Positions 1 to 64,000 of a DNA stretch of 64,000 bases are shown one piece after another; position 1 is the stretch's first letter; each line of letters starts with the position of its first letter. Position numbers and translations under genes: made by a program. A model generated the notes under the pieces. The model made no database searches. It was not told where the DNA came from and saw only the letters and a program-made list of their open reading frames with translations. Source of the DNA: Candidatus Nitrosacidococcus sp. I8 (GTDB taxonomy: Bacteria; Pseudomonadota; Gammaproteobacteria; Nitrosococcales; Nitrosococcaceae); contig NZ_OX241534.1 in the NCBI RefSeq assembly GCF_945836005.1, forward strand, positions 992,001 through 1,056,000, in the 5' to 3' direction.

Positions 1-509
1 AATGACGTAACGGGGAATACATGGTAATGCCCGCACATAATAAGGGGGCAATTGCTGCTAAATTATTTTGATGGGCAATAGATAGTACAAATTGTTCATT
101 AACTACAATGTGGGTGGAATAGCCGCCAAAAGTATGGCTATGGTTAGAATCTTTACTGTTATAGGTTAAAGTAAAGCCCTGTTCGCAATAATTTTCTTCC
201 CCAGCTTGGCAGGAATGACAATGTCCACAGCTGCCTACCATACAACCCACCCCTACCGTGTCCCCTACTTTAAACTTGGTAACACTTTTGCCTATTGATA
301 CCACAGTGCCAATAATTTCATGGCCAGGTACGCAAGGATAAAGCGTATCTCTCCATTCATTGCGTGCCGTATGTAAGTCTGAATGGCACACACCACAATA
401 GCGAATATCGATGGCTATATCATGAGCATTAGGGATGCGGCGTTCAATAGTATGAGGAACTAAAGGTTGATCTGATCTTTGAGCAGCATAAGCGGCAATC
501 TGAGGCATT
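1..509 (-). CDS. Zinc-dependent alcohol dehydrogenase, 5' part only (YahK/cinnamyl-ADH type)
   Basis: The gene runs off the left edge; about 169 N-terminal residues are visible, starting MPQIAAYAAQ at 509 with an AGGAG ribosome site about 7 bases upstream. It shows the medium-chain dehydrogenase pattern: catalytic-zinc region YCGVCHSDLH, then GHEIIG, then a structural-zinc cysteine cluster (CGHCHSC followed by NYC). The CVPGHE and GVGC segments resemble E. coli YahK, an NADP-dependent aldehyde reductase. Known for the family: reversible reduction of aldehydes to alcohols with NADPH in the cytoplasm. The Rossmann domain lies outside the window, so cofactor choice cannot be judged here. A terminator of the next gene lies behind it, so it probably has its own promoter in 510-596. 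Confidence 0.9.
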
Positions 510-596
510 TATTTCTCCTATCGTCTGAAAGAATCTATATATCATTCCTTCAGTATAGTGCCACTTTACTAAAATTTGTATTGGTAAAAACCCTGC

Positions 597-637
597 ATAA
601 AAAAATACCCCCCTATGGTGTTTAGGGAGGTATTCTG
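597..637 (-). terminator. Rho-independent terminator of the first PEP-CTERM gene
   Basis: A GC-rich inverted repeat (AATACCTCCCTA ... TAGGGGGGTATT on the minus strand) is followed by a run of seven T on the minus strand. It lies about 60 bases behind the stop codon at 697. Confidence 0.8.
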
Positions 638-696
638 GAGTTTGGAATAAATGATGTATCTAGTTATGTATTATATACTAGAGATGAGAACTAAAG

Positions 697-1584
697 TTAT
701 GCAGCAATAGAGCTTAATTCTCTACGTGGATTGAGCTTTGGAGCAACACTCATTAAAAGTAAGCCTAAACCAAATAATCCTAAAATAGCAGGTTCTGGCA
801 CACTAGTATTAGCATTAGGGTGTACAGATTCTACCATTACGACAAAGTCGTTATAGTCGTGATTAGATGAGGCAAGAGCAGTATCCTCCCAAGCTAGAAT
901 AAATTCATTTAAAAGAAATGTAGCAGGGGATCGAGTACCAATTTGTAATTGAGTCTCACCATTGCCTTGTATTGCAACCATATTAGGATTGCCCTCTGGA
1001 TAGAGGCTACTGGTTCCATTTAAGGTTGGGTCAGAGTAGAAAGTATCTGCTCCGTTGGTTAAATAATAACCAAAAAGATTAGAAGTACTAAAATGTGCAG
1101 TTTGCTCGCTAATAAAATTCCCATTAGCGTTAGAATATTGAGCTACATAATTTCCATCTGATGGATTGCTTAAGCTCGTTGTATAACCAGCTCCTGCAGT
1201 TCCTGAAAATAACTGCAAACGAGTCTTTGGATTATTAGGATCGTAAATCCCAAAAGAGTTTATACCTGCATTCGCTGCAATTTCAAACATTAAAGAGTTT
1301 TCACTAACACCGGTTGCCCCGATAGACCAATAATCACTCGGGTTAGTTTGATCAGTGTAGACATTAATGTTTGGACCTGAAGTTGTGATGTTATTTATCT
1401 GGCTTTGTAAGTCTTTACCAGCTCCATTACTACTAGTCGTTGAAATACATACAGGTGATCCCATTTGCCCTGATGGGCAACTTGCTGGTGCAACTACGGC
1501 ACCTGCCATGGCTTGGCTAGCAAGTAAAGTAGTGGCTGCTAGGCCTGTTATACTAGAAAAAATCTATTTTTTATAATTATGCAT
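697..1584 (-). pseudogene. Secreted DUF4114-like PEP-CTERM protein with an in-frame amber codon in its signal peptide
   Basis: Reading from ATG 1584 (a second ATG lies at 1587; AGGAG upstream) gives MHNYKK, a TAG at 1564-1566, then IFSSITGLAATTLL and ASQAMA, a typical signal peptide with an Ala-x-Ala cleavage site. The intact paralogue at 2101-2925 has Ser at the amber position. The mature part is open to 697. It ends with a DYNDFVV motif typical of DUF4114 and a C-terminal VPEP box, hydrophobic helix and basic patch (PEP-CTERM), the signal cut by exosortase for surface attachment. Restart at ATG 1507-1509 would give a protein without signal peptide, so secretion should fail unless the amber is read through. 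One substitution (TCG to TAG) explains the break. The mature frame, promoter and terminator look intact, so loss would be recent. Confidence 0.75.
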
Positions 1585-2044
1585 CATTAAATGCTCCTTT
1601 CGTGGTTAAAAACATCTAACTTAGGGAAAGTTAGGTAAATATTTACCTAGGATAAGGAGCAAAAATCATGCCAATCTTATATGATTTAGCTAGTGTTAAA
1701 AAATATTTAATAAATTTATATAGTTATCTATTAAAGAAAGGCTGCTATCTTGCAATATAGGAATTATGAACTGGAGGATAGGTAAAAATTAGTACATATT
1801 ATGACTTTTTTTGTCAAACTTATTCATTATAAAGAATTAATTTCAGCTAAAAGCCTATTTGCTTCATATCTATATTCAGTAATATATTATATATTACATA
1901 TATTTGATAATAATCAAACAACTATAATCTATATAAAAAATATTTTATTTATACTGACATTATTTGTCATAATATTAGTTTCTGAATGTATGCTCTACTT
2001 AGTAAGGGTTAGCTTAAAATCTCCGCAACAAAAATTCTCTAAAA
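1585..2044. other. Intergenic region with promoter, palindrome and no convincing gene
   Basis: This AT-rich stretch holds the sigma-54-like site at 1658-1674 and, just after its predicted start point, a perfect 18-bp palindrome at 1632-1649 (TAGGTAAAT and its complement) that would lie at the start of the mRNA. An 87-codon frame on the plus strand (1801-2064) has no ribosome site, an AT-driven composition and runs into the terminator of the minus-strand gene, so I do not call it. Confidence 0.5.
1658..1674 (-). promoter_or_regulatory. Sigma-54 (RpoN) type promoter of the first PEP-CTERM gene
   Basis: On the minus strand the site reads TTGGCATGATTTTTGCT. It matches the RpoN consensus YTGGCACGRNNNTTGCW, with GG and GC separated by exactly 10 bases. 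Predicted start of transcription is near 1647, about 60 bases before the ATG. Confidence 0.75.
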
Positions 2045-2077
2045 GATACCCCCCTATCGGGTAGGGAGGTATTTTGG
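2045..2077 (-). terminator. Rho-independent terminator of the second PEP-CTERM gene
   Basis: The inverted repeat ATACCTCCCTA/TAGGGGGGTAT has a short loop and is followed on the minus strand by a T-rich tail. The stem is almost identical to the terminator at 597-637, in line with duplication of the whole transcription unit. Confidence 0.75.
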
Positions 2078-2100
2078 AGTTTAGAATATTAGAACTAAAC

Positions 2101-2925
2101 CTATGCAGCGATAAAGCTTAACTCTCTATGTGAATTAAGCTTTGGAGCAAAGCTCATTAAGAGTAAGCCTAAACCAAATAATCCTAAAACATGAGGTTCT
2201 GGTACAGTAGGACTGCTAGGATCTACCGACTCTACCATGACAACAAAGTCATTATAGGCAAAATTGTTATTTTGACCCGCAGCTTGACCATCCCAAGCTA
2301 AAATAAACTCACCAGCACCAAATACTGCTGTGTCTTGAGGATTGCAGGTAATAGTAAAGTCAGCACAAAAGCGAGTTTGCCCATTACCTTTTATTGCTGC
2401 CATATGATCCATACCTTGATCATTTAGGGAAGCAAGGGAATAATAGGTATCTCCAGTCGTGTTATTAGTTAAGTAGTAACCAAACAGATTTCCTTGACTA
2501 AAGGTTGCATCTGCTTGGGCAGGATTTCTTAAATGATTTGTACTATCTAAGTAGGTTGCAGTAAAATTTCCACCTACTGCATAATTTAGCGAGGTAGTAT
2601 CATTTTTCGTTGAACTACCATCAAATAAAACTAGGGTATTATTTATGTCATTAGGGTCGTAAATACCAAATGTATATCCACTTACGTTTTCAAACATAAA
2701 AGTGGTTTCACTACCAGTACTGGCACCTACTGCCCAATTACCCGTTTGGTTAATTTGATCTGTATTTACGTTAATGTTTGGACTATTGCCTTGGGTAATT
2801 GAATTTAGTCTATTTTGTAAATCGCTCCCCTGAATAGTAGGGGTAGCAAAAGCTTGGCTATTTAATAGGGTAGCTGCTACTAATCCAGCGGTGCTTAAAA
2901 AAAGTGATTTTTTGTAACTGCGCAT
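2101..2925 (-). CDS. Secreted DUF4114-like PEP-CTERM surface protein
   Basis: A 274-residue protein. Residues 1-27 form a signal peptide (MRSYKKSLFLSTAGL ... SQAFA). The middle carries the DUF4114-type ending with YNDFVVMVE near residues 223-233. The C-terminus has a VPEP box, a hydrophobic helix (LGLFGLGLLLM) and a short basic tail, the PEP-CTERM sorting signal. Known for the family: exosortase removes this signal and the protein is exported to the surface or extracellular matrix. Its mature domain has two Cys (around residues 188 and 194) that may pair. It is paralogous to the amber-interrupted gene downstream; the DNA for the sorting signal is the best conserved part. It has its own sigma-54-like promoter and terminator. 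The exact function is unknown; no enzymatic motif is seen. Confidence 0.85.
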   Translation of the reverse strand: MRSYKKSLFLSTAGLVAATLLNSQAFATPTIQGSDLQNRLNSITQGNSPNINVNTDQINQTGNWAVGASTGSETTFMFENVSGYTFGIYDPNDINNTLVLFDGSSTKNDTTSLNYAVGGNFTATYLDSTNHLRNPAQADATFSQGNLFGYYLTNNTTGDTYYSLASLNDQGMDHMAAIKGNGQTRFCADFTITCNPQDTAVFGAGEFILAWDGQAAGQNNNFAYNDFVVMVESVDPSSPTVPEPHVLGLFGLGLLLMSFAPKLNSHRELSFIAA

Positions 2926-3415
2926 AAGATATGATGCTCCATTGTGTGTTTCCTTACTTAAGTAAACTTAATTTTTTAAATTAAGTACCCTTCTACCTTA
3001 TGGAGAAGCAATATCTATACCAAGCTATCTAAGCGTTCATGTTTAATTTTTCATATCACTATTTAGTATATTTATTATATTAAATAATATTTTTTTTATT
3101 GTTGTCCATCCTATTTAGATAAATATCTAAATAAATTAATAAATATGGAAAAAATTGGTATATTTTTATCCTATTTATTATCACTATATTTTTAACTATT
3201 TGAATTTATTAATAATAAAATCTATAATTAATGAAATAATTATTGCTCTAAATTTGCAAGAAATGCAGCGTATATTTAAAAAACTTCTTTTAAATAAGCT
3301 ATTTTTAAGCAGAAAAATTGGCGTATTTTTTATATCTTTTTATAATATCCCTAATTAATATTTATGAGGTTTTTGGGGTACTTAAATAATCAAAACTAAA
3401 TATGGCTGGGATAAC
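2926..3415. other. AT-rich intergenic region with divergent promoters
   Basis: It contains the sigma-54-like site at 3007-3023 and an inverted repeat at 3112-3133 (TATTTAGATA, two bases, TATCTAAATA) about 100 bases upstream of it, a suitable place for an enhancer-binding protein. A 67-codon frame at 3155-3358 is Ile/Leu/Asn/Lys-rich AT noise. The fabB promoter must lie in the right part; I cannot name its boxes with confidence. Confidence 0.45.
3007..3023 (-). promoter_or_regulatory. Sigma-54 (RpoN) type promoter of the second PEP-CTERM gene
   Basis: The minus strand reads TTGGTATAGATATTGCT, with GG and GC 10 bases apart as RpoN requires. It is weaker than the other two sites because GGCAC is replaced by GGTAT. 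The predicted mRNA start is near 2996, about 70 bases before the ATG. Confidence 0.6.
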
Positions 3416-4654
3416 ATGGAAAGTAATGTAAAGCGTGTTGTAATTACTGGGTTAGGTATTATCTCTAGTATTGGTAACAACAAAGGGGAAGTCTTAGAAT
3501 CGCTAAAAGAAGGTCGATCAGGTATTGAGTTCTGTCAAACTTATGCTGATCTTGGCTTGCGTAGCCATGTTCATGGATCATTAAAAATTGATGTCAGTAA
3601 TTTTATTGACCGTAAAATTCTACGCTTTATGGGAGATGGTGCCGCATATAACTATCTTGCTATGGAACAGGCAATTTCTGATGCAGAACTTGCTCCAGAA
3701 ATTATTTCAGATGCTCGTACTGGAATTATTATGGGTTCTGGAGGACCCTCTACTAGAAATGTAGTCTCCTCTGCAGATACTTTACGGGAAAAAGGAATAC
3801 GTAGGGTGGGACCTTATATAGTGCCAAGAGCTATGAGTAGCACAAACTCAGCTTGTCTAGCTACTGCTTTTAAAATTAAAGGAGTTAACTACACGATTAG
3901 CTCTGCTTGTTCTACCAGTGCCCATTGTATTGGTAATGGAGTCGAGCAAATTCAATTTGGCAAGCAAGATGTAGTTTTTGCAGGAGGGGGTGAAGAATTA
4001 GATTGGACTCTTACTCAAATGTTTGATGCCATGGGTGCTCTTTCCTCCAAATATAATGATCGCCCTGAAACTGCCTCTCGTCCTTATGATATAAATCGAG
4101 ATGGATTTGTAATTGCAGGCGGTGGTGGTGTTGTGATTCTTGAGTCTTTAGATCATGCCCTTGCCCGTGGTGCAAAAATTTATGCAGAAGTGGTAGGTTA
4201 TGGTGCAACTTCCGATGGTTATGATATGGTTGCCCCTTCTGGAGAAGGTGCAGTTCGGTGCATGGAGCAGGCTTTAGCTACAGTAGATCGCCCTCTTGAT
4301 TATATTAATACCCATGGTACCAGTACTCCCGTAGGTGATACTAAGGAGCTCGAAGCGATTAAAGCAGTATTTGAAAAACGTAATGAACAAATCCCTACCT
4401 TAAGTTCTACTAAATCTTTAACTGGTCATAGCCTAGGTGCTACAGGGGTTCATGAAGTGATTTATTCTTTACTTATGATGGAACATAGCTTTATCTCTGC
4501 TTCAGCCAACATTCAAGATGTGGATCCAGCAGCTCTTTCGCTTCCTATTGCAAAAATTAGGGTTGATAACAAGCCAATAAATACAGCCATGTCTAATAGT
4601 TTTGGTTTTGGGGGTACTAATGCCTGTATCGTGTTACAAAAATATCAAGGCTAA
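3416..4654 (+). CDS. fabB: Beta-ketoacyl-ACP synthase I
   Basis: A 412-residue condensing enzyme of type II fatty acid synthesis: it condenses malonyl-ACP with acyl-ACP in the cytoplasm and in Gammaproteobacteria is needed to elongate unsaturated chains. The catalytic triad is visible: Cys165 in SSACSTSAH, His300 in NTHGTSTP and His338 in SLTGHSLGA. The N-terminus ([14 protein letters not shown]) and IDRKILRFM match FabB rather than FabF. Length is normal (E. coli 406). It is a single gene with its own terminator; fabA is not adjacent. Confidence 0.95.
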
Positions 4655-4675
4655 TTTTTAGCTTTTTCTAATTAT

Positions 4676-4707
4676 AAAAAGCCACCTAAATTAGGTGGCT
4701 TTTTTAT
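4676..4707 (+). terminator. Rho-independent terminator of fabB
   Basis: Perfect stem AAGCCACCTAA/TTAGGTGGCTT followed by six or more T. It lies about 20 bases after the fabB stop. Confidence 0.9.
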
Positions 4708-4802
4708 TTTAGCTATTTTTCTAAATTTTTCTCATTGTGCAAAATGACTAAAAAGCTGGTTTAATACTTTTAGTATTTTTCTAATTTATGTAGAGGTAAG
4801 CA

Positions 4803-6248
4803 ATGAGTTCTTCCCTGTTTAGCTTTGAAAAAGATTTCCGCTCTTGCCGTATTATATGCACCTTGGGCCCAGCCAGTTATTCAGAATCAATCATTGAGAA
4901 AATGGTTCTCTCTGGTATGAATGTGGCTCGGCTCAATTTTTCCCATGGCACCTATGAAGATCATCAAAAAACGGCAGAAATTATTCGAAAAGTATCTCAA
5001 AATTTAGGAAGGCCTGTAGCAATTCTACAAGATCTCCAAGGTCATAAAATTCGAGCAGGTCATGTGCAAAATCAAGAATCTATCCCTCTTAGAAAAGGGC
5101 AAACCATTTGTTTAGGTCATGGAGAAATCGTCTCAGATCAACGTATTGGTATTGATTATGAGAGGATTGCTAGGCAAGTTTCTATCGGAGAATCTATTTA
5201 TTTAGATGATGGTGCCATTGAGCTTAAAGTACTGAGCATAGATGGGGAAGATATTACCTGCCAAGTAAGCCTTGGTGGAGATCTTAAAAGTAGAAAGGGA
5301 GTAGTTTTTCCTGATACTCATTTAGATTTTCCATTGATAGATGAAAAGGATAATGCCGATGCCCAATTCGGAGTCAGCCTTAATGTAGATATGGTAGCTA
5401 TGTCTTTTGTCCGATCCGATGTGGAAATCGTGGAAATGCGTAAACGATTAGCAGCATGGGGGAAGCAGGATGCGTTCATTGTGGCAAAAATTGAAGATCG
5501 AGAAGGGTTAGGAAATTTAGATAAAATTTTAAAAGTGGTGGATGGGATTCTAATTGCTCGTGGTGATTTAGGCGTGATGCTTCCTCGAGAGAAAATCCCT
5601 GGCATTCAAAAGAAAATGATTCAGCAAGTCAATGCAGCTGGTATTCCAGTCATTACTGCCACTCAAATGTTAGAGAGTATGACTTATAATAACAAGCCTA
5701 CTCGAGCTGAAGTCACTGATGTCCATGATGCGGTAATGAGCGGCTCGGATGCGGTAATGCTTTCTGGAGAAACAGCAGCAGGATCTTATCCTGTTTATGC
5801 GGTACAAGAGATGGATCGGATTGTGCGAGAAGCAGAAAAAGAGCTCCATAGTACAAAAAGAGAAATCCCTATTTATGAACAACAAACCACCCGTGATAAG
5901 GTAGCCGCTTCTGTAGTGAATTTGGCTTATAATACGGATGCTCGTTGTATTCTTGCCTTTTCAGCCACAGGTAAAACCATCCAATCTTTAGCAGCAGTTC
6001 GAAGCCGTACCCCAGTATATGGAGTGGTAGGCGAAGAGCAATTATTGCGGAGATTAATGCTTTATCGAGGTCACTCGATGATTGCAATTCCTGAAGAAAA
6101 AGAATTAGACCATTTAATTCCCCCCACTTTTGAGCAATTAAAAGAAAAGGGAATCATTCAGCCCGGTGATTCAGTAGTCGTAGTGGCAAGACAAGAAAAA
6201 GCAGGAATGCAAACATCTTATTTAATTAAGCTTCATGTTTTAGGTTAA
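4803..6248 (+). CDS. pyk: Pyruvate kinase
   Basis: A 481-residue glycolytic enzyme that converts phosphoenolpyruvate and ADP to pyruvate and ATP. Visible marks: ICTLGPAS and MNVARLNFSHG at the N-terminus, the catalytic-lysine motif FIVAKIEDREG near residues 224-234, RGDLGV, and the signature TATQMLESM. The C-terminal regulatory domain is full length (ends SYLIKLHVLG). AGAGGTAAGC precedes the ATG. It stands alone between two terminators. Confidence 0.95.
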   Translation: MSSSLFSFEKDFRSCRIICTLGPASYSESIIEKMVLSGMNVARLNFSHGTYEDHQKTAEIIRKVSQNLGRPVAILQDLQGHKIRAGHVQNQESIPLRKGQTICLGHGEIVSDQRIGIDYERIARQVSIGESIYLDDGAIELKVLSIDGEDITCQVSLGGDLKSRKGVVFPDTHLDFPLIDEKDNADAQFGVSLNVDMVAMSFVRSDVEIVEMRKRLAAWGKQDAFIVAKIEDREGLGNLDKILKVVDGILIARGDLGVMLPREKIPGIQKKMIQQVNAAGIPVITATQMLESMTYNNKPTRAEVTDVHDAVMSGSDAVMLSGETAAGSYPVYAVQEMDRIVREAEKELHSTKREIPIYEQQTTRDKVAASVVNLAYNTDARCILAFSATGKTIQSLAAVRSRTPVYGVVGEEQLLRRLMLYRGHSMIAIPEEKELDHLIPPTFEQLKEKGIIQPGDSVVVVARQEKAGMQTSYLIKLHVLG

Positions 6249-6256
6249 TGGATGCG

Positions 6257-6294
6257 ATACAAAGTAGCTTGAGTATAGCTACTTTGTATTTTCT
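6257..6294 (+). terminator. Rho-independent terminator of pyk
   Basis: Thirteen-base perfect stem (ATACAAAGTAGCT and its complement) with a 7-base loop, followed by TTTTCT. It may also act on the converging redoxin gene. Confidence 0.85.
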
Positions 6295-6309
6295 CATTAC
6301 AAAAATAAC

Positions 6310-6885
6310 TTAATAGCTGGGTGCATTCCCCGGTTTCCATTTGATGTTACACCCTACACTAGGTAGCTGCTCACCTATTAGGCTTTCCCCTTTTAAAGTT
6401 GTCTCTACTGCTATTTTCAGATCTTTACCGGTTACAGAGACACTATTTCCGGGGCGACTATCATCAAATTGACCTCGATAAACCAATTTACGATTCTTAT
6501 CAAACAAGAAAAAATCTGGGGTACACGCAGCCTTATAGGCTTGAGCTACTTTTTGAGATTCATCATATAAGTAAGGAAAACTATAGCCTTGTATTTTTAT
6601 TTCATCTACCATTTTCTCAGGGCTATCATCTGGGTAGTTTTCCACGTCATTGGCATTAATCCCTACCGTAGCTAACCCCTTTGCTCGATAATTATGAATA
6701 AATAATCCAAGCTCTTTGCCAATATGCTTTACATAAGGGCAGTGATTACACATAAAAATCACCAATAAAGCGGCATGATCTTTAAAATCTGCAAGGGAAA
6801 CTAAACTCCCTGTTTTAGGCTCTAATAATTTAAAATCAGGTGCTTTCGTACCTAGTGCAAGCATTGTAGATTCAGTGCGAACCAT
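6310..6885 (-). CDS. Thioredoxin-family redoxin (AhpC/TSA-like fold)
   Basis: A 191-residue cytoplasmic protein with the fold start LGTKAPDFKL, a CxxC active site in FMCNHCPYVK near residues 45-54, and the YDESQKVAQAYKAACTPDFFLFD segment with the family's cis-Pro region. Such proteins (thioredoxin-family, peroxiredoxin-like) reduce disulfides or peroxides; the substrate is not known. The start may instead be Met8 (MLALGTKAP), which aligns better with relatives. It follows the small gene at 6894 by 8 bases and ends the operon that begins with the AddB-like gene. Confidence 0.85.
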   Translation of the reverse strand: MVRTESTMLALGTKAPDFKLLEPKTGSLVSLADFKDHAALLVIFMCNHCPYVKHIGKELGLFIHNYRAKGLATVGINANDVENYPDDSPEKMVDEIKIQGYSFPYLYDESQKVAQAYKAACTPDFFLFDKNRKLVYRGQFDDSRPGNSVSVTGKDLKIAVETTLKGESLIGEQLPSVGCNIKWKPGNAPSY

Positions 6886-6893
6886 AATTTCTC

Positions 6894-7097
6894 CTATTGT
6901 TCTACTTTTTTTATTATCAAATTAGGATTATCCCGGTTTTGATAATAAGGAAGATGAAATCTCATCTCCTCAAAGGCCTTATCCCTATCCTCTATAGTAT
7001 GGTACCAATGATAGGAATCCCAATTCTCTCCCAATAGGTGGGCAGCACGCATAGTGCTATTTGAAGGTAATGTAATATATATACCGTATTTTTTCAT
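6894..7097 (-). CDS. Small conserved-looking hypothetical protein
   Basis: A 67-residue soluble protein, rich in aromatic and charged residues (MKKYGIYITLPSNSTMRAAH ... ENWDSYHWY). I do not recognise a family. It lies 11 bases behind the AddA-like gene and 8 bases ahead of the redoxin gene, so it is likely co-transcribed. No signal peptide or membrane segment is seen. The tight spacing and normal codon use support a real gene. Confidence 0.65.
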   Translation of the reverse strand: MKKYGIYITLPSNSTMRAAHLLGENWDSYHWYHTIEDRDKAFEEMRFHLPYYQNRDNPNLIIKKVEQ

Positions 7098-7108
7098 TTT
7101 ATCTCTAA

Positions 7109-10100
7109 CTATTTATTGTTTTGCCAACGCCACTGTCTCCAGCCAGAAAGTGCAGGATAATATAGTCCTAAATATATTTGCCGATCAGGATCTCTCATTG
7201 TCATAAGACTAGCATAGTGCTCTAGTTGTGAACGATAGCGTTCTTGTTCATGATCTAAAAATTCATCTAGATTTCCCCCATCGTGGGTACTGGTTTTATA
7301 GTCAATAATCCAACGATAACCGTTTTCATCAACAAAAGTTCGATCAATGACAATCCGAGTTGGATCCTGATCTACAGTACCACTTAAAGGGTATTCATTA
7401 TGGGCTTGTTGGTGTCTAGATGATAAAATCCATTTTCCTTTTGAATTGTCTTCAAAAATCCGAGTAAATATATTTTGGATTTTCTGTAAAGAATCATCAA
7501 GCTGTTTTTGATCTACCAATCCTTGCTTGAGTAGAGTTTGCCTAAAATTGGGTTCTAACTGGGCTATTTTTTGTAAATTCCAATATTCAATGCCATCCTG
7601 TGCAATGATTTGTAAGTAACGGTGGACTACAATACCGATATAACGTGCCCAATTTCCAGCCCAATCGAAAATTGGATTCTCTGAATTGCTATCGGTAAAT
7701 TCTATCTCATTTTTGTAGCTAATATAAATATCATCAGGTAAGCTAGGCTGTTGCCAGCGAGAATCTAATTTATATAAATGGGAATCTACTGTATTTTTCC
7801 TCTCCTCTTCTGTAATACTTATTAGCGTATCGTTTTTGATTTCAGCTATTTTTGCTTCAAACTTTTCTTTAACGAGTGGCCATAGAGTAGAAAGCAACGA
7901 TCCTGCTTGAGGATCTTTAATCTCTCCTTTTTCTGGATCATAATTTATATGCCCTAATAAATGGAGGGTTTGTTTCGCTCTAGTAGCAGCTACATAAAGT
8001 AGTCGTTGTTTTTCTAAATCCTCTTTTTCTTTGCTAATTTTATTAAGATATTGATAGATAGAGTGATATTCCCCTCCAGTTTCTTTAATAGGTGCTAAAA
8101 GCAATTGACTGTTCTCTATGCGTTCATGGGTATCGCTATTTGAATACTCTGCCCACATAAGTAGTTTAGGGCTACTTACTTTTCCAGCATAACCAAGCCC
8201 TGGGATAATTACGGTATCAAATTCTAACCCTTTAGCTTTATGAATCGTCATGATTTGTAGCTCGCCACTACTATCCGGGGGGGCATAGAGTTCTTGGATA
8301 TTATCTTCCAACGCTTGGAAATCAAAGATATTGCCATCTTGGCTATAGGTTTCTAAGAAATCTAAATAGATTTTTGCCGACTCCAGTTGAGGTTCCTCTG
8401 TTATGCAGGCAGGACCGCCTAAGGCAAGCCATGTACTTTCCACTAGTTGTCTTGGAGAACGGTGCCGTCTTAGCTTAAAAGCAGCAGTAAATACCCGCTC
8501 TATTTTAACCAGCTGCTGTTTCCCTTCTTGACTTAGTGTGTGCTTATTCTGCTGAATACATTCCCAAATTGTTTTTTCTGATTCTAAATCTGCTAGCTGA
8601 TATAGATCATGTAAAGTTAAGCCACACCAAGGTGCTCGTAGTATGGAAAACCAGCTAATCCGATCTGCAGGGTGGAATAGTGCTTTAGTCAAAGCAAGTA
8701 AATCTTGCACTACTTCCTCATCTTTGAGTAAATCAATCTCTAGCGCTTGGAAAGATAAATTTTCATTTTTTAGATAAGGGATAATTTCTATTAAATGAGA
8801 TCGGCTACGAACTAAAAGTGCAATGATGCCTCTAGGGTTTTGTTCTTTTGTTTGTTGTATCAGCTCAATAACCTTAATCGCTTCTTTTTTTCTGTTATTT
8901 TCAAAGAAAGGGTGAACGTGTACTCCGGTAGTTTGCTGTTGATTAAGCGAATGAAATAGTTTAGAAAAACTATAAGGAACGCCACCTAGTGAAATATTTT
9001 CTTGCTTTGGAAAAATTTGAGAAAATCCTAGATTAACCCAATCTACAATTGCTTGCTGGGATCGGAAATTTATTTCTAGTTTTAAAGGCGTTAGAGCAAT
9101 ATCTCCTAGACCATGATGCCAAGAATACAAAAAAAGACCTACGTTTGCTTCTCTAAACGAATAAATAGATTGCATGGGATCTCCTACAATAAACAGAGTG
9201 CGTCCATCTTCTCGTTCCCAGCCATAGGTGAGTTTTTTTAGCAAAAGATACTGGCTTAAGCTAGTATCTTGAAATTCATCCACTAGTAAATGGCTAATTT
9301 TATGATCTAAAATTAAGGCGAGATCAGTAGGAACTTCATTAGTTTCCTCTAAAGCTTGAGAGGCTCTTTGAGAAACTTCAGTAAAATCTACTGATCCTTG
9401 AAGTTGGAATACCAGTTGAAGTTGAGCAACAGCAAGTAACAGGATCTCTGAGAGTACTTGAATGATTTCCCATTGATCATCTTCATAATGGCTAGTGGGT
9501 AAACTTCGTAGTTGGTGTAATTGATCCCGTAATGCCTCACTTTCTTTTAACGATTGGATTTCATTAAGGAGATTGATAAAAGCTGCTTTTTCATCTTTAT
9601 ATTCTGGCGGAAAACCAATCTTTTTATTAATTCCTTTATCCTTACGCCACTCTCCTTTCTCGATAAGCAACAGCTCTACAATCCCCTGCCAATGGGTTAA
9701 AGAGACGGTATTTGTTTTTAAAGGCGGAGTAAAATTTTGAAAAGATCGAATCGGAGAGTCTTGCCTCTCAATATAGCAACTTGCAAAATGAGCCGATTCT
9801 AACAGTTTAGTAAGAATTTCTTTTGAAAAATAAGAATTAACTTGGAGCAAGGCTTTTGAGATAATTGCTTGCAATGTTTTTTCTAAAGTATCCCTATTAA
9901 GCTGCTCACCTGTAGCTGTAAAATGCCGTAGCCATTGATCTCTATGCTTAAGCATCTCTACCAATAGCTCTTCAATGTTATTCCAGCGATTATTTAAGTG
10001 ATGTAAGAAGCGTACGATTTTAGCCGATTGTTGATCATTTCCATGTTCGAGAAGCATTAAGGTATGATGAGCCGCTTGTTGGTAAAGGGATTTTGCCCTA

Positions 10101-10534
10101 TCTGTAATTTTAGGTTGAGTACCAAAACGAGACAGCCAAGGCATCTGCTGTGTGAGTCCTGCACAAAGAGAATCAATGGTTTGAATTCGAAGCCGATTAG
10201 GATATTGGAGCAAATCCCAGCCTTGCTTTTGATCATGACCAAGTACCGCTTTTGCTAACGCCCATGTAGTTTTTTTAGGCTCTATGGTAGGTTGATTATC
10301 CTCTACCATCATCAGTGCTTCAATGATTCGAGCTTGCATTTCTGCTGCTGCTTTACGAGTAAAGGTAATAGCAACAATTTCTTCAGGAGAATTTACTTTG
10401 GCTAGTAAGTTTAAATACCGTTGGGTAAGCAATTCTGTTTTTCCAGAACCTGCGGGAGCTTGAACAATAAAAGATCGGCTAGAATCTAAGGCTTGCTTGC
10501 GAATCTTACTATCTGAAATATTTTGAGCTATCAT
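7109..10534 (-). CDS. AddA-like UvrD-family helicase/exonuclease subunit
   Basis: A 1141-residue SF1A helicase: Walker A APAGSGKTELLTQRYL near residues 26-41, AITFTRKAAAEMQ (motif Ia), LLVDEFQDTS (motif II), FIVGDPMQSIYSFREA (motif III), EINFRSQQAIVDW (motif IV), IMTIHKAKGLEFDTVIIPG (motif V) and LLYVAATRAKQTLHL (motif VI). The C-terminus has a RecB-type nuclease region with GTVDQDPTRIVIDR and WIIDYKT. Known role of the family: with an AddB-type partner it processes DNA double-strand breaks for RecA. The partner gene lies 3 bases upstream. RecBCD-type genes are not seen here, so this pair may be the main break-processing enzyme. Confidence 0.9.
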   Translation of the reverse strand: MIAQNISDSKIRKQALDSSRSFIVQAPAGSGKTELLTQRYLNLLAKVNSPEEIVAITFTRKAAAEMQARIIEALMMVEDNQPTIEPKKTTWALAKAVLGHDQKQGWDLLQYPNRLRIQTIDSLCAGLTQQMPWLSRFGTQPKITDRAKSLYQQAAHHTLMLLEHGNDQQSAKIVRFLHHLNNRWNNIEELLVEMLKHRDQWLRHFTATGEQLNRDTLEKTLQAIISKALLQVNSYFSKEILTKLLESAHFASCYIERQDSPIRSFQNFTPPLKTNTVSLTHWQGIVELLLIEKGEWRKDKGINKKIGFPPEYKDEKAAFINLLNEIQSLKESEALRDQLHQLRSLPTSHYEDDQWEIIQVLSEILLLAVAQLQLVFQLQGSVDFTEVSQRASQALEETNEVPTDLALILDHKISHLLVDEFQDTSLSQYLLLKKLTYGWEREDGRTLFIVGDPMQSIYSFREANVGLFLYSWHHGLGDIALTPLKLEINFRSQQAIVDWVNLGFSQIFPKQENISLGGVPYSFSKLFHSLNQQQTTGVHVHPFFENNRKKEAIKVIELIQQTKEQNPRGIIALLVRSRSHLIEIIPYLKNENLSFQALEIDLLKDEEVVQDLLALTKALFHPADRISWFSILRAPWCGLTLHDLYQLADLESEKTIWECIQQNKHTLSQEGKQQLVKIERVFTAAFKLRRHRSPRQLVESTWLALGGPACITEEPQLESAKIYLDFLETYSQDGNIFDFQALEDNIQELYAPPDSSGELQIMTIHKAKGLEFDTVIIPGLGYAGKVSSPKLLMWAEYSNSDTHERIENSQLLLAPIKETGGEYHSIYQYLNKISKEKEDLEKQRLLYVAATRAKQTLHLLGHINYDPEKGEIKDPQAGSLLSTLWPLVKEKFEAKIAEIKNDTLISITEEERKNTVDSHLYKLDSRWQQPSLPDDIYISYKNEIEFTDSNSENPIFDWAGNWARYIGIVVHRYLQIIAQDGIEYWNLQKIAQLEPNFRQTLLKQGLVDQKQLDDSLQKIQNIFTRIFEDNSKGKWILSSRHQQAHNEYPLSGTVDQDPTRIVIDRTFVDENGYRWIIDYKTSTHDGGNLDEFLDHEQERYRSQLEHYASLMTMRDPDRQIYLGLYYPALSGWRQWRWQNNK

Positions 10535-10537
10535 GAA

Positions 10538-13213
10538 TTATTTCCTTTTGATACGGCAAAAACTAGATAGGAAACAATAGCGACAAGTATCCTGATTTTT
10601 TGGTTCTACCCTACTGTCGCCTTGTTTTATCTTATCGGTAAGCGTTTCTAAGTTTTGCTGCCAATAGGTTAATAATTCCTCCCAAGTTTCTAAGCTACTT
10701 TCTCTTACTTCTTTAAGCTCAAAAAAATATTTAACTTCTTTAAAATCTGAAATCACCTCTTTTTCTGCGATAGCACCTAAATATTCCATTTCGTTAGGAC
10801 GAATTTGAGCAAATAAAAGTGCACCAATAGATTCTTTATGGGCAAGGGCATATAAGGGAATCTGGGGTTCTTCTGGACGATCTCCAAACCAGTGTTTTAC
10901 TTTAGATTCACCTGTTTTATAGTCTACAATTGCAAATAGGCCATTTTCCAATTCATCCACCCGATCCACTCGGATATTAAAATCTAAGCCGTTAAAATGA
11001 AATTTTTCCTCTCCTTCAAGTTCTACTACTCTAAATGGAGCGCGTGCTTTATCTTTTTCTAGCCATGTAAGGGTAAGCTGCATTAAACGTTCTTGCTCCA
11101 CATAGCTAAATTTTTCGGTAAATATCTGTGCAGTCTTCTTCTGCTGCTCAATAGCTTCTCTTACTGCTAGAGCTACCTTATTTTGTAACTCTTTTTCTGT
11201 ATAGCCTATAAGAGTGGTATGATCTCGGGTATCCTGCCAAAAAATATGTAGTACCCTATGAATAAGATTTCCTTGCTCCATAGGAGAGAGTCCAGAACAA
11301 GGATTTTCAATAGGTTGAGCATGTAAACGATAGGTAGCAAAAGATTGAAATGGGCATAGAGCTTGGGATTTTAATAAATTTGCACCCCCTTTTATTGAAG
11401 ATTGAATTAGAGGAACATTCTTATCGGAATATTGGATTAAATTCGGTCTATCTAGCCAAGCCTGATCAATATAATTAATAGGTGAATCTAGATTTAAGTC
11501 TATTTTGGAGGTTTTTGGTAGATGAGTAATTAAGAGACTAGGTCTTAGTACTTGATCTTCATGCTGTTGAGGGTAACTTACAATGACTTCAGGGGCAATT
11601 TGCAACAAACGATTGATAATTCTGCGGGTAAATTCCAGCTCTCTTCTTGCAGAGCTATGAGGTAATTTTTTATCTCGCTGTAACGCAATGGGGATCAGCG
11701 GATTAGGATTAGGTGCTTGTGGCCATGCCTTATCGTGAAGCCCTAAGATCCAACAAGCATCAAAATGAGTTTCTACAGCCTCCAAAACTCCTAGAATTTG
11801 AATAGGTACATTTCGATCTGTTTTAGGTTGAAATGATTTTTCCGAAAGTAAATTTCTGAGTACGTTAATACTCTTCTTTAAACTCATACTCTTATAAATA
11901 AGCTCTAAGCTAACGAAAGATTCTAGAGCTTCATGCCATGAATTTAATAATTGATATTCCTCACTATTTAAGGGCTGCTCTTCTAACCAGCCAAAAGATC
12001 TAAGCCACTGAATAAAAGTGTGTACCCATTGGCTTGGAGATTGTTCAAAGGGTTGTTTTTCTATTGCAAGTTTAAAACTACTTAGTTTTTTAGATAATAG
12101 AGGAGATCGAGAGTGGCTTAATTCGAGGACTTGATCCAAATTTATATCTGTTTCCCGATTTTTTCGTAGCTGAGTATCTAATAAAGCTCGATTAGAATAT
12201 TCTTGCTCTGCTCCTGCAAGAAATGGAGAAAAAAGCAATTTTGTCATTTCTGCTACTGGTAGTCTTTTATCACTTGCTAACTTAAGGATAAGTAGTGCTG
12301 CCTGGATGAGAGAATAATCAGTTAAGATAGGAGCTAGAGAGATATTGTAAGCTCGATCACTACTAGGTTTTTCCCATAAAAAAAGGGTGGATTTTGGGTG
12401 AAGTACTTGATCAAAAATTCTAACTACTTCAGATCGCAAGGTATTTAGTTCAGGAATAATAATTCCAACTTGTTTAGTTGGGTTATCTTCTAGCTGTTTT
12501 TTTGCCCAGCTAGCAGCTAAGGTCAACTCTTCAATGGAATCTATTGTTGAAAGAAGACGTGTTGTTTGTACTGTATTATCTTCAGCCTTACTATTAAACT
12601 CACTGATTGTTACCCCATGATTTTGTAAAGCAGTAAAAACTGCTTGTTGCTGGGGGGGATATTCATCAAACCCTGAAAAAATCATTTGCTTAGGTAGCAC
12701 TATTTTATCAGCAGTCAATAGATTTATTAGCTTATCTGGCAGTATTGCTGAATCTAACCAATTATTTTTTTCACAATAGCATTTAAATAATACCGACCAT
12801 TCTTGAAAAGCTTTACTCTCCTCCGTATCGTAATAGGATAAAGGATTGATGGATAATCGCCATCCATGCCAAAGCTGCCATGCAGATTGTGCCACTTTAG
12901 CAGTGGCTGAAACTTGAAGTAATTCTTGGTGATATTTAGATTCCTTAATAACTTGTTCCCATAGGCTTTGTTCTTGTAAGTGATTAAGCAGAATAGAGGT
13001 TGGTTCTAGTAATGCTGCTTGATTGTAGTAGGATTGAAGCCAAGAAAACCAAGGCATAATCTGAGGTGTTTCCCAAACACAATTTCCTTTTTCTTCCTGT
13101 GTTTTTCCATAACGATGATTAAACTCTCGAGCAAGTCGATTATTTACAGTAATAAGGGTTGCACCTGATTCTAAAGCAAAAAAAAGCTGAGAAAGATAGG
13201 TAATCTGATTCAT
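10538..13213 (-). CDS. AddB-like PD-(D/E)XK nuclease DNA-repair protein
   Basis: An 891-residue protein of the 'probable DNA repair protein' family related to AddB. The N-terminal half has a degenerate helicase fold (ITVNNRLAREFNHRYG, FSGFDEYPPQQQAVF). The C-terminal nuclease shows GNLIHRVLH, FNIRVDRVDE and FAIVDYKTGE. One cysteine in KSQALCPFQS and three in the last residues (DTCRYCFLSSFC) form the Fe-S clasp known from AddB. First gene of the operon, with ATG at 13213. Together with the AddA-like protein it probably forms a dual-nuclease helicase for recombination repair. Confidence 0.88.
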   Translation of the reverse strand: MNQITYLSQLFFALESGATLITVNNRLAREFNHRYGKTQEEKGNCVWETPQIMPWFSWLQSYYNQAALLEPTSILLNHLQEQSLWEQVIKESKYHQELLQVSATAKVAQSAWQLWHGWRLSINPLSYYDTEESKAFQEWSVLFKCYCEKNNWLDSAILPDKLINLLTADKIVLPKQMIFSGFDEYPPQQQAVFTALQNHGVTISEFNSKAEDNTVQTTRLLSTIDSIEELTLAASWAKKQLEDNPTKQVGIIIPELNTLRSEVVRIFDQVLHPKSTLFLWEKPSSDRAYNISLAPILTDYSLIQAALLILKLASDKRLPVAEMTKLLFSPFLAGAEQEYSNRALLDTQLRKNRETDINLDQVLELSHSRSPLLSKKLSSFKLAIEKQPFEQSPSQWVHTFIQWLRSFGWLEEQPLNSEEYQLLNSWHEALESFVSLELIYKSMSLKKSINVLRNLLSEKSFQPKTDRNVPIQILGVLEAVETHFDACWILGLHDKAWPQAPNPNPLIPIALQRDKKLPHSSARRELEFTRRIINRLLQIAPEVIVSYPQQHEDQVLRPSLLITHLPKTSKIDLNLDSPINYIDQAWLDRPNLIQYSDKNVPLIQSSIKGGANLLKSQALCPFQSFATYRLHAQPIENPCSGLSPMEQGNLIHRVLHIFWQDTRDHTTLIGYTEKELQNKVALAVREAIEQQKKTAQIFTEKFSYVEQERLMQLTLTWLEKDKARAPFRVVELEGEEKFHFNGLDFNIRVDRVDELENGLFAIVDYKTGESKVKHWFGDRPEEPQIPLYALAHKESIGALLFAQIRPNEMEYLGAIAEKEVISDFKEVKYFFELKEVRESSLETWEELLTYWQQNLETLTDKIKQGDSRVEPKNQDTCRYCFLSSFCRIKRK

Positions 13214-13337
13214 GGCTTTTTTGAGTATTTTAAATGGATGTTACAATAAAAAATATAATGCACACAATTAGTTAATTAAGAGGTAATAACCCTTAGCTTT
13301 ATCTAAAGCATATTCAAATATTTATGGGAGGTCAGTC

Positions 13338-13676
13338 ATGATAAATCTATTTACATATAGAACAATATTTATATTTATATTTTTATTTACTCTATCATGG
13401 CTATTGCCGCAAATGAGTTATTCAGCTGAATCTGTTGCACCTAGATCTGATTTTCAACATGAGCAATCTTGGGGGAATCGCCAACCTACCTTTTCAGAGC
13501 TAGATAAAAATGGAGATAATCTGATTAACAGAGAAGAGGCAAAGAAATGGGATTCTCTAAATAAAAGTTTTGATTCGGTAGATCAAGATCAGAACGATGC
13601 AATAGATCAAAGTGAATTCGGTGATTTTGAAACTAAGAAAATAAAAGAATCTATTAAAGGTTTTATAAAAAATTAA
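13338..13676 (+). CDS. Secreted EF-hand calcium-binding protein
   Basis: A 112-residue protein. Residues 1-30 form a signal peptide with a long hydrophobic core (TIFIFIFLFTLSWLL) ending near SYSA. Two EF-hand loops follow: LDKNGDNLINREEAKKW and VDQDQNDAIDQSEFGDF, each with Asp/Asn at the calcium-ligand positions and a Glu at or near the last ligand. It is likely a periplasmic calcium sensor or buffer; no enzyme domain is present. A GGGAGG ribosome site lies about 8 bases before the ATG. It diverges from the AddB-like gene and seems monocistronic. Confidence 0.85.
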   Translation: MINLFTYRTIFIFIFLFTLSWLLPQMSYSAESVAPRSDFQHEQSWGNRQPTFSELDKNGDNLINREEAKKWDSLNKSFDSVDQDQNDAIDQSEFGDFETKKIKESIKGFIKN

Positions 13677-13772
13677 CCTTTAAAAAACAAAACTTCCCTA
13701 CTATCTAATCCTTCTTATTTTTAAGAAGTATTTTTTCTTTTTTTAAGCTATATTAAAAATACTTATTTACCC

Positions 13773-13805
13773 TGGTAAGGGTGTTATAAATTATTACCCT
13801 TACCA
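13773..13805 (+). promoter_or_regulatory. Hairpin in the leader of the transaldolase gene
   Basis: A perfect 10-bp inverted repeat (TGGTAAGGGT ... ACCCTTACCA) with a 13-base loop ends 42 bases before the transaldolase ATG. No T-run follows, so it is not a plain terminator. It may be a binding site or an mRNA leader structure. Confidence 0.4.
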
Positions 13806-13847
13806 AATTCTTATTATTAATTATTCAGACGTACAACAAGGAGAATA

Positions 13848-14942
13848 ATGATGAGCTCTTTTTTAAAGCTGTTTGAATTTGGGCAAAGTTGCTGGATGGA
13901 TAATCTTACCCGAGGGATGATTCACAATGGAAGTTTAAAACGTCGGGTAGAGGCTGAAGGGTTACGGGGAGTTACCTCAAATCCTTCTATTTTTGATAAA
14001 GCTATCACTGGAAGCAGCGATTACAACCCACAAATTAAAACATTATGTGCAGAAAATAAAACCCCTGCTGAAGTATGTGAAGCACTGATGGTAACTGATA
14101 TTCGAGATGCCTGTGATGTACTTCGCCCTGTGTATGATAAATCAGATAAATTAGATGGTTATGTAAGCCTTGAGGTCTCTCCTCATCTAGCTCATGATAC
14201 AGAAAAATCATTAACTGCTGCCAGACGCTTATGGAATGAGGTCAGCCGCCCTAACTTGATGATTAAAATTCCAGGAACAAAGGAAGGAGTTCCTGCTATT
14301 GAAACCTTACTCTATGAGGGAATCAATGTTAATGTAACTTTACTATTTTCTGTAGAACGCTATGAGGAAGTTGCCTACGCTTCTTTAAGGGCACTGGAAA
14401 GACGAGTGAAGGAAGGAAAATCTATTAAGGAAATTGCTTCAGTGGCTAGTTTTTTTGTTAGCCGAATTGATGTACTGATAGATGAGCATTTAAATTGCAA
14501 AAATACCCCAGAGGCTAAAGCACTACAAGGTAAAATGGCGATCGCCAATGCCAAACTTGCCTATAAGGTTTTTAAGGAAATTATTAATAACGATCGATGG
14601 AAAGCAGTAGAAACTAAAGGTGCTCAATTCCAAAGATTACTCTGGGCAAGTACGAGTACTAAAAACCCAAACTATTCTGATGTAATTTATGTGGATCCTC
14701 TCATCGGTCCTCATACAGTAAATACCATGCCTGAAAATACTATGGCAGCTTTTGCTGATCATGGAGTAGCAGCAAATACAGTAGAACAAGGAATGAATGA
14801 TGCCGAGAAAACTGCTGCAGATATTGCAAGGCTGGGAATTAACTTTAAGGACATCACCGAGCAACTAGAAAGAGAGGGTGTACAAAAATTTATTGAAGCT
14901 TATGAAGAGATATTAACTTCATTGAAAAAATGTGGTGTATAA
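13848..14942 (+). CDS. tal: Transaldolase (long, mycobacterial/cyanobacterial type)
   Basis: A 364-residue enzyme of the non-oxidative pentose phosphate pathway that moves a dihydroxyacetone unit between sugar phosphates. The N-terminal signature GVTSNPSIFDKA, the DGYVSLEVSP strand and the Schiff-base lysine in LMIKIPGTKEG near residue 142 are present. At 364 residues it is longer than E. coli TalB (317) and belongs to the type found in actinobacteria and cyanobacteria. AAGGAG lies just upstream; two adjacent ATG codons at 13848 and 13851 are possible starts. Confidence 0.93.
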   Translation: MMSSFLKLFEFGQSCWMDNLTRGMIHNGSLKRRVEAEGLRGVTSNPSIFDKAITGSSDYNPQIKTLCAENKTPAEVCEALMVTDIRDACDVLRPVYDKSDKLDGYVSLEVSPHLAHDTEKSLTAARRLWNEVSRPNLMIKIPGTKEGVPAIETLLYEGINVNVTLLFSVERYEEVAYASLRALERRVKEGKSIKEIASVASFFVSRIDVLIDEHLNCKNTPEAKALQGKMAIANAKLAYKVFKEIINNDRWKAVETKGAQFQRLLWASTSTKNPNYSDVIYVDPLIGPHTVNTMPENTMAAFADHGVAANTVEQGMNDAEKTAADIARLGINFKDITEQLEREGVQKFIEAYEEILTSLKKCGV

Positions 14943-14966
14943 AAAGGTTATAAGGAAATAAAACAA

Positions 14967-14999
14967 AGAAGCTAGGGGTAATTCCTCTAGCTTCTCTTA
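14967..14999. terminator. Terminator between tal and the yqhA-like gene
   Basis: The stem AGAAGCTAGGGG/CCTCTAGCTTCT with a 5-base loop is followed by a T-rich stretch on the plus strand. It lies between converging genes and may serve both. Confidence 0.75.
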
Positions 15000-15017
15000 A
15001 TTATTATTTCAAAATCA

Positions 15018-15680
15018 TTATTTGTGTTTGACTGAAATTCTATCCATTAAAGCAAACATCAATCCAGATACTACAAGCATTCCATGAATGCCTACCTTCC
15101 AACCAAGCTCCGTATTACTATACGCTTTTACATCAATAAAAATCTTAAGTAGCTCAATAGCAGAAATAGCCACAATAGATCCAATGAGCTTAATCTTCAT
15201 ACCGGAAAAATCCACCTGCCCCATCCATTCAGGCCGATCAATGTGGGTTTGCATATGTTGAATTTTAGAAACAAAACTCTCATAACCAATGAAAATAATA
15301 ATCAGTAATAAATTAGCGATTAAAGAAATATCAATTAAGCTAAGAATTCCTAAAATAATCTCGTTTTCAGAAAATGAAAAAATATGCCAAACTACATGAA
15401 TCAATTCTTGAGTAAATTTCACCAATAAGAGCAAAATACCAATCACCAGCCCAACATAAAAAGGAGTCAGCAGCCAGCGACTAGCAAAAATCATGGTTTC
15501 AAGTAAGTTTTCTATATTTCTTACTCTATATTTTCCAAAATATTTACTTAGAGGGGTAAGACTGGCAAAGACCCTATTTTCAATAAATCTTTCTTTTATA
15601 TTTTTCACATCATACCTTTTAAGCGTTTCATAAATATCATTCATAAATTCTCTGATCTTAAAAAACACTACTTTTAACAA
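15018..15680 (-). CDS. YqhA/UPF0114-family membrane protein
   Basis: A 220-residue inner-membrane protein with three or four hydrophobic segments (WLLTPFYVGLVIGILLLLV, IISLIANLLLIIIFIGYE-like, IKLIGSIVAISAIELLKIF and a last helix near the C-terminus). RPEWMGQVDFSGMKIKLIGSI is the recognisable family core. Function is unknown. About 55 extra residues precede the usual family start; a closer start may be Met13 (15644). AT-rich sequence of 230 bases lies upstream of the gene. Confidence 0.85.
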   Translation of the reverse strand: MLKVVFFKIREFMNDIYETLKRYDVKNIKERFIENRVFASLTPLSKYFGKYRVRNIENLLETMIFASRWLLTPFYVGLVIGILLLLVKFTQELIHVVWHIFSFSENEIILGILSLIDISLIANLLLIIIFIGYESFVSKIQHMQTHIDRPEWMGQVDFSGMKIKLIGSIVAISAIELLKIFIDVKAYSNTELGWKVGIHGMLVVSGLMFALMDRISVKHK

Positions 15681-15930
15681 TCCTACGTATAGATATTTTT
15701 CTCATCAGATACTATTGATCTTTCTTACTCTAGATTCTCTAAAAAATCTAATATATATTTCTCTTCTATCTAACATCAATTTAAAATCTGTTAACCCTTA
15801 ATCATACTTCAGCATCTTACAGGATAGATTTTAATTAATTATTAGTTATAATTTATTTTTATAAACTTATAAAAATTTTATATATTCCTAGCTCAATAAT
15901 TATTAAAATTCGATGGAGATTGCTAAATTT

Positions 15931-16794
15931 ATGAGCGCTAATATTCATGGGTTTTTTGATCCAAAAACTTCTACAGTTTCCTATGTCGTTTATGGAGAAG
16001 ATAAACAATGTGCCTTAATTGATCCAGTATTAAACTACGATCCTGCGGCAGGAAAGATAAGTACGGAAATGGCTGATCAAATGATTGAATGTATCCGTAG
16101 AAAAAATTTAACGGTCGCATGGATTTTAGAGACTCATCCCCATGCTGATCACTTAAGCTCAGGAGGGTATATTAAAAAGAAACTTGGTGGAAAAACAGGG
16201 ATAGGCTCTTATATTGCTCAAATCCAACAACACTTTAAACAATTATATAATTTAGCCACTGATTTTAAAACGGATGGCTCTCAATTTGATCATATTTTTA
16301 CTGATGGAGAACTATTTCAAATTGGTAGTTTAAAAGCTAAAGCCATTCATACTCCAGGACATACGCTTGCTTGTATGACCTATTATTTAATAGAAGAGGG
16401 TATTGCATTTGTAGGGGATACTTTACTCATGCCAGATTATGGCACAGCGCGTGCAGATTTTCCTGGCGGCGATGCTCATGCCATGTACCATTCTATTCAG
16501 AAAATCTACCAATTACCGAATGAAACTCGACTATTCACTTGTCATGACTACCCACCCGATGGACGTGAGATTCGCTGGGAATCTACGGTAGCTGATCAAA
16601 AATCCCGCAATCCTATTGTAAAGCAAGGGATTAGTGAAGCAGAGTTTGTAACAAAAAGAAAAGCAAAGGATGAAAGTCTTACAATGCCACGATTAATTTT
16701 ACCTGCATTGCAGGTGAATATTCGTGCAGGGGAACTTCCTTCTCCTGAAGGGAATAATATTAGCTATTTAAAAATTCCGCTAAATCAATTCTAA
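15931..16794 (+). CDS. Metallo-beta-lactamase-fold hydrolase, copy 1 (ETHE1/glyoxalase-II-like)
   Basis: I prefer ATG 15931 (MSANIHGFFDP) over 15913, since GGAG lies at the right distance and the paralogue starts at the same place. That gives 287 residues. Metal ligands are visible: HPHADH, HTPGHT, VGDTLLMPDYG and TCHDYPPDGR. The pattern GTARADFPGGDA and the C-terminal PALQVNIRAG are typical of the persulfide dioxygenase/Blh-like group, whose members oxidise glutathione persulfide or cleave thioesters. The substrate is inferred only. A hairpin terminator follows, so it is separate from copy 2. Confidence 0.85.
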   Translation: MSANIHGFFDPKTSTVSYVVYGEDKQCALIDPVLNYDPAAGKISTEMADQMIECIRRKNLTVAWILETHPHADHLSSGGYIKKKLGGKTGIGSYIAQIQQHFKQLYNLATDFKTDGSQFDHIFTDGELFQIGSLKAKAIHTPGHTLACMTYYLIEEGIAFVGDTLLMPDYGTARADFPGGDAHAMYHSIQKIYQLPNETRLFTCHDYPPDGREIRWESTVADQKSRNPIVKQGISEAEFVTKRKAKDESLTMPRLILPALQVNIRAGELPSPEGNNISYLKIPLNQF

Positions 16795-16828
16795 AAATTT
16801 TAAAAGATAGTCTTTCATTAAAATTTAA

Positions 16829-16866
16829 GATGAAATAACCCTCCTAAAGGGGGATTTATTTCATCT
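16829..16866 (+). terminator. Hairpin behind the first metallo-hydrolase gene
   Basis: Stem GATGAAATAA/TTATTTCATC with an inner CCTCC/GGGGG pairing, followed by TACCTTTTCTTT. A weak T-run makes it a moderate terminator. The rest of the gap up to 17094 is AT-rich, with no gene seen. Confidence 0.6.
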
Positions 16867-17094
16867 ACCTTTTCTTTACTAAAATCATCTCTACTTATCT
16901 TATTTAAGTTAAATAAAGCTCAATTTGGGCAGTCTAACCTTTGTTCTTAGATATTTTCTCTAGCTAAATATTAAAGCTAGAATCTACGCACTTAACAGCT
17001 AAAAATTTTTAATAGAAGAAAGTATAATTTAATTACTTAATATATTAAGATTAAATAAAGTTAATCTTGTCTAGATAAGCGATTTAATTTATTT

Positions 17095-17937
17095 ATGAGT
17101 GCTTATATCCAATCATTTATTGATCCAAAAACGAATACGATCTCTTATATCGTTTATGGAGAAAATAAACAGTGCGCAGTCATTGACCCAGTGCTCAATT
17201 ATGATTTTGCCTTTGCAAGAACTAGCACTGAAGCGGCAGACTCAATCATTGAATATATCCACAAAGAAAATTTAACCTTATTATGGATTTTAGAAACTCA
17301 TCTCCATGGTGATCATCTTAGTGCAAGTAACTATCTAAAAAAACAACTTGGCGGCAAAACAGGAATAAGTACTTATTTAAGCCAAATCTATCATCTAGGT
17401 ATAAACTTTAGAACTGATGGCTCCCAGTTTGATCATCTTTTTACCGATGGAGAACTATTTCAAATTGGTAGTTTAAAAGCTAAAGCCATTCATACTCCAG
17501 GACATACCCCTGCTTGTATGACCTATTATCTAATAGAAGAGGGTATTGCATTTGTAGGGGATACTTTACTCATGCCAGACTACGGTACTGGTCGTACAGA
17601 TCTTTTTGGAGGAGATGCACATATCCTATATCAATCTATCCAGAAAATTTACCAGCTCCCTAATGAAATACGATTATTTTCCTGCCATGATTACCCGCCG
17701 AATAGTCGCAACCTTTGTTGGGAATCTACTGTGGCTGACCAAAAATATCATAATCCTATTGCCAGGCAAGGGATTAGTGAAATAGAATTTGTAGAAAAAA
17801 GAAAAGCAAAAGAGCAAAATTTACCTAATCCAAGCCAAATATTACCCGCACTACAAGTTAATATTTCTGCTGGAGAGCTTCCACTACCAGAAAGTAACAA
17901 TATTACTTATCTTAAAATTCCATTAAACCAATTCTAA
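17095..17937 (+). CDS. Metallo-beta-lactamase-fold hydrolase, copy 2
   Basis: A 280-residue paralogue of the preceding hydrolase. It keeps the metal ligands (HLHGDH, HTPGHT, VGDTLLMPDYG, SCHDYPP). It lacks about seven residues after the first ligand motif, and the family motif GTARxDFPGG reads GTGRTDLFGG, so substrate choice may differ. The ribosome site is weak. It lies 30 bases ahead of the flavoprotein gene and probably shares its mRNA. A 134-bp patch is nearly identical to copy 1 while flanks are clearly diverged. Confidence 0.85.
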   Translation: MSAYIQSFIDPKTNTISYIVYGENKQCAVIDPVLNYDFAFARTSTEAADSIIEYIHKENLTLLWILETHLHGDHLSASNYLKKQLGGKTGISTYLSQIYHLGINFRTDGSQFDHLFTDGELFQIGSLKAKAIHTPGHTPACMTYYLIEEGIAFVGDTLLMPDYGTGRTDLFGGDAHILYQSIQKIYQLPNEIRLFSCHDYPPNSRNLCWESTVADQKYHNPIARQGISEIEFVEKRKAKEQNLPNPSQILPALQVNISAGELPLPESNNITYLKIPLNQF

Positions 17938-17967
17938 TAGGGTATCAAAAGTACTAGAGGCAATCCT

Positions 17968-19308
17968 ATGGCACAAGCATTTACTTACCAGCAGCGTTTA
18001 GAGCAGTTAAAACAGCATATTAATAGCAGCCAAACGAAAAAAAATATTCGTATAGAGAAAGGGACCACCTCTAATCTTTTCCGCTATCAAGGGCAAAAAC
18101 TTAAAAGAGCTACTAAGCTTCCACTCAAAGAATTTAACCATGTGCTTACAATTAATAAGGAAAATCTTACTCTTGAGGTAGAGGGATTAACTACTTATGG
18201 GCAAATTGTTGCAGAGATTCTTCCTCAAGGATTTTTACCTACGGTTACCCCAGAGCTAAAGCATATTACTGTGGGAGGAGCAATTGTAGGTGTTGGCATT
18301 GAATCTAGCTCTTATCGTTATGGCTTTGTTCATGATGGATTAGTTGAAGCAGATGTATTACTACCTAATGGCACAGTGGTAACTTGTACCGCAGATAATG
18401 AATATTCAGATTTATTTCATGGATTACCTAATTCTTACGGCACTTTAGGTTATATTTTAAAAGCAAAAATAGAACTTATCCCTGCTAAACCTCATGTAAA
18501 AATTAATCACACTCGCTTTACTTGGGTTAGATCTTATCTATGGGCAATGAAAAAAGCAGTAAGACAAAGGCGATCTGATTTCATTGAAGGCCTTTTTTAC
18601 AATAAAAGCGAATTTTATCTTACTGAGACTTATTTTGTGGATGAAGTTCCTTATTTAGATGATATCTATCAAGATATTTACTACAAAGTAGCTCGAGAAA
18701 AATCAGAAATGTTTTTACCTACAGAGCAGTATATTTTTCGCTATGATCCTGATTGGTTTTGGAATATTCCAGAAGTTGGTATTTCTCAAATATTCAGGAA
18801 ATATGCCCCTAAGTCTTTAAGAAACTCTGGGGTTTATAATCGTTATAGCACATGGAAAAGGAGAATTTTGAGTTTCCTACCTTCTGTTGGTAATACTAAA
18901 GAGCAATTAATTCAAGATTGGGAGGTGCCTTGGGATAAGGCCGCTACTTTAGTTAAATTTGCTCTAAATTATGTTGATCTAAATGATAAACCTTGGGTAG
19001 CACTCCCTATTATTTCTCCTAAATCTTCTACGCTTTACCCTGTTCGTGCAAGAAGAACTTACTTTAATTTAGGAAGTTATTGCCTTACAGAAAAACCAAA
19101 AGAAGATGTAGACTATTACTACACTAAGATTATGGACAATGAATGCTTTCGTCTAAGTGGTAGGAAAATGCTCTATTCTTCAACCTTTATTGATAAAAGG
19201 CGCTTTAATCATCTTTATAATGGTACTGCTTACCAAGCCTTAAAAGAGAAATATGATCCTAATTCTTTAACTCTTACCTTGTTTGAAAAAGCAGTTGAGA
19301 ATAAATAA
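17968..19308 (+). CDS. FAD-linked oxidoreductase resembling DHCR24/DWF1 sterol reductases
   Basis: A 446-residue PCMH-type FAD protein. The flavin domain reads LEVEGLTTYGQIV, ITVGGAIVGVGIESSS, RYGFVHDG, then SDLFHGLP...GTLGYILKAKIELIPAK. VGG-x-I-x-G-x-GIESSS and GTLG...IPAK are the hallmarks of the eukaryotic delta24-sterol reductase/DIMINUTO family as I recall it. The C-terminal half (LIQDWEVPWDKAATLVKF) also follows that layout. No signal peptide or clear membrane helix is seen. The substrate is unknown; sterol or isoprenoid reduction is a guess. It follows copy 2 of the metallo-hydrolase by 30 bases. Confidence 0.8.
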   Translation: MAQAFTYQQRLEQLKQHINSSQTKKNIRIEKGTTSNLFRYQGQKLKRATKLPLKEFNHVLTINKENLTLEVEGLTTYGQIVAEILPQGFLPTVTPELKHITVGGAIVGVGIESSSYRYGFVHDGLVEADVLLPNGTVVTCTADNEYSDLFHGLPNSYGTLGYILKAKIELIPAKPHVKINHTRFTWVRSYLWAMKKAVRQRRSDFIEGLFYNKSEFYLTETYFVDEVPYLDDIYQDIYYKVAREKSEMFLPTEQYIFRYDPDWFWNIPEVGISQIFRKYAPKSLRNSGVYNRYSTWKRRILSFLPSVGNTKEQLIQDWEVPWDKAATLVKFALNYVDLNDKPWVALPIISPKSSTLYPVRARRTYFNLGSYCLTEKPKEDVDYYYTKIMDNECFRLSGRKMLYSSTFIDKRRFNHLYNGTAYQALKEKYDPNSLTLTLFEKAVENK

Positions 19309-19328
19309 ATAAAGGATTTATATTTAAC

Positions 19329-21386
19329 CTAAGCTACTGCAGCAACACACATAGTGATTCCCTCGCCAAGCCAGCCTTGAGTAATCATACTATTATATTC
19401 TTCAATAGAGGTAGCAAAGCGATGATTTGGATTACTAGCTGCAGCTTGGTTATTATAAGCCTGATAAATAGGATCGGAACTACTAGGACAAGCTCCATTG
19501 ATAGGAGCAAGCGCATAAAAAGAAATTCCTTCATAGGTCCATAGATCATCGGCAACCGCATTAGTAGGATTAATGGATTGTAAATAACTACAATCACTCG
19601 AATTTACAGTATAAAAATAAGAATTTGCCCCTTGATTATAAAATTGACATACAGGCTGTGCCCCATTGGTCGCTCCAGACCAAGCATAAAATAAATTCCC
19701 CGTCAGTTGCCAATTTGGACCAGCTTCTCCTCGATTCATTGCAGCCATCTGTGCCTTTGAAGTCGCTAAAAGATAATCATTAGAGCTTGAGTTATAAAAC
19801 TCGTAAATCAGGGTATACTTTTTAAAAGTAGTGGCTGCTTGAACCGCATTTTCTGCATCGGCAATCCCTGATCCACACAAATTATTGTACTGAGCACATA
19901 CACTGCCTGCAGGGAAATCACGGCTTGTTGCAGGCAATAAAGAGTTTAACTCTATTCCAGAGAGTTCTGGATTGATGCCTAGCATTAAAGAGGCAATGCC
20001 AACCACATGGGGCGCTGATTCACTGGTACCTATTTGCTGATCATAACCAAATCCTTCAGGGGTAGTGGCACCTGTACTGGTAGTTGAAATGATTCCATTT
20101 GTTTCTCCTCCCGGGGCAGTAATAATACCCATAATATTAGGGTTGTTTAAATTAAGATTAGTATAAGAGGTAGCATCTCCACTAAAATTAGTTGCAACCG
20201 TGGTGAGTACTCCATTACAGTTCCCTGGAAATGCCTGACTGATATCCTTTTGATCATTACCAGCAGCAACAACTATCTGCGCCCCCTGTCCAAGCGCAAG
20301 GCTAATTGCCTCTTGATAAAGAGAAGGGCAGGCTCCATCTCCTGCTAAACTTAAGTTAATAACCTGAGCGGGATTAGGGTTAGTTGGCACACCAGAAACA
20401 GGCAGGCCTGCAGCCCATAAAACCCCATTTACTACATCAGTCAGAGATCCGCCACATTTTCCGAGGGTACGAACAGGTAAAATTTTAGTATTCCAATTTA
20501 CACCAGCCATCCCTATATCGTTATTACCTTCAGCGGCAATAATTCCAGTGACATGAGTCCCATGCCAAGAACTAGGCTCTGCAGGTTGATTGTCACCACA
20601 TTCATTGGCGGTGGTCCAATCTCCAGGATCGGATCCGCCTGGCACATAGGGAGTGACCGTAAAATCATAGCCAGGTAATAACCGATCGGCAAACTCTGGG
20701 TGAGGATTTATGCCCGTATCTACCACTGCGACAATCGTACTAGAGTCTCCTTGAGTTGTATCCCAAGCACCCGTTGCATTAATCCCACCGATATATCCTT
20801 GGGCTTGTCCTTTCATGCTCCATTGGTAGGGGTCAAATAGAGGATCATTGGGAATGAACTGCATTTTTACCCGGATATCGGCTTCAAGTTGATCAATACT
20901 AGGGAGTGTTCTTGCGTTTTCAATCAGATCTGCTACTTCTGCTCCAGATTTAGAGGTCTGAAAGTGAAATATATGGGTTTTATTACCCATTGCTTGATAA
21001 AAAACTAACTTTTCCCCAAAAATAGCTTCTAATTCATTGGTAATTTCATCAGGAGGAGGTAAATTATCTTCTGCTAGATCTTGAATTTTTTGATCTTTAA
21101 AGCGGACGGCAATGCCATCTACTATAGTAGTAGGAGATAAGGTAGGATTTAATAATTGAGGATTATTTTCTTTTTCCGACTGTGAAGTAACAGATTGTTT
21201 TGTTATTAATGAAGGTTTCGGCGTATTTAAGTTTTGAATACCTCCCTCTTTTATGAGCAGGTCTTGAATCATCGGTGCTACTTTGGAATTTAAAGATGGT
21301 TGGATCTCCTGACTAGGTAAGGAATCAGCATAGACAATTAAACTAAATAAATTCAATACGATACCGATTAATAATCCTAACCACAT
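19329..21386 (-). CDS. Secreted subtilisin-family serine protease with DUF5648-like C-terminus, copy A
   Basis: A 685-residue S8 protease. Residues 1-20 form a signal peptide. A propeptide region runs to about 185. The catalytic domain has Asp223 (VAVVDTGINPHPEF), His275 (SSWHGTHVTG), oxyanion Asn377 (VVAAGND) and Ser457 in GTSESAPH, where the usual Met before Ser is Glu. After about residue 525 a domain with repeated YEFYNSSSNDYLL, CQFYNQGANSYFYT and YQAYNN units resembles DUF5648. Cysteine pairs suggest disulfides and export. It lies 118 bases behind copy B and has no visible promoter of its own, so it may be co-transcribed. Confidence 0.9.
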   Translation of the reverse strand: MWLGLLIGIVLNLFSLIVYADSLPSQEIQPSLNSKVAPMIQDLLIKEGGIQNLNTPKPSLITKQSVTSQSEKENNPQLLNPTLSPTTIVDGIAVRFKDQKIQDLAEDNLPPPDEITNELEAIFGEKLVFYQAMGNKTHIFHFQTSKSGAEVADLIENARTLPSIDQLEADIRVKMQFIPNDPLFDPYQWSMKGQAQGYIGGINATGAWDTTQGDSSTIVAVVDTGINPHPEFADRLLPGYDFTVTPYVPGGSDPGDWTTANECGDNQPAEPSSWHGTHVTGIIAAEGNNDIGMAGVNWNTKILPVRTLGKCGGSLTDVVNGVLWAAGLPVSGVPTNPNPAQVINLSLAGDGACPSLYQEAISLALGQGAQIVVAAGNDQKDISQAFPGNCNGVLTTVATNFSGDATSYTNLNLNNPNIMGIITAPGGETNGIISTTSTGATTPEGFGYDQQIGTSESAPHVVGIASLMLGINPELSGIELNSLLPATSRDFPAGSVCAQYNNLCGSGIADAENAVQAATTFKKYTLIYEFYNSSSNDYLLATSKAQMAAMNRGEAGPNWQLTGNLFYAWSGATNGAQPVCQFYNQGANSYFYTVNSSDCSYLQSINPTNAVADDLWTYEGISFYALAPINGACPSSSDPIYQAYNNQAAASNPNHRFATSIEEYNSMITQGWLGEGITMCVAAVA
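19342..21294 (-). repeat. Long duplicated segment, copy A
   Basis: By eye, 19464-20096 and 20455-21294 are practically identical to 21631-22263 and 22631-23470. Between them, 20097-20454 (residues 311-430 of the protease) is clearly diverged from 22264-22630. A second variable patch lies near the C-terminus (about 19415-19463). Confidence 0.9.
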
Positions 21387-21504
21387 AATATAAATACCCG
21401 TCTTAACTGAGATAAGATATATTTTTAATAAATTGCTAACAGCTACTTCTAATATAAAATCTCTAAATGTAGCTTAAATTTTTTAAAGATTAAATAACAA
21501 ACAG

Positions 21505-23535
21505 TTATACGCTTACAATTGCAACACACATAGTGATTCCCTCGCCAAGCCAGCCTTGAGTAATCATACTATTATATTCTTCAATAGAGGTAGTATAGCG
21601 ATGATTCACCCATATCTGATTATAAACTTGATAAATAGGATCGGAACTACTAGGACAAGCTCCATTGATAGGAGCAAGCGCATAAAAAGAAATTCCTTCA
21701 TAGGTCCATAGATCATCGGCAACCGCATTAGTAGGATTAATGGATTGTAAATAACTACAATCACTCGAATTTACAGTATAAAAATAAGAATTTGCCCCTT
21801 GATTATAAAATTGACATACAGGCTGTGCCCCATTGGTCGCTCCAGACCAAGCATAAAATAAATTCCCCGTCAGTTGCCAATTTGGACCAGCTTCTCCTCG
21901 ATTCATTGCAGCCATCTGTGCCTTTGAAGTCGCTAAAAGATAATCATTAGAGCTTGAGTTATAAAACTCGTAAATCAGGGTATACTTTTTAAAAGTAGTG
22001 GCTGCTTGAACCGCATTTTCTGCATCGGCAATCCCTGATCCACACAAATTATTGTACTGAGCACATACACTGCCTGCAGGGAAATCACGGCTTGTTGCAG
22101 GCAATAAAGAGTTTAACTCTATTCCAGAGAGTTCTGGATTGATGCCTAGCATTAAAGAGGCAATGCCAACCACATGGGGCGCTGATTCACTGGTACCTAT
22201 TTGCTGATCATAACCAAATCCTTCAGGGGTAGTGGCACCTGTACTGGTAGTTGAAATGATTCCTAAGCTACGACTACCATCTCCTCCGGGAGCAGCAATG
22301 AAATTGCTTTGATTAGATCCAATAAAATTAAGATTAGTATAAGAGGTAGCATCCCCATTAAAATTAGTCGCAACCGTGGTGAGTACTCCATTACAGTTCC
22401 CCGGAAATGCCTGACTAATATCTTCTTGGTTATTTCCTGCTGCCACTACAATGAGTATACCCTGATCTAATGCACGATTAATTGCCTCTTGATAAAGAGA
22501 AGGGCAGATTCCTTTTCCTGATAAGCTTAGATTAATAATTTGAGCAGGATTAGGATTAGTTGTCATACCAGAAACAGGCAGGCCTGCAGCCCAAACCGTA
22601 CCATTTACCATATTACTTAGGGATCCGCCGCATTTTCCGAGGGTACGAACAGGTAAAATTTTAGTATTCCAATTTACACCAGCCATCCCTATATCGTTAT
22701 TACCTTCAGCGGCAATAATTCCAGTGACATGAGTCCCATGCCAAGAACTAGGCTCTGCAGGTTGATTGTCACCACATTCATTGGCGGTGGTCCAATCTCC
22801 AGGATCGGATCCGCCTGGCACATAGGGAGTGACCGTAAAATCATAGCCAGGTAATAACCGATCGGCAAACTCTGGGTGAGGATTTATGCCCGTATCTACC
22901 ACTGCGACAATCGTACTAGAGTCTCCTTGAGTTGTATCCCAAGCACCCGTTGCATTAATCCCACCGATATATCCTTGGGCTTGTCCTTTCATGCTCCATT
23001 GGTAGGGGTCAAATAGAGGATCATTGGGAATGAACTGCATTTTTACCCGGATATCGGCTTCAAGTTGATCAATACTAGGGAGTGTTCTTGCGTTTTCAAT
23101 CAGATCTGCTACTTCTGCTCCAGATTTAGAGGTCTGAAAGTGAAATATATGGGTTTTATTACCCATTGCTTGATAAAAAACTAACTTTTCCCCAAAAATA
23201 GCTTCTAATTCATTGGTAATTTCATCAGGAGGAGGTAAATTATCTTCTGCTAGATCTTGAATTTTTTGATCTTTAAAGCGGACGGCAATGCCATCTACTA
23301 TAGTAGTAGGAGATAAGGTAGGATTTAATAATTGAGGATTATTTTCTTTTTCCGACTGTGAAGTAACAGATTGTTTTGTTATTAATGAAGGTTTCGGCGT
23401 ATTTAAGTTTTGAATACCTCCCTCTTTTATGAGCAGGTCTTGAATCATCGGTGCTACTTTGGAATTTAAATTAGCGCTATAGCTAATACTATTAATACTA
23501 ATTAAAACTACAGAAATTACTATTCTTAACCACAT
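21505..23535 (-). CDS. Secreted subtilisin-family serine protease with DUF5648-like C-terminus, copy B
   Basis: The start is ATG 23535 (MWLRIVISVVLIS), which aligns with copy A; a GTG at 23544 with a better-placed GAGGAA is an alternative. The protein has a different signal peptide from copy A but the same propeptide, the same catalytic residues (DTGINPHPEF, SSWHGTHVTG, VVAAGNN, GTSESAPH) and the same DUF5648-like tail. It differs in the central 120-residue island and in a short stretch near the C-terminus (YQVYNQIWVNHRYTTS). A sigma-54-like site lies about 40-50 bases upstream, and copy A follows in the same direction. Confidence 0.9.
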   Translation of the reverse strand: MWLRIVISVVLISINSISYSANLNSKVAPMIQDLLIKEGGIQNLNTPKPSLITKQSVTSQSEKENNPQLLNPTLSPTTIVDGIAVRFKDQKIQDLAEDNLPPPDEITNELEAIFGEKLVFYQAMGNKTHIFHFQTSKSGAEVADLIENARTLPSIDQLEADIRVKMQFIPNDPLFDPYQWSMKGQAQGYIGGINATGAWDTTQGDSSTIVAVVDTGINPHPEFADRLLPGYDFTVTPYVPGGSDPGDWTTANECGDNQPAEPSSWHGTHVTGIIAAEGNNDIGMAGVNWNTKILPVRTLGKCGGSLSNMVNGTVWAAGLPVSGMTTNPNPAQIINLSLSGKGICPSLYQEAINRALDQGILIVVAAGNNQEDISQAFPGNCNGVLTTVATNFNGDATSYTNLNFIGSNQSNFIAAPGGDGSRSLGIISTTSTGATTPEGFGYDQQIGTSESAPHVVGIASLMLGINPELSGIELNSLLPATSRDFPAGSVCAQYNNLCGSGIADAENAVQAATTFKKYTLIYEFYNSSSNDYLLATSKAQMAAMNRGEAGPNWQLTGNLFYAWSGATNGAQPVCQFYNQGANSYFYTVNSSDCSYLQSINPTNAVADDLWTYEGISFYALAPINGACPSSSDPIYQVYNQIWVNHRYTTSIEEYNSMITQGWLGEGITMCVAIVSV
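21521..23470 (-). repeat. Long duplicated segment, copy B
   Basis: Partner of the segment at 19342-21294. The offset changes from 2179 to 2167 to 2176 bases along the alignment because of small in-frame indels inside the variable patches. Confidence 0.9.
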
Positions 23536-23583
23536 ATTAGGCACTCACTTTTGCTGTATTCCTCTTTACTTTTCTAAAAGAGG

Positions 23584-23600
23584 GGCAAAAGCTGTGCCAA
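23584..23600 (-). promoter_or_regulatory. Sigma-54 (RpoN) type promoter of the protease pair
   Basis: The minus strand reads TTGGCACAGCTTTTGCC, with full TGGCAC and TTGC elements and exactly 10 bases between GG and GC. It is the best RpoN match in the window. The predicted start near 23573 leaves a leader of about 30-40 bases. Confidence 0.78.
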
Positions 23601-23815
23601 TCTATCTTGTTTTGTGCATATTAATGTTTATTAATATCAATAACTTTATAGTTATATGTAAAAAGTTTTTTTACTTGAATTTTGCTAAGGATGATTTTTA
23701 ATAAAAATTAACTGATTTATCAAATAAAAATTTAGCTATTACACGTCACTATTTATGACATTTTTTATATTTCTTATTTGAAAATATAAGAAATTAAAAC
23801 TATCCAAATTTATAA

Positions 23816-24982
23816 ATGATTCTTTATAAAAAAATAATTACTTGTTTATTACTTTTGATCTTTATTTTATTTGGGATTTACCAAGGAACTCTCTCTTTGA
23901 AAAAAGAAAAAGAGATAATCTCACGTAAGCAGTCTTTATCTCTTATTAATCAATTATTAAACACAGTAAACATAGGGTTCTCTCAAGTAGATGTGCCATG
24001 GCAATTTCTATTTCCTAGAGATCATGGAGCACACTCAAGCTATCAAAATGAATCGTGGAATTTTGCTGGTAATTTAAGATCAGATCAGAGAAGAGATTTT
24101 GGATTTCAATTTAATTTTTTTCGAATGGGATTAAAATCGCCAGATTCTTCTCAGTCTACTTCTTTATGGAGGTTCCAAGAGCTCTATCGAGGCTATTTTG
24201 GACTAGCTGATATACTAAAATCTCAATTTTATCCTATTGAACGCTTCAGCCGTACTGCTTTGGGACTAAGCGGTGCCTCTTCTACAAACAATTCTATCAA
24301 AGTATGGCTAGAAGATTGGCGATTTCAAGTATTGAGCGAAGAAGAGGCAAAAAGTAGTTTTTCTTTATTCGCAAAAACTGAAAATGCAAGTATCGATTTA
24401 ATATTGCAGCCATTAAAGCTTCCTTTCTATTTTGGTGGCGATTCACAAGCCTCACTAGGAAATTTTTATGCTTATACCCTACCACGGTTGATGACTAAAG
24501 GGACGATAAAAATCAAACATAGTAGCTACCCAGTGACAGGTCTATCTTGGTTTGATCACAGTTGGGGAAAAATACCTATCCCAACTGGATCTACCGTATG
24601 GGATCGATTTTTACTTCAGCTAGACAACGGGGTAGATTTACTCGTTCTTCGACTCCATCGCATAGATGGTACGGGTACTCCTATTAATAATGGCACTTTA
24701 GTGACCTCTCAAGGAGAGATAGAAACCCTGACTAGAGAGGATATTGCACTCAATCCACTTAGTAATTGGAAAAGCCCTAATACTCATATTTCTTATCCCA
24801 CCCACTGGCAGCTACAAATTCCCGAGCATGATATTGATCTTAACATTACTCCCAGTATAGAAAATCAAGAGCTTAACTTAAGTCTAGATTATTGGAGTGG
24901 ATCAGTTACAGTAACTGGTTACTATCAAGGCAATAACGTGATAGGAAAAGGGTTTCAAGAACTTACTGGTTATCAGCCATAG
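23816..24982 (+). CDS. AttH/CrtC-like secreted or membrane-anchored hydrolase
   Basis: A 388-residue protein with one N-terminal hydrophobic segment (IITCLLLLIFILFGIYQG), probably a signal anchor. The lipocalin-like AttH/CrtC fold is shown by VPWQFLFPRDHGAHSSYQNE, WNFAGNLR, FGFQFNFFR and VTGLSWFDHSWG. Relatives include carotenoid 1,2-hydratase and 'predicted secreted hydrolases'. Usually AttH genes sit next to an FtsX-type ABC transporter; none is here. The actual substrate is unknown. The 270-base AT-rich gap before it carries the divergent sigma-54-like site, but I see no such site for this gene. Confidence 0.82.
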   Translation: MILYKKIITCLLLLIFILFGIYQGTLSLKKEKEIISRKQSLSLINQLLNTVNIGFSQVDVPWQFLFPRDHGAHSSYQNESWNFAGNLRSDQRRDFGFQFNFFRMGLKSPDSSQSTSLWRFQELYRGYFGLADILKSQFYPIERFSRTALGLSGASSTNNSIKVWLEDWRFQVLSEEEAKSSFSLFAKTENASIDLILQPLKLPFYFGGDSQASLGNFYAYTLPRLMTKGTIKIKHSSYPVTGLSWFDHSWGKIPIPTGSTVWDRFLLQLDNGVDLLVLRLHRIDGTGTPINNGTLVTSQGEIETLTREDIALNPLSNWKSPNTHISYPTHWQLQIPEHDIDLNITPSIENQELNLSLDYWSGSVTVTGYYQGNNVIGKGFQELTGYQP

Positions 24983-25055
24983 ATTAACTACCCATTATAA
25001 AAATATGATTAAATGAAGAAGTGGATTATTTATATTGTGGTTGAGGATAAGAAAA

Positions 25056-26480
25056 ATGTTATTAAAGCAATGGTTCATCTTAGGATTAACATCCTTGTTA
25101 TTAGTTGCTTGCGATTCAGATACTCCCCCTAAATCTCATGAGATTGCCAAAATCACTCAAGTGACCCCTGGTTTTGTCCCTGAAGAACCGCAAAGGCATG
25201 GAGATTCAAAAGCAGGCTACGATGCCATCATTAATAAGCCCTATTTAACCTGCGGTATTCCTTACTCTGCTTATCAGAAAAGTAATTTATTTCAACCTCC
25301 GCAATATGGACTTCCTGGACGAACAGGGATTAATAAAAAGCTCCCCTATTACCAAACCTACTATGAAACTCAAGAGGGTATTGGACTAATAGTCAATAAT
25401 TGCCTCCTTTGTCATGGTAGTTCTTTTAATGGAGATCTAATGGTGGGGTTAGGCAATGAATCTCTAGATCTTACTCAAGATGTGGTAGCTAATGCAGAAG
25501 GTATTGGGGTTTACGTGGAAGGTGAACAAGAAGCTAAAGAATGGCGTAAATGGGTGGATAGGATCACTGGGGTAGCACCTTATTTGAGAACAGATACCAT
25601 CGGTGTAAACTCGGCAGTAAATCTTACTTGGGGAATTTTTGCCCACCGAGATCCAAAAACTCTCGCATGGTCTAATAAACTCCTTATGGATCCTCCATCG
25701 GAAAAACCCACCCCAGTAAGTGTACCTCCTTGGTGGCGGATGAAAAAACAAAATGGAATGTTCTATTCTGCTGCTGGTCGTGGCGATCATGCTCGCCTTG
25801 AAATCATGGCATCAAGTCTATGTACTGAATCGGTTAAAGATGCTCAAGTGGTGGATTCCTATGCTCCAGATATTCAAGAATATATTGCTTCCCTTGAACC
25901 ACCCACTTATCCTTTTAAAATAGATCAATCCCTTGCTACACAAGGTGAGGATATTTTTAATACCCATTGTGTGCGTTGCCATGGTACTTATGGAGAAAAA
26001 GAAAAATACCCTAATTTAGTGATTTCTTTGGCAGAAATAGGTACCGATCCTGAATATATTAAAACAGCAATGGGTAGTGATTTGGATCGATTTGGTCCTT
26101 GGCTTGCTCAGTCTTTTTATGGTCAAGGAACCCATGTAGCAAAAGTTGATGGTTATTTAGCGCCACCCTTAGATGGAGTTTGGGCAACTGCCCCTTATTT
26201 ACATAATGGCTCTGTGCCTACCTTAGAATCTTTACTCAATAGTGCACAACGGCCTAAATACTGGACCAGAACTTTTGATACTAAAGATTACAACGATAAA
26301 ACCTTAGGCTGGAATTATACTCAATTAAATCATGGTAAAGCAGGCACTAAAAAATCAGAAGAACGAAAAAAAATCTACGATACCACCCTCATTGGCTATG
26401 GAAATATGGGTCATACATTTGGGGATGTATTGTCCGAACAGGAAAGACATCAATTATTAGAATATTTAAAAACCTTATAA
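25056..26480 (+). CDS. Dihaem cytochrome c lipoprotein (RoxA-like)
   Basis: ATG 25056 is preferred over an upstream TTG because GAGG lies about 10 bases before it. It then has a lipoprotein signal with lipobox LLVAC (Cys19). Two CxxCH haem sites are seen, CLLCH at 116-120 and CVRCH at 305-309. The C-terminal LAPPLDGVWATAPYLHNGSV and the loop PTLESLLN are typical of the large dihaem cytochrome/RoxA-like family, related to dihaem peroxidases. It is likely anchored to the membrane on the periplasmic side and acts in electron transfer or oxidation. The next gene follows after 10 bases. Confidence 0.85.
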   Translation: MLLKQWFILGLTSLLLVACDSDTPPKSHEIAKITQVTPGFVPEEPQRHGDSKAGYDAIINKPYLTCGIPYSAYQKSNLFQPPQYGLPGRTGINKKLPYYQTYYETQEGIGLIVNNCLLCHGSSFNGDLMVGLGNESLDLTQDVVANAEGIGVYVEGEQEAKEWRKWVDRITGVAPYLRTDTIGVNSAVNLTWGIFAHRDPKTLAWSNKLLMDPPSEKPTPVSVPPWWRMKKQNGMFYSAAGRGDHARLEIMASSLCTESVKDAQVVDSYAPDIQEYIASLEPPTYPFKIDQSLATQGEDIFNTHCVRCHGTYGEKEKYPNLVISLAEIGTDPEYIKTAMGSDLDRFGPWLAQSFYGQGTHVAKVDGYLAPPLDGVWATAPYLHNGSVPTLESLLNSAQRPKYWTRTFDTKDYNDKTLGWNYTQLNHGKAGTKKSEERKKIYDTTLIGYGNMGHTFGDVLSEQERHQLLEYLKTL

Positions 26481-26490
26481 ATTACTATTC

Positions 26491-27840
26491 ATGGTAAATT
26501 ACGATTTTGATCTTTTTATTATAGGAGCTGGATCAGGAGGAGTTCGAGCTGCCCGAGTAGCTGCCCGTTTAGGAGCAAAGGTGGCTATCGCAGAATCCCA
26601 GTATTTAGGGGGTACCTGTGTTAATGTGGGCTGTGTTCCTAAAAAATTCCTTCACTATGCAGCTCATTTTTCAGAAGATTTTGAAGATGCAGTAAATTTC
26701 GGTTGGACGATAAAACAGCCCTGTTTTGATTGGTCTAACTTAATTAAAAATAAAAATAGAGAAATTAAGCGGCTTAATCAAATTTACCAAAATCTTTTAG
26801 AAAAAAATAAAGTAACCCTATTCCATGGCTGGGCTAAGGTAAATAATCCCCATCAAGTCACGATAAACAATCAATCTTATACGGCTGAAAGAATTTTAAT
26901 TGCTACCGGGGGTGTACCGTTTATTCCAGATATTCCGGGTAAAGAGCACATTACTGACTCAAATGGAATGTTTTTCCTTGAAACCTTACCAGAAAAAATT
27001 ATTATTATAGGCGGAGGTTACATTTCAGTTGAGTTTGCTAGTATTTTGAATGGGTTAGGCAGCCAAGTTACTCTGATCTATCGAGGAGACTCATTACTTC
27101 AGAATTTTGATCGAGAGTTAAGGCAGGCTCTTGAATCTGAAATGGTTAAAAGAGGGATTATTCTTCGAGCCAATGTAGAAGTTAAAGCCATTGAAAAACA
27201 AGCACAAGGATTAAATGCTTTACTCCATAATGGAGAGAGGCTTCAGGCAAATAAAATTATGTATGCCATTGGTCGCCGTCCTAATACAGAAAATTTAGGC
27301 TTAGCTGAGTTAGGTGTTAGCTTCAATCCAACAGGAGGAATTATAGTAAACGATTTTTACCAAAGTACCATAACCTCCATCTATGCGATTGGAGATGTAA
27401 TTCAAAAAATTAGTCTTACCCCAGTCGCTACCGCAGAGGCAATGATTCTAGCCCACCATCTTTATGAAGGATCTAGTACTATTTTAGATTACACAAATAT
27501 TCCCACTTGTGTATTTAGCCAACCTAATCTAGCTACAGTAGGGTTTACAGAAGATCAAGCCAAAGAAAAGCTAGGAGATATTAAAGTTTATCGTACTCAA
27601 TTTCGCCCCCTAAAACACACTATAAGTGATCGAGATGAGCGCACCTTCATGAAACTTATTGTAGATAAAACAACAGATAAAGTAGTAGGTGCTCATATGC
27701 TGGGATCAGAGGCTGGTGAAATCATTCAAGGAATAGCCATTGCCATTAAAGCAGGAGCAACCAAAGCACTATTTGATAGCACTATTGGCATCCATCCTAC
27801 CGCAGCAGAAGAGTTTGTCACCATGCGGGATGTAACTTAA
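26491..27840 (+). CDS. gor: Glutathione-disulfide reductase
   Basis: A 449-residue flavoprotein that reduces glutathione disulfide with NADPH in the cytoplasm. It shows the FAD site IIGAGSGGVRAARVAA, redox-active CVNVGC, the NADPH site IIIGGGYISVEFASIL, and the C-terminal HPTAAEEFV with the catalytic His-Glu pair. GxGYIAVEFA followed by YRGDSLLQNFD supports glutathione reductase rather than other family members. It lies 10 bases after the cytochrome gene and 40 bases before a small membrane-protein gene. gshA is found 3 kb further on. Confidence 0.93.
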   Translation: MVNYDFDLFIIGAGSGGVRAARVAARLGAKVAIAESQYLGGTCVNVGCVPKKFLHYAAHFSEDFEDAVNFGWTIKQPCFDWSNLIKNKNREIKRLNQIYQNLLEKNKVTLFHGWAKVNNPHQVTINNQSYTAERILIATGGVPFIPDIPGKEHITDSNGMFFLETLPEKIIIIGGGYISVEFASILNGLGSQVTLIYRGDSLLQNFDRELRQALESEMVKRGIILRANVEVKAIEKQAQGLNALLHNGERLQANKIMYAIGRRPNTENLGLAELGVSFNPTGGIIVNDFYQSTITSIYAIGDVIQKISLTPVATAEAMILAHHLYEGSSTILDYTNIPTCVFSQPNLATVGFTEDQAKEKLGDIKVYRTQFRPLKHTISDRDERTFMKLIVDKTTDKVVGAHMLGSEAGEIIQGIAIAIKAGATKALFDSTIGIHPTAAEEFVTMRDVT

Positions 27841-27880
27841 GATAAAAATATTTAAACTCCATTAGATTTAGGAAAAAATA

Positions 27881-28204
27881 ATGAAATCCATTTTTTATAT
27901 AGGTCCTTTACGAATTGCTCTAGTTGCAATTACCATTACTCTAATTTGGTTGTCTTTCTATACTGACCGTGTTATTACCTTAAAAACTGAATTTGAGCTA
28001 GTGACAAATGCAGTAGCCCCTGCACTCACTTTTATTATGCTTTTTGTGGTTTCCCTTGATATTCTCATGAGCTTTATTGGTAAATTAGATAAAGACGCTA
28101 AAGAGCGTCTACGCTACTGGATTATTATGGGGGTAGATCTCTCCATGATTATTGCTTTAGTCATTGCTTGGAAGCCATTTTTCATGAGGTTATTAGAGAG
28201 CTAA
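27881..28204 (+). CDS. Small inner-membrane protein of unknown function
   Basis: A 107-residue protein with three predicted membrane helices (RIALVAITITLIWLSFY, VAPALTFIMLFVVSLDIL, GVDLSMIIALVIAW). Between helices 2 and 3 is a short charged loop (GKLDKDAKERLRYW). I do not recognise a named family. AGGAAAAAATAATG provides a ribosome site. It may share transcription with gor, and a hairpin follows its stop. Confidence 0.75.
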   Translation: MKSIFYIGPLRIALVAITITLIWLSFYTDRVITLKTEFELVTNAVAPALTFIMLFVVSLDILMSFIGKLDKDAKERLRYWIIMGVDLSMIIALVIAWKPFFMRLLES

Positions 28205-28232
28205 GATGGTGTGATTTATCATCACACCATCT
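28204..28232. terminator. Hairpin between converging genes
   Basis: A perfect 12-bp stem (AGATGGTGTGAT and its complement) with a 5-base loop begins at the stop codon of the small membrane protein. There is no clear T-run on either strand, so termination strength is uncertain. Confidence 0.55.
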
Positions 28233-28240
28233 AAAATCAT

Positions 28241-29947
28241 TTATTTACCTGCAACATTGACTACTTTATGTTGTGCTGTTAATGCACTATAAGTCCAAGG
28301 TTGGCGTTTGGCGAACATATGAACATTAGCCATCATATTCTTTTGGCGGCTACTTGCAATTTCTACCACCTCTAGCACAATCTTGTGCATATCAGGGTAG
28401 TTTGGAGCTACTTTATCTACATCCCATACGGGGAATTGGGTAGGAAGTGCTACCATACTACCTCCTCCGTAAGGAGCATCTACTCTATTAGCAAGAATTA
28501 CCGCACAACGGTTATCTGCTGCTCGAGGTACTAACAAATACTTCCGTTCTTTTTCATCTTGCATTCGGGTAGGCCATAGAATCACATCAGCTCCATTAGC
28601 TCCTAAACAGCGAGCCGCCTCTGGAAATAAACCATCATAGCCCATCATAATCCCCATGCGCCCATAAGGTGTGTTTACTACAGGATATTCTGATCCTGCA
28701 GTACCCCATTGTTGCTCATCACTGAAGAGATGCACTTTACGATAGGACATGATAATTTCACCTTCAAGCCCTAGAAGAAAAGAGGTAGGATAGAGTTTAC
28801 TGCCCACTTCTTCCACATTAGGGACGAGCAGAGCACACTTCTCTGTTTTACATACTTCTCCAAATTTTCGCAGTAATTCCTGATTCATTCCAGCTAACCG
28901 CCGAGCCTCAGCTTCATCAATACGCCAATTAGGTGAAGCGACATATTCAGGTAATACCATCACTTTAATCCCGAACCGTGCACCATGGGTAACTTGCTCA
29001 ATGACTCGATCAAGGGTGGTTGGGTGGGACTCGCAGACATGGGTTTGTGCCGCTGCCATATTAAAGGTCATCTCTGAAGGAATAATCGGTTCTATGCTGG
29101 TCTTTGAAACGGGAGTTTCTTCGTAAGACTTAGTCAAAATACCATAAGTATCTGGGCGACGATCGGTAAATTTATCAGAGCTTAAAGCATAGTGCTTATC
29201 GTCGGCAAGGGTAGGATCAATATTGCTAATGGCCATCCCGTGAATATCCCAAGCTACCGTTGCTTTTACTTCACCCCTAGGATCCACGATCATGCTTCCC
29301 CCGGGATAGTAAATAGATCGTTCTTGCCCTGCTTTAGTCGCTGCACAGATCCAAACTCCATTTTCCAATGCACGAGCAGGTCGCCATAATTCTGCTTGAT
29401 CAATCAGAAAGAAGTTCGCCATATCTAAAATCACTTGAGCCCCTTTTAAGGCAGTACAGCGAGGAATTTCTGGAATTCGCCCATCAAAGCAAATCATCAT
29501 CCCTACCCGACCTAATTCAGTTTCTACTACCGGAAAGCCTCGCTCTCCAAACTTAAACCAATTTTGATCGTGAGTAGTTAAAAATTGCTTATGGTAATGG
29601 ACGACTAATTCCCCTTTGCGATCAAGTAAAATTCCTGTATTAAAAATCTTCTCTGCCTCTGGATCCCACTCAGAAAGACCGCTGGCAATATATACATCAT
29701 GTTGACGTGCTAGCTTTGCTAATCCATGAATAAATTTTCCATCTTTAATAGTCTCTGCAATTTGACGTGCATGAGGTTGAGAGTTATATAAATAACCTAC
29801 ATTCATGCACTCTGGGAATACAATCACCCGAATATTTTGTTGGGCAGCTTGTTTTACATAGTGGGCACAAATTTTAAGATTAGCTTCCACATCACCCATT
29901 TTAGCGAGAGTCTGCACTGCAGCTGCTCGATATTCATAAGATTTCAT
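28241..29947 (-). CDS. Fused double-domain nitrilase/amidohydrolase; second domain lacks the catalytic Cys
   Basis: A 568-residue protein with two carbon-nitrogen hydrolase domains in tandem. Domain 1 (about 6-275) has the complete triad: Glu46 in FPECMNVGY, Lys120 in HYHKQFL, Cys153 in MMICFDGRIPE. Domain 2 (about 293-560) keeps Glu334 (LPEYVASPN) and Lys404 (SYRKVHLF), but the cysteine position is Gly436 (IMMGYDGLFPE). It is therefore expected to be one active and one inactive domain. Family members hydrolyse nitriles or amides and release ammonia. The substrate is not known. It seems monocistronic, with AAGGAGAGAT before the ATG. Confidence 0.88.
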   Translation of the reverse strand: MKSYEYRAAAVQTLAKMGDVEANLKICAHYVKQAAQQNIRVIVFPECMNVGYLYNSQPHARQIAETIKDGKFIHGLAKLARQHDVYIASGLSEWDPEAEKIFNTGILLDRKGELVVHYHKQFLTTHDQNWFKFGERGFPVVETELGRVGMMICFDGRIPEIPRCTALKGAQVILDMANFFLIDQAELWRPARALENGVWICAATKAGQERSIYYPGGSMIVDPRGEVKATVAWDIHGMAISNIDPTLADDKHYALSSDKFTDRRPDTYGILTKSYEETPVSKTSIEPIIPSEMTFNMAAAQTHVCESHPTTLDRVIEQVTHGARFGIKVMVLPEYVASPNWRIDEAEARRLAGMNQELLRKFGEVCKTEKCALLVPNVEEVGSKLYPTSFLLGLEGEIIMSYRKVHLFSDEQQWGTAGSEYPVVNTPYGRMGIMMGYDGLFPEAARCLGANGADVILWPTRMQDEKERKYLLVPRAADNRCAVILANRVDAPYGGGSMVALPTQFPVWDVDKVAPNYPDMHKIVLEVVEIASSRQKNMMANVHMFAKRQPWTYSALTAQHKVVNVAGK

Positions 29948-30012
29948 TTAAAGTATCTCTCCTTAATTACTATTTCAACTACCCTAAATCTAAGGTAATT
30001 ATTACTACTCCT

Positions 30013-30906
30013 CTATAAAGACATCCATAGATGTGCTGCGACTAAAGCACGCCAAGGGGAAAAAGGAGCAAGCCACTTCTCTGCTTCTTCAGCAGTTATT
30101 TTAGACTCTAATCCTAATAATTTTTGCAATCCTCTTCGCATCCCAGCATCTCCATGAAGAGATCCATCTAACCAACTATAACCTCTAAGTAAGCCATAAC
30201 TAATAGTCCAGGGTCCAATACCCGGCACCTCAATAAGTTTTTGAGAAATCTCTTCCACAGATGTTTGCTGAGCCAGCCAATTATCTAAAGGCAAGGTATT
30301 TTCCATAACTCCTTGGCTTAAATTGAGTAAAGTTTTTGCTTTAGTTTTAGCATAGCCTATGCTGCGTAGTTTATCTTGATCTAAGTGGGAAAATGCTTCT
30401 GCATCAGGATGACAATAAATCCCGCTAGAATGCTTTATATTTAGGATTTTAATTAATTTTCTTCTGATAGAAATAGCGGCAGCAAGACTAATCTGTTGAC
30501 CTGTAATAGCCCAAACAAGGGCTTCAAAGGGAGTACTAGATACCGGGACTCTTAATCCTGCTTGTTTTTTCAACAAAGCACCTAATTGAGGATGTTGGTA
30601 ATAAGTTTTTTCAAAATTATTGATATTTTGATTAAGCCCTAGCATTCTTCGTACCATAGAAAGGGCTTCTAATTCAGAAATATCTCTATCCCCATCTACT
30701 TGCAGAGTAGCCACAACCTGTTTTGACTTAAATTGCAAAGTAAGACAAGCAGGCAACCCTTGCCATAAAATTCCTTTCTCTAATAAATTTTTACTGTAAT
30801 CTACCCGTTCTGCTGTTTGCTCTGAATCCCGATCGTGAAATACCAGTATGTTATGACCGTGAAATCCACGGGGTAAATCAAGGTATCCTAAATAGGAAAC
30901 AGCCAT
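30013..30906 (-). CDS. AlkA-type DNA-3-methyladenine glycosylase
   Basis: A 297-residue base-excision repair enzyme. The N-terminal AlkA-like domain is followed by a helix-hairpin-helix (LIEVPGIGPWTISYGLLRG), with the catalytic Asp a little further on in SLHGDAGMRRG. FEALVWAITGQQISLAAA is the family's core helix. It removes alkylated bases such as 3-methyladenine. It diverges from gshA with about 90 bases between them, so both promoters overlap. The stop codon is TAG. Confidence 0.88.
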   Translation of the reverse strand: MAVSYLGYLDLPRGFHGHNILVFHDRDSEQTAERVDYSKNLLEKGILWQGLPACLTLQFKSKQVVATLQVDGDRDISELEALSMVRRMLGLNQNINNFEKTYYQHPQLGALLKKQAGLRVPVSSTPFEALVWAITGQQISLAAAISIRRKLIKILNIKHSSGIYCHPDAEAFSHLDQDKLRSIGYAKTKAKTLLNLSQGVMENTLPLDNWLAQQTSVEEISQKLIEVPGIGPWTISYGLLRGYSWLDGSLHGDAGMRRGLQKLLGLESKITAEEAEKWLAPFSPWRALVAAHLWMSL

Positions 30907-30995
30907 GACAATTAATCTTCCTCCCCTAAGTATGAATAAATAAGGTAAGCTATAATTTTGAGTTTACATTATTGCAGCAAATACCTAAATAATCC

Positions 30996-32564
30996 GTGGA
31001 TAAACAACTGAAATATCATTTACGATGGCTTACTAAATCTGACTATAAAATGCTTCTCAAAGGAGGCAAAAAAGGACTGGAAAAAGAAAGCCTACGCATT
31101 ACTCCTAAAGGCAGTATTGCCCAAACATCTCATCCTCAATCTTTAGGTTCGGCTTTAACCCACCCTTATATTACGACTGATTATTCAGAGGCTTTGCTCG
31201 AGTTTGTAACCCCACCTTGTGAGCAAGTAGAACAAACCCTCGATTTTCTGACTCATACTCATCAATTTACGTATACAAATTTAAATGACGAAATGCTTTG
31301 GGCAGCCAGTATGCCCTGCGCGGTAACAGATGAAAAAGAGATTCCCATTGCCTATTATGGGACTTCTAATGTGGGGCAAATGAAACATGTATATCGCCGT
31401 GGTTTAGGGTATCGCTATGGGCGAGAAATGCAAATTATTGCAGGCATTCATTTTAACTATTCTCTGCCTGAATCCTTTTGGCCAATTTTACAAGCACAAA
31501 ATCATAGCCAATTACCTTTAGCTCACTTTATTAATAAACGCTATATTCACTTACTTCGCAATTTTCACCGTTTAGGCTGGATTATTTCCTATTTATTTGG
31601 TGCTTCTCCTGCAGTTTGTCAGTGTTTCTTAAAAACACCCCATAAAGGATTTATCCACTTTGATTCGTCTACCTATACCTTACCCTATGCTACTTCGCTG
31701 CGAATGAGCGATATTGGCTATAAAAATGATACCCAAGCAGGGGTAGATATTCCCTATAATAACCTTTCAGAATATATTGAAGGGCTTACTAAAGCTATTG
31801 AAACCCCCTTTCCACCCTACGAGAAAATTGGCGTGGAAGTGGATGGGTCCTATCGTCAGCTCAATGCTAATGTTCTGCAAATTGAAAATGAGTTTTATAG
31901 CTTTATTCGCCCAAAACAAATTACTCAATCCGGTGAAAAACCTACCCTTGCATTAAAACGCCGAGGGGTACAGTACATTGAAGTTAGAGCATTGGATATT
32001 AACCCTTATGAGCCATTAGGGGTAAATCAACATCAACTCTATTTTTTAGAAGCTTTTCTCATTTTATGCCTGCTAAAAGCAAGTCCTAATTTAGATTCAA
32101 ATCAGCGTAAAGAGGCAGAACATAATCAACGAAAAGTGGCTTGTTGTGGGAGAGATCCAGTACTTAATCTCCAACAAAATGGAGAAAATACACTGCTTAA
32201 AACTTGGGCATTGGAAATTTATCAAGAAATGGAAGAAATCTGCTCTTTGCTGGATCAAGGACTAGAGGATCAACCTTACACCACTGCTCTTACCCAACAA
32301 TATCCCCTTATTGAAGATCCAGATCTCACCCCTTCTGCCCAAATTTTGGCAGAAATGAAGAAAACAGGAAGAACTTTTTATCGACTAGCTATAGATCTCT
32401 CTCAGCAGCACGCAAATTATTTTAAAGAGATCCCCTTTAGCCAAGATAAGATGGAGTATTTTACCCAGCTAGCTCAAACATCTTGGCAGAAACAGCGGCA
32501 TATGGAGGCCACCGATACCCTCTCTTTTAAAGAATATTTAGCCCACTATTTAGCTCAAAAATAA
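30996..32564 (+). CDS. gshA: Glutamate-cysteine ligase
   Basis: A 522-residue enzyme of the proteobacterial GshA type; it makes gamma-glutamylcysteine, the first step in glutathione synthesis. Start is GTG at 30996. Motifs: GKKGLEKESLRITPKG at 24-39, TDYSEALLEFVTPP, FHRLGWIISYLFGASPAVC, and YIEVRALDINPYEPLG. Length matches E. coli GshA (518). Together with gor 3 kb upstream this shows a complete glutathione reduction route; gshB is not in the window. Confidence 0.94.
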   Translation: MDKQLKYHLRWLTKSDYKMLLKGGKKGLEKESLRITPKGSIAQTSHPQSLGSALTHPYITTDYSEALLEFVTPPCEQVEQTLDFLTHTHQFTYTNLNDEMLWAASMPCAVTDEKEIPIAYYGTSNVGQMKHVYRRGLGYRYGREMQIIAGIHFNYSLPESFWPILQAQNHSQLPLAHFINKRYIHLLRNFHRLGWIISYLFGASPAVCQCFLKTPHKGFIHFDSSTYTLPYATSLRMSDIGYKNDTQAGVDIPYNNLSEYIEGLTKAIETPFPPYEKIGVEVDGSYRQLNANVLQIENEFYSFIRPKQITQSGEKPTLALKRRGVQYIEVRALDINPYEPLGVNQHQLYFLEAFLILCLLKASPNLDSNQRKEAEHNQRKVACCGRDPVLNLQQNGENTLLKTWALEIYQEMEEICSLLDQGLEDQPYTTALTQQYPLIEDPDLTPSAQILAEMKKTGRTFYRLAIDLSQQHANYFKEIPFSQDKMEYFTQLAQTSWQKQRHMEATDTLSFKEYLAHYLAQK

Positions 32565-33131
32565 TTAGTTGTGTTTTTGATAGGTACCCATCAATTCTTT
32601 TACTGTAATCACATGGTTCTCCATAGCCTGTTCTAATTGTGCCTTATTAGGTTGTTTTAAATCAGGTAACGCTGTATCTAAAGCATAGAGTTTAAAAAAA
32701 TAGCGATGACGACCAATAGGGGGACAAGGTCCGCCATAGGCTAGTCGCTTCCAGTTGTTTAATCCTCCTAAAGTGCCTTTAGGCAAGCTTTCAAGATTAA
32801 TTCCTTCAGCTAACTCAGTAGTAGCAAAAGGAAGGTTATAAAGCACCCAATGTACCCAAGTGAGCTTTGGTGCTTTAGGATCAGGAGCGTCTGGATCATA
32901 TACAATGAGTGCTAAACTCTTAGCACCTTTAGGAAGATGATTCCAAGTAAGTTCAGGAGAAATATCTTGCCCTTCACAGGTATATTTCTCTGGAATCGCC
33001 TCTTGATGATTAAAAGCGGGCGAGGTAAACGTAAAATTATCCGCTACTGAAAAATTGCTAATACTTATTCCTAATAGAAAGAAAAACAGATACTGTTGAA
33101 ATCTATCACTCATAACATACTTACATCTCAT
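32565..33131 (-). CDS. PEBP/YbhB-family protein, exported
   Basis: A 188-residue phosphatidylethanolamine-binding-protein-like (Raf kinase inhibitor-like) protein. The signal peptide is best read from Met7 (MSDRFQQYLFFFLLGISI). Core motifs: ISPELTW, YDPDAPDPKAP, WVHWVLYNLP and GGPCPPIGRHRYFFKLYALD. The ATG directly follows the TAA of the upstream S9 peptidase gene, so translation is probably coupled; Met7 (33113) is an alternative. Its stop abuts that of gshA on the other strand. The role of the family in bacteria is poorly known. Confidence 0.88.
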   Translation of the reverse strand: MRCKYVMSDRFQQYLFFFLLGISISNFSVADNFTFTSPAFNHQEAIPEKYTCEGQDISPELTWNHLPKGAKSLALIVYDPDAPDPKAPKLTWVHWVLYNLPFATTELAEGINLESLPKGTLGGLNNWKRLAYGGPCPPIGRHRYFFKLYALDTALPDLKQPNKAQLEQAMENHVITVKELMGTYQKHN

Positions 33132-35066
33132 TTAAAGATTATCAATTTGGATTGGCTCAAGGGCATCGGCAGGGGTAAAGCCAAAAATTTTGCCATAAAA
33201 GTAAAGCTCGCTTTTTAAGGCATGACTGATATTTTCCGCTTTACGAAATCCGTGCTGTTCATCAGGGAAAGTAATATAGGCAACAGGTAACCCTTTTTCT
33301 TTTAAAAGTTTAACCATGGTCTCTGCTTGGCTAGGTGGTACTACTTTATCCTCCAGTCCCTGAAAGAAAATAATCGGACAATCTATCTTATCGATACTAT
33401 GAATTGGAGATCTCGCTTTATAGTGTTGTGCTTGCTCTGGATAGGGACCGATCAACTGATCTAAATAACGAGATTCAAACTTATGGGTATCTTCAGCTAA
33501 GGCCTCTAAATCACTAATGCCATAATAATTTGCCCCCGCTTTAAATAGATTATGAAAAGTCAAAGCAGCTAAGGTGGTAAACCCTCCGGCACTACTGCCT
33601 CGAATAGCTAATCGATCTGAATCCACTTTTCCTTGCTGGACTAAATATTTAGCCCCATAAATACAATCTTCTACATCGGCAATGCCCCATTGTCCTATGA
33701 GCTGTTGACGATAGGTGCGACCATAACTAGTACTGCCCCGATAATTTACATCTAATACCCCAAACCCCCGACTCGTCCAATATTGAATTTTCAGATTTAA
33801 AGTGTTATTTGTCGCTGCAGTAGGTCCTCCATGGCTGATCACTAATAAAGGAGGTCGCTCTGTTTCGGATCCCATAAAATTTTTATTTTCAGGAGGATAG
33901 AAAAATCCGTAGGCGATAGTGCCATTACCCGTAGAAAAACTAATAGGCTCTCCATAAGAAAGCCAATTTGAATCAAATTGCGTAGTATTGGATTGATGAA
34001 GGGTAGTAAGTTTATCTATCTTCATATCTAAAGTTGCCACTTCAGGAAATATAGTAGGTGCTGCACCAATAAAAACTACTTGTTTATCATTAGCATGTAA
34101 AAAATTAATCCCTGTATAAGGAGTATTTATTTCTTCTAAAACCCCGCTTTGGGTATCTATATAAGCCAAGTGATCAACACTTTCTTGACTATAAGTGCAG
34201 ATTATTTTGTGAGGAGAAATAAAACTGTAAGTAGATTGCCCAAAAATCCACTGAGGTAAGCCAAATTCGGCTTCCATAGGTAGAATTGCTTTAATTTTTT
34301 TACCATCCCATCGGTATAAATTCCACCAGTTTGAACGATCAGAGATAAAATATAGTTCTCCTGTAGGAGACCATTCAGGCTGAAAAATAGATTCTTGATT
34401 TCCCCCAACAACCTTTACCTTCTCAGCCAAATTCCCCTGTGCATCAATACGAGCCACCCACAGTTCTGTACTATCCCAAGGCATATTAGGATGGTGCCAA
34501 CAAATCCAAGCTAAATAATTCCTATCAGGGCTTAAGCGAAGGGTGGCATAAAAATCTGCCCCTGACTCCAGGATAGTAATAGAGTGAGTATTTCCTTCTA
34601 AATCAATACTCACAATAGTATTAATAGGTTCTTTACCACTACTACTATGATCTTCACGAACATAAATCAATCGATTGCGTTGTTTATCATAAACTCCATC
34701 AGCGTAACGATAAGCCCCTTCTGGTGTGATGGGTTGTGGATCAGTATCTAATTCCTGTGCGTAGAGTCTTTGATCGGCAAAATGAGAGAAAAATACCCGA
34801 TCTTCATCCGTAACTAAATAAGCCCCGCCTCCATATTCATGAACTCTAGTTCTGATATTGTAAGGAACCGGAGTAACCTCATATATTTCTTCTTCATCAG
34901 ATCGATACATCAGTACTCCCCGCCCTCCTTCTTGAGGTCGAGTTTCTAACCAATAAGCACCCGTTTTGGTGAGTGTAGTTTGCCCTAGACCAATGGTTCC
35001 CTGAGTGATTTGTTCTGTGGTAATAGGAGATTGCCACGTGCCGTAGGGTTTTATGGAGGCTGTCAT
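33132..35066 (-). CDS. S9-family prolyl-oligopeptidase-like peptidase
   Basis: A 644-residue cytoplasmic serine peptidase. A beta-propeller domain forms about the first 390 residues. The alpha/beta-hydrolase domain has the nucleophile Ser in AIRGSSAGGFTTL, the Asp in GLEDKVVPPSQAE and the His in PDEQHGFRK; ISHGGPTAATNN provides the oxyanion strand. Members of the dipeptidyl/acylaminoacyl peptidase group cut short peptides. It lies 8 bases behind the aspartic protease gene and directly ahead of the PEBP gene, so the three form one operon. Confidence 0.9.
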   Translation of the reverse strand: MTASIKPYGTWQSPITTEQITQGTIGLGQTTLTKTGAYWLETRPQEGGRGVLMYRSDEEEIYEVTPVPYNIRTRVHEYGGGAYLVTDEDRVFFSHFADQRLYAQELDTDPQPITPEGAYRYADGVYDKQRNRLIYVREDHSSSGKEPINTIVSIDLEGNTHSITILESGADFYATLRLSPDRNYLAWICWHHPNMPWDSTELWVARIDAQGNLAEKVKVVGGNQESIFQPEWSPTGELYFISDRSNWWNLYRWDGKKIKAILPMEAEFGLPQWIFGQSTYSFISPHKIICTYSQESVDHLAYIDTQSGVLEEINTPYTGINFLHANDKQVVFIGAAPTIFPEVATLDMKIDKLTTLHQSNTTQFDSNWLSYGEPISFSTGNGTIAYGFFYPPENKNFMGSETERPPLLVISHGGPTAATNNTLNLKIQYWTSRGFGVLDVNYRGSTSYGRTYRQQLIGQWGIADVEDCIYGAKYLVQQGKVDSDRLAIRGSSAGGFTTLAALTFHNLFKAGANYYGISDLEALAEDTHKFESRYLDQLIGPYPEQAQHYKARSPIHSIDKIDCPIIFFQGLEDKVVPPSQAETMVKLLKEKGLPVAYITFPDEQHGFRKAENISHALKSELYFYGKIFGFTPADALEPIQIDNL

Positions 35067-35074
35067 AGATAATT

Positions 35075-35794
35075 TTATTTACTTAACACAATTTGATTTT
35101 TTTGATCGTCAATGGTGATCACATAATGCCTCAATACATTCATACCTAATAAGCCATAAGATCCTAATAATTGATCTTCAATAAAAGCAGCTTCCACGTT
35201 AGGGATTTTTTCAGATCCTAGGGTAAGTATTTTTAATTGGCTAAGTTTTGCTTGCAAAGCTCCATTAGCCGTTTGAATTTCTTGATCTTTTAGCTGATTA
35301 GGGTTCAACCCTAATTTAGGCATAGCAGAAGTAGGTAATACCACTAAGGAAGCTCCTGTATCCACTAACAAGGGTATAGTAATGGCAGTTCCTATTCCTT
35401 GAATGGAAACTTGCACTAAGTGATGAGTACCACTACGGGTAGTGTTTAAAACTATTTTATTAGGAAATACAGGAGGAGCTGCAGTTTTTTCACTTAAGAT
35501 TAGAATTTCCTTAATTCTTTGATTATCGGCTGTATGTACTAGAATATAGTTAAAATCTACCAGTAATTTTTGAATTTGCCTTTGAAGTGAACCTTGAACT
35601 AAGGGCAGAGCTGGAATATCTCTGGTTCTCTCTAGTCCTTTAATTAGAATATGTTCTCTTACCCCAATTTCCCCTAGTTCCTCTGCCAAGCTATCTTCAA
35701 ATAAGGGTAAATCCTCATCTGCAATGACTAACAAGCCTCCTAGCCACAAGCCAAGAGTAAGTAAGAAGTAATTGAATTGCTGTTTATATCTCAT
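35075..35794 (-). CDS. Retropepsin-like aspartic protease, membrane-anchored or exported
   Basis: A 239-residue protein. An N-terminal hydrophobic segment (FLLTLGLWLGGLLVIA) serves as signal or anchor. The C-terminal clan-AA domain has the catalytic LVDTGASLVVLPTSAM near residues 147-162 and the flap/second half YGLLGMNVLRHYVITID. One active site per chain implies a dimer. It is the first gene of the operon with the S9 peptidase and the PEBP protein; 343 bases without a clear gene lie upstream. Confidence 0.85.
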   Translation of the reverse strand: MRYKQQFNYFLLTLGLWLGGLLVIADEDLPLFEDSLAEELGEIGVREHILIKGLERTRDIPALPLVQGSLQRQIQKLLVDFNYILVHTADNQRIKEILILSEKTAAPPVFPNKIVLNTTRSGTHHLVQVSIQGIGTAITIPLLVDTGASLVVLPTSAMPKLGLNPNQLKDQEIQTANGALQAKLSQLKILTLGSEKIPNVEAAFIEDQLLGSYGLLGMNVLRHYVITIDDQKNQIVLSK

Positions 35795-35906
35795 ATTTTC
35801 AGTATAGGAAATTTATTCCTATACAACAAAATAAAAATTAGATACACTTAAAGTTAATTATAACAATAAACAAGTAAATAAATAATTATTAATAATTATT
35901 TATTTA

Positions 35907-35980
35907 TAAAATTATCTTACCTATCTACCATTTTACCGAGATAGTACTCTTAGTCCCGATTTTAAGATCGGGATTTTTTT
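35907..35980 (+). ncRNA. Candidate small RNA ending in an orphan terminator
   Basis: A clear rho-independent terminator (ATCCCGATCTT-type stem: CCCGAT...ATCGGG plus eight T) lies at 35952-35980 on the plus strand, although the only neighbour on its left is a divergent gene. An additional small stem (TATCT...AGATA) lies at about 35931-35953. The 5' end is a guess; the promoter could lie in the AT palindrome. It could alternatively be a leader attenuator of the following restriction gene. Confidence 0.4.
35952..35980 (+). terminator. Orphan rho-independent terminator upstream of the type ISP gene
   Basis: Stem TCCCGAT/ATCGGGA with a short AT loop followed by eight T on the plus strand. It faces the restriction gene and follows no coding gene. 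Confidence 0.75.
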
Positions 35981-36137
35981 TGCCACTAAGGCAGGTAAAC
36001 AGCTGCTATTCATTCCCAATCTTTACAAATCCAGCCAAAAATTTAATACTTCTAAAATAAAAACTAATTAGCTTATTATTAATTAAGATTTTTATTAAAA
36101 AATTACAAATATAATTAACCATCTATCAAGGAACCCT

Positions 36138-39100
36138 ATGTCAGATTTAGCTGAACTACTTACCCATTTCCGTGATTCTGCCCAAACCCATCGAGATCAA
36201 GGCAGTTATTTTGAAAATTTAGTCAAAACCTATCTGCAAAATGAGCCGAAATATTCCGATCGATACCAAAATGTATGGTTCTGGGAAGAGTGGCGTGCTG
36301 AAGCAAAATATCGTGGATTGGGTAAGCTTGGTACCGATGCTGGGATTGATCTAGTGGCAGAAACCAAAGAAGGAAATTTCCATGGGATTCAAGCAAAGTT
36401 CTATCAAACAGATACCAAACTTTATCGTAAAGATATTGATTCTTTATCTTGCTGCCTCTAGTAAAAAAATCTATAGCCGCCGTCTCATTTTCTCCACCGC
36501 ATCTGAAGCAACTCATCATCTTACTCAGGCTCTTAAAGATCAAAATCCCCCTGTAACTATCATTACAGAATCGGATTTAATCGGGAGTGTTATTGACTGG
36601 ACTCAATACATAAAGACAGGCTCGGTTACGCTCAAGCCAAAATATTCCCTTCGTGATCATCAACAAATCGCCTTAGATCAGGTCATCGCAGGGTTTAAAA
36701 TTGCCGATCGGGGCAAACTCATCATGGCCTGTGGCACTGGGAAAACCTTTACCAGCTTAAAAATTGCCGAACAACAGGCAGGTCAGGGCAAACAGGTGCT
36801 GTTTTTAGTCCCTAGCCTTGCCCTGCTTTCTAAATCCCTTACCGAATGGACTCAGCAAAGTGCCATTCCTCTCCATTGCTTTGCCGTATGCTCCGATTCC
36901 CAAATCGGAAAGCATAAAGGGGAAGATACCTTTCAAACCTATACCTATGAACTTTCCTACCCAGCCACCACAAATGGTAAGCAGCTTGCCAAACAAGTCA
37001 CTAAAAATCATGATTCCCAGCACATGACAGTGGTATTTAGTACCTATCAAAGTATTGAAGTGATTCATCAGGCACAACAAAGCTACCAACTTGCCCCTTT
37101 TGATCTCATTATTTGCGATGAAGCCCATCGCACTACCGGAGCAACCTTAATTGGAGAACAAGAAAGTCATTTTGTAAAAATCCATCAGCCGGATTTTATT
37201 CAAGGGAAAAAGCGACTCTATATGACCGCCACTCCTCGAATCTATGGGGATAGTGCTAAAACCAAAGCGGAACAAGAAAGCGTTACCCTGCTCCATGGAT
37301 GATGAAGCCACCTATGGCAAGGTATTTCATACCATTAATTTCTCTGAAGCGGTACGCTGTGATTTATTAGTGGATTATAAAGTCATTGTCCTTGCTGTTG
37401 AAGAAACCCATGTCAATCGGCGGATTCAAGGGCTATTACAAGATGAAAATAATCAGCTTAAGATGAATGATGCCGCTAAAATTATTGGTTGCTGGAAAGC
37501 CTTAACCAAGCAAGGACTCCAAGAGGATTTAAACGATGACTCCCAACCCATGCAGCGGGCAGTAGCTTTCTGCCAAGTGATTGACTCCACCAAAAGCAAA
37601 ACCCATCAAGTCAGCTCAAAAAAATTGCCTATATGTTCCAAACCGTGGTGGAGGCTTATCAAGAATCTATGGAAGATGAGGATCGCCTACCCCTCATCTG
37701 TGAAACCCAGCATATTGATGGTGCCATGGGTGCATTTGAAAAGGGAAAAAAACTAGCATGGCTAAAACAAGAACCTAAAGTCAACACTTGTCATATTTTA
37801 AGCAATGTGCACTGTCTGTCTGAAGGCGTGGATATTCCAGCATTAGATGCGGTGTTATTTTTAGCCCCTCGCAATTCCCAAGTGGAGGTGATGCAATCGG
37901 TGGGGCGGGTGATGCGCCAAGCCAAAGATAGGCAAAAAAACCGAGGCTATGTCATTTTACCGGTGGTGATTCCAGCAGGCACCAGCCCAGAAGTTGCCTT
38001 AAATAACAACCAAACTTACAAGGTGGTGTGGCAAGTGCTTCAAGCCCTGAGATCTCACGATGATCGGTTTGATGCCATGATTAACAAAATGGAGCTGATA
38101 GGTCCAGATCTGCAAAAAATGGAAGTAATTGCCGTCACCGAGTCCTATCAAACCCACGCAACTCCTAAAGAAGAGGAACAGAATCAACCTACCATCGGAG
38201 TAGCCGATTCTCCTGCCCCTTATGGTATTCAAGGAGAGCTAGATTTTCACATGGGGGATATAGAACGTGCCATTTATGCCAAGCTAGTGAAAAAATGCGG
38301 TAACCGTCGTCATTGGGAAGAATGGGCCAAGGACATTGCCTCTATTGCCAACACCCATATTGATCGAATTCAAGGGATTTTAGCTAATCCGGATTATCTA
38401 CAAGAACAACAGGCTTTTGCCCGATTTGCCAAGGAGCTACGAGAGAATTTAAATGACTCCATCACTGATGCAGAAGTGGTAGAAATGCTTGCCCAGCATT
38501 TAATCACCAAGCCGGTGTTTGATGCCCTGTTCCAGCAATATACCTTTACCCAGCATAACCCTATTTCCAAAGCCATGGAGCAGATATTAACTCCTATCCA
38601 AGCCCATGGGCTAGCTAGGGAAACCTACTCTAGATCAGTTTTATCACAGTGTTCGCTTGCGGGCAGAAGGAATCCACACCCCAGAGGGCAAGCAAAAAAT
38701 CATTATTGAGCTCTACGATAAATTTTTCCGTAATGCCTTTCCGAAAAGGGCAGATCGGCTAGGGATTGTCTACACCCCCATTGAAGTGGTGGCCTTTATT
38801 ATCCATAGTCTTGAAGCAGTGCTTCAGGATCAGTTCAATAAAAGTATGGCAGATGATGAAGTCCATATTATGGATCCCTTTACCGGTACTGGTACCTTTA
38901 TCACCCGTTTATTGCAATCTGGGATTATTCCTCAAGATCGACTAGCGAAAAAATATCGCACTGAAATCCATGCCAATGAAATTGTGCTGCTGGCTTATTA
39001 TTTAGCGGCGATTAACATTGAAGCCACCTATCATGGAATCCTAGGCGGCGATTACACGCCTTTTGAGGAAATTTGCCTGACCGATACTTTTCAAATGAAT

Positions 39101-41077
39101 GAACACCACGCCCAACCAGATTGGGTGCATGCTACTCTGGCAGAAAATAATACCCGCCGTTGTAAACAGCAATCCTTAAAAATTAAGGTGATTATGGGCA
39201 ATCCCCCCTACTCGGCTGGGCAAAAATCAGCTAATGATAATAATGCTAATTTAGCTTATGAAAATCTAGACACTCGTGTTCGTAATACTTATGCAAGATT
39301 ATCCACTGCAACTAATAAAAATGCCCTATATGATTCCTATGTTCGGGCAATTCGGTGGGCCAGCGATCGGATTGGAGATCAAGGAGTGATTGGTTTTGTC
39401 ACCAATGGCAGTTTTATCGAGGGTAATGCCATGGATGGACTAAGAAAATGTTTAGCCAGTGAATTTAGCCACCTTTATATTTTTCATTTACGAGGAAATA
39501 TTAGAAAGAATATGGGTAACAAAGGCAATAACTCTGAAGGTCAAAATATTTTTGGTAACGCCAGTGTGGCACCTATTGCCATTTCTATTTTAGTGAAAAA
39601 CCCAATAGAGAATTCTGGAAAAATCTATTTCTATGATAAAAGCTAAAAGAAAAACTAGATCGGATTCGGGATTATCAAAGCATTGCAGGGATTGCCCAAA
39701 CTCAAGGCTGGCAACGCATTATCCCCGATACATTTGGCGATTGGCTCAACCAGCGAGATCCCCATTTTGATTCTTATCTGTCTCTAGGAGATAAAAAGAT
39801 AAAACTGTAAAATCTATTTTTAAAAATTATTCACGAGGAGTAGCGACTGCTAGAGATGCTTGGGTGTATCAAAGCAATCAAGATAAATTAGCCCAAAATA
39901 TACAGACAACTATTAGATTTTATAATCAACAGCGAGAACAATTTCATCAAGCTTTTTCAAGTCTATCTAGGCAAGCCCAAGTAAAAACGGTTAATGGATT
40001 TATTAATCATGATTCAACCCAAATTAATTGGGTACGAAGTACTAAAGAAAATTTAATAAAAAACCAAGTGGTGAATTTTGATCCAGCCAGTATTGTCACC
40101 AGTTTATATCGCCCATTTACTAAGCAATGGATGTACTTCAGTCGTGATTTAAATGAAATGGTGTATCAAATGCCTCAAATTTTCCCCTATGAAGGAGCAA
40201 AAAATGTAGTGATTGCGGTCACCGGACGAGGAGCAACTAAAGAGTTTTCAGCAATGATCACTAATGTAATTCCTGACTTAGAAATGATTTCAAAGGGGCA
40301 ATGTTTCCCTTTATATCTTTATGAAAAAGTTTCTTCTGATAAGCAGGATTTATTTGCTCAACACTCTCAACATGCTGGCTATCATCGAGCGGATGGAATT
40401 GAAAATGAGATTCTTACTCATTTTCAAAAAGCCTATCCTAAAAATAAAGTTTGCAAAGTAGATATTTTCTACTATATTTATGAGGTGCTCCATTGTGAGA
40501 ATTATCGGGGTCAGTACAAGGACAATCTCTCTAAGCAACTGCCCCGAATTTTTTTGGCTAAAATGTTGCCATTTTCACTGTCCTTTCCCAAGCAGGACGC
40601 AAACTTGCTGATCTCCACCTCAATTACGAATCTGCCACCCTCCATCCTGTTACTTTTTCAGGTAAATTAATTCATAACGATACAGATTTTGTGAATGCTT
40701 GCCCTGATCATTTCTATGTACGGCAAATGAAGTTTGCAAAGAAGGGGGAGAAGAAGGATCAGACTCGGATGATCTACAATGATTTTATTACCATAGAAAA
40801 CATTCCAGAGCGTGCCTATGACTATATGGTCAATGGCAAATCTGCCTTGGAGTGGGTGATGGAGCGACAATCGGTGCGACAGGATAAAGATAGTGGAATT
40901 ATCAATGATGCCAATGATTGGGCAAATGAAACTATCAATAATCCCCGTTATCCATTGGAACTGTTTCAACGAGTGATTACGGTCAGCCTTAAAACTTTAG
41001 AGATTATGGCAGAGATTTCCCAGCTGGGTAATATTGAAGAGATTGTTTTAGCGGAAGAAATTTTACCTGTTAGTTAA
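36138..41077 (+). pseudogene. Type ISP (LlaGI-like) restriction-modification enzyme, seven frameshifts
   Basis: One gene of about 1640 codons when shifts are ignored, in family order: N-terminal Mrr-like nuclease (GTDAGIDLVAE ... HGIQAKFYQ), SF2 translocase (CGTGKTFTS near 36730, CDEAH near 37120, SVGRVMRQ near 37900), coupler, gamma-class N6-adenine methyltransferase (DPFTGTGTF at 38873-38899, NPPYS at 39200) and a C-terminal target-recognition part ending at 41077. The reading frame changes near 36446, 37290, 37620, 38630, 39640, 39797 and 40562. Four changes look like loss of one A from an A-run. Protein sequence between the breaks is well kept, so inactivation is recent. Neither cleavage nor modification should work. 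Confidence 0.88.
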
Positions 41078-42172
41078 CTTATTTGATAGATAAGCCCCTA
41101 GCCTGATAAATGGGCGCTCGACTAAAAAATAAATCAGGCTAGAGGTTATCCCAATAAGGGTAACTAGGGTAGCAAAATAGAGCATCCAATGGTGCTGGAG
41201 AAAAAAAGATTCGTAAGGCTTTAGAAAATCTATAAAAAATAAATGGGTAAGGTAAATTCCGTAGCTAATTTCACCAATAAATACTAATCCGCTCTTTTTC
41301 AGGAAATCATTGACCCAATCAGGGGCACAGGAAAACACCAGCACCAGAAAAGAAAACGCTGCTCCTGAGTAAACCCGCCCTAATAGCACTACTTCTTGAT
41401 GCTCCCAATAGTCTCCTACATGAGGAGATAGCCATTCTAAATAGAAAAAAACCCCTCCTAAGCTTAGGATGAAAAAGAATCGGAAAAAACGAGTGATATA
41501 AATTCCGATGATTTTTTTAAGCTGCACGGCGAGAAATCCCATTCCAAACAGCCCAAGCATACCGGGTAGTTGGGTGATACAAAAAAAGCGAGTGGTCGTA
41601 TCCACATCTGTCGTAGTCCAAAATATTCCCCAACGATATAGGGCACTACCGGCAATGAGTATCACTGATAAACCATACCAAAAAGTATTATTTCTTCTAG
41701 ATAGAGGAAGTAATAAGATAAGAGTAGCTAAAAGATAAAATTGAAATTCTTCACCTAAGGTCCACAATACCCCATTAATGGTACCACCATAGCCCGATAT
41801 AATGTTATGAAACATCAATAAATGGCTGATGATGAGTAGTTTGTTAGCAATAAAGTAGGGTTTATTTACATAGAGACTGAGAAATAAAACCACTAAGTAG
41901 GCAGGATAAATACGAAAGAATCGCCGAATTAAGAAAGATTTTATATTTTCATGTTTTCGGCAGAGAATAGCACCAATTAAAAAACCACTCAGGACAAAAA
42001 ATAAATCCACCCCGTTCCACCCTACCCCAGTATAAAAATTATAGCCTAGTGCCGGCTTTAGCTGGCTGGGTGCAAGATCCATATAATGGAAGAGAAAAAC
42101 CCACAAAGCAGCATAAGCTCGAAGAAAATCTAGCCCAGCAAGTCTATTACTTTGCGTAGAGGAAGCATTCAT
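41063..42172 (-). CDS. Acyltransferase-3 family membrane protein (OafA/YrhL-like)
   Basis: About 369 residues from ATG 42172 (an in-frame TTG lies at 42184). Around ten hydrophobic segments are seen. The family start RLAGLDFLRAYAALWVFLFHY carries the active-site His, followed by GWNGVDLFFVLSGFLIG and IRRFFRIYPAYLVVLF, and TLGEEFQFY further in. Such enzymes O-acetylate or O-acylate surface sugars at the inner membrane. Its last 15 bases overlap the end of the type ISP gene from the other strand. No polysaccharide genes are next to it. Confidence 0.9.
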   Translation of the reverse strand: MNASSTQSNRLAGLDFLRAYAALWVFLFHYMDLAPSQLKPALGYNFYTGVGWNGVDLFFVLSGFLIGAILCRKHENIKSFLIRRFFRIYPAYLVVLFLSLYVNKPYFIANKLLIISHLLMFHNIISGYGGTINGVLWTLGEEFQFYLLATLILLLPLSRRNNTFWYGLSVILIAGSALYRWGIFWTTTDVDTTTRFFCITQLPGMLGLFGMGFLAVQLKKIIGIYITRFFRFFFILSLGGVFFYLEWLSPHVGDYWEHQEVVLLGRVYSGAAFSFLVLVFSCAPDWVNDFLKKSGLVFIGEISYGIYLTHLFFIDFLKPYESFFLQHHWMLYFATLVTLIGITSSLIYFLVERPFIRLGAYLSNKLTNR

Positions 42173-42260
42173 GGTAAGAGGCAATATTTTTAGTTAGTTA
42201 GAAATTTTTCTAAAACAATGATCGTGGAATTGAGATAAACAAGAATGCAACGATAATTTA

Positions 42261-42334
42261 TGGAGCGGGTGATGGGAATCGGACCCACGTTATCAGCTTG
42301 GGAAGCTGAAGTTCTACCATTGAACTACACCCGC
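42261..42334 (-). tRNA. tRNA-Gly (anticodon CCC)
   Basis: A 74-nt cloverleaf with encoded CCA. Acceptor stem GCGGGTG/CACCCGC, anticodon loop TTCCCAA and T-arm GGTCCGATTCC-type loop are seen. It closely resembles E. coli glyU. Confidence 0.93.
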
Positions 42335-42528
42335 TTTAAATTTATTGGATGCCTAGATTATAGGGAAAATCTTAATAGCAAACAACTAGCAATACCTCGT
42401 ATAAAATTTCTTCTTAAAAAATTACGTTTAAATTCTACGCTAAAAAGCCATCTCTATAATTCACGTCTAAACTTTACATTATGTATGTAAGCATTTCTTA
42501 CAAAGAAATAAGTGTAAGGAGGATGGTT

Positions 42529-43587
42529 ATGAAAGTAGAAATATACCGCTTATCCATGAACAATCCGGGCGATGCTCAAGGATTGCAACAACTGCTGGAT
42601 AGCAATGTAGTTAAAGTATCGCAAATAATAGCTATCATAGGGAAAACAGAGGGTAATGGAGGGGCGAATGACTTTACTCGAGCTTTAGCCACCCATACGG
42701 TTTCAGAAGCACTTGGAAAGTCGTTAGGTATTTCTCCTGCTCAAGTCACAAAGCAAATCGTTATCGCCTGGTCAGGAGGATGTGAGGGAGTTTTATCTCC
42801 TCACATGACCGTGTTTACAAGAGATATGTCTGTAACTAACCCTAATCCTAGTGATGAGAAGCGGCTTGTTATTTCAGCTCAGCAGACAAAAGTGCTCAAG
42901 CCAGAACAAATTGGTCGTATGCCTCATGTGATGGCAGTAGCAAAAGCAGTAGGCACAGCCGTTGAGGAATTAGGGATTGCCCATCAAGATATACATTATG
43001 TACAAGTAAAGGGACCATTATTAACACCAGAGGCTATTGCAAGCACTCAGGCACAAGGGAAGGATGTAGTCACTGAAGATCCTAATCTCTCTAAGAAATA
43101 CGCACGGGGAGCCATGGGATTAGGGGTCGCTGTTGGATTAAAAGAAATACCTCAAAATGAGGTAACAGAGGAGGCTATAGCCCATGATATGTCTCTTTAT
43201 TCATCGGTGGCCTCCACTTCAGCAGGTGGAGAGATTAATCACTGTGAGGTAGTGGTATTTGGAAATTCTTCAACCTCAACTAGTCAATATCGAATTGGTC
43301 ATGCGGCACTAGCCAGTGTAACCGATATTGAAGGAGTTCGTGCTGCGATTCTCTCTGCAGGTTTACATATAAGGACGGAAGCGACTAAAGCAGAGGCACA
43401 ACAAATTGCGGCAATTTTTGCTAAAGCAGAGGCACCTATTCACGGTGTTTTATGGGGGCAGAGAACGACTATGCTCTCTGATGCAGATATTCACTACGAA
43501 CGCAATGCACGAGCCGCTTTAGGTGCAGTCATTACTTCAGTAACCCATGATCCTAGAATTTTTGTATCCGGTGCTACCGAACATTAA
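42529..43587 (+). CDS. Ring-opening amidohydrolase (cyanuric acid hydrolase/barbiturase family)
   Basis: ATG 42529 is chosen since AAGGAGG ends 6 bases before it; the protein has about 352 residues. Family marks: three-fold repeat architecture with IAIIGKTEGNGGANDFTRAL, AWSGGCEGVLSPH, SVASTSAGGEINHCEVVVFGNS and ALGAVITSVTHDPRIFVSG, carrying the Ser/Lys active-site pairs. Members (AtzD, TrzD, barbiturase) open the ring of cyanuric acid or barbiturate; the exact substrate cannot be told from sequence alone. The next gene, 65 bases on, encodes an NCS2 base permease, so uptake and hydrolysis probably go together. Confidence 0.88.
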   Translation: MKVEIYRLSMNNPGDAQGLQQLLDSNVVKVSQIIAIIGKTEGNGGANDFTRALATHTVSEALGKSLGISPAQVTKQIVIAWSGGCEGVLSPHMTVFTRDMSVTNPNPSDEKRLVISAQQTKVLKPEQIGRMPHVMAVAKAVGTAVEELGIAHQDIHYVQVKGPLLTPEAIASTQAQGKDVVTEDPNLSKKYARGAMGLGVAVGLKEIPQNEVTEEAIAHDMSLYSSVASTSAGGEINHCEVVVFGNSSTSTSQYRIGHAALASVTDIEGVRAAILSAGLHIRTEATKAEAQQIAAIFAKAEAPIHGVLWGQRTTMLSDADIHYERNARAALGAVITSVTHDPRIFVSGATEH

Positions 43588-43623
43588 TGTGCCCCCGGGT
43601 ATGCCCCTATTGCGGCGATAGTA

Positions 43624-43667
43624 AAAGTACATGAACTATCATAATAAAGTACATGAACTATCATAAT
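43624..43667 (+). repeat. 22-bp tandem duplication across the permease start codon
   Basis: Two perfect copies (43624-43645 and 43646-43667). Each holds ACATGAACTATCATAAT, so an ATG lies at 43631 and again at 43653. The first ATG opens an 11-codon frame ending at 43666, inside the permease start region. Confidence 0.85.
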
Positions 43668-45044
43668 AATGGCATCAAAGAATCCGCTGAAGTAACTCCT
43701 ACATCCTCGGCTACAGATACCCACCTTGCTCTTGATAGCATACCTGCACCGAAAGAAACATTCTTTTTAGCTATTCAACATGTATGTGCGGCCTATGCTG
43801 GGATTATTGCCCCACCGCTCATTATTGGTAAGGCACTGGATCTTCCACTGGCATATCTAACCATTTTATTATCAACCAGTATTTTAGCATCGGGTGCAGT
43901 CACCCTATTACAGACTATTGGAATACCGGGTATTGGGGTAAAGCTCCCATTGGTAGAAGGGGTTTCATTTTCAACTATTGCTCCCATGTTAATCATAGGT
44001 CAGATGTCTCCAGATCCATTTACTGCGATGCAAATCATTATGGGATCGGTCATTATATCTTCAGTGTTCATGTTCTTTGGGGCTTCTCTTTATGCTCGCT
44101 TATTAAACTTTTTCCCCCCCCTTGTTTTAGGATCAGTAGTGACAGTGATTGGACTTACTCTAATCCCTGTTTCCATTGAGTGGATGCAAGGGCAGGAAAG
44201 TACTCCATTCTATCAATCCCCTTATATTATTAGCTTAAGTTTCTTTACCTTTATGATCACCATTATGGCTGTTCGTTATGGTCCCAAATTTGTAAAACGA
44301 GTATCTGTATTATTGGGTATTACCACTGGCACACTCATTGCCATCCCCATGGGATTAGTAGATTTTTCAGAAGCCATGACTCAAGATTTATTTGTATTAC
44401 CTCATTTTTTAGCATTTGGCATGCCTAAATTTGAAATCACTTCCATTATTTCTATGACGATTGTGATGTGGGTGATTATGATAGAAGCCACATGTAATAT
44501 TATGGCAATTGGGGAAATTGTAGGGAAAGACATAAAAAAACAAGATGTTATCAATTGCCTAAGAGCAGATTGTTTAGGATCTATTTTCTCTGCAGTGCTC
44601 AATGGATTTCAATGTAGTGCTTATGGCCAAAATATTGGAATTATTCAAATAAGTCGAGTATATAGCCGCTATGTGGTAGCTGTCGCTGGGCTTCTCCTCG
44701 TAATTCTAGGTATGTTTCCATTACTCTCTGCAATGATTGCAAGCATACCCCTGCCTGTACTTGGAGGTGCATGTTTAGCAGTATTTGGTCTTGTTGTAGC
44801 TACCGGCATTCAAACCCTCTCTTCTGTAGATCTGACCTCTGAGCAAGGTACAGTCAATAGTCTTATTATCGCTGCATCCATTACTATGGGCATGGTACCT
44901 TTAGTAGCACCTCAGTTTTATACTCATTTTCCTCACTGGGTAAGCATAATTTTTGGATCTGGCATTACCTCCAGTGCAATTACTGCCATCAGATTAAATT
45001 TAATTTTAAACGAAGCACCCAAAATTCATAGAATCAGACACTGA
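43653..45044 (+). CDS. NCS2-family nucleobase:cation symporter (uracil/xanthine permease type)
   Basis: A 463-residue inner-membrane transporter with about 12-14 hydrophobic segments. Marks: FLAIQHVCAAYAGIIAPPLIIG near the N-terminus, GIPGIGVKLPLVEGVSFSTIAPM, FFPPLVLGSVVTVIGLTLIPV, and GFQCSAYGQNIGIIQISRVYSRYV, which is the NCS2 signature region around helix 10. Known substrates of the family are uracil, xanthine and urate. Next to a cyanurate/barbiturate-type hydrolase it may import that substrate. The ribosome site is poor and a 22-bp duplication puts a decoy start 22 bases upstream. Confidence 0.9.
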   Translation: MNYHNNGIKESAEVTPTSSATDTHLALDSIPAPKETFFLAIQHVCAAYAGIIAPPLIIGKALDLPLAYLTILLSTSILASGAVTLLQTIGIPGIGVKLPLVEGVSFSTIAPMLIIGQMSPDPFTAMQIIMGSVIISSVFMFFGASLYARLLNFFPPLVLGSVVTVIGLTLIPVSIEWMQGQESTPFYQSPYIISLSFFTFMITIMAVRYGPKFVKRVSVLLGITTGTLIAIPMGLVDFSEAMTQDLFVLPHFLAFGMPKFEITSIISMTIVMWVIMIEATCNIMAIGEIVGKDIKKQDVINCLRADCLGSIFSAVLNGFQCSAYGQNIGIIQISRVYSRYVVAVAGLLLVILGMFPLLSAMIASIPLPVLGGACLAVFGLVVATGIQTLSSVDLTSEQGTVNSLIIAASITMGMVPLVAPQFYTHFPHWVSIIFGSGITSSAITAIRLNLILNEAPKIHRIRH

Positions 45045-45398
45045 ATTTACATAGAAGCACATCTTAAAGAAAGGAATAAGAATGTATGAAAATTTGTTTT
45101 GTTTCCTTATCTTGTAAGTACTACAACTAACTTACACTTAGTGAAGCTAGGGTTTTAATTGATAGAGGATAAAGGGAGAGAGGGGGAGGGGGGATTTCTA
45201 CCGATTTTCGCTATAATGGGCTACAAAATAGCTATTCTAGGTAATAAATTTTGCTACAAATTGACAATAAATAGCATCATTTCCCAAAAAATATTTATAC
45301 CCTAAATATATTAAAAACTATAATCAATATAATAGTGTATTTGGTATACATGTTGCTTTATTATCCTCGTTAGCCATATTTTAAAGGATAGATAAGGT
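45045..45398. other. Intergenic region with a G-rich purine run
   Basis: A run of 24 purines with long G-tracts lies at 45171-45194. No coding frame is convincing before 45399. Confidence 0.6.
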
Positions 45399-45488
45399 AT
45401 GAATAAAGATACGTTAATAATCGTTTTGCTGTGTATTTTAGGGATTTCTCTATATTTATGGTGGCTTCTTAGTAGTACCACTAATTAG
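45399..45488 (+). CDS. Possible 29-residue single-span membrane protein
   Basis: The frame MNKDTLIIVLLCILGISLYL continues with WWLLSSTTN and ends at TAG. It has one hydrophobic helix, a charged N-terminus, and AAGG close upstream of the ATG (spacing only 1-2 bases) with AAAGGA a further 10 bases away. It looks like a small membrane subunit of the CydX/CcoQ kind in size, but I recognise no family. It stands alone between the permease gene and metZ. Confidence 0.45.
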   Translation: MNKDTLIIVLLCILGISLYLWWLLSSTTN

Positions 45489-45547
45489 CAGGTAAAATAT
45501 AGTGCTATTTTATTATCTACTTCCCCAAAATATTATTACTAAAGCTT

Positions 45548-45574
45548 AGATCCTACTATTAGTTAGTAGGATCT
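45548..45574. terminator. Hairpin at the end of metZ
   Basis: Perfect 11-bp stem (AGATCCTACTA and its complement) with a 5-base loop overlaps the metZ stop codon. The T-run is poor, so activity as a terminator is uncertain. Confidence 0.5.
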
Positions 45575-46760
45575 ACGTTAATTTATCAAACCCTCGTTGT
45601 AAATCCTTTTTAATATCTGTTAGAGATTCTAGTCCCACTGAAAGTCGTACTAACCCATCTCTGATTCCTGCAGATTCTCGCTCTTCTTGGCTAAGGCGGC
45701 CGTGGGTAGTGGTAGCAGGATGGGTAATAATGCTTTTGGTATCTCCTAAATTTGCGGTAATAGAGATAAAAGAGACTGAATCAATAATCGTCCAAGCAGC
45801 TTCCTTTCCTCCTTTTAATTCAAAGGCGAGCAGTCCTCCAAATCCAGATTGTTGTTTTGCTGCGAGCTGATGTTGAGGGTGAGAAGGCAATCCTGCGTAG
45901 TATACCCTAGCTATTTCTGGCTTTTTCTCTAGCCATTCTGCAATTGCTTGGGCTTGCCGACTATGTGCCTCCATTCGCAGCGTTAGGGTTTCTAATCCTT
46001 TAAGAAACACCCAAGCATTAAATGGGCTTAAGGTAGGGCCTGCCGTACGCAAAAAGCCAAATATTTCCTCCCCTACTCGCTGCTTATCCCCTACTACGGC
46101 ACCACCTACACATCGCCCTTGTCCATCCAAATATTTAGTAGCAGAGTGAATAATGATGTCTGCCCCTAATTCTAAGGGACGTTGTAGAGCCGGCGTACAA
46201 AAACAATTATCTACTACTAATAGAGCTTGGTGTTTTTGGGAAAGCTGGGCAAGTTGAGCAATATCGGCAATTTCATTTAGGGGATTAGAAGGAGTTTCAA
46301 GGAAAAATAATCGGGTATTAGGCTGAATTGCTTTTTCCCAAGCTGCTAAATCAGCTAGAGGCACAAAGGTGGTTTCAATCCCAAAGCGTGCTAGATATTT
46401 ATTGAATATAGCCCGAGTGGTACCAAAAATATCTTTTGAAGAAACAATGTGATCCCCTGATTTTAACAGAGATAAACAAGTGGCTAAGATAGCAGACATT
46501 CCTGATGCAGTGGCAACACAAGATTCCCCACCTTCTAAGGCTGCTAATCGTTGTTCAAAAGCTCTGACTGTAGGATTAGTAAATCTTGAATAAATATTCC
46601 CTGACTCATTACCTGAGAAACAAGCTGCTGCTTGAGCAGCACTATCAAAAACAAAGCTTGAAGTCAGGAAGATCGGATCAGAGTTCTCTCTTTCATGAGT
46701 GCGATCCTGTCCTGCTCGTACTGCAAGGGTCGTAAAATCATATTTGTCATAATTATCCAT
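45573..46760 (-). CDS. metZ: O-succinylhomoserine sulfhydrylase
   Basis: About 395 residues from ATG 46760 (AGGA 9 bases upstream); an in-frame TTG at 46793 is less likely. It is a PLP enzyme of the Cys/Met-metabolism family that makes homocysteine directly from O-succinylhomoserine and sulfide. Marks: LAVRAGQDRTHERENSDPIFLTSSFVF (in parts), the glycine-rich YSRFTNPTV, ATASGMSAI and the PLP-lysine HSATKYLDGQG. The VRAGQ-RT-E pattern fits MetZ better than MetB/MetC. It precedes no partner gene; the tRNA-Pro cluster lies 150 bases upstream. Confidence 0.92.
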   Translation of the reverse strand: MDNYDKYDFTTLAVRAGQDRTHERENSDPIFLTSSFVFDSAAQAAACFSGNESGNIYSRFTNPTVRAFEQRLAALEGGESCVATASGMSAILATCLSLLKSGDHIVSSKDIFGTTRAIFNKYLARFGIETTFVPLADLAAWEKAIQPNTRLFFLETPSNPLNEIADIAQLAQLSQKHQALLVVDNCFCTPALQRPLELGADIIIHSATKYLDGQGRCVGGAVVGDKQRVGEEIFGFLRTAGPTLSPFNAWVFLKGLETLTLRMEAHSRQAQAIAEWLEKKPEIARVYYAGLPSHPQHQLAAKQQSGFGGLLAFELKGGKEAAWTIIDSVSFISITANLGDTKSIITHPATTTHGRLSQEERESAGIRDGLVRLSVGLESLTDIKKDLQRGFDKLT

Positions 46761-46907
46761 GGGGTTTAATCCTAATGGTGTACGTAAAAGCAAGAAGATT
46801 ATTTAAATATAACTAGGTCTCTATTTAGGTACAACAAAACTAGGGTATAACAAATAGGGAAAAGAATATAGGGGAAAGCAAATTTCCCCATATTACGGAT
46901 AAGTCTA

Positions 46908-46986
<79 letters not shown>

Positions 46987-46999
46987 GATGGAGAATGTA

Positions 47000-47362
47000 T
47001 TAGGTACTGTTGTTTAATATATCTAAAACTTCTTCCAACTCTAAACGAGCTTGGCGGATAATCTGTTTACTCTGAGTATTTTCGTTTTTTACTTCATCAC
47101 TGGAGAGTTGCTGCCTTGCTCCACCAATGGTAAAACCTTGATCATAGAGTAATGCCTTAATTTGGCGAATCATAATGACATCATGGCGTTGATAGTAACG
47201 TCGATTTCCACGGCGTTTTACTGGTTTAAGCTGAGGAAATTCTTGCTCCCAATACCGCAATACATGGGGTCTAATAGCACAAAGCTCACTTACTTCACTA
47301 ATAGTAAAATAACGCTTACTTGGTATTACCGGTAATTCGTTATTGTTGCTCGCTTCCAACAT
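47000..47362 (-). CDS. MerR-family transcriptional regulator
   Basis: A 120-residue protein. The winged-helix MerR domain lies at 15-85: [45 protein letters not shown], then [16 protein letters not shown]. It is the regulator commonly found behind ihfA in Gammaproteobacteria; its target is not known. It overlaps the end of ihfA by 23 bases, which points to translational coupling. The tRNA-Pro gene follows 16 bases later. Confidence 0.9.
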
Positions 47363-47642
47363 AAGATTCTACCCGTGTCCTTAATTTTTGCCCTGGTCGA
47401 AAAGTAACTACACGCCGAGCGGTAATAGGAATTTCTTCTCCAGTTTTCGGATTACGCCCAGGCCGTGTCCCTTTACTACGAAGCTCAAAATTACCAAACC
47501 CAGAGAGTTTGACTGTTTCTCCTTGCTCTAAGATCATTGCGATGTCTTCAAAAAACATTTCAACAATCTCTTTAGCTTCTCGCTTATTTAAGCCAAGCTC
47601 CTGATTTAATGCTTCTATCATATCTGCTTTAGTGAGTGCCAT
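47340..47642 (-). CDS. ihfA: Integration host factor alpha subunit
   Basis: A 100-residue DNA-bending protein. The N-terminal helices ([25 protein letters not shown] in part) and the beta-arm [27 protein letters not shown], with the intercalating Pro, identify IhfA. It acts with IhfB in nucleoid structure, recombination and sigma-54 promoter activation. It lies 3 bases after pheT and overlaps the merR-type gene. Confidence 0.95.
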
Positions 47643-47645
47643 CAG

Positions 47646-50030
47646 CTACTCCCTAATAATTATATTTAACTCACTTACAAGCACTTTTATCATCTGCTCC
47701 ATAAAATTATGCACGATTTCATCTGTTAAAGTGTAATCCTGATGCTGTAAAACAAATTTGAGTGCCAAACTTTTTTTATCAGGATCGATTCCTTTTCCAG
47801 TATATAGATCAAATAAATAATGTTCTTTAAGTATATCAGATTTAAGACTTTTTATACAATCAAAAACATTTCTTACCGAAACATCTCTATCAACTAAAAA
47901 TGCAATATCTCGATGGATTTCTGGGAATTTAGATAAGGGTTGAAAAATGGTGTGTTTTTTTGAGAGTAGTGAATTAGTTTTTAAAGAAAAAAGGTAAATT
48001 TGCTGGGTAAGATCAAGTTTTTTAGCAAGCTCGGGCTGCAGTGCGCCTAACCATCCTATGGATTCACCATGATAAATAATTTCTGCACTTTGTCCGGGAT
48101 GTAATGCAGGGTGTTGATTTTGCTCAAAAAGGAAATGATTCTGTTTATCACTTAGCGTAAGTAAAGATTCCACATCCCCTTTAATATGAAAAAAATCAGC
48201 AGACTGAGGATGAATACCCCACTGTTCTGGATAATAAGAACCAGAAATTACTCCTGCGATCACAGATTCTTGGGTGACGGAGGGTAACTGACCAGTAAAA
48301 ATAAGTCCAGATTCAAATAAGCGAATTCGCCCTTGTTGGCGGTATTGATTATACTTAAGTGCTTGAATTAGCCCAGACCATAGACTAGTACGCATTACTG
48401 CCATATCTGAGGATATGGGGTTAGCAAGTGGAATAGCTCTCTGATCGGGATCTAAGAGCTGCTGTATTTGAGGATCAATAAAACTATAGGTAATCGCTTC
48501 TTGATAGCCACGATTGACTAGAATCTGTTGTATATCATAAGTAGAAATTTTTATTCCTGTATGAAATTGAGGTTTAATAACTCCCGCAGGTCTTGTAGTT
48601 GGAAAATTATCATAACCATGTAAACGTCCTAACTCTTCGATTAGATCAACTTCATAAGTTAAATCAAAACGAAAACTAGGAATTCTAATTTCCCACCCTG
48701 ACTCTATCCTCGCTACTTCTAGCCCTAAGCCAGTGAGATGATTGAGTACTTGATCTTGAGGAATATAAATTCCTAGAATTTGCTTAATACGATGTTCTCG
48801 TAAATAAATTACAGGTTGTGAGGGTAGAAAATCCCTATGAATGGCTTCAACAATAAGTCCTGCTTTGCCTCCTGCAATCTGTAACAGTAATCCTGTGGCA
48901 CGCTCTAAGGCTTGACGAGGAAGATGAGGATCTACTCCCCGTTCAAACCGATGGGATGATTCAGTATGTAACCCATAGCTTCGGCTACGCCCTGCAATAG
49001 CGGTAGGAATAAAAAAAGCACTTTCTAAAAATAAATTTTGGGTTTGATTGCTGATTTCAGAATCGCTACCCCCCATAATACCTGCTAAAGCAAGTACTTT
49101 TTGGTGATCAGCGATCACTAACGTATTTGTATCTAGGGTAATTTTAGAGTTATCTAATAGGGTTAAAGATTCTTCTGGTTTTCCGTAGCGAACTTGAATA
49201 CCGCCTATTATTTGATTCAAATCAAAGGCATGCATAGGTTGTCCTAGCTCTACCATGACATAGTTAGTAATATCAATGGGAAGACTTAGACTACGAATAC
49301 CACTGTGCTGTAGTCGTTCCTTTATCCACTCAGGGGTTGGGATTTGTGGATTAATGCCTTGTATAATCCTTCCTAAGTATCGAGGGCAAGACTCTGGAGC
49401 TAAAATTTCAACCGGTAAAGTTTTATCGATTTCAATAGAGGCTGGAATGATTTCAGGGCGCTGTACTGGCTGACTAAACAGTGTACCTACTTCCCGAGCA
49501 ATCCCGGCAATACTTAAACAATCACTTCGATTGGGAGTAAGACCAATTTCTATCGTTACATCATTTAAATTAAGAAATTCCTTAATATCTTTACCTAAAA
49601 AATCTTGGGCAGTTTTGGATAGCTCTAAAATCCCATGAGATTGTTTTGCCAATCCTAGCTCAGCAGCAGAACAAAGCATACCTTGAGATTCTATCCCTCG
49701 TAATCTCTTTTTTTCAATGAAAATATCATTGGGTAGTTTGGCACCCACTTGAGCAAAAGCTACATATAGTCCTGATCGCACGTTAGAGGCACCGCAAACC
49801 ACTTGAAAGGTCTCATGTTGGGTTATACTTACTTGGCAAACATGGAGTTTATTACTACCTTCAAGAGCCCTTACCTTTATCACTTTGGCAATAACTACTC
49901 CTGTAAAAGAAGGAGCAACAGGTGTGATACTATCAACTTCTAACCCTGCAAAAGTTAATCTATTAGTTAGAGTTTCCGTATCACAATGAGGGTTAACCCA
50001 AGTCCTTAGCCAAGATTCACTAAATTTCAT
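47646..50030 (-). CDS. pheT: Phenylalanine-tRNA ligase beta subunit
   Basis: A 794-residue subunit of the alpha2beta2 enzyme. Domain order: N-terminal EMAP-like tRNA-binding domain (VVIAKVIKVRALEGSNKLHVCQV), B5 domain, B3/4 editing region (HRFERGVDPHLPRQALERA), and C-terminal ferredoxin-fold anticodon-binding domain (FPEIHRDIAFLVDRDVSV). Length equals E. coli PheT (795). It lies 21 bases after pheS. Confidence 0.96.
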   Translation of the reverse strand: MKFSESWLRTWVNPHCDTETLTNRLTFAGLEVDSITPVAPSFTGVVIAKVIKVRALEGSNKLHVCQVSITQHETFQVVCGASNVRSGLYVAFAQVGAKLPNDIFIEKKRLRGIESQGMLCSAAELGLAKQSHGILELSKTAQDFLGKDIKEFLNLNDVTIEIGLTPNRSDCLSIAGIAREVGTLFSQPVQRPEIIPASIEIDKTLPVEILAPESCPRYLGRIIQGINPQIPTPEWIKERLQHSGIRSLSLPIDITNYVMVELGQPMHAFDLNQIIGGIQVRYGKPEESLTLLDNSKITLDTNTLVIADHQKVLALAGIMGGSDSEISNQTQNLFLESAFFIPTAIAGRSRSYGLHTESSHRFERGVDPHLPRQALERATGLLLQIAGGKAGLIVEAIHRDFLPSQPVIYLREHRIKQILGIYIPQDQVLNHLTGLGLEVARIESGWEIRIPSFRFDLTYEVDLIEELGRLHGYDNFPTTRPAGVIKPQFHTGIKISTYDIQQILVNRGYQEAITYSFIDPQIQQLLDPDQRAIPLANPISSDMAVMRTSLWSGLIQALKYNQYRQQGRIRLFESGLIFTGQLPSVTQESVIAGVISGSYYPEQWGIHPQSADFFHIKGDVESLLTLSDKQNHFLFEQNQHPALHPGQSAEIIYHGESIGWLGALQPELAKKLDLTQQIYLFSLKTNSLLSKKHTIFQPLSKFPEIHRDIAFLVDRDVSVRNVFDCIKSLKSDILKEHYLFDLYTGKGIDPDKKSLALKFVLQHQDYTLTDEIVHNFMEQMIKVLVSELNIIIRE

Positions 50031-50051
50031 AATAATGTAATCGCAAGGATA

Positions 50052-51089
<1,038 letters not shown>

Positions 51090-51106
51090 CTATCTATTTT
51101 AGGCTA

Positions 51107-51466
51107 TTAAGCGGCAAGGGCAGCTTTTGCACGCTCTGCAATTGCAGTAAATGCAGCCATATCCTGCACCGCTAGATCAGCGAGTACTTTTCGATCCATC
51201 TCAATAGATGCTTTTTTCAACCCATTAATAAAGCGGCTATAGGAAAGCCCACATTCTCTAGCTGCTGCGTTAATGCGAACGATCCAAAGATTTCGAAATT
51301 GACGTTTACGTTGGCGGCGATCCCGATAAGCGTATTGTCCCGCTTTAATAACTGCTTGATTTGCAACTCGAAAAACGTTTTTACGACGCCCTCGATATCC
51401 TTTGGCTTGGGCAATAATTTTTTTATGGCGTGCGTGGGCAGTAACGCCTCTTTTAACTCTAGGCAT
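51107..51466 (-). CDS. rplT: 50S ribosomal protein L20
   Basis: A 119-residue ribosomal protein: [33 protein letters not shown], and [24 protein letters not shown]. In enterobacteria L20 binds the rpmI leader and represses translation of the operon. Located 25 bases after rpmI. Confidence 0.97.
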
Positions 51467-51491
51467 AGTAGTAAATTCCTTTTAAAATTTT

Positions 51492-51689
51492 TTAAAGATA
51501 GGGTAATAAACGAACTAAGCCATTTTGATCTGAGGCACTGCAGACTGCTTTATGGCGTAAATGACGTTTACGCTTAGCGCTTTTCTTAGTAAGAATATGA
51601 TTGTGGAATGCTTGACCATGTTTAAATTTACCGCTACCAGTACGTTTAAATCGTTTTGCTGCTCCACGATTGGTTTTTAATTTAGGCAT
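51492..51689 (-). CDS. rpmI: 50S ribosomal protein L35
   Basis: A 65-residue very basic protein, [20 protein letters not shown] and [17 protein letters not shown] 74-base gap separates it from infC; this is where an L20-binding leader could form, but I cannot fold it with certainty by eye. Confidence 0.97.
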
Positions 51690-51763
51690 TTTGACTCCTT
51701 AATGTATTAGCTAAATAATTTTATAGTAGTAATTGGGCAAACCAATCTTCAGGCCCAAAATAC

Positions 51764-52294
51764 TTATCGCTTAGGTGCAAGCACCATGAGCATTTGTCGC
51801 CCTTCTCGTTTTGGGCTTTGTTCAACTACACCATGTTCATCAAGATCACCTTGAATTCTTTCTAAAAGCTTAAAGCCAAGATCCTGATGCACCATTTCTC
51901 GACCACGGAATCGAAGACTAATTTTAACTTTATCTCCGTCGGTGAGAAATCGAATTAAACTACGCAGTTTAACTTGGTAATCTCCTTCTTCAGTGGTAGG
52001 TCGAAATTTAATCTCCTTAATCTGAATTTGTTTTTGTTTCTTTTTTGCAGCTTGGCGCTTTTTAGTTTCTTCAAAAAGAAATTTACCATAATTCATGATT
52101 CGGCATACTGGAGGTTCTGCTTGAGGAGCAATTTCTACTAAATCTTCCCCCTCCTCATCTGCAATTACCAGTGCCTCTTTAACAGAAACTACACCAATTT
52201 GTTCACCATCAATACCAATTAAGCGAATTTTAGGTGCAATAATTTCTTCATTGATACGATTTTTCTTCGAATTTGAGTTAACGTTTGAAATAAT
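51764..52294 (-). CDS. infC: Translation initiation factor IF-3, starting at ATT
   Basis: A 176-residue protein. The usual MNYGKF Met at 52096 is internal: in frame upstream lies KNRINEEI, then [29 protein letters not shown]. The frame begins right after the thrS stop; GAGGAGG at 52303-52309 lies 8 bases before an ATT at 52292-52294. No ATG, GTG or TTG is available there. infC with an AUU start is known from E. coli, where IF-3 discriminates against its own start codon and so limits its synthesis. The C-domain (KIRFR-like [16 protein letters not shown]) is complete. Confidence 0.95.
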
Positions 52295-52297
52295 GTT

Positions 52298-54232
52298 TTA
52301 ATCCTCCTCAGATATATCATAGCTAAAACGGGCAATTTGAGCTTTTAAGTACTCAGAAAAGCTATCTAAACTCATCGCCCCTAGATCCTTACCAGATCGG
52401 GTACGTACTGCAACTTGCTGCTCCGTTACTTCTTTATCCCCTACAATAAGTAAATAAGGTATTCTTTTTAAAGTATGTTCGCGAATTTTAAAACCGATCT
52501 TTTCATTTCTCAAGTCTAAAGTAGATCGAAATCCTTGTTTCTTTAATATTTGCTCAACTTGTTCTGCATAATCAGTTTGTCGATCTGTGATATTAATCAC
52601 AACCACTTGTACTGGTGCTAACCAAGGTGGAAATTTACCAGCGAAATGCTCGATGAGAATCCCAAAAAAACGCTCTAACGATCCAAGTACTGCCCGATGA
52701 ATCATAATCGGTCGTTGACGAGTACCATCTTCTGCAATATATTCCATCTCGAAGCGGTTAGGCAAATTAAAATCTAACTGTACGGTCGAGCATTGCCATT
52801 TACGTCCAATAGCATCTTCAATTTTAATATCAATTTTAGGACCATAAAATGCACCGCCCCCCTCATCGATTCCATAAGATAGTCCTTTTTTCTCCAATGC
52901 TGATCGCAGTGCTTGTGTCGCACGATCCCAAATTTCATCTGATCCTACTGAATTTTCTGGGCGAGTAGAGAGCTCAATTTCATACTGATTAAATCCAAAT
53001 GTTTTTAACATATCTAAGGTAAAATCTAAAATAGCCAATACTTCAGACTCTATTTGCCCTTCTCGACAAAAAATATGTGCATCATCTTGGGTAAACCCTC
53101 GCACTCGCATTAATCCATGGAGTGCACCGGACATCTCATGACGGTAAACCGTACCTAATTCAGCCCAACGTAAAGGAAATTCTCGATAAGAGCGAAGCCG
53201 TCCTTTATAAATCAACACATGGAAAGGACAGTTCATGGGTTTTAGCTGATAGAACTGATTATCATCCTCCATGGGTTGATACATGGATTCTCGATAAAAA
53301 CTAGTATGCCCTGAGATATGCCATAAATTCTCGTGTGCAATATGGGGTGTATACAAGGTCTCATATCCAGATGCTGCGTGGCGTTCTCGCCAAAGATCTT
53401 CAACAGTTCGGCGAATTCTAGCGCCCATAGGGTGCCAAAAAACAAGCCCGCCTCCTGCGTCTTCTTGGATAGAAAATAAATCTAATTCTGTACCAATTTT
53501 CCGATGATCCCGCTTTTCTGCCTCTTCAATCCGATGTAAATAGGTTTTTAATGCTTTTTTATCAGACCAAGCAGTGCCATAGATCCGTTGGAGCATTTCA
53601 TTTCTAGCATCTCCTCGCCAGTAAGCACCAGAGACCTTGGTGAGTTTAAAGGCTTTTATCTTTGAAGTAGAGGGAACATGCGGTCCTCGACAAAGATCTG
53701 TAAAATCTCCCTGCTGATATAAAGAAAGCTCTTGATCTTCTGGGATAGATTCAATAATTTTTGCCTTATACTCTTCTCCAAGATCATGGAAAAAAGAAAC
53801 TGCATCATTTCGGCTTTTTACTTGCCGATGAACTGAAATATCCTGATCGGATAGCACCTTCATCCGATCTTCAATAATTTGAAGATCCTCAAGAGTAAAT
53901 CCTTTAGGATAAACAAAGTCATAGTAAAATCCATCTTCAATTACTGGCCCAATAGTGACTTGAGCTTCTGGATAGAGTTGTTTTACTGCTTGAGCAAGAA
54001 GATGGGCACAGGAATGACGAATAATTTCTAGCCCTTCTGGATCTCGGTCTGTAATAATGCTGAGGGCAATATCTTCCTTAATACAATAGGAAGTATCCAC
54101 TAATCCTTTAGGAGTTTTGCCGCCAAGGGCTGCTTTTGCTAAATTTTCACTAATGTTAGTGGCGACATCATAAACAGTGACTGGGTGGTCAAATTGACGT
54201 TGACTACCGTCAGGTAAAGTAATTACAGGCAT
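52298..54232 (-). CDS. thrS: Threonine-tRNA ligase
   Basis: A 644-residue class II synthetase. TGS domain at 1-60 ([20 protein letters not shown]), editing domain with [12 protein letters not shown] and the C/H zinc-like motif CRGPHVPST, motif 2 [19 protein letters not shown] (in part), catalytic zinc residues in [12 protein letters not shown], and C-terminal anticodon domain. First gene of the translation operon. Its end carries the ribosome site of infC. In E. coli ThrS represses its own mRNA via a leader; the leader here, between 54233 and tRNA-Val, is short (about 70 bases). Confidence 0.96.
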
Positions 54233-54302
54233 TCTTTAATAAATCCCGTCCATGGCTCATACTAAAAGCCCGTTGAACAAAAAATTATGGATATCCAATA
54301 GG

Positions 54303-54379
54303 TGGTAGGCGCGATTGGACTCGAACCAACGACCCCCACCATGTCAAGGTGATGCTCTAACCAGCTGAGCTACGCGCCT
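54303..54379 (-). tRNA. tRNA-Val (anticodon GAC)
   Basis: A 77-nt cloverleaf with encoded CCA. Acceptor AGGCGCG/CGCGCCT, D-arm GCTC...GAGC, anticodon loop TTGACAT and T-arm GTTGGTTCGAGTCCAAT are present. It precedes thrS in the same direction. Confidence 0.95.
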
Positions 54380-54458
54380 AAACTCTAGATTATATAATTT
54401 TGGATTAAATTCTGCAAATTATACGATAGGATGCTTAATATTTTCTTTAATTATTTTT

Positions 54459-56471
54459 TTAACCCATTGCTTCATCAAAATAATGTTGTTTTACTCGCTT
54501 AATTTTATCTCGTACTTGTGCCGCATGTTCAAATTCTAGATTTTGAGCATGAACGTACATCTGTTTTTCCAATTGCTTTAAATACTTTCCTAGCCTCTGT
54601 GGTGAAAGATCTGCATATTCAGCACTTTCTTCCATTATTTTAGCAATATTTTGATTATTATCTTTTTCTGCATAAATCCCATCAATAATTTCTCGTATCG
54701 ATTTTTGTACGCCTCGAGGGGTAATATTATGGGCTTGATTAAACTCTGTTTGTTTTGCTCGCCGCCGTTTTGTTTCATCAATGGCTTTTCTCATTGCTCC
54801 AGTCACTTTATCCCCATAAAGAATTGCTTTACCATGAAGATTACGTGCAGATCTCCCAATGGTTTGAATTAAAGATCGCTCTGATCGTAAAAAACCTTCT
54901 TTATCTGCATCTAAAATTGCCACCAGAGAAACCTCTGGAATATCTAATCCTTCCCGCAATAAATTAATCCCTACTAAAACATCAAAAGCACCTAACCGTA
55001 AATCCCGGATAATTTCTACCCGCTCTACCGTACCAATATCTGAATGAAGATATCGCACCCTAACTCCATTCTGATCTAAGAAATGGGTTAAATGCTCGGC
55101 CATTTTTTTAGTCAGCACAGTTACCAGTATTCGTTCGTTGACTGCGGTTCTTTGATGAATTTCTGAGCATAAGTCATCTACTTGGGTATTGGCAGGCCGC
55201 ACGTCAATTTCTGGATCTACTAACCCAGTAGGTCGTACCACTTGCTCCACAATGATTCTTGATTTTTGACCTTCATAAGATCCGGGGGTGGCAGAGACAA
55301 AAATAGTTTGAGGGGCTAAATTTTCCCACTCTTCAAATTTTAAAGGTCGGTTATCTAAGGCAGAAGGAAGTCGAAACCCATAATTGACTAAAGTTTGTTT
55401 ACGAGAATGATCTCCCCGATACATAGCCCCTAGTTGAGGCACTGTTACATGGCTTTCATCAATAATTAATAAGGCATCTTGAGGAAGATAATCGAACAAG
55501 GTAGGAGGTGGATCGCCTTGGTTTCTTCCTGATAAAAAGCGAGAATAATTTTCAATTCCTGAACAATAACCTAATTCTAAAATCATCTCTAGATCATAAC
55601 GGGTGCGTTGCTCTAATCGTTGAGCTTCTTCTGATTTTCCTGTTTGATAAAAAAATTCTAACTGCTGAGCAAGCTCCACTTTAATTGCTTCTACCGCTTG
55701 AAGCAGAATTTCTCGAGGGGTAGCGTAGTGGGTTTTAGGATAGATAGTAAATTCTGGAACAGAATCAAAAAGCTCTCCTGTTAGTGGATCAAAATAAATA
55801 AGCTGCTCAATTTCATCATCAAATAAGGTAATACGAATAGCATTCTCATCAGATTCAGCAGGATAAATATCAATAACTTCTCCCCGAACTCGGTACATTC
55901 CTCGCTGTAGCTCTCCTTCACTACGCCGATACTGTAACTCTGCTAAATGTCGTAGAATTTCCCTCTGATCAATAATTTCCCCTACTTTTAGAGAAAGAGT
56001 CATTTGCTGATAACGATCCTTATCTCCTAAGCCATAAATAGCAGACACACTTGCCACCACCACCGTATCGTTTCGTTCCAAAAAATTCTTAGTGGCTGCT
56101 AAACGCATTTGCTCGATATATTCATTAATAGCCGCATCTTTAGCAATATAAGTATCTGAGGCAGGCATATAGGCCTCAGGCTGATAATAGTCATAATAGG
56201 AAACAAAATAACCTACCGCATTATGAGGAAAGAAATCTCGCATTTCACTATAGAGCTGAGCAGCTAGAGTTTTATTAGGAGCTAGGACAATGGTAGGTCG
56301 TTGGGTTTGGGCAATTACATTAGCCATGGTAAAAGTCTTACCTGAGCCCGTAACACCTAGTAGAATCTGGTGCTGCTCTCCCTGATTTAATCCTTGGACA
56401 AGGCTTTGAATGGCAGTGGGTTGATCCCCTGCTGGCTGATAATCACTTACCAGCTGAAATTGATGCTTCAT
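54459..56471 (-). CDS. uvrB: UvrABC excinuclease subunit B
   Basis: A 670-residue nucleotide-excision-repair helicase-like protein. Walker [18 protein letters not shown], the beta-hairpin region [22 protein letters not shown] box [10 protein letters not shown], motif [11 protein letters not shown], and the C-terminal UVR domain ([25 protein letters not shown] in parts) are all there. Length matches the family. It diverges from the aminotransferase gene with 92 bases between starts. Confidence 0.97.
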
Positions 56472-56563
56472 TCTTTGAATATAGATACTTTCTGAAAAAA
56501 TATAAATTGGTTATATTAAGCGTAAATAACCCCTTCATTCTATTTATTAGATAGGAATAACTT

Positions 56564-57748
56564 TTGAACATTCGCCTTGCCAAACGTACCGAAACCATTA
56601 AAACTTCCCCCACACTAGCTATTACAGCTCGTGCTAAAGCCATGAAAACAAAAGGTAAAGACATTATTAGTTTAGGTGCCGGTGAGCCAGATTTTGATAC
56701 TCCAGAGCATATTAAACAGGCAGCGATTGAAGCCATTGAAAAGGGGTTTACTAAATATACTGCAGTCGATGGCATTCCCAGCTTAAAGCAAGCCATTGTT
56801 ACTAAATTTGCTCGAGAAAATAACCTGCACTACCAGAATGATCAAATTTTAGTTTCAGTGGGCGGAAAGCAATGTTTTTATAACCTAACACAAGCCTTGC
56901 TTAACCCAGGAGATGAAGTGATTATCCCTGCCCCCTATTGGGTTTCCTATCCTGATATGGTAGCTCTTGCAGAAGCCACACCGGTCATTATTCCTGCTAC
57001 TCAAGCCCAACAGTTTAAAATTACGCCAGAACAGCTAGAATCTGCCATTACCCCTCGTACTCGCTTATTTGTAATCAATAGCCCATCTAACCCTACTGGT
57101 GTAGCCTATAGCAAAGCAGAGTTCAAGGCATTAGGAGAAGTACTTGCTCGCCATCCTCAAGTATTTATTATTACCGATGATATCTATGAGCATATTTATT
57201 GGGGTCAAGACTCTTTTTGCAACATTGCCAATGCTTGCCCAGATCTTCATGAACGAATTTTAGTATTAAATGGGGTGTCTAAAGCTTATTCCATGACTGG
57301 CTGGAGAATTGGTTATATTGCAGGACCAGTACCTTTGATTAAAACCATGAAAACTATTCAATCTCAAAGCACTTCCAACCCCACCTCTATTTCCCAAGTA
57401 GCTGCTCAAGCCGCTCTTGAAGGGGATCAGGATTGCGTCAAAGCTATGTGTCAGCAGTTTAAAAAACGCCATGATTTTGTCCTAGCAAAACTCAATAGCA
57501 TGCCTCATATGCAATGGACTCCTAGCGATGGAGCCTTTTATGCCTTTCCAAATGTGGAAGAAATCATCCGCTCCCGAAAGGATATTAAGGATGATATAGA
57601 TCTGGCAGAAAAAATTTTAAATGAAGTAGAAGTTGCCTTAGTCCCCGGCTCTGCCTTTGGTGCACCTAATCATCTACGACTTTCTTTTGCCACTAGTATG
57701 GAGCAATTAGAACAAGCACTGGATAGGATTCATAGATTTTTAGAGTAG
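56564..57748 (+). CDS. Class I aspartate aminotransferase (AspB/AAT-Ib type)
   Basis: A 394-residue PLP enzyme. The start is TTG 56564, with AGGAA about 8 bases before it. Marks: SLGAGEPDFDTPEHIKQAA, NSPSNPTGVAYS, TDDIYEHIYW and the PLP-lysine in VLNGVSKAYSMTGWRIGYI. This pattern (subgroup Ib) is that of aspartate aminotransferases of Bacillus and rhizobia rather than E. coli AspC; prephenate may also be a substrate. A terminator overlaps the stop codon (TAG). Confidence 0.93.
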   Translation: MNIRLAKRTETIKTSPTLAITARAKAMKTKGKDIISLGAGEPDFDTPEHIKQAAIEAIEKGFTKYTAVDGIPSLKQAIVTKFARENNLHYQNDQILVSVGGKQCFYNLTQALLNPGDEVIIPAPYWVSYPDMVALAEATPVIIPATQAQQFKITPEQLESAITPRTRLFVINSPSNPTGVAYSKAEFKALGEVLARHPQVFIITDDIYEHIYWGQDSFCNIANACPDLHERILVLNGVSKAYSMTGWRIGYIAGPVPLIKTMKTIQSQSTSNPTSISQVAAQAALEGDQDCVKAMCQQFKKRHDFVLAKLNSMPHMQWTPSDGAFYAFPNVEEIIRSRKDIKDDIDLAEKILNEVEVALVPGSAFGAPNHLRLSFATSMEQLEQALDRIHRFLE

Positions 57749-57770
57749 CTAGTTTCTAGCTACTCTTTAA
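57744..57770 (+). terminator. Terminator of the aminotransferase gene
   Basis: Stem GAGTAGCTAG/CTAGCTACTC with a 3-base loop, followed by TTT. It begins at the stop codon and lies between converging genes. Confidence 0.7.
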
Positions 57771-57777
57771 ATTACTG

Positions 57778-60597
57778 TCATAGTTTTTCTTGAAAATCTA
57801 AGGCAAAATCCTCCTCTCCTCGAGGGGCACTGTTGTAGAATTTTAACCCGATAGGTTTAATTTCTTGATAGCCCCTTTGCTTAATTTCTGCTAAATAAGC
57901 CCTATAGTTTTCTCTGTCTTCTGGTTCAGAATCAAAAATTACTTTAGATCCTTCATTTAAACTAATCAGGGCTTGTTCTTTCCAAGCATCATGCTCGAGG
58001 AGATGCCCACCTTTTGGTTCAATAAAACATTGATAGTAGAATGTTTCATTTAGAACATCATTGATAAAAAGTAAATAATCTGGACTAAACCTCCGTCCAT
58101 CTTGAGGATTAAAGAGCCAGTAATCTAGCTCATTGCGGATAAGATAAATTTCAGCTCCTGCAAATTTATCCCGCAGCCCATTAATTTGACCTGCAACGTA
58201 TTTTACAAATCGCTTTTCTTCACTGGTGCCATAATTCTCGCTATAGGCGTACCAATCAGCTTTGCTTATTTCATATTGAAGCTCAGGATTTTCATGATCG
58301 CTTTGAGCTTTTGCTCGCTCATCGGAGCTAATATAGATTTTCTCTCCTGTAATGGGATCTTCTGTTGGAAAAGAAGTTAAATAAATAGATTTTTCTTGGC
58401 TAAAAATATGGGAAAGTGGCACAGGGCGAAATACTTTACTGCCTATAACCTGTGGCATATTCAAATCAATAGCTTTTCTTATTTCAGGTAAAATCATCCC
58501 TCTTAATAGCTGGAGTTTCTCCCTAGGGTTAAGATTTTCAATTTCTTTACCTTTTTCATAGCTATATTGAATTTCATACAAAGGTAAATACTGATAAATT
58601 AAAGTATCTATCGTTTCTATCCCAATAATATGTTTTTTAAGATTACTAATTCTAAAAAAGTTACCTTCAGCAGAAATTAAAGCTGTGCGGATAATAGGTA
58701 AAGAGAAGTATTCTTCTGTAATAGAAATTTTAGTTTGCCTTGTTTCAGCGATAATTTGATTTTGCGCATAATCAGAAAGCCCTGCAGATTTAAGCCGATA
58801 AGCACCTGCTTTAATCACTTGCTTGAAGGTAGTATCGATTTCAGAGTCTTGAGTTTTAGTTCGCTGTACTGCACGATTTACTAACACAAATCCTTTTTGG
58901 TAGGTATTGCTTTGCTTAAAGCTATCCTTTAAGTGAATAGTTTTTTCTTCCACGCCTTCATGAATAATTCCTTCACCGAGCAGTTCTTTTTGAAGATTTT
59001 CAAGAAAGATACCCGTTTTTACAAAGTGATAAAACAGGGTTTCTAAAATTCTCCCCCGATCATGAGGGTTATTATCAAACTTTCTTTGGAATTTACTTTG
59101 GGCAAAAAGGCGATTAGATCCTTGTAAAATACCCCCTTTATTTTTTAAATAAGTCTTAGGAAGCTCAAAAGGATAATATCTTGCTCCTCGACCAATCAAC
59201 TGAATATCTTGGAGGGATACTTGCTTAGAATCGGAAATATCAAAATGGACAATATCGTAAAGGCTCAGTACATCCCAACCCTCATTTAAGGCATTGACAG
59301 AAAAAATAGCACGTATGGTATTACGATCACTATCTAGTCTAAGTAATTGCTCTGGGTTTTCTTTTTTTTGGCTGTTATAAATCAGGGTATGATCATGGGC
59401 AAATCGATGACGAATTTCAGACGTAAATCTGTTTAGCCCGTTCCAATCGCCTGCTGAAATTAATCCATTTTGTTTATTCTCTAGCCATGCGAACATCTGA
59501 GTAATGATTCTATGCTCACCACCTTGATTACCTTGTGCTAAGGTTTGTAAATGTTTTAAATCTTGAGGTTGTAATGAGCTGATGACTTGATCAAAAAACG
59601 CTCGATCAGCTTCGCTTTGCGAAATACTAGAAGATTTAATCAATACCACAGGCTGAATAGAAAATCCCATCTCTCTTTCAGCAAAGAGCCTACGGTACTC
59701 ACTTAAGGCGACCGCATTAACAATTAACAGCCGTTTTTGATCTTCAATGTGGGTTTCAGGATTGTAGAGAAATTTAACTTCTTTGCTATAACCTGCTTTG
59801 TTAAAAGCGAGAAAATCGTAACGATAAATAATCTTATCTTGATATTTCTCTCGAATAGCTAGATGAGCTAGATCCACCGTAGCAGTAAATTCTAGGAGTT
59901 TATTTTCTTGGTGAGCATGTACCGCACCCATCACCACCGATTCCCAATTATTGGCTTCTTCTTGCTCGGTTTTCTTTTTACTTCGGGTATCTACATTTAA
60001 ACGATGGGCTTCATCGGCAATAATGACTACCTTTTTTTCTTTAAAAGATTGAGCAGTTAGCTCATTTTCTCGATCTTCTCTTAATCTACTATAAAGTGCT
60101 TGGGTACTGAAAAAAAGAAAATGAATGCTATTGTGGTTAGCTTGATCAATATTCTTTGTGTCAATGATAGAAACCGCTTTTCCATCAATTTTTATTCCTT
60201 TAGGGTTAAACAGATATTTATCAAACTTATAATCAGTAAAATTTTTACAAGCCTGATTTAAAATTTGGATCTGATGAACTAAAAACAGAAAATAGCGATA
60301 GCCTTGTTGGTATAAAAACAAGACAATCGCTGCCATTACCAAAGTTTTCCCTGCCCCAGTTGCCATATTAAAAAGCACATGTTTGGCTTTTTCTGGCTCA
60401 TATTTATAGAGCTAAATAAAATGCTTAAGCGCAGTGATTTGATAATCACGTAAAGGCTTTGTAGGATTTAAATTATCTGTAATCTCAAGAGGGATTTCAT
60501 AATCTTTTGCCCAACACTGATATTCAGGATTATTTTCTATTTTTCTAAATAGAAAATGCTCAAGAGTTTCTTTGATTTTATGAGTCTTTCTTGCCAT
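57778..60597 (-). pseudogene. Type III restriction enzyme Res subunit with in-frame amber codon
   Basis: About 939 codons from ATG 60597, interrupted by TAG at 60412-60414 (codon 62). Reading through the amber gives DYQITALKHFI-stop-LYKYEPEKAKHVLFNMATGAGKT with no frame change, so CAG (Gln) to TAG is the simplest cause. Domains: Q-like motif before the break, Walker A MATGAGKT, VIIADEAHRL, helicase C motif QLIGRGARYYPF, and a C-terminal PD-(D/E)xK nuclease (SPDYLLFIND ... CFIEPKGG). Restart at GTG 60378 would drop the N-terminal motor part. It overlaps mod by 20 bases. Cleavage is probably lost while methylation stays. Confidence 0.82.
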
Positions 60598-62305
60598 AAA
60601 ATCTATTGGTTAGGGCTTTTTCTGTATCGCTGACCTGATGGCGAGTGTCTTCCATATCTTCATAATTGAGATAAAGCTGATTTTCATCTAATATCTCAAT
60701 GAGTTTTTGTTTTCGTTCTTCTAAAGTTAAATTGCGGAAATTTTCATCTTTTTCAAATTCTTTACGATCAAACCAAAACTTTAAAAATCCATTATTTCGT
60801 AAATCTGTATAGAGGGTTTCTAGCTTACTTAAAGAATCTGCCGCATTAATTTGATCAATATATTCTTGATTATATTTTTTAAGCTCAAAGTAAACGAAAG
60901 ATCCTCCCCCTTGCCAGTCTACATTTTTACTTATCCCACCCTGTTCCCCATCAATTACTTTTTTTAACCGCTCCTTGGTAATTTCCTCGATATAATCCAT
61001 TTGCTCAATCCCAATCCAACGTCTACCCATTTTGTGAGCAACGGCTGTGGTTGTTCCTGCTCCTAAAAAAAAATCCAAAACAAGGTCATCTTTTTCAGTA
61101 ATGGCTCTAATAAAGAAAGCTATAATACTTTCGGGTTTTGCATTTGAAAAAGAAATTCTTAATTTTTTTAAGTGTGAATTAGAATCTTCATTTGTACCTA
61201 CTCCAATAGATTTGGATAAGTAAACATCATCAATATATTTTTCAGGAGTCATAAGTTTAGCATCAGAACGTTGAAACCTCACTGAAAACCTATTTGTCTT
61301 TACTAAAAAATAAGTACCACTTTCAATCTCGGAATTAAGTGTATCTTGTGCCCATTTAAATTCTCCAGAGAGTGTAACTGTTTGCTTATTTACACCATCT
61401 TTTATGGTAAAGTCATTCATTATTTCAACACGATCTGGTTTACCCTGTCTTATCTCTCCATCTGGTATATTAAATTTAATTACACCAGCAGGAAATGTAA
61501 GCGGTTTATTTCTATTACCAGTATTTAAGAGAGGAGCATCATCATTCTCAGTTAGTTTTCCAGTATAGTTTTTTGATTTGTCTATTTGCTTTTCAAAAGC
61601 AATAATATATTCAACTGATGCTCTTGATTTTTTTGACAAAGAATCCGGATTATCCGTGTTTTTCCATATAAATGTTTCAACAAAATTATCCCTACCAAAA
61701 ATCTCATTCATTAATATTTTAAGATACGCAAAACCATCTTCGCTAATATGAATAAGGATTACTCCATCACTATTTAATAAATCTCTAGCAATTTCTAAAC
61801 GATTTTTTATAAAAACAAGCCATGAACTTAATTTAAAATTTGTATTATATTTAAAGGAATCTAATGGCTTCGTTGAATAAAAAAAATAGGGCGGATCAAT
61901 ATAAATTAGCTTTACCTTACCAGCCAATCTATTTTTTAAAGTATGCAGAGCTAAAAGATTATTTCCTTTAATGAGTAAGTTTTGTTTTAACTCTCCTTGT
62001 TCATCAAAAAACTCAAACTCACTATCTGCTTCTAGTTTTTGCTCACCTGATTGATCAATAGTACGAAAATCAGTAAGTACTTTAGGTTCAAATAAGGTAG
62101 TGATATCCTCTTCATCTATTTTTTGATGCAAAAAACGCTCTTCACGGCCTAAATCTTCCTTACTCATCCCTGCTTCAAGTACGGTATCTTTAAAAGGAAA
62201 GTTCAGTACAACTTCCGTATCGTTGCTAATAAAGCCTCCTTTACTGTTACTAAATAACCCTATTTTGTTGCTATATTCTGTATATCTTCCTTTACTATCA
62301 CTCAT
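60578..62305 (-). CDS. Type III restriction-modification methyltransferase Mod subunit
   Basis: A 575-residue beta-class DNA methyltransferase: DPPY at 137-140 comes before the SAM-binding motif DFFLGAGTT at 411-419, with the target-recognition region between them. The context RFLHQKIDEED and LLIKGNNLLALHTLKNRLAGKVKLIYID is typical of Mod proteins. It recognises the sequence and methylates one strand, probably at adenine; the target cannot be predicted here. It is intact and its end overlaps the start of res by 20 bases. DUF29 gene lies 17 bases upstream. Confidence 0.92.
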   Translation of the reverse strand: MSDSKGRYTEYSNKIGLFSNSKGGFISNDTEVVLNFPFKDTVLEAGMSKEDLGREERFLHQKIDEEDITTLFEPKVLTDFRTIDQSGEQKLEADSEFEFFDEQGELKQNLLIKGNNLLALHTLKNRLAGKVKLIYIDPPYFFYSTKPLDSFKYNTNFKLSSWLVFIKNRLEIARDLLNSDGVILIHISEDGFAYLKILMNEIFGRDNFVETFIWKNTDNPDSLSKKSRASVEYIIAFEKQIDKSKNYTGKLTENDDAPLLNTGNRNKPLTFPAGVIKFNIPDGEIRQGKPDRVEIMNDFTIKDGVNKQTVTLSGEFKWAQDTLNSEIESGTYFLVKTNRFSVRFQRSDAKLMTPEKYIDDVYLSKSIGVGTNEDSNSHLKKLRISFSNAKPESIIAFFIRAITEKDDLVLDFFLGAGTTTAVAHKMGRRWIGIEQMDYIEEITKERLKKVIDGEQGGISKNVDWQGGGSFVYFELKKYNQEYIDQINAADSLSKLETLYTDLRNNGFLKFWFDRKEFEKDENFRNLTLEERKQKLIEILDENQLYLNYEDMEDTRHQVSDTEKALTNRFYGKKDS

Positions 62306-62322
62306 GGATTCTCAAAGTATAG

Positions 62323-62760
62323 TTATAGAGGATAAAACACATCATCTAATATTTGTTCTATTGTCCAGTTTGTTTGTTCAAAATGAGTAGGAAAGATTTC
62401 TGCATCCAAATTAGTTTCAATAGACGCTTGCAATACTCCACTTTCGTAAGCCTCTATAATGGTTTCGTTTATTTTAGGTTTTAAACTGGGATTTTCTCTA
62501 AGTAACCTACTAATCCTTAGTCTTTGATCTTTAATAGTACTTTTCCAGCTATTACTTCGATGTTCTGGTTGATACTGCCATTTAAGAAGATGAGCAATTA
62601 ATACAATAAATCTATTTTTAAGTTCTCGCCATTCGCTTTTTCCCATATCTTCGACTTCTTCAATGAGGGCAGCTAGATCAATTTCATTAAATCGTTGTTG
62701 TCTTAGTAATTGAGCTGTTTCTTGGGTCCAGCCATAAAAATCGGATTCGTAGGTACTCAT
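62323..62760 (-). CDS. DUF29-family protein
   Basis: A 145-residue soluble protein with the family pattern YESDFYGWTQETAQLLRQQR, DLAALIEEVEDMGKSEWREL and LLKWQYQPEHRSNSWKSTI. DUF29 proteins are widespread in cyanobacteria and some proteobacteria, often next to mobile or toxin-antitoxin genes; function unknown. It is upstream of mod in the same direction with 17 bases between and may share its mRNA. Confidence 0.88.
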   Translation of the reverse strand: MSTYESDFYGWTQETAQLLRQQRFNEIDLAALIEEVEDMGKSEWRELKNRFIVLIAHLLKWQYQPEHRSNSWKSTIKDQRLRISRLLRENPSLKPKINETIIEAYESGVLQASIETNLDAEIFPTHFEQTNWTIEQILDDVFYPL

Positions 62761-62769
62761 AGTTTCATT

Positions 62770-62797
62770 CTCTGATCATGACACTCTGATCATGACA
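62770..62797. repeat. Tandem 14-bp direct repeat
   Basis: Two perfect copies of CTCTGATCATGACA. Each contains the palindrome TGATCA. They lie between the lipoprotein stop and the DUF29 start. Confidence 0.85.
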
Positions 62798-62803
62798 TCT
62801 CAT

Positions 62804-63139
62804 TTAAAAATCACCATCTCCGCCATCACCACCCATATCAGCACCATTCATATCAGCACCATTCATATCAGCACCATTCATATCAGCACCATTCATATCA
62901 TTGCCGTTGTCTGGATATTGCCCATTATCAGGGTACTGTCCATTGCCTGGATAGTAACCATAATAGTATGGGTAGTATGGATAGTAATACGGAAAGCTAT
63001 CAAAGTAACCACCAGAAAACCCAAACCAATATGGGTAACTATACATTTCTGAAGTAGGAATGCTAGTTTGAGTATAAGCACAGGTGGAGAGAAGCAGATC
63101 TAGACTTACAATGATAAATAACGTTTTATGTTTTATCAT
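62804..63139 (-). CDS. Tyr/Gly/Asn-rich small lipoprotein with a repeat tail
   Basis: A 111-residue protein. Signal peptide with lipobox LLSTC (Cys about 20). The middle is Tyr/Pro-rich (FPYYYPYYPYYYGYYP), followed by a PDNGQY repeat and four copies of NGADM, ending GGDGGDGDF. It is likely exported and attached to the outer membrane. The acidic, glycine-rich tail is low-complexity and no known domain is seen. A 15-bp tandem repeat encodes the NGADM units. Confidence 0.7.
   Translation of the reverse strand: MIKHKTLFIIVSLDLLLSTCAYTQTSIPTSEMYSYPYWFGFSGGYFDSFPYYYPYYPYYYGYYPGNGQYPDNGQYPDNGNDMNGADMNGADMNGADMNGADMGGDGGDGDF
62834..62893. repeat. 15-bp tandem repeat, four perfect copies plus a degenerate fifth
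   Basis: The unit CATATCAGCACCATT occurs four times in a row, followed by a partial unit at 62894-62908. It is in frame with the lipoprotein gene (NGADM per unit), so unit changes alter length without a frameshift. Confidence 0.95.
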
Positions 63140-63238
63140 AAAAACACCTTATTAATTGTCATTCTCTATCTTTTAAAGGATAGATCACTAGTTTAATAGT
63201 GTGGGTAATAAAAATGAGGGTACACAATATAGCTATGA

Positions 63239-63265
63239 TGGTGCTGCATAAAAGAGGCAGCACCA
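63239..63265. terminator. Hairpin behind the helicase-nuclease gene
   Basis: Perfect stem TGGTGCTGC/GCAGCACCA with a 9-base loop. On the minus strand no T-run follows, so it may be a processing or weak terminating structure. The 145-base gap 63140-63284 has no gene. Confidence 0.45.
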
Positions 63266-63284
63266 AAAACAGTAATAAGAGATT

Positions 63285-64000
63285 TTAATGAATGGTATGG
63301 GTTGCTTGTTCCAATAAGTGATTTAATTTCTCAATGGGATTTTTACTGCCTAAATTAAATTTATTAAGTCTTAAAAACCGATAACCATACCCTTCTAAAA
63401 TTTTCTGGCGGTAAATATCCGCTTCTTTAAGGTAGCTACCATAATTCACCTTATTCACTTCCTCTCGATGAATAAAGTGTTCTTTAAACCCATCATACTC
63501 AATCACTAGTTTTTGTTTACCCAAGGTGAGCAGAAAATCTACGGTGTATTTAGGATGTTGATAGTTATGATCTAGGGCTTTTAAATACTGACCAATCGGA
63601 AACTGGGGGATCAGATCTACGGAGTCTTTATGTGCTTTATAAAAAGCTGTGCTATAAAAATATTCCTGTACTAGGGTTTCCATAGGGGATTTTTTATCGG
63701 TACCACCTAGGTGATAGTTGCTAGTTTTTAAAATATTTTGGTAGTGAAGTAAGGCAATTTTCACCTCTCCCCAGTAATTCTCGATAGGTTTACTTAAAAC
63801 AAAATGAATGGTTTCTTTCCCTCGACTAAACCCAACATTAAGTCGTTGTTCCCTAGTACCAAATTCTTTACCTCCTTGGCGAGATTCTGCCATGGATTTT
63901 GGAAATACACCCCAATGTTTATCGTTTTCAAGGGTAGCTACCATGCTATAAAAGATATAATCCCGCTCTTCTCCTTGGCAGGTATCAAAGGTCATGATTT
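63285..64000 (-). CDS. SF1 helicase with C-terminal nuclease-like domain, 3' part only
   Basis: The gene enters from the right edge; about 238 C-terminal residues are visible and a Met near 63995 is probably internal. The start of the visible part, TFDTCQGEERDYIFYSMVAT, is the helicase motif V/VI region (QGxERD) of Upf1-like enzymes, and LNVGFSRGKETIHFVLS is motif VI. The C-terminal part (KYTVDFLLTLGKQKLVIEYDGFKEHF ... YGYRFLRLNKFNL, in part) has the D...E-x-D/K layout of a very-short-patch-repair/DUF559-like nuclease fold. Such fusions are common in defence islands. Adjacent to type III RM genes. Confidence 0.8.
   Translation of the reverse strand, partial: IMTFDTCQGEERDYIFYSMVATLENDKHWGVFPKSMAESRQGGKEFGTREQRLNVGFSRGKETIHFVLSKPIENYWGEVKIALLHYQNILKTSNYHLGGTDKKSPMETLVQEYFYSTAFYKAHKDSVDLIPQFPIGQYLKALDHNYQHPKYTVDFLLTLGKQKLVIEYDGFKEHFIHREEVNKVNYGSYLKEADIYRQKILEGYGYRFLRLNKFNLGSKNPIEKLNHLLEQATHTIH

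Follow-up and report, generated by a model that had tools for sequence, protein, structure and literature searches.

Two genes coding for secreted subtilases are arranged in tandem in the 64,000-nt stretch of DNA analysed here (the window). They share the domain architecture and the signal peptide of other secreted subtilases of the S8 family whose C-terminal domain is DUF5648, from which they differ as a tandem duplicate with long identical blocks. The two proteins are 93% identical; at the DNA level, identity is 100% at alignment columns 120–900 and 1320–1920, while the central block diverges (60–95%), and the signal peptides of the two copies differ. The pattern looks as if gene conversion had taken place, or a recent duplication followed by local replacement.

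A 280-nt gap (23536–23815) separates the ATG of the first subtilase, at 23535, from a CrtC/lipocalin-like gene that starts divergently at 23816. A sigma-54-like site falls in this gap, and its orientation and distance fit the subtilase ATG. No sigma-54 site was found in the 118-nt gap upstream of the second subtilase. An earlier note on this DNA had placed such a site ahead of tandem subtilases lacking a PEP-CTERM tail: position, orientation, the Peptidase_S8 and DUF5648 domains and the translations of both genes, from which this tail is absent, all agree with that description. The features discussed below are listed in Table 1.

Table 1. Position of the genes, sigma-54 sites and activator boxes (window coordinates unless marked as genome)
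Feature	Position	Strand	Remarks
PEP-CTERM gene 1, sigma-54 site TGGCATGATTTTTGCT	1658–1673	-	Strict match; gene at 697–1584
PEP-CTERM gene 1, activator box TGACAAAAAAAGTCA	1802–1816	-	Score 15.5 (pilA-only matrix), above all background
Perfect palindrome TGACATTATTTGTCA	1955–1969	.	One of five genomic TGACAN5TGTCA
PEP-CTERM-like gene 2101–2925, sigma-54 site TGGTATAGATATTGCT	3007–3022	-	Strict match
Second subtilase (685 aa), tandem duplicate	19329–21386	-	Peptidase_S8 and DUF5648
First subtilase (676 aa)	21505–23535	-	Signal peptide; Peptidase_S8 (E=3e-45); DUF5648 (E=1e-27)
Subtilase sigma-54-like -24/-12 site TGGCACAGCTTTTGCC	23584–23599	-	TGGCAC-N5-TTGC; 49 nt 5' of first subtilase ATG
Weak candidate activator box TCACTATTTATGACA (TGTCATAAATAGTGA on minus strand)	23746–23760	-	161 nt 5' of subtilase -24 element
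45342 promoter, activator box TGACAATAAATAGCA	45262–45276	+	Score 9.8, at a background fraction of 0.01
Fourth intergenic sigma-54 site TGGTATACATGTTGCT	45342–45357	+	5' of possible 29-aa membrane peptide
Possible 29-aa hydrophobic peptide ORF MNKDTLIIVLLCILGISLYLWWLLSSTTN	45399–45488	+	Downstream of strong 45342 promoter
Receiver-less sigma-54 activator	genome 461516–462538
AtoC/NtrC-like regulator	genome 798095–799468

Sigma-54 sites in the window and in the genome

When the window was scanned with the sigma-54 consensus allowing two mismatches, 26 matches were obtained for 25.7 expected from shuffled sequences, so that weight was given only to strict matches and to their placement. In the genome-wide promoter scan, as proposed in the earlier note, the strict pattern TGGYAYN5TTGCY was matched 32 times over the 1.85 Mb of the genome, vs. 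once for a reversed-pattern control which, as it contains CG, is too lenient, the intergenic share being the safer test. By this test, 17 of the 31 matches first classified are intergenic (P~1e-8, a value that depends on the intergenic share of about 12% assumed), the 32nd being coding. Note that these genome-wide counts come from the pattern search, whereas the background consists of 395 kb of sampled stretches.

Most of the intergenic strict matches precede PEP-CTERM genes (L003, L008, L009, L012, L013, L016, L017, L021, L024, L025 and L027). One precedes pilA, beside pilSR (L032), and two lie before possible short membrane-peptide ORFs (L020 and L022); the remaining ones are the subtilase site (L018), L005, which has no activator box, and L011. 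The coding-frame matches (L002, L004, L006, L007, L010, L014, L015, L019, L023, L026, L028–L031 and genome position 1636601) were set aside as noise. RpoN and an EpsH-type exosortase (271.7 bits, over cut-off) are both encoded in this genome. As a whole, the intergenic share and the placement before PEP-CTERM genes and pilA indicate that a sigma-54 surface-protein regulon exists here, to which both PEP-CTERM sites of the window are predicted to belong. In kind, such a regulon is already known: sigma-54 sites and an activator motif were described at proteobacterial PEP-CTERM genes by Haft et al. 2006 (PMC1569441), and RpoN dependence was shown for one PEP-CTERM gene, pepA of Aquincola (PMC9850573).

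Of the three sigma-54-like sites that the earlier note had counted before secreted proteins, those at 1658 and 3007 are real and precede PEP-CTERM genes, but a fourth intergenic site, at 45342(+), had been missed. Nor is the subtilase site the single best RpoN match of the window, as had been thought: the TGGCAC-N5-TTGC core is present, but it ties on consensus with TGGCACACTCATTGCC at 44327, which sits within a coding frame, and it ranks fourth on a family matrix, after 1658, 3007 and 45342(+).

The activator box and the standing of the subtilase promoter

TGACA or TGTCA (TGWCA) is found 5' of the -24 element in 14 of 15 regulon promoters, for a background of 0.19 per 255 nt. These half-sites belong to a TGAC-N7-GTCA type of box, found by reading aligned upstream regions and by EM; the top palindromic motif in the regulon upstream regions, TGACAAnnnTTGTCA, was recovered from random starts too. 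Counting of perfect dyads missed the box, because A/T dyads dominate. The perfect form, TGACAN5TGTCA, has five copies in the genome: three between pilR and pilA, and one 5' of PEP-CTERM gene 1. Half-sites of the TGTC type are the classic PilR element.

With a matrix built only from pilA boxes (three from this genome and one from the relative G001), the 95% level of the background was exceeded by nine of the 15 other sigma-54 promoters (P~7e-9), whereas the PEP-CTERM promoters of relatives obtained low scores. In G001, pilA adjoins pilR and has a sigma-54 site with the box TGACGTACTACGTCA; in the Nitrosococcus-like G002–G004, pilA does not adjoin pilR, and conservation of the pilA box could therefore be checked in G001 only. 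Several real members (L012, L013, L017, L021 and L025) have poor box scores, so the box model is imperfect.

Concerning the subtilase site, two matrices disagree, and the verdict accordingly rests on both. On the family matrix, made of promoters from this genome and from relatives, it scores 16.1, left-out members ranging from 9 to 23. As to matches of equal quality before random genes, a point raised in the earlier note, the loose scan stays at the shuffle rate, whereas on the family matrix one of 588 oriented 100-nt intergenic intervals is as good as the subtilase site. On the own-genome matrix (12 sites), its score is 11.8 vs. 17–24 for left-out members, and in a sample of 208 genes whose upstream sequence was long enough, three other genes, none of the PEP-CTERM kind, come near or above it (13.7, 12.3 and 11.8). 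The own-genome matrix alone would thus reject the site, and it is the addition of the relatives' promoters that brings it back into the family range.

The subtilase core ends in TTGCC, the regulon sites of the same genome in TTGCT. C at -11 occurs in none of the 12 PEP-CTERM and pilA promoters used, nor in L011, L020, L022 and L041. Among the strict matches, nine of 11 ending in C are coding, while 15 of 21 ending in T are intergenic; the second intergenic match ending in C has no activator box. In G001, however, a PEP-CTERM gene has a TTGCC-ending sigma-54 site behind a perfect PrsR box, which suggests that the family tolerates C. The strict core was not found before the subtilase orthologues (49–53% identity) of G001, G004 and G005, from which the present pair differs by its upstream site. 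As for the activator box, the score of the subtilase candidate is reached by a background fraction of 0.05–0.22 (four matrices; intergenic chunks), with 6% for the pilA-only matrix and 13–22% for the EM matrices, and is marginal.

The subtilase site could therefore be a chance match, the pair being under an ordinary sigma-70 promoter and outside the surface regulon. The preponderance of coding noise among C-ending strict matches, the own-genome score, the marginal box and the bare upstream regions of the orthologues are all in line with this, and the null rate of 0.0005–0.0017 per upstream interval amounts to roughly one such false match genome-wide. Against it, the distance to the start and the orientation agree with those of regulon genes, the score lies within the family range, TTGCC is also used in G001, and sigma-70-like matches in the subtilase region are not commoner than in shuffles. 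We rate a chance match as a little short of an even bet. That the subtilase pair is sigma-54-driven appears evenly balanced, and so does its membership of the surface regulon, which is possible but borderline on the features described above.

Co-regulation is a further step, since sharing sigma-54 is not being co-regulated: this needs a common activator box, which the earlier note had left out, and the subtilase box is the marginal one. Co-regulation of the pair with the matrix genes thus falls slightly on the doubtful side of even. The co-ordinated exterior programme proposed at the outset holds as a predicted sigma-54 surface regulon that includes both PEP-CTERM sites, but its extension to the proteases is no better than an even bet: the subtilase core is good, yet it carries C at -11, its box is marginal and the orthologues of three relatives are without the site.

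Deletion of prsK-prsR and a possible takeover by PilS-PilR

PrsR (TIGR02915) scores over cut-off in all five family relatives (738–791 bits), and so does PrsK (TIGR02916). In the window genome, no PrsR was found with the same profile, the best score (360) being that of PilR, and PrsK does not pass its cut-off either. The locus of the loss can be traced. In this genome, prsT (55% identical to that of G001) ends at L150:2662 and epsB starts at L150:2723, with about 60 nt in between; in G001, prsT is followed by about 9.4 kb, including a PEP-CTERM gene, prsR and prsK, and then by epsB. In G005, prsR-prsK still lies beside epsB. This synteny shows a deletion of prsK-prsR between prsT and epsB. A search for related loci in the contigs of other genomes returned distant relatives only.

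The PEP-CTERM promoters of G001 and G005 carry TGTCAN6TTTACA about 60–75 nt 5' of the sigma-54 site. Like motif 1 of Haft, a 17-nt motif ending in TTTACA about 63 nt 5' of the sigma-54 site (PMC1569441), this box is 17 nt long, has TTTACA at its 3' end and is similarly spaced. It is matched exactly 15 times in G001, four times in G005 and once in the window genome, at whose PEP-CTERM promoters motif 1, or PrsR box, was not found. Only three sigma-54 activators are encoded in this genome, namely PilR, an AtoC/NtrC-like regulator paired with its kinase, and a third that lacks a receiver, all three with a Fis-type helix-turn-helix.

With prsK-prsR deleted and the PEP-CTERM promoters bearing the box of the pilR-pilA region, PilS-PilR would be the likeliest present activator. 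PilR is favoured over the other two because pilA has the densest box array here, plus one box in G001, and because activation of pilA by PilR is known (PMC6058289). The reading that we put forward, at a probability of roughly 0.55, is that RpoN drives mainly a surface programme, probably activated by PilS-PilR, with the inclusion of the subtilases a toss-up. Its targets would be about twelve PEP-CTERM genes, together with pilA and two or more short membrane-peptide ORFs, and its promoters would combine a TGGYAY-N5-TTGCT core with a TGAC-N7-GTCA-type box, usually 65–170 nt 5'. In the relatives, PrsK-PrsR would activate the PEP-CTERM genes through the TGTCAN6TTTACA box; after the loss of PrsR, the sigma-54 cores of the promoters may have stayed in place while boxes of the PilR type were acquired or arose by drift. 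Phosphorylated PilR would then activate pilA and the matrix genes together, and possibly the expression of the subtilases. The corresponding history, in which the PEP-CTERM regulon was deprived of the two-component system dedicated to it and fell to PilS-PilR via box replacement at many promoters, cores being kept, is somewhat favoured.

Compared with the PEP-CTERM/exosortase regulon under PrsK-PrsR (PMC1569441; PMC9850573), long upstream regions, -24/-12 sites, an upstream activator motif, the EpsH-type exosortase and PrsT are the same here, whereas PrsK and PrsR are deleted, motif 1 is absent and the activator box has another half-site, common to pilA. Compared with the PilS-PilR/RpoN control of pilA (PMC6058289), pilSR likewise lies beside a pilA with a predicted sigma-54 promoter and upstream boxes, but the same box also stands before most PEP-CTERM genes. 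In the titles and abstracts of the literature on PEP-CTERM and PilR, no extension of PilR control to the exosortase regulon was found.

The box at the PEP-CTERM genes might instead be bound by an activator other than PilR that also controls pilA. The helix-turn-helix common to the three activators leaves room for this, the binding specificity of PilR being itself a prediction, but the pilR-pilA interval holds three of the five perfect palindromes, box and sigma-54 site recur at the G001 pilA adjoining its pilR, and PilR is established as a pilA activator (PMC6058289), which together make another binder unlikely. That the subtilase promoter is sigma-54-dependent through the AtoC/NtrC-like or the receiver-less activator, and not co-regulated with the PEP-CTERM genes, is improbable: these activators exist and the subtilase box deviates from the common one, but no shared alternative box was found and the candidate targets are reduced to one.

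PEP-CTERM proteins build the matrix of flocs and biofilms. If PilS-PilR has indeed taken over, the pilus, the matrix proteins and perhaps matrix-processing subtilases would be under one surface-sensing switch. To our knowledge, sigma-54 control of PEP-CTERM genes by PrsK-PrsR has been taken as the general rule in Proteobacteria. A regulator deleted at a traceable locus, with its box swapped for the pilin box at many promoters, would be a natural case of regulon takeover. Whether secreted proteases answer to that switch as well is a lesser question.

Some regulon members and related sites have peculiarities of their own. PEP-CTERM gene 1 has an in-frame TAG within its signal peptide (MMHNYKK*IFSS...), and its ORF from 1509 is without signal peptide, though the sigma-54 promoter and the box are intact. 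Two PEP-CTERM-type genes with good sigma-54 promoters, L012 and L025 (genome 844235 and 1356237), look frameshifted, in pieces of 74+175 aa and 75+186 aa, respectively, so that decay or misreading may affect several members of the regulon. At L011 (genome 707481–707496), the nearest ORF (71 aa) downstream of the high-scoring intergenic site TGGTATATTTTTTGCT starts 138 nt off. Finally, a 54-aa membrane ORF at L022:1299–1463 has the same kind of promoter as the 29-aa peptide ORF.
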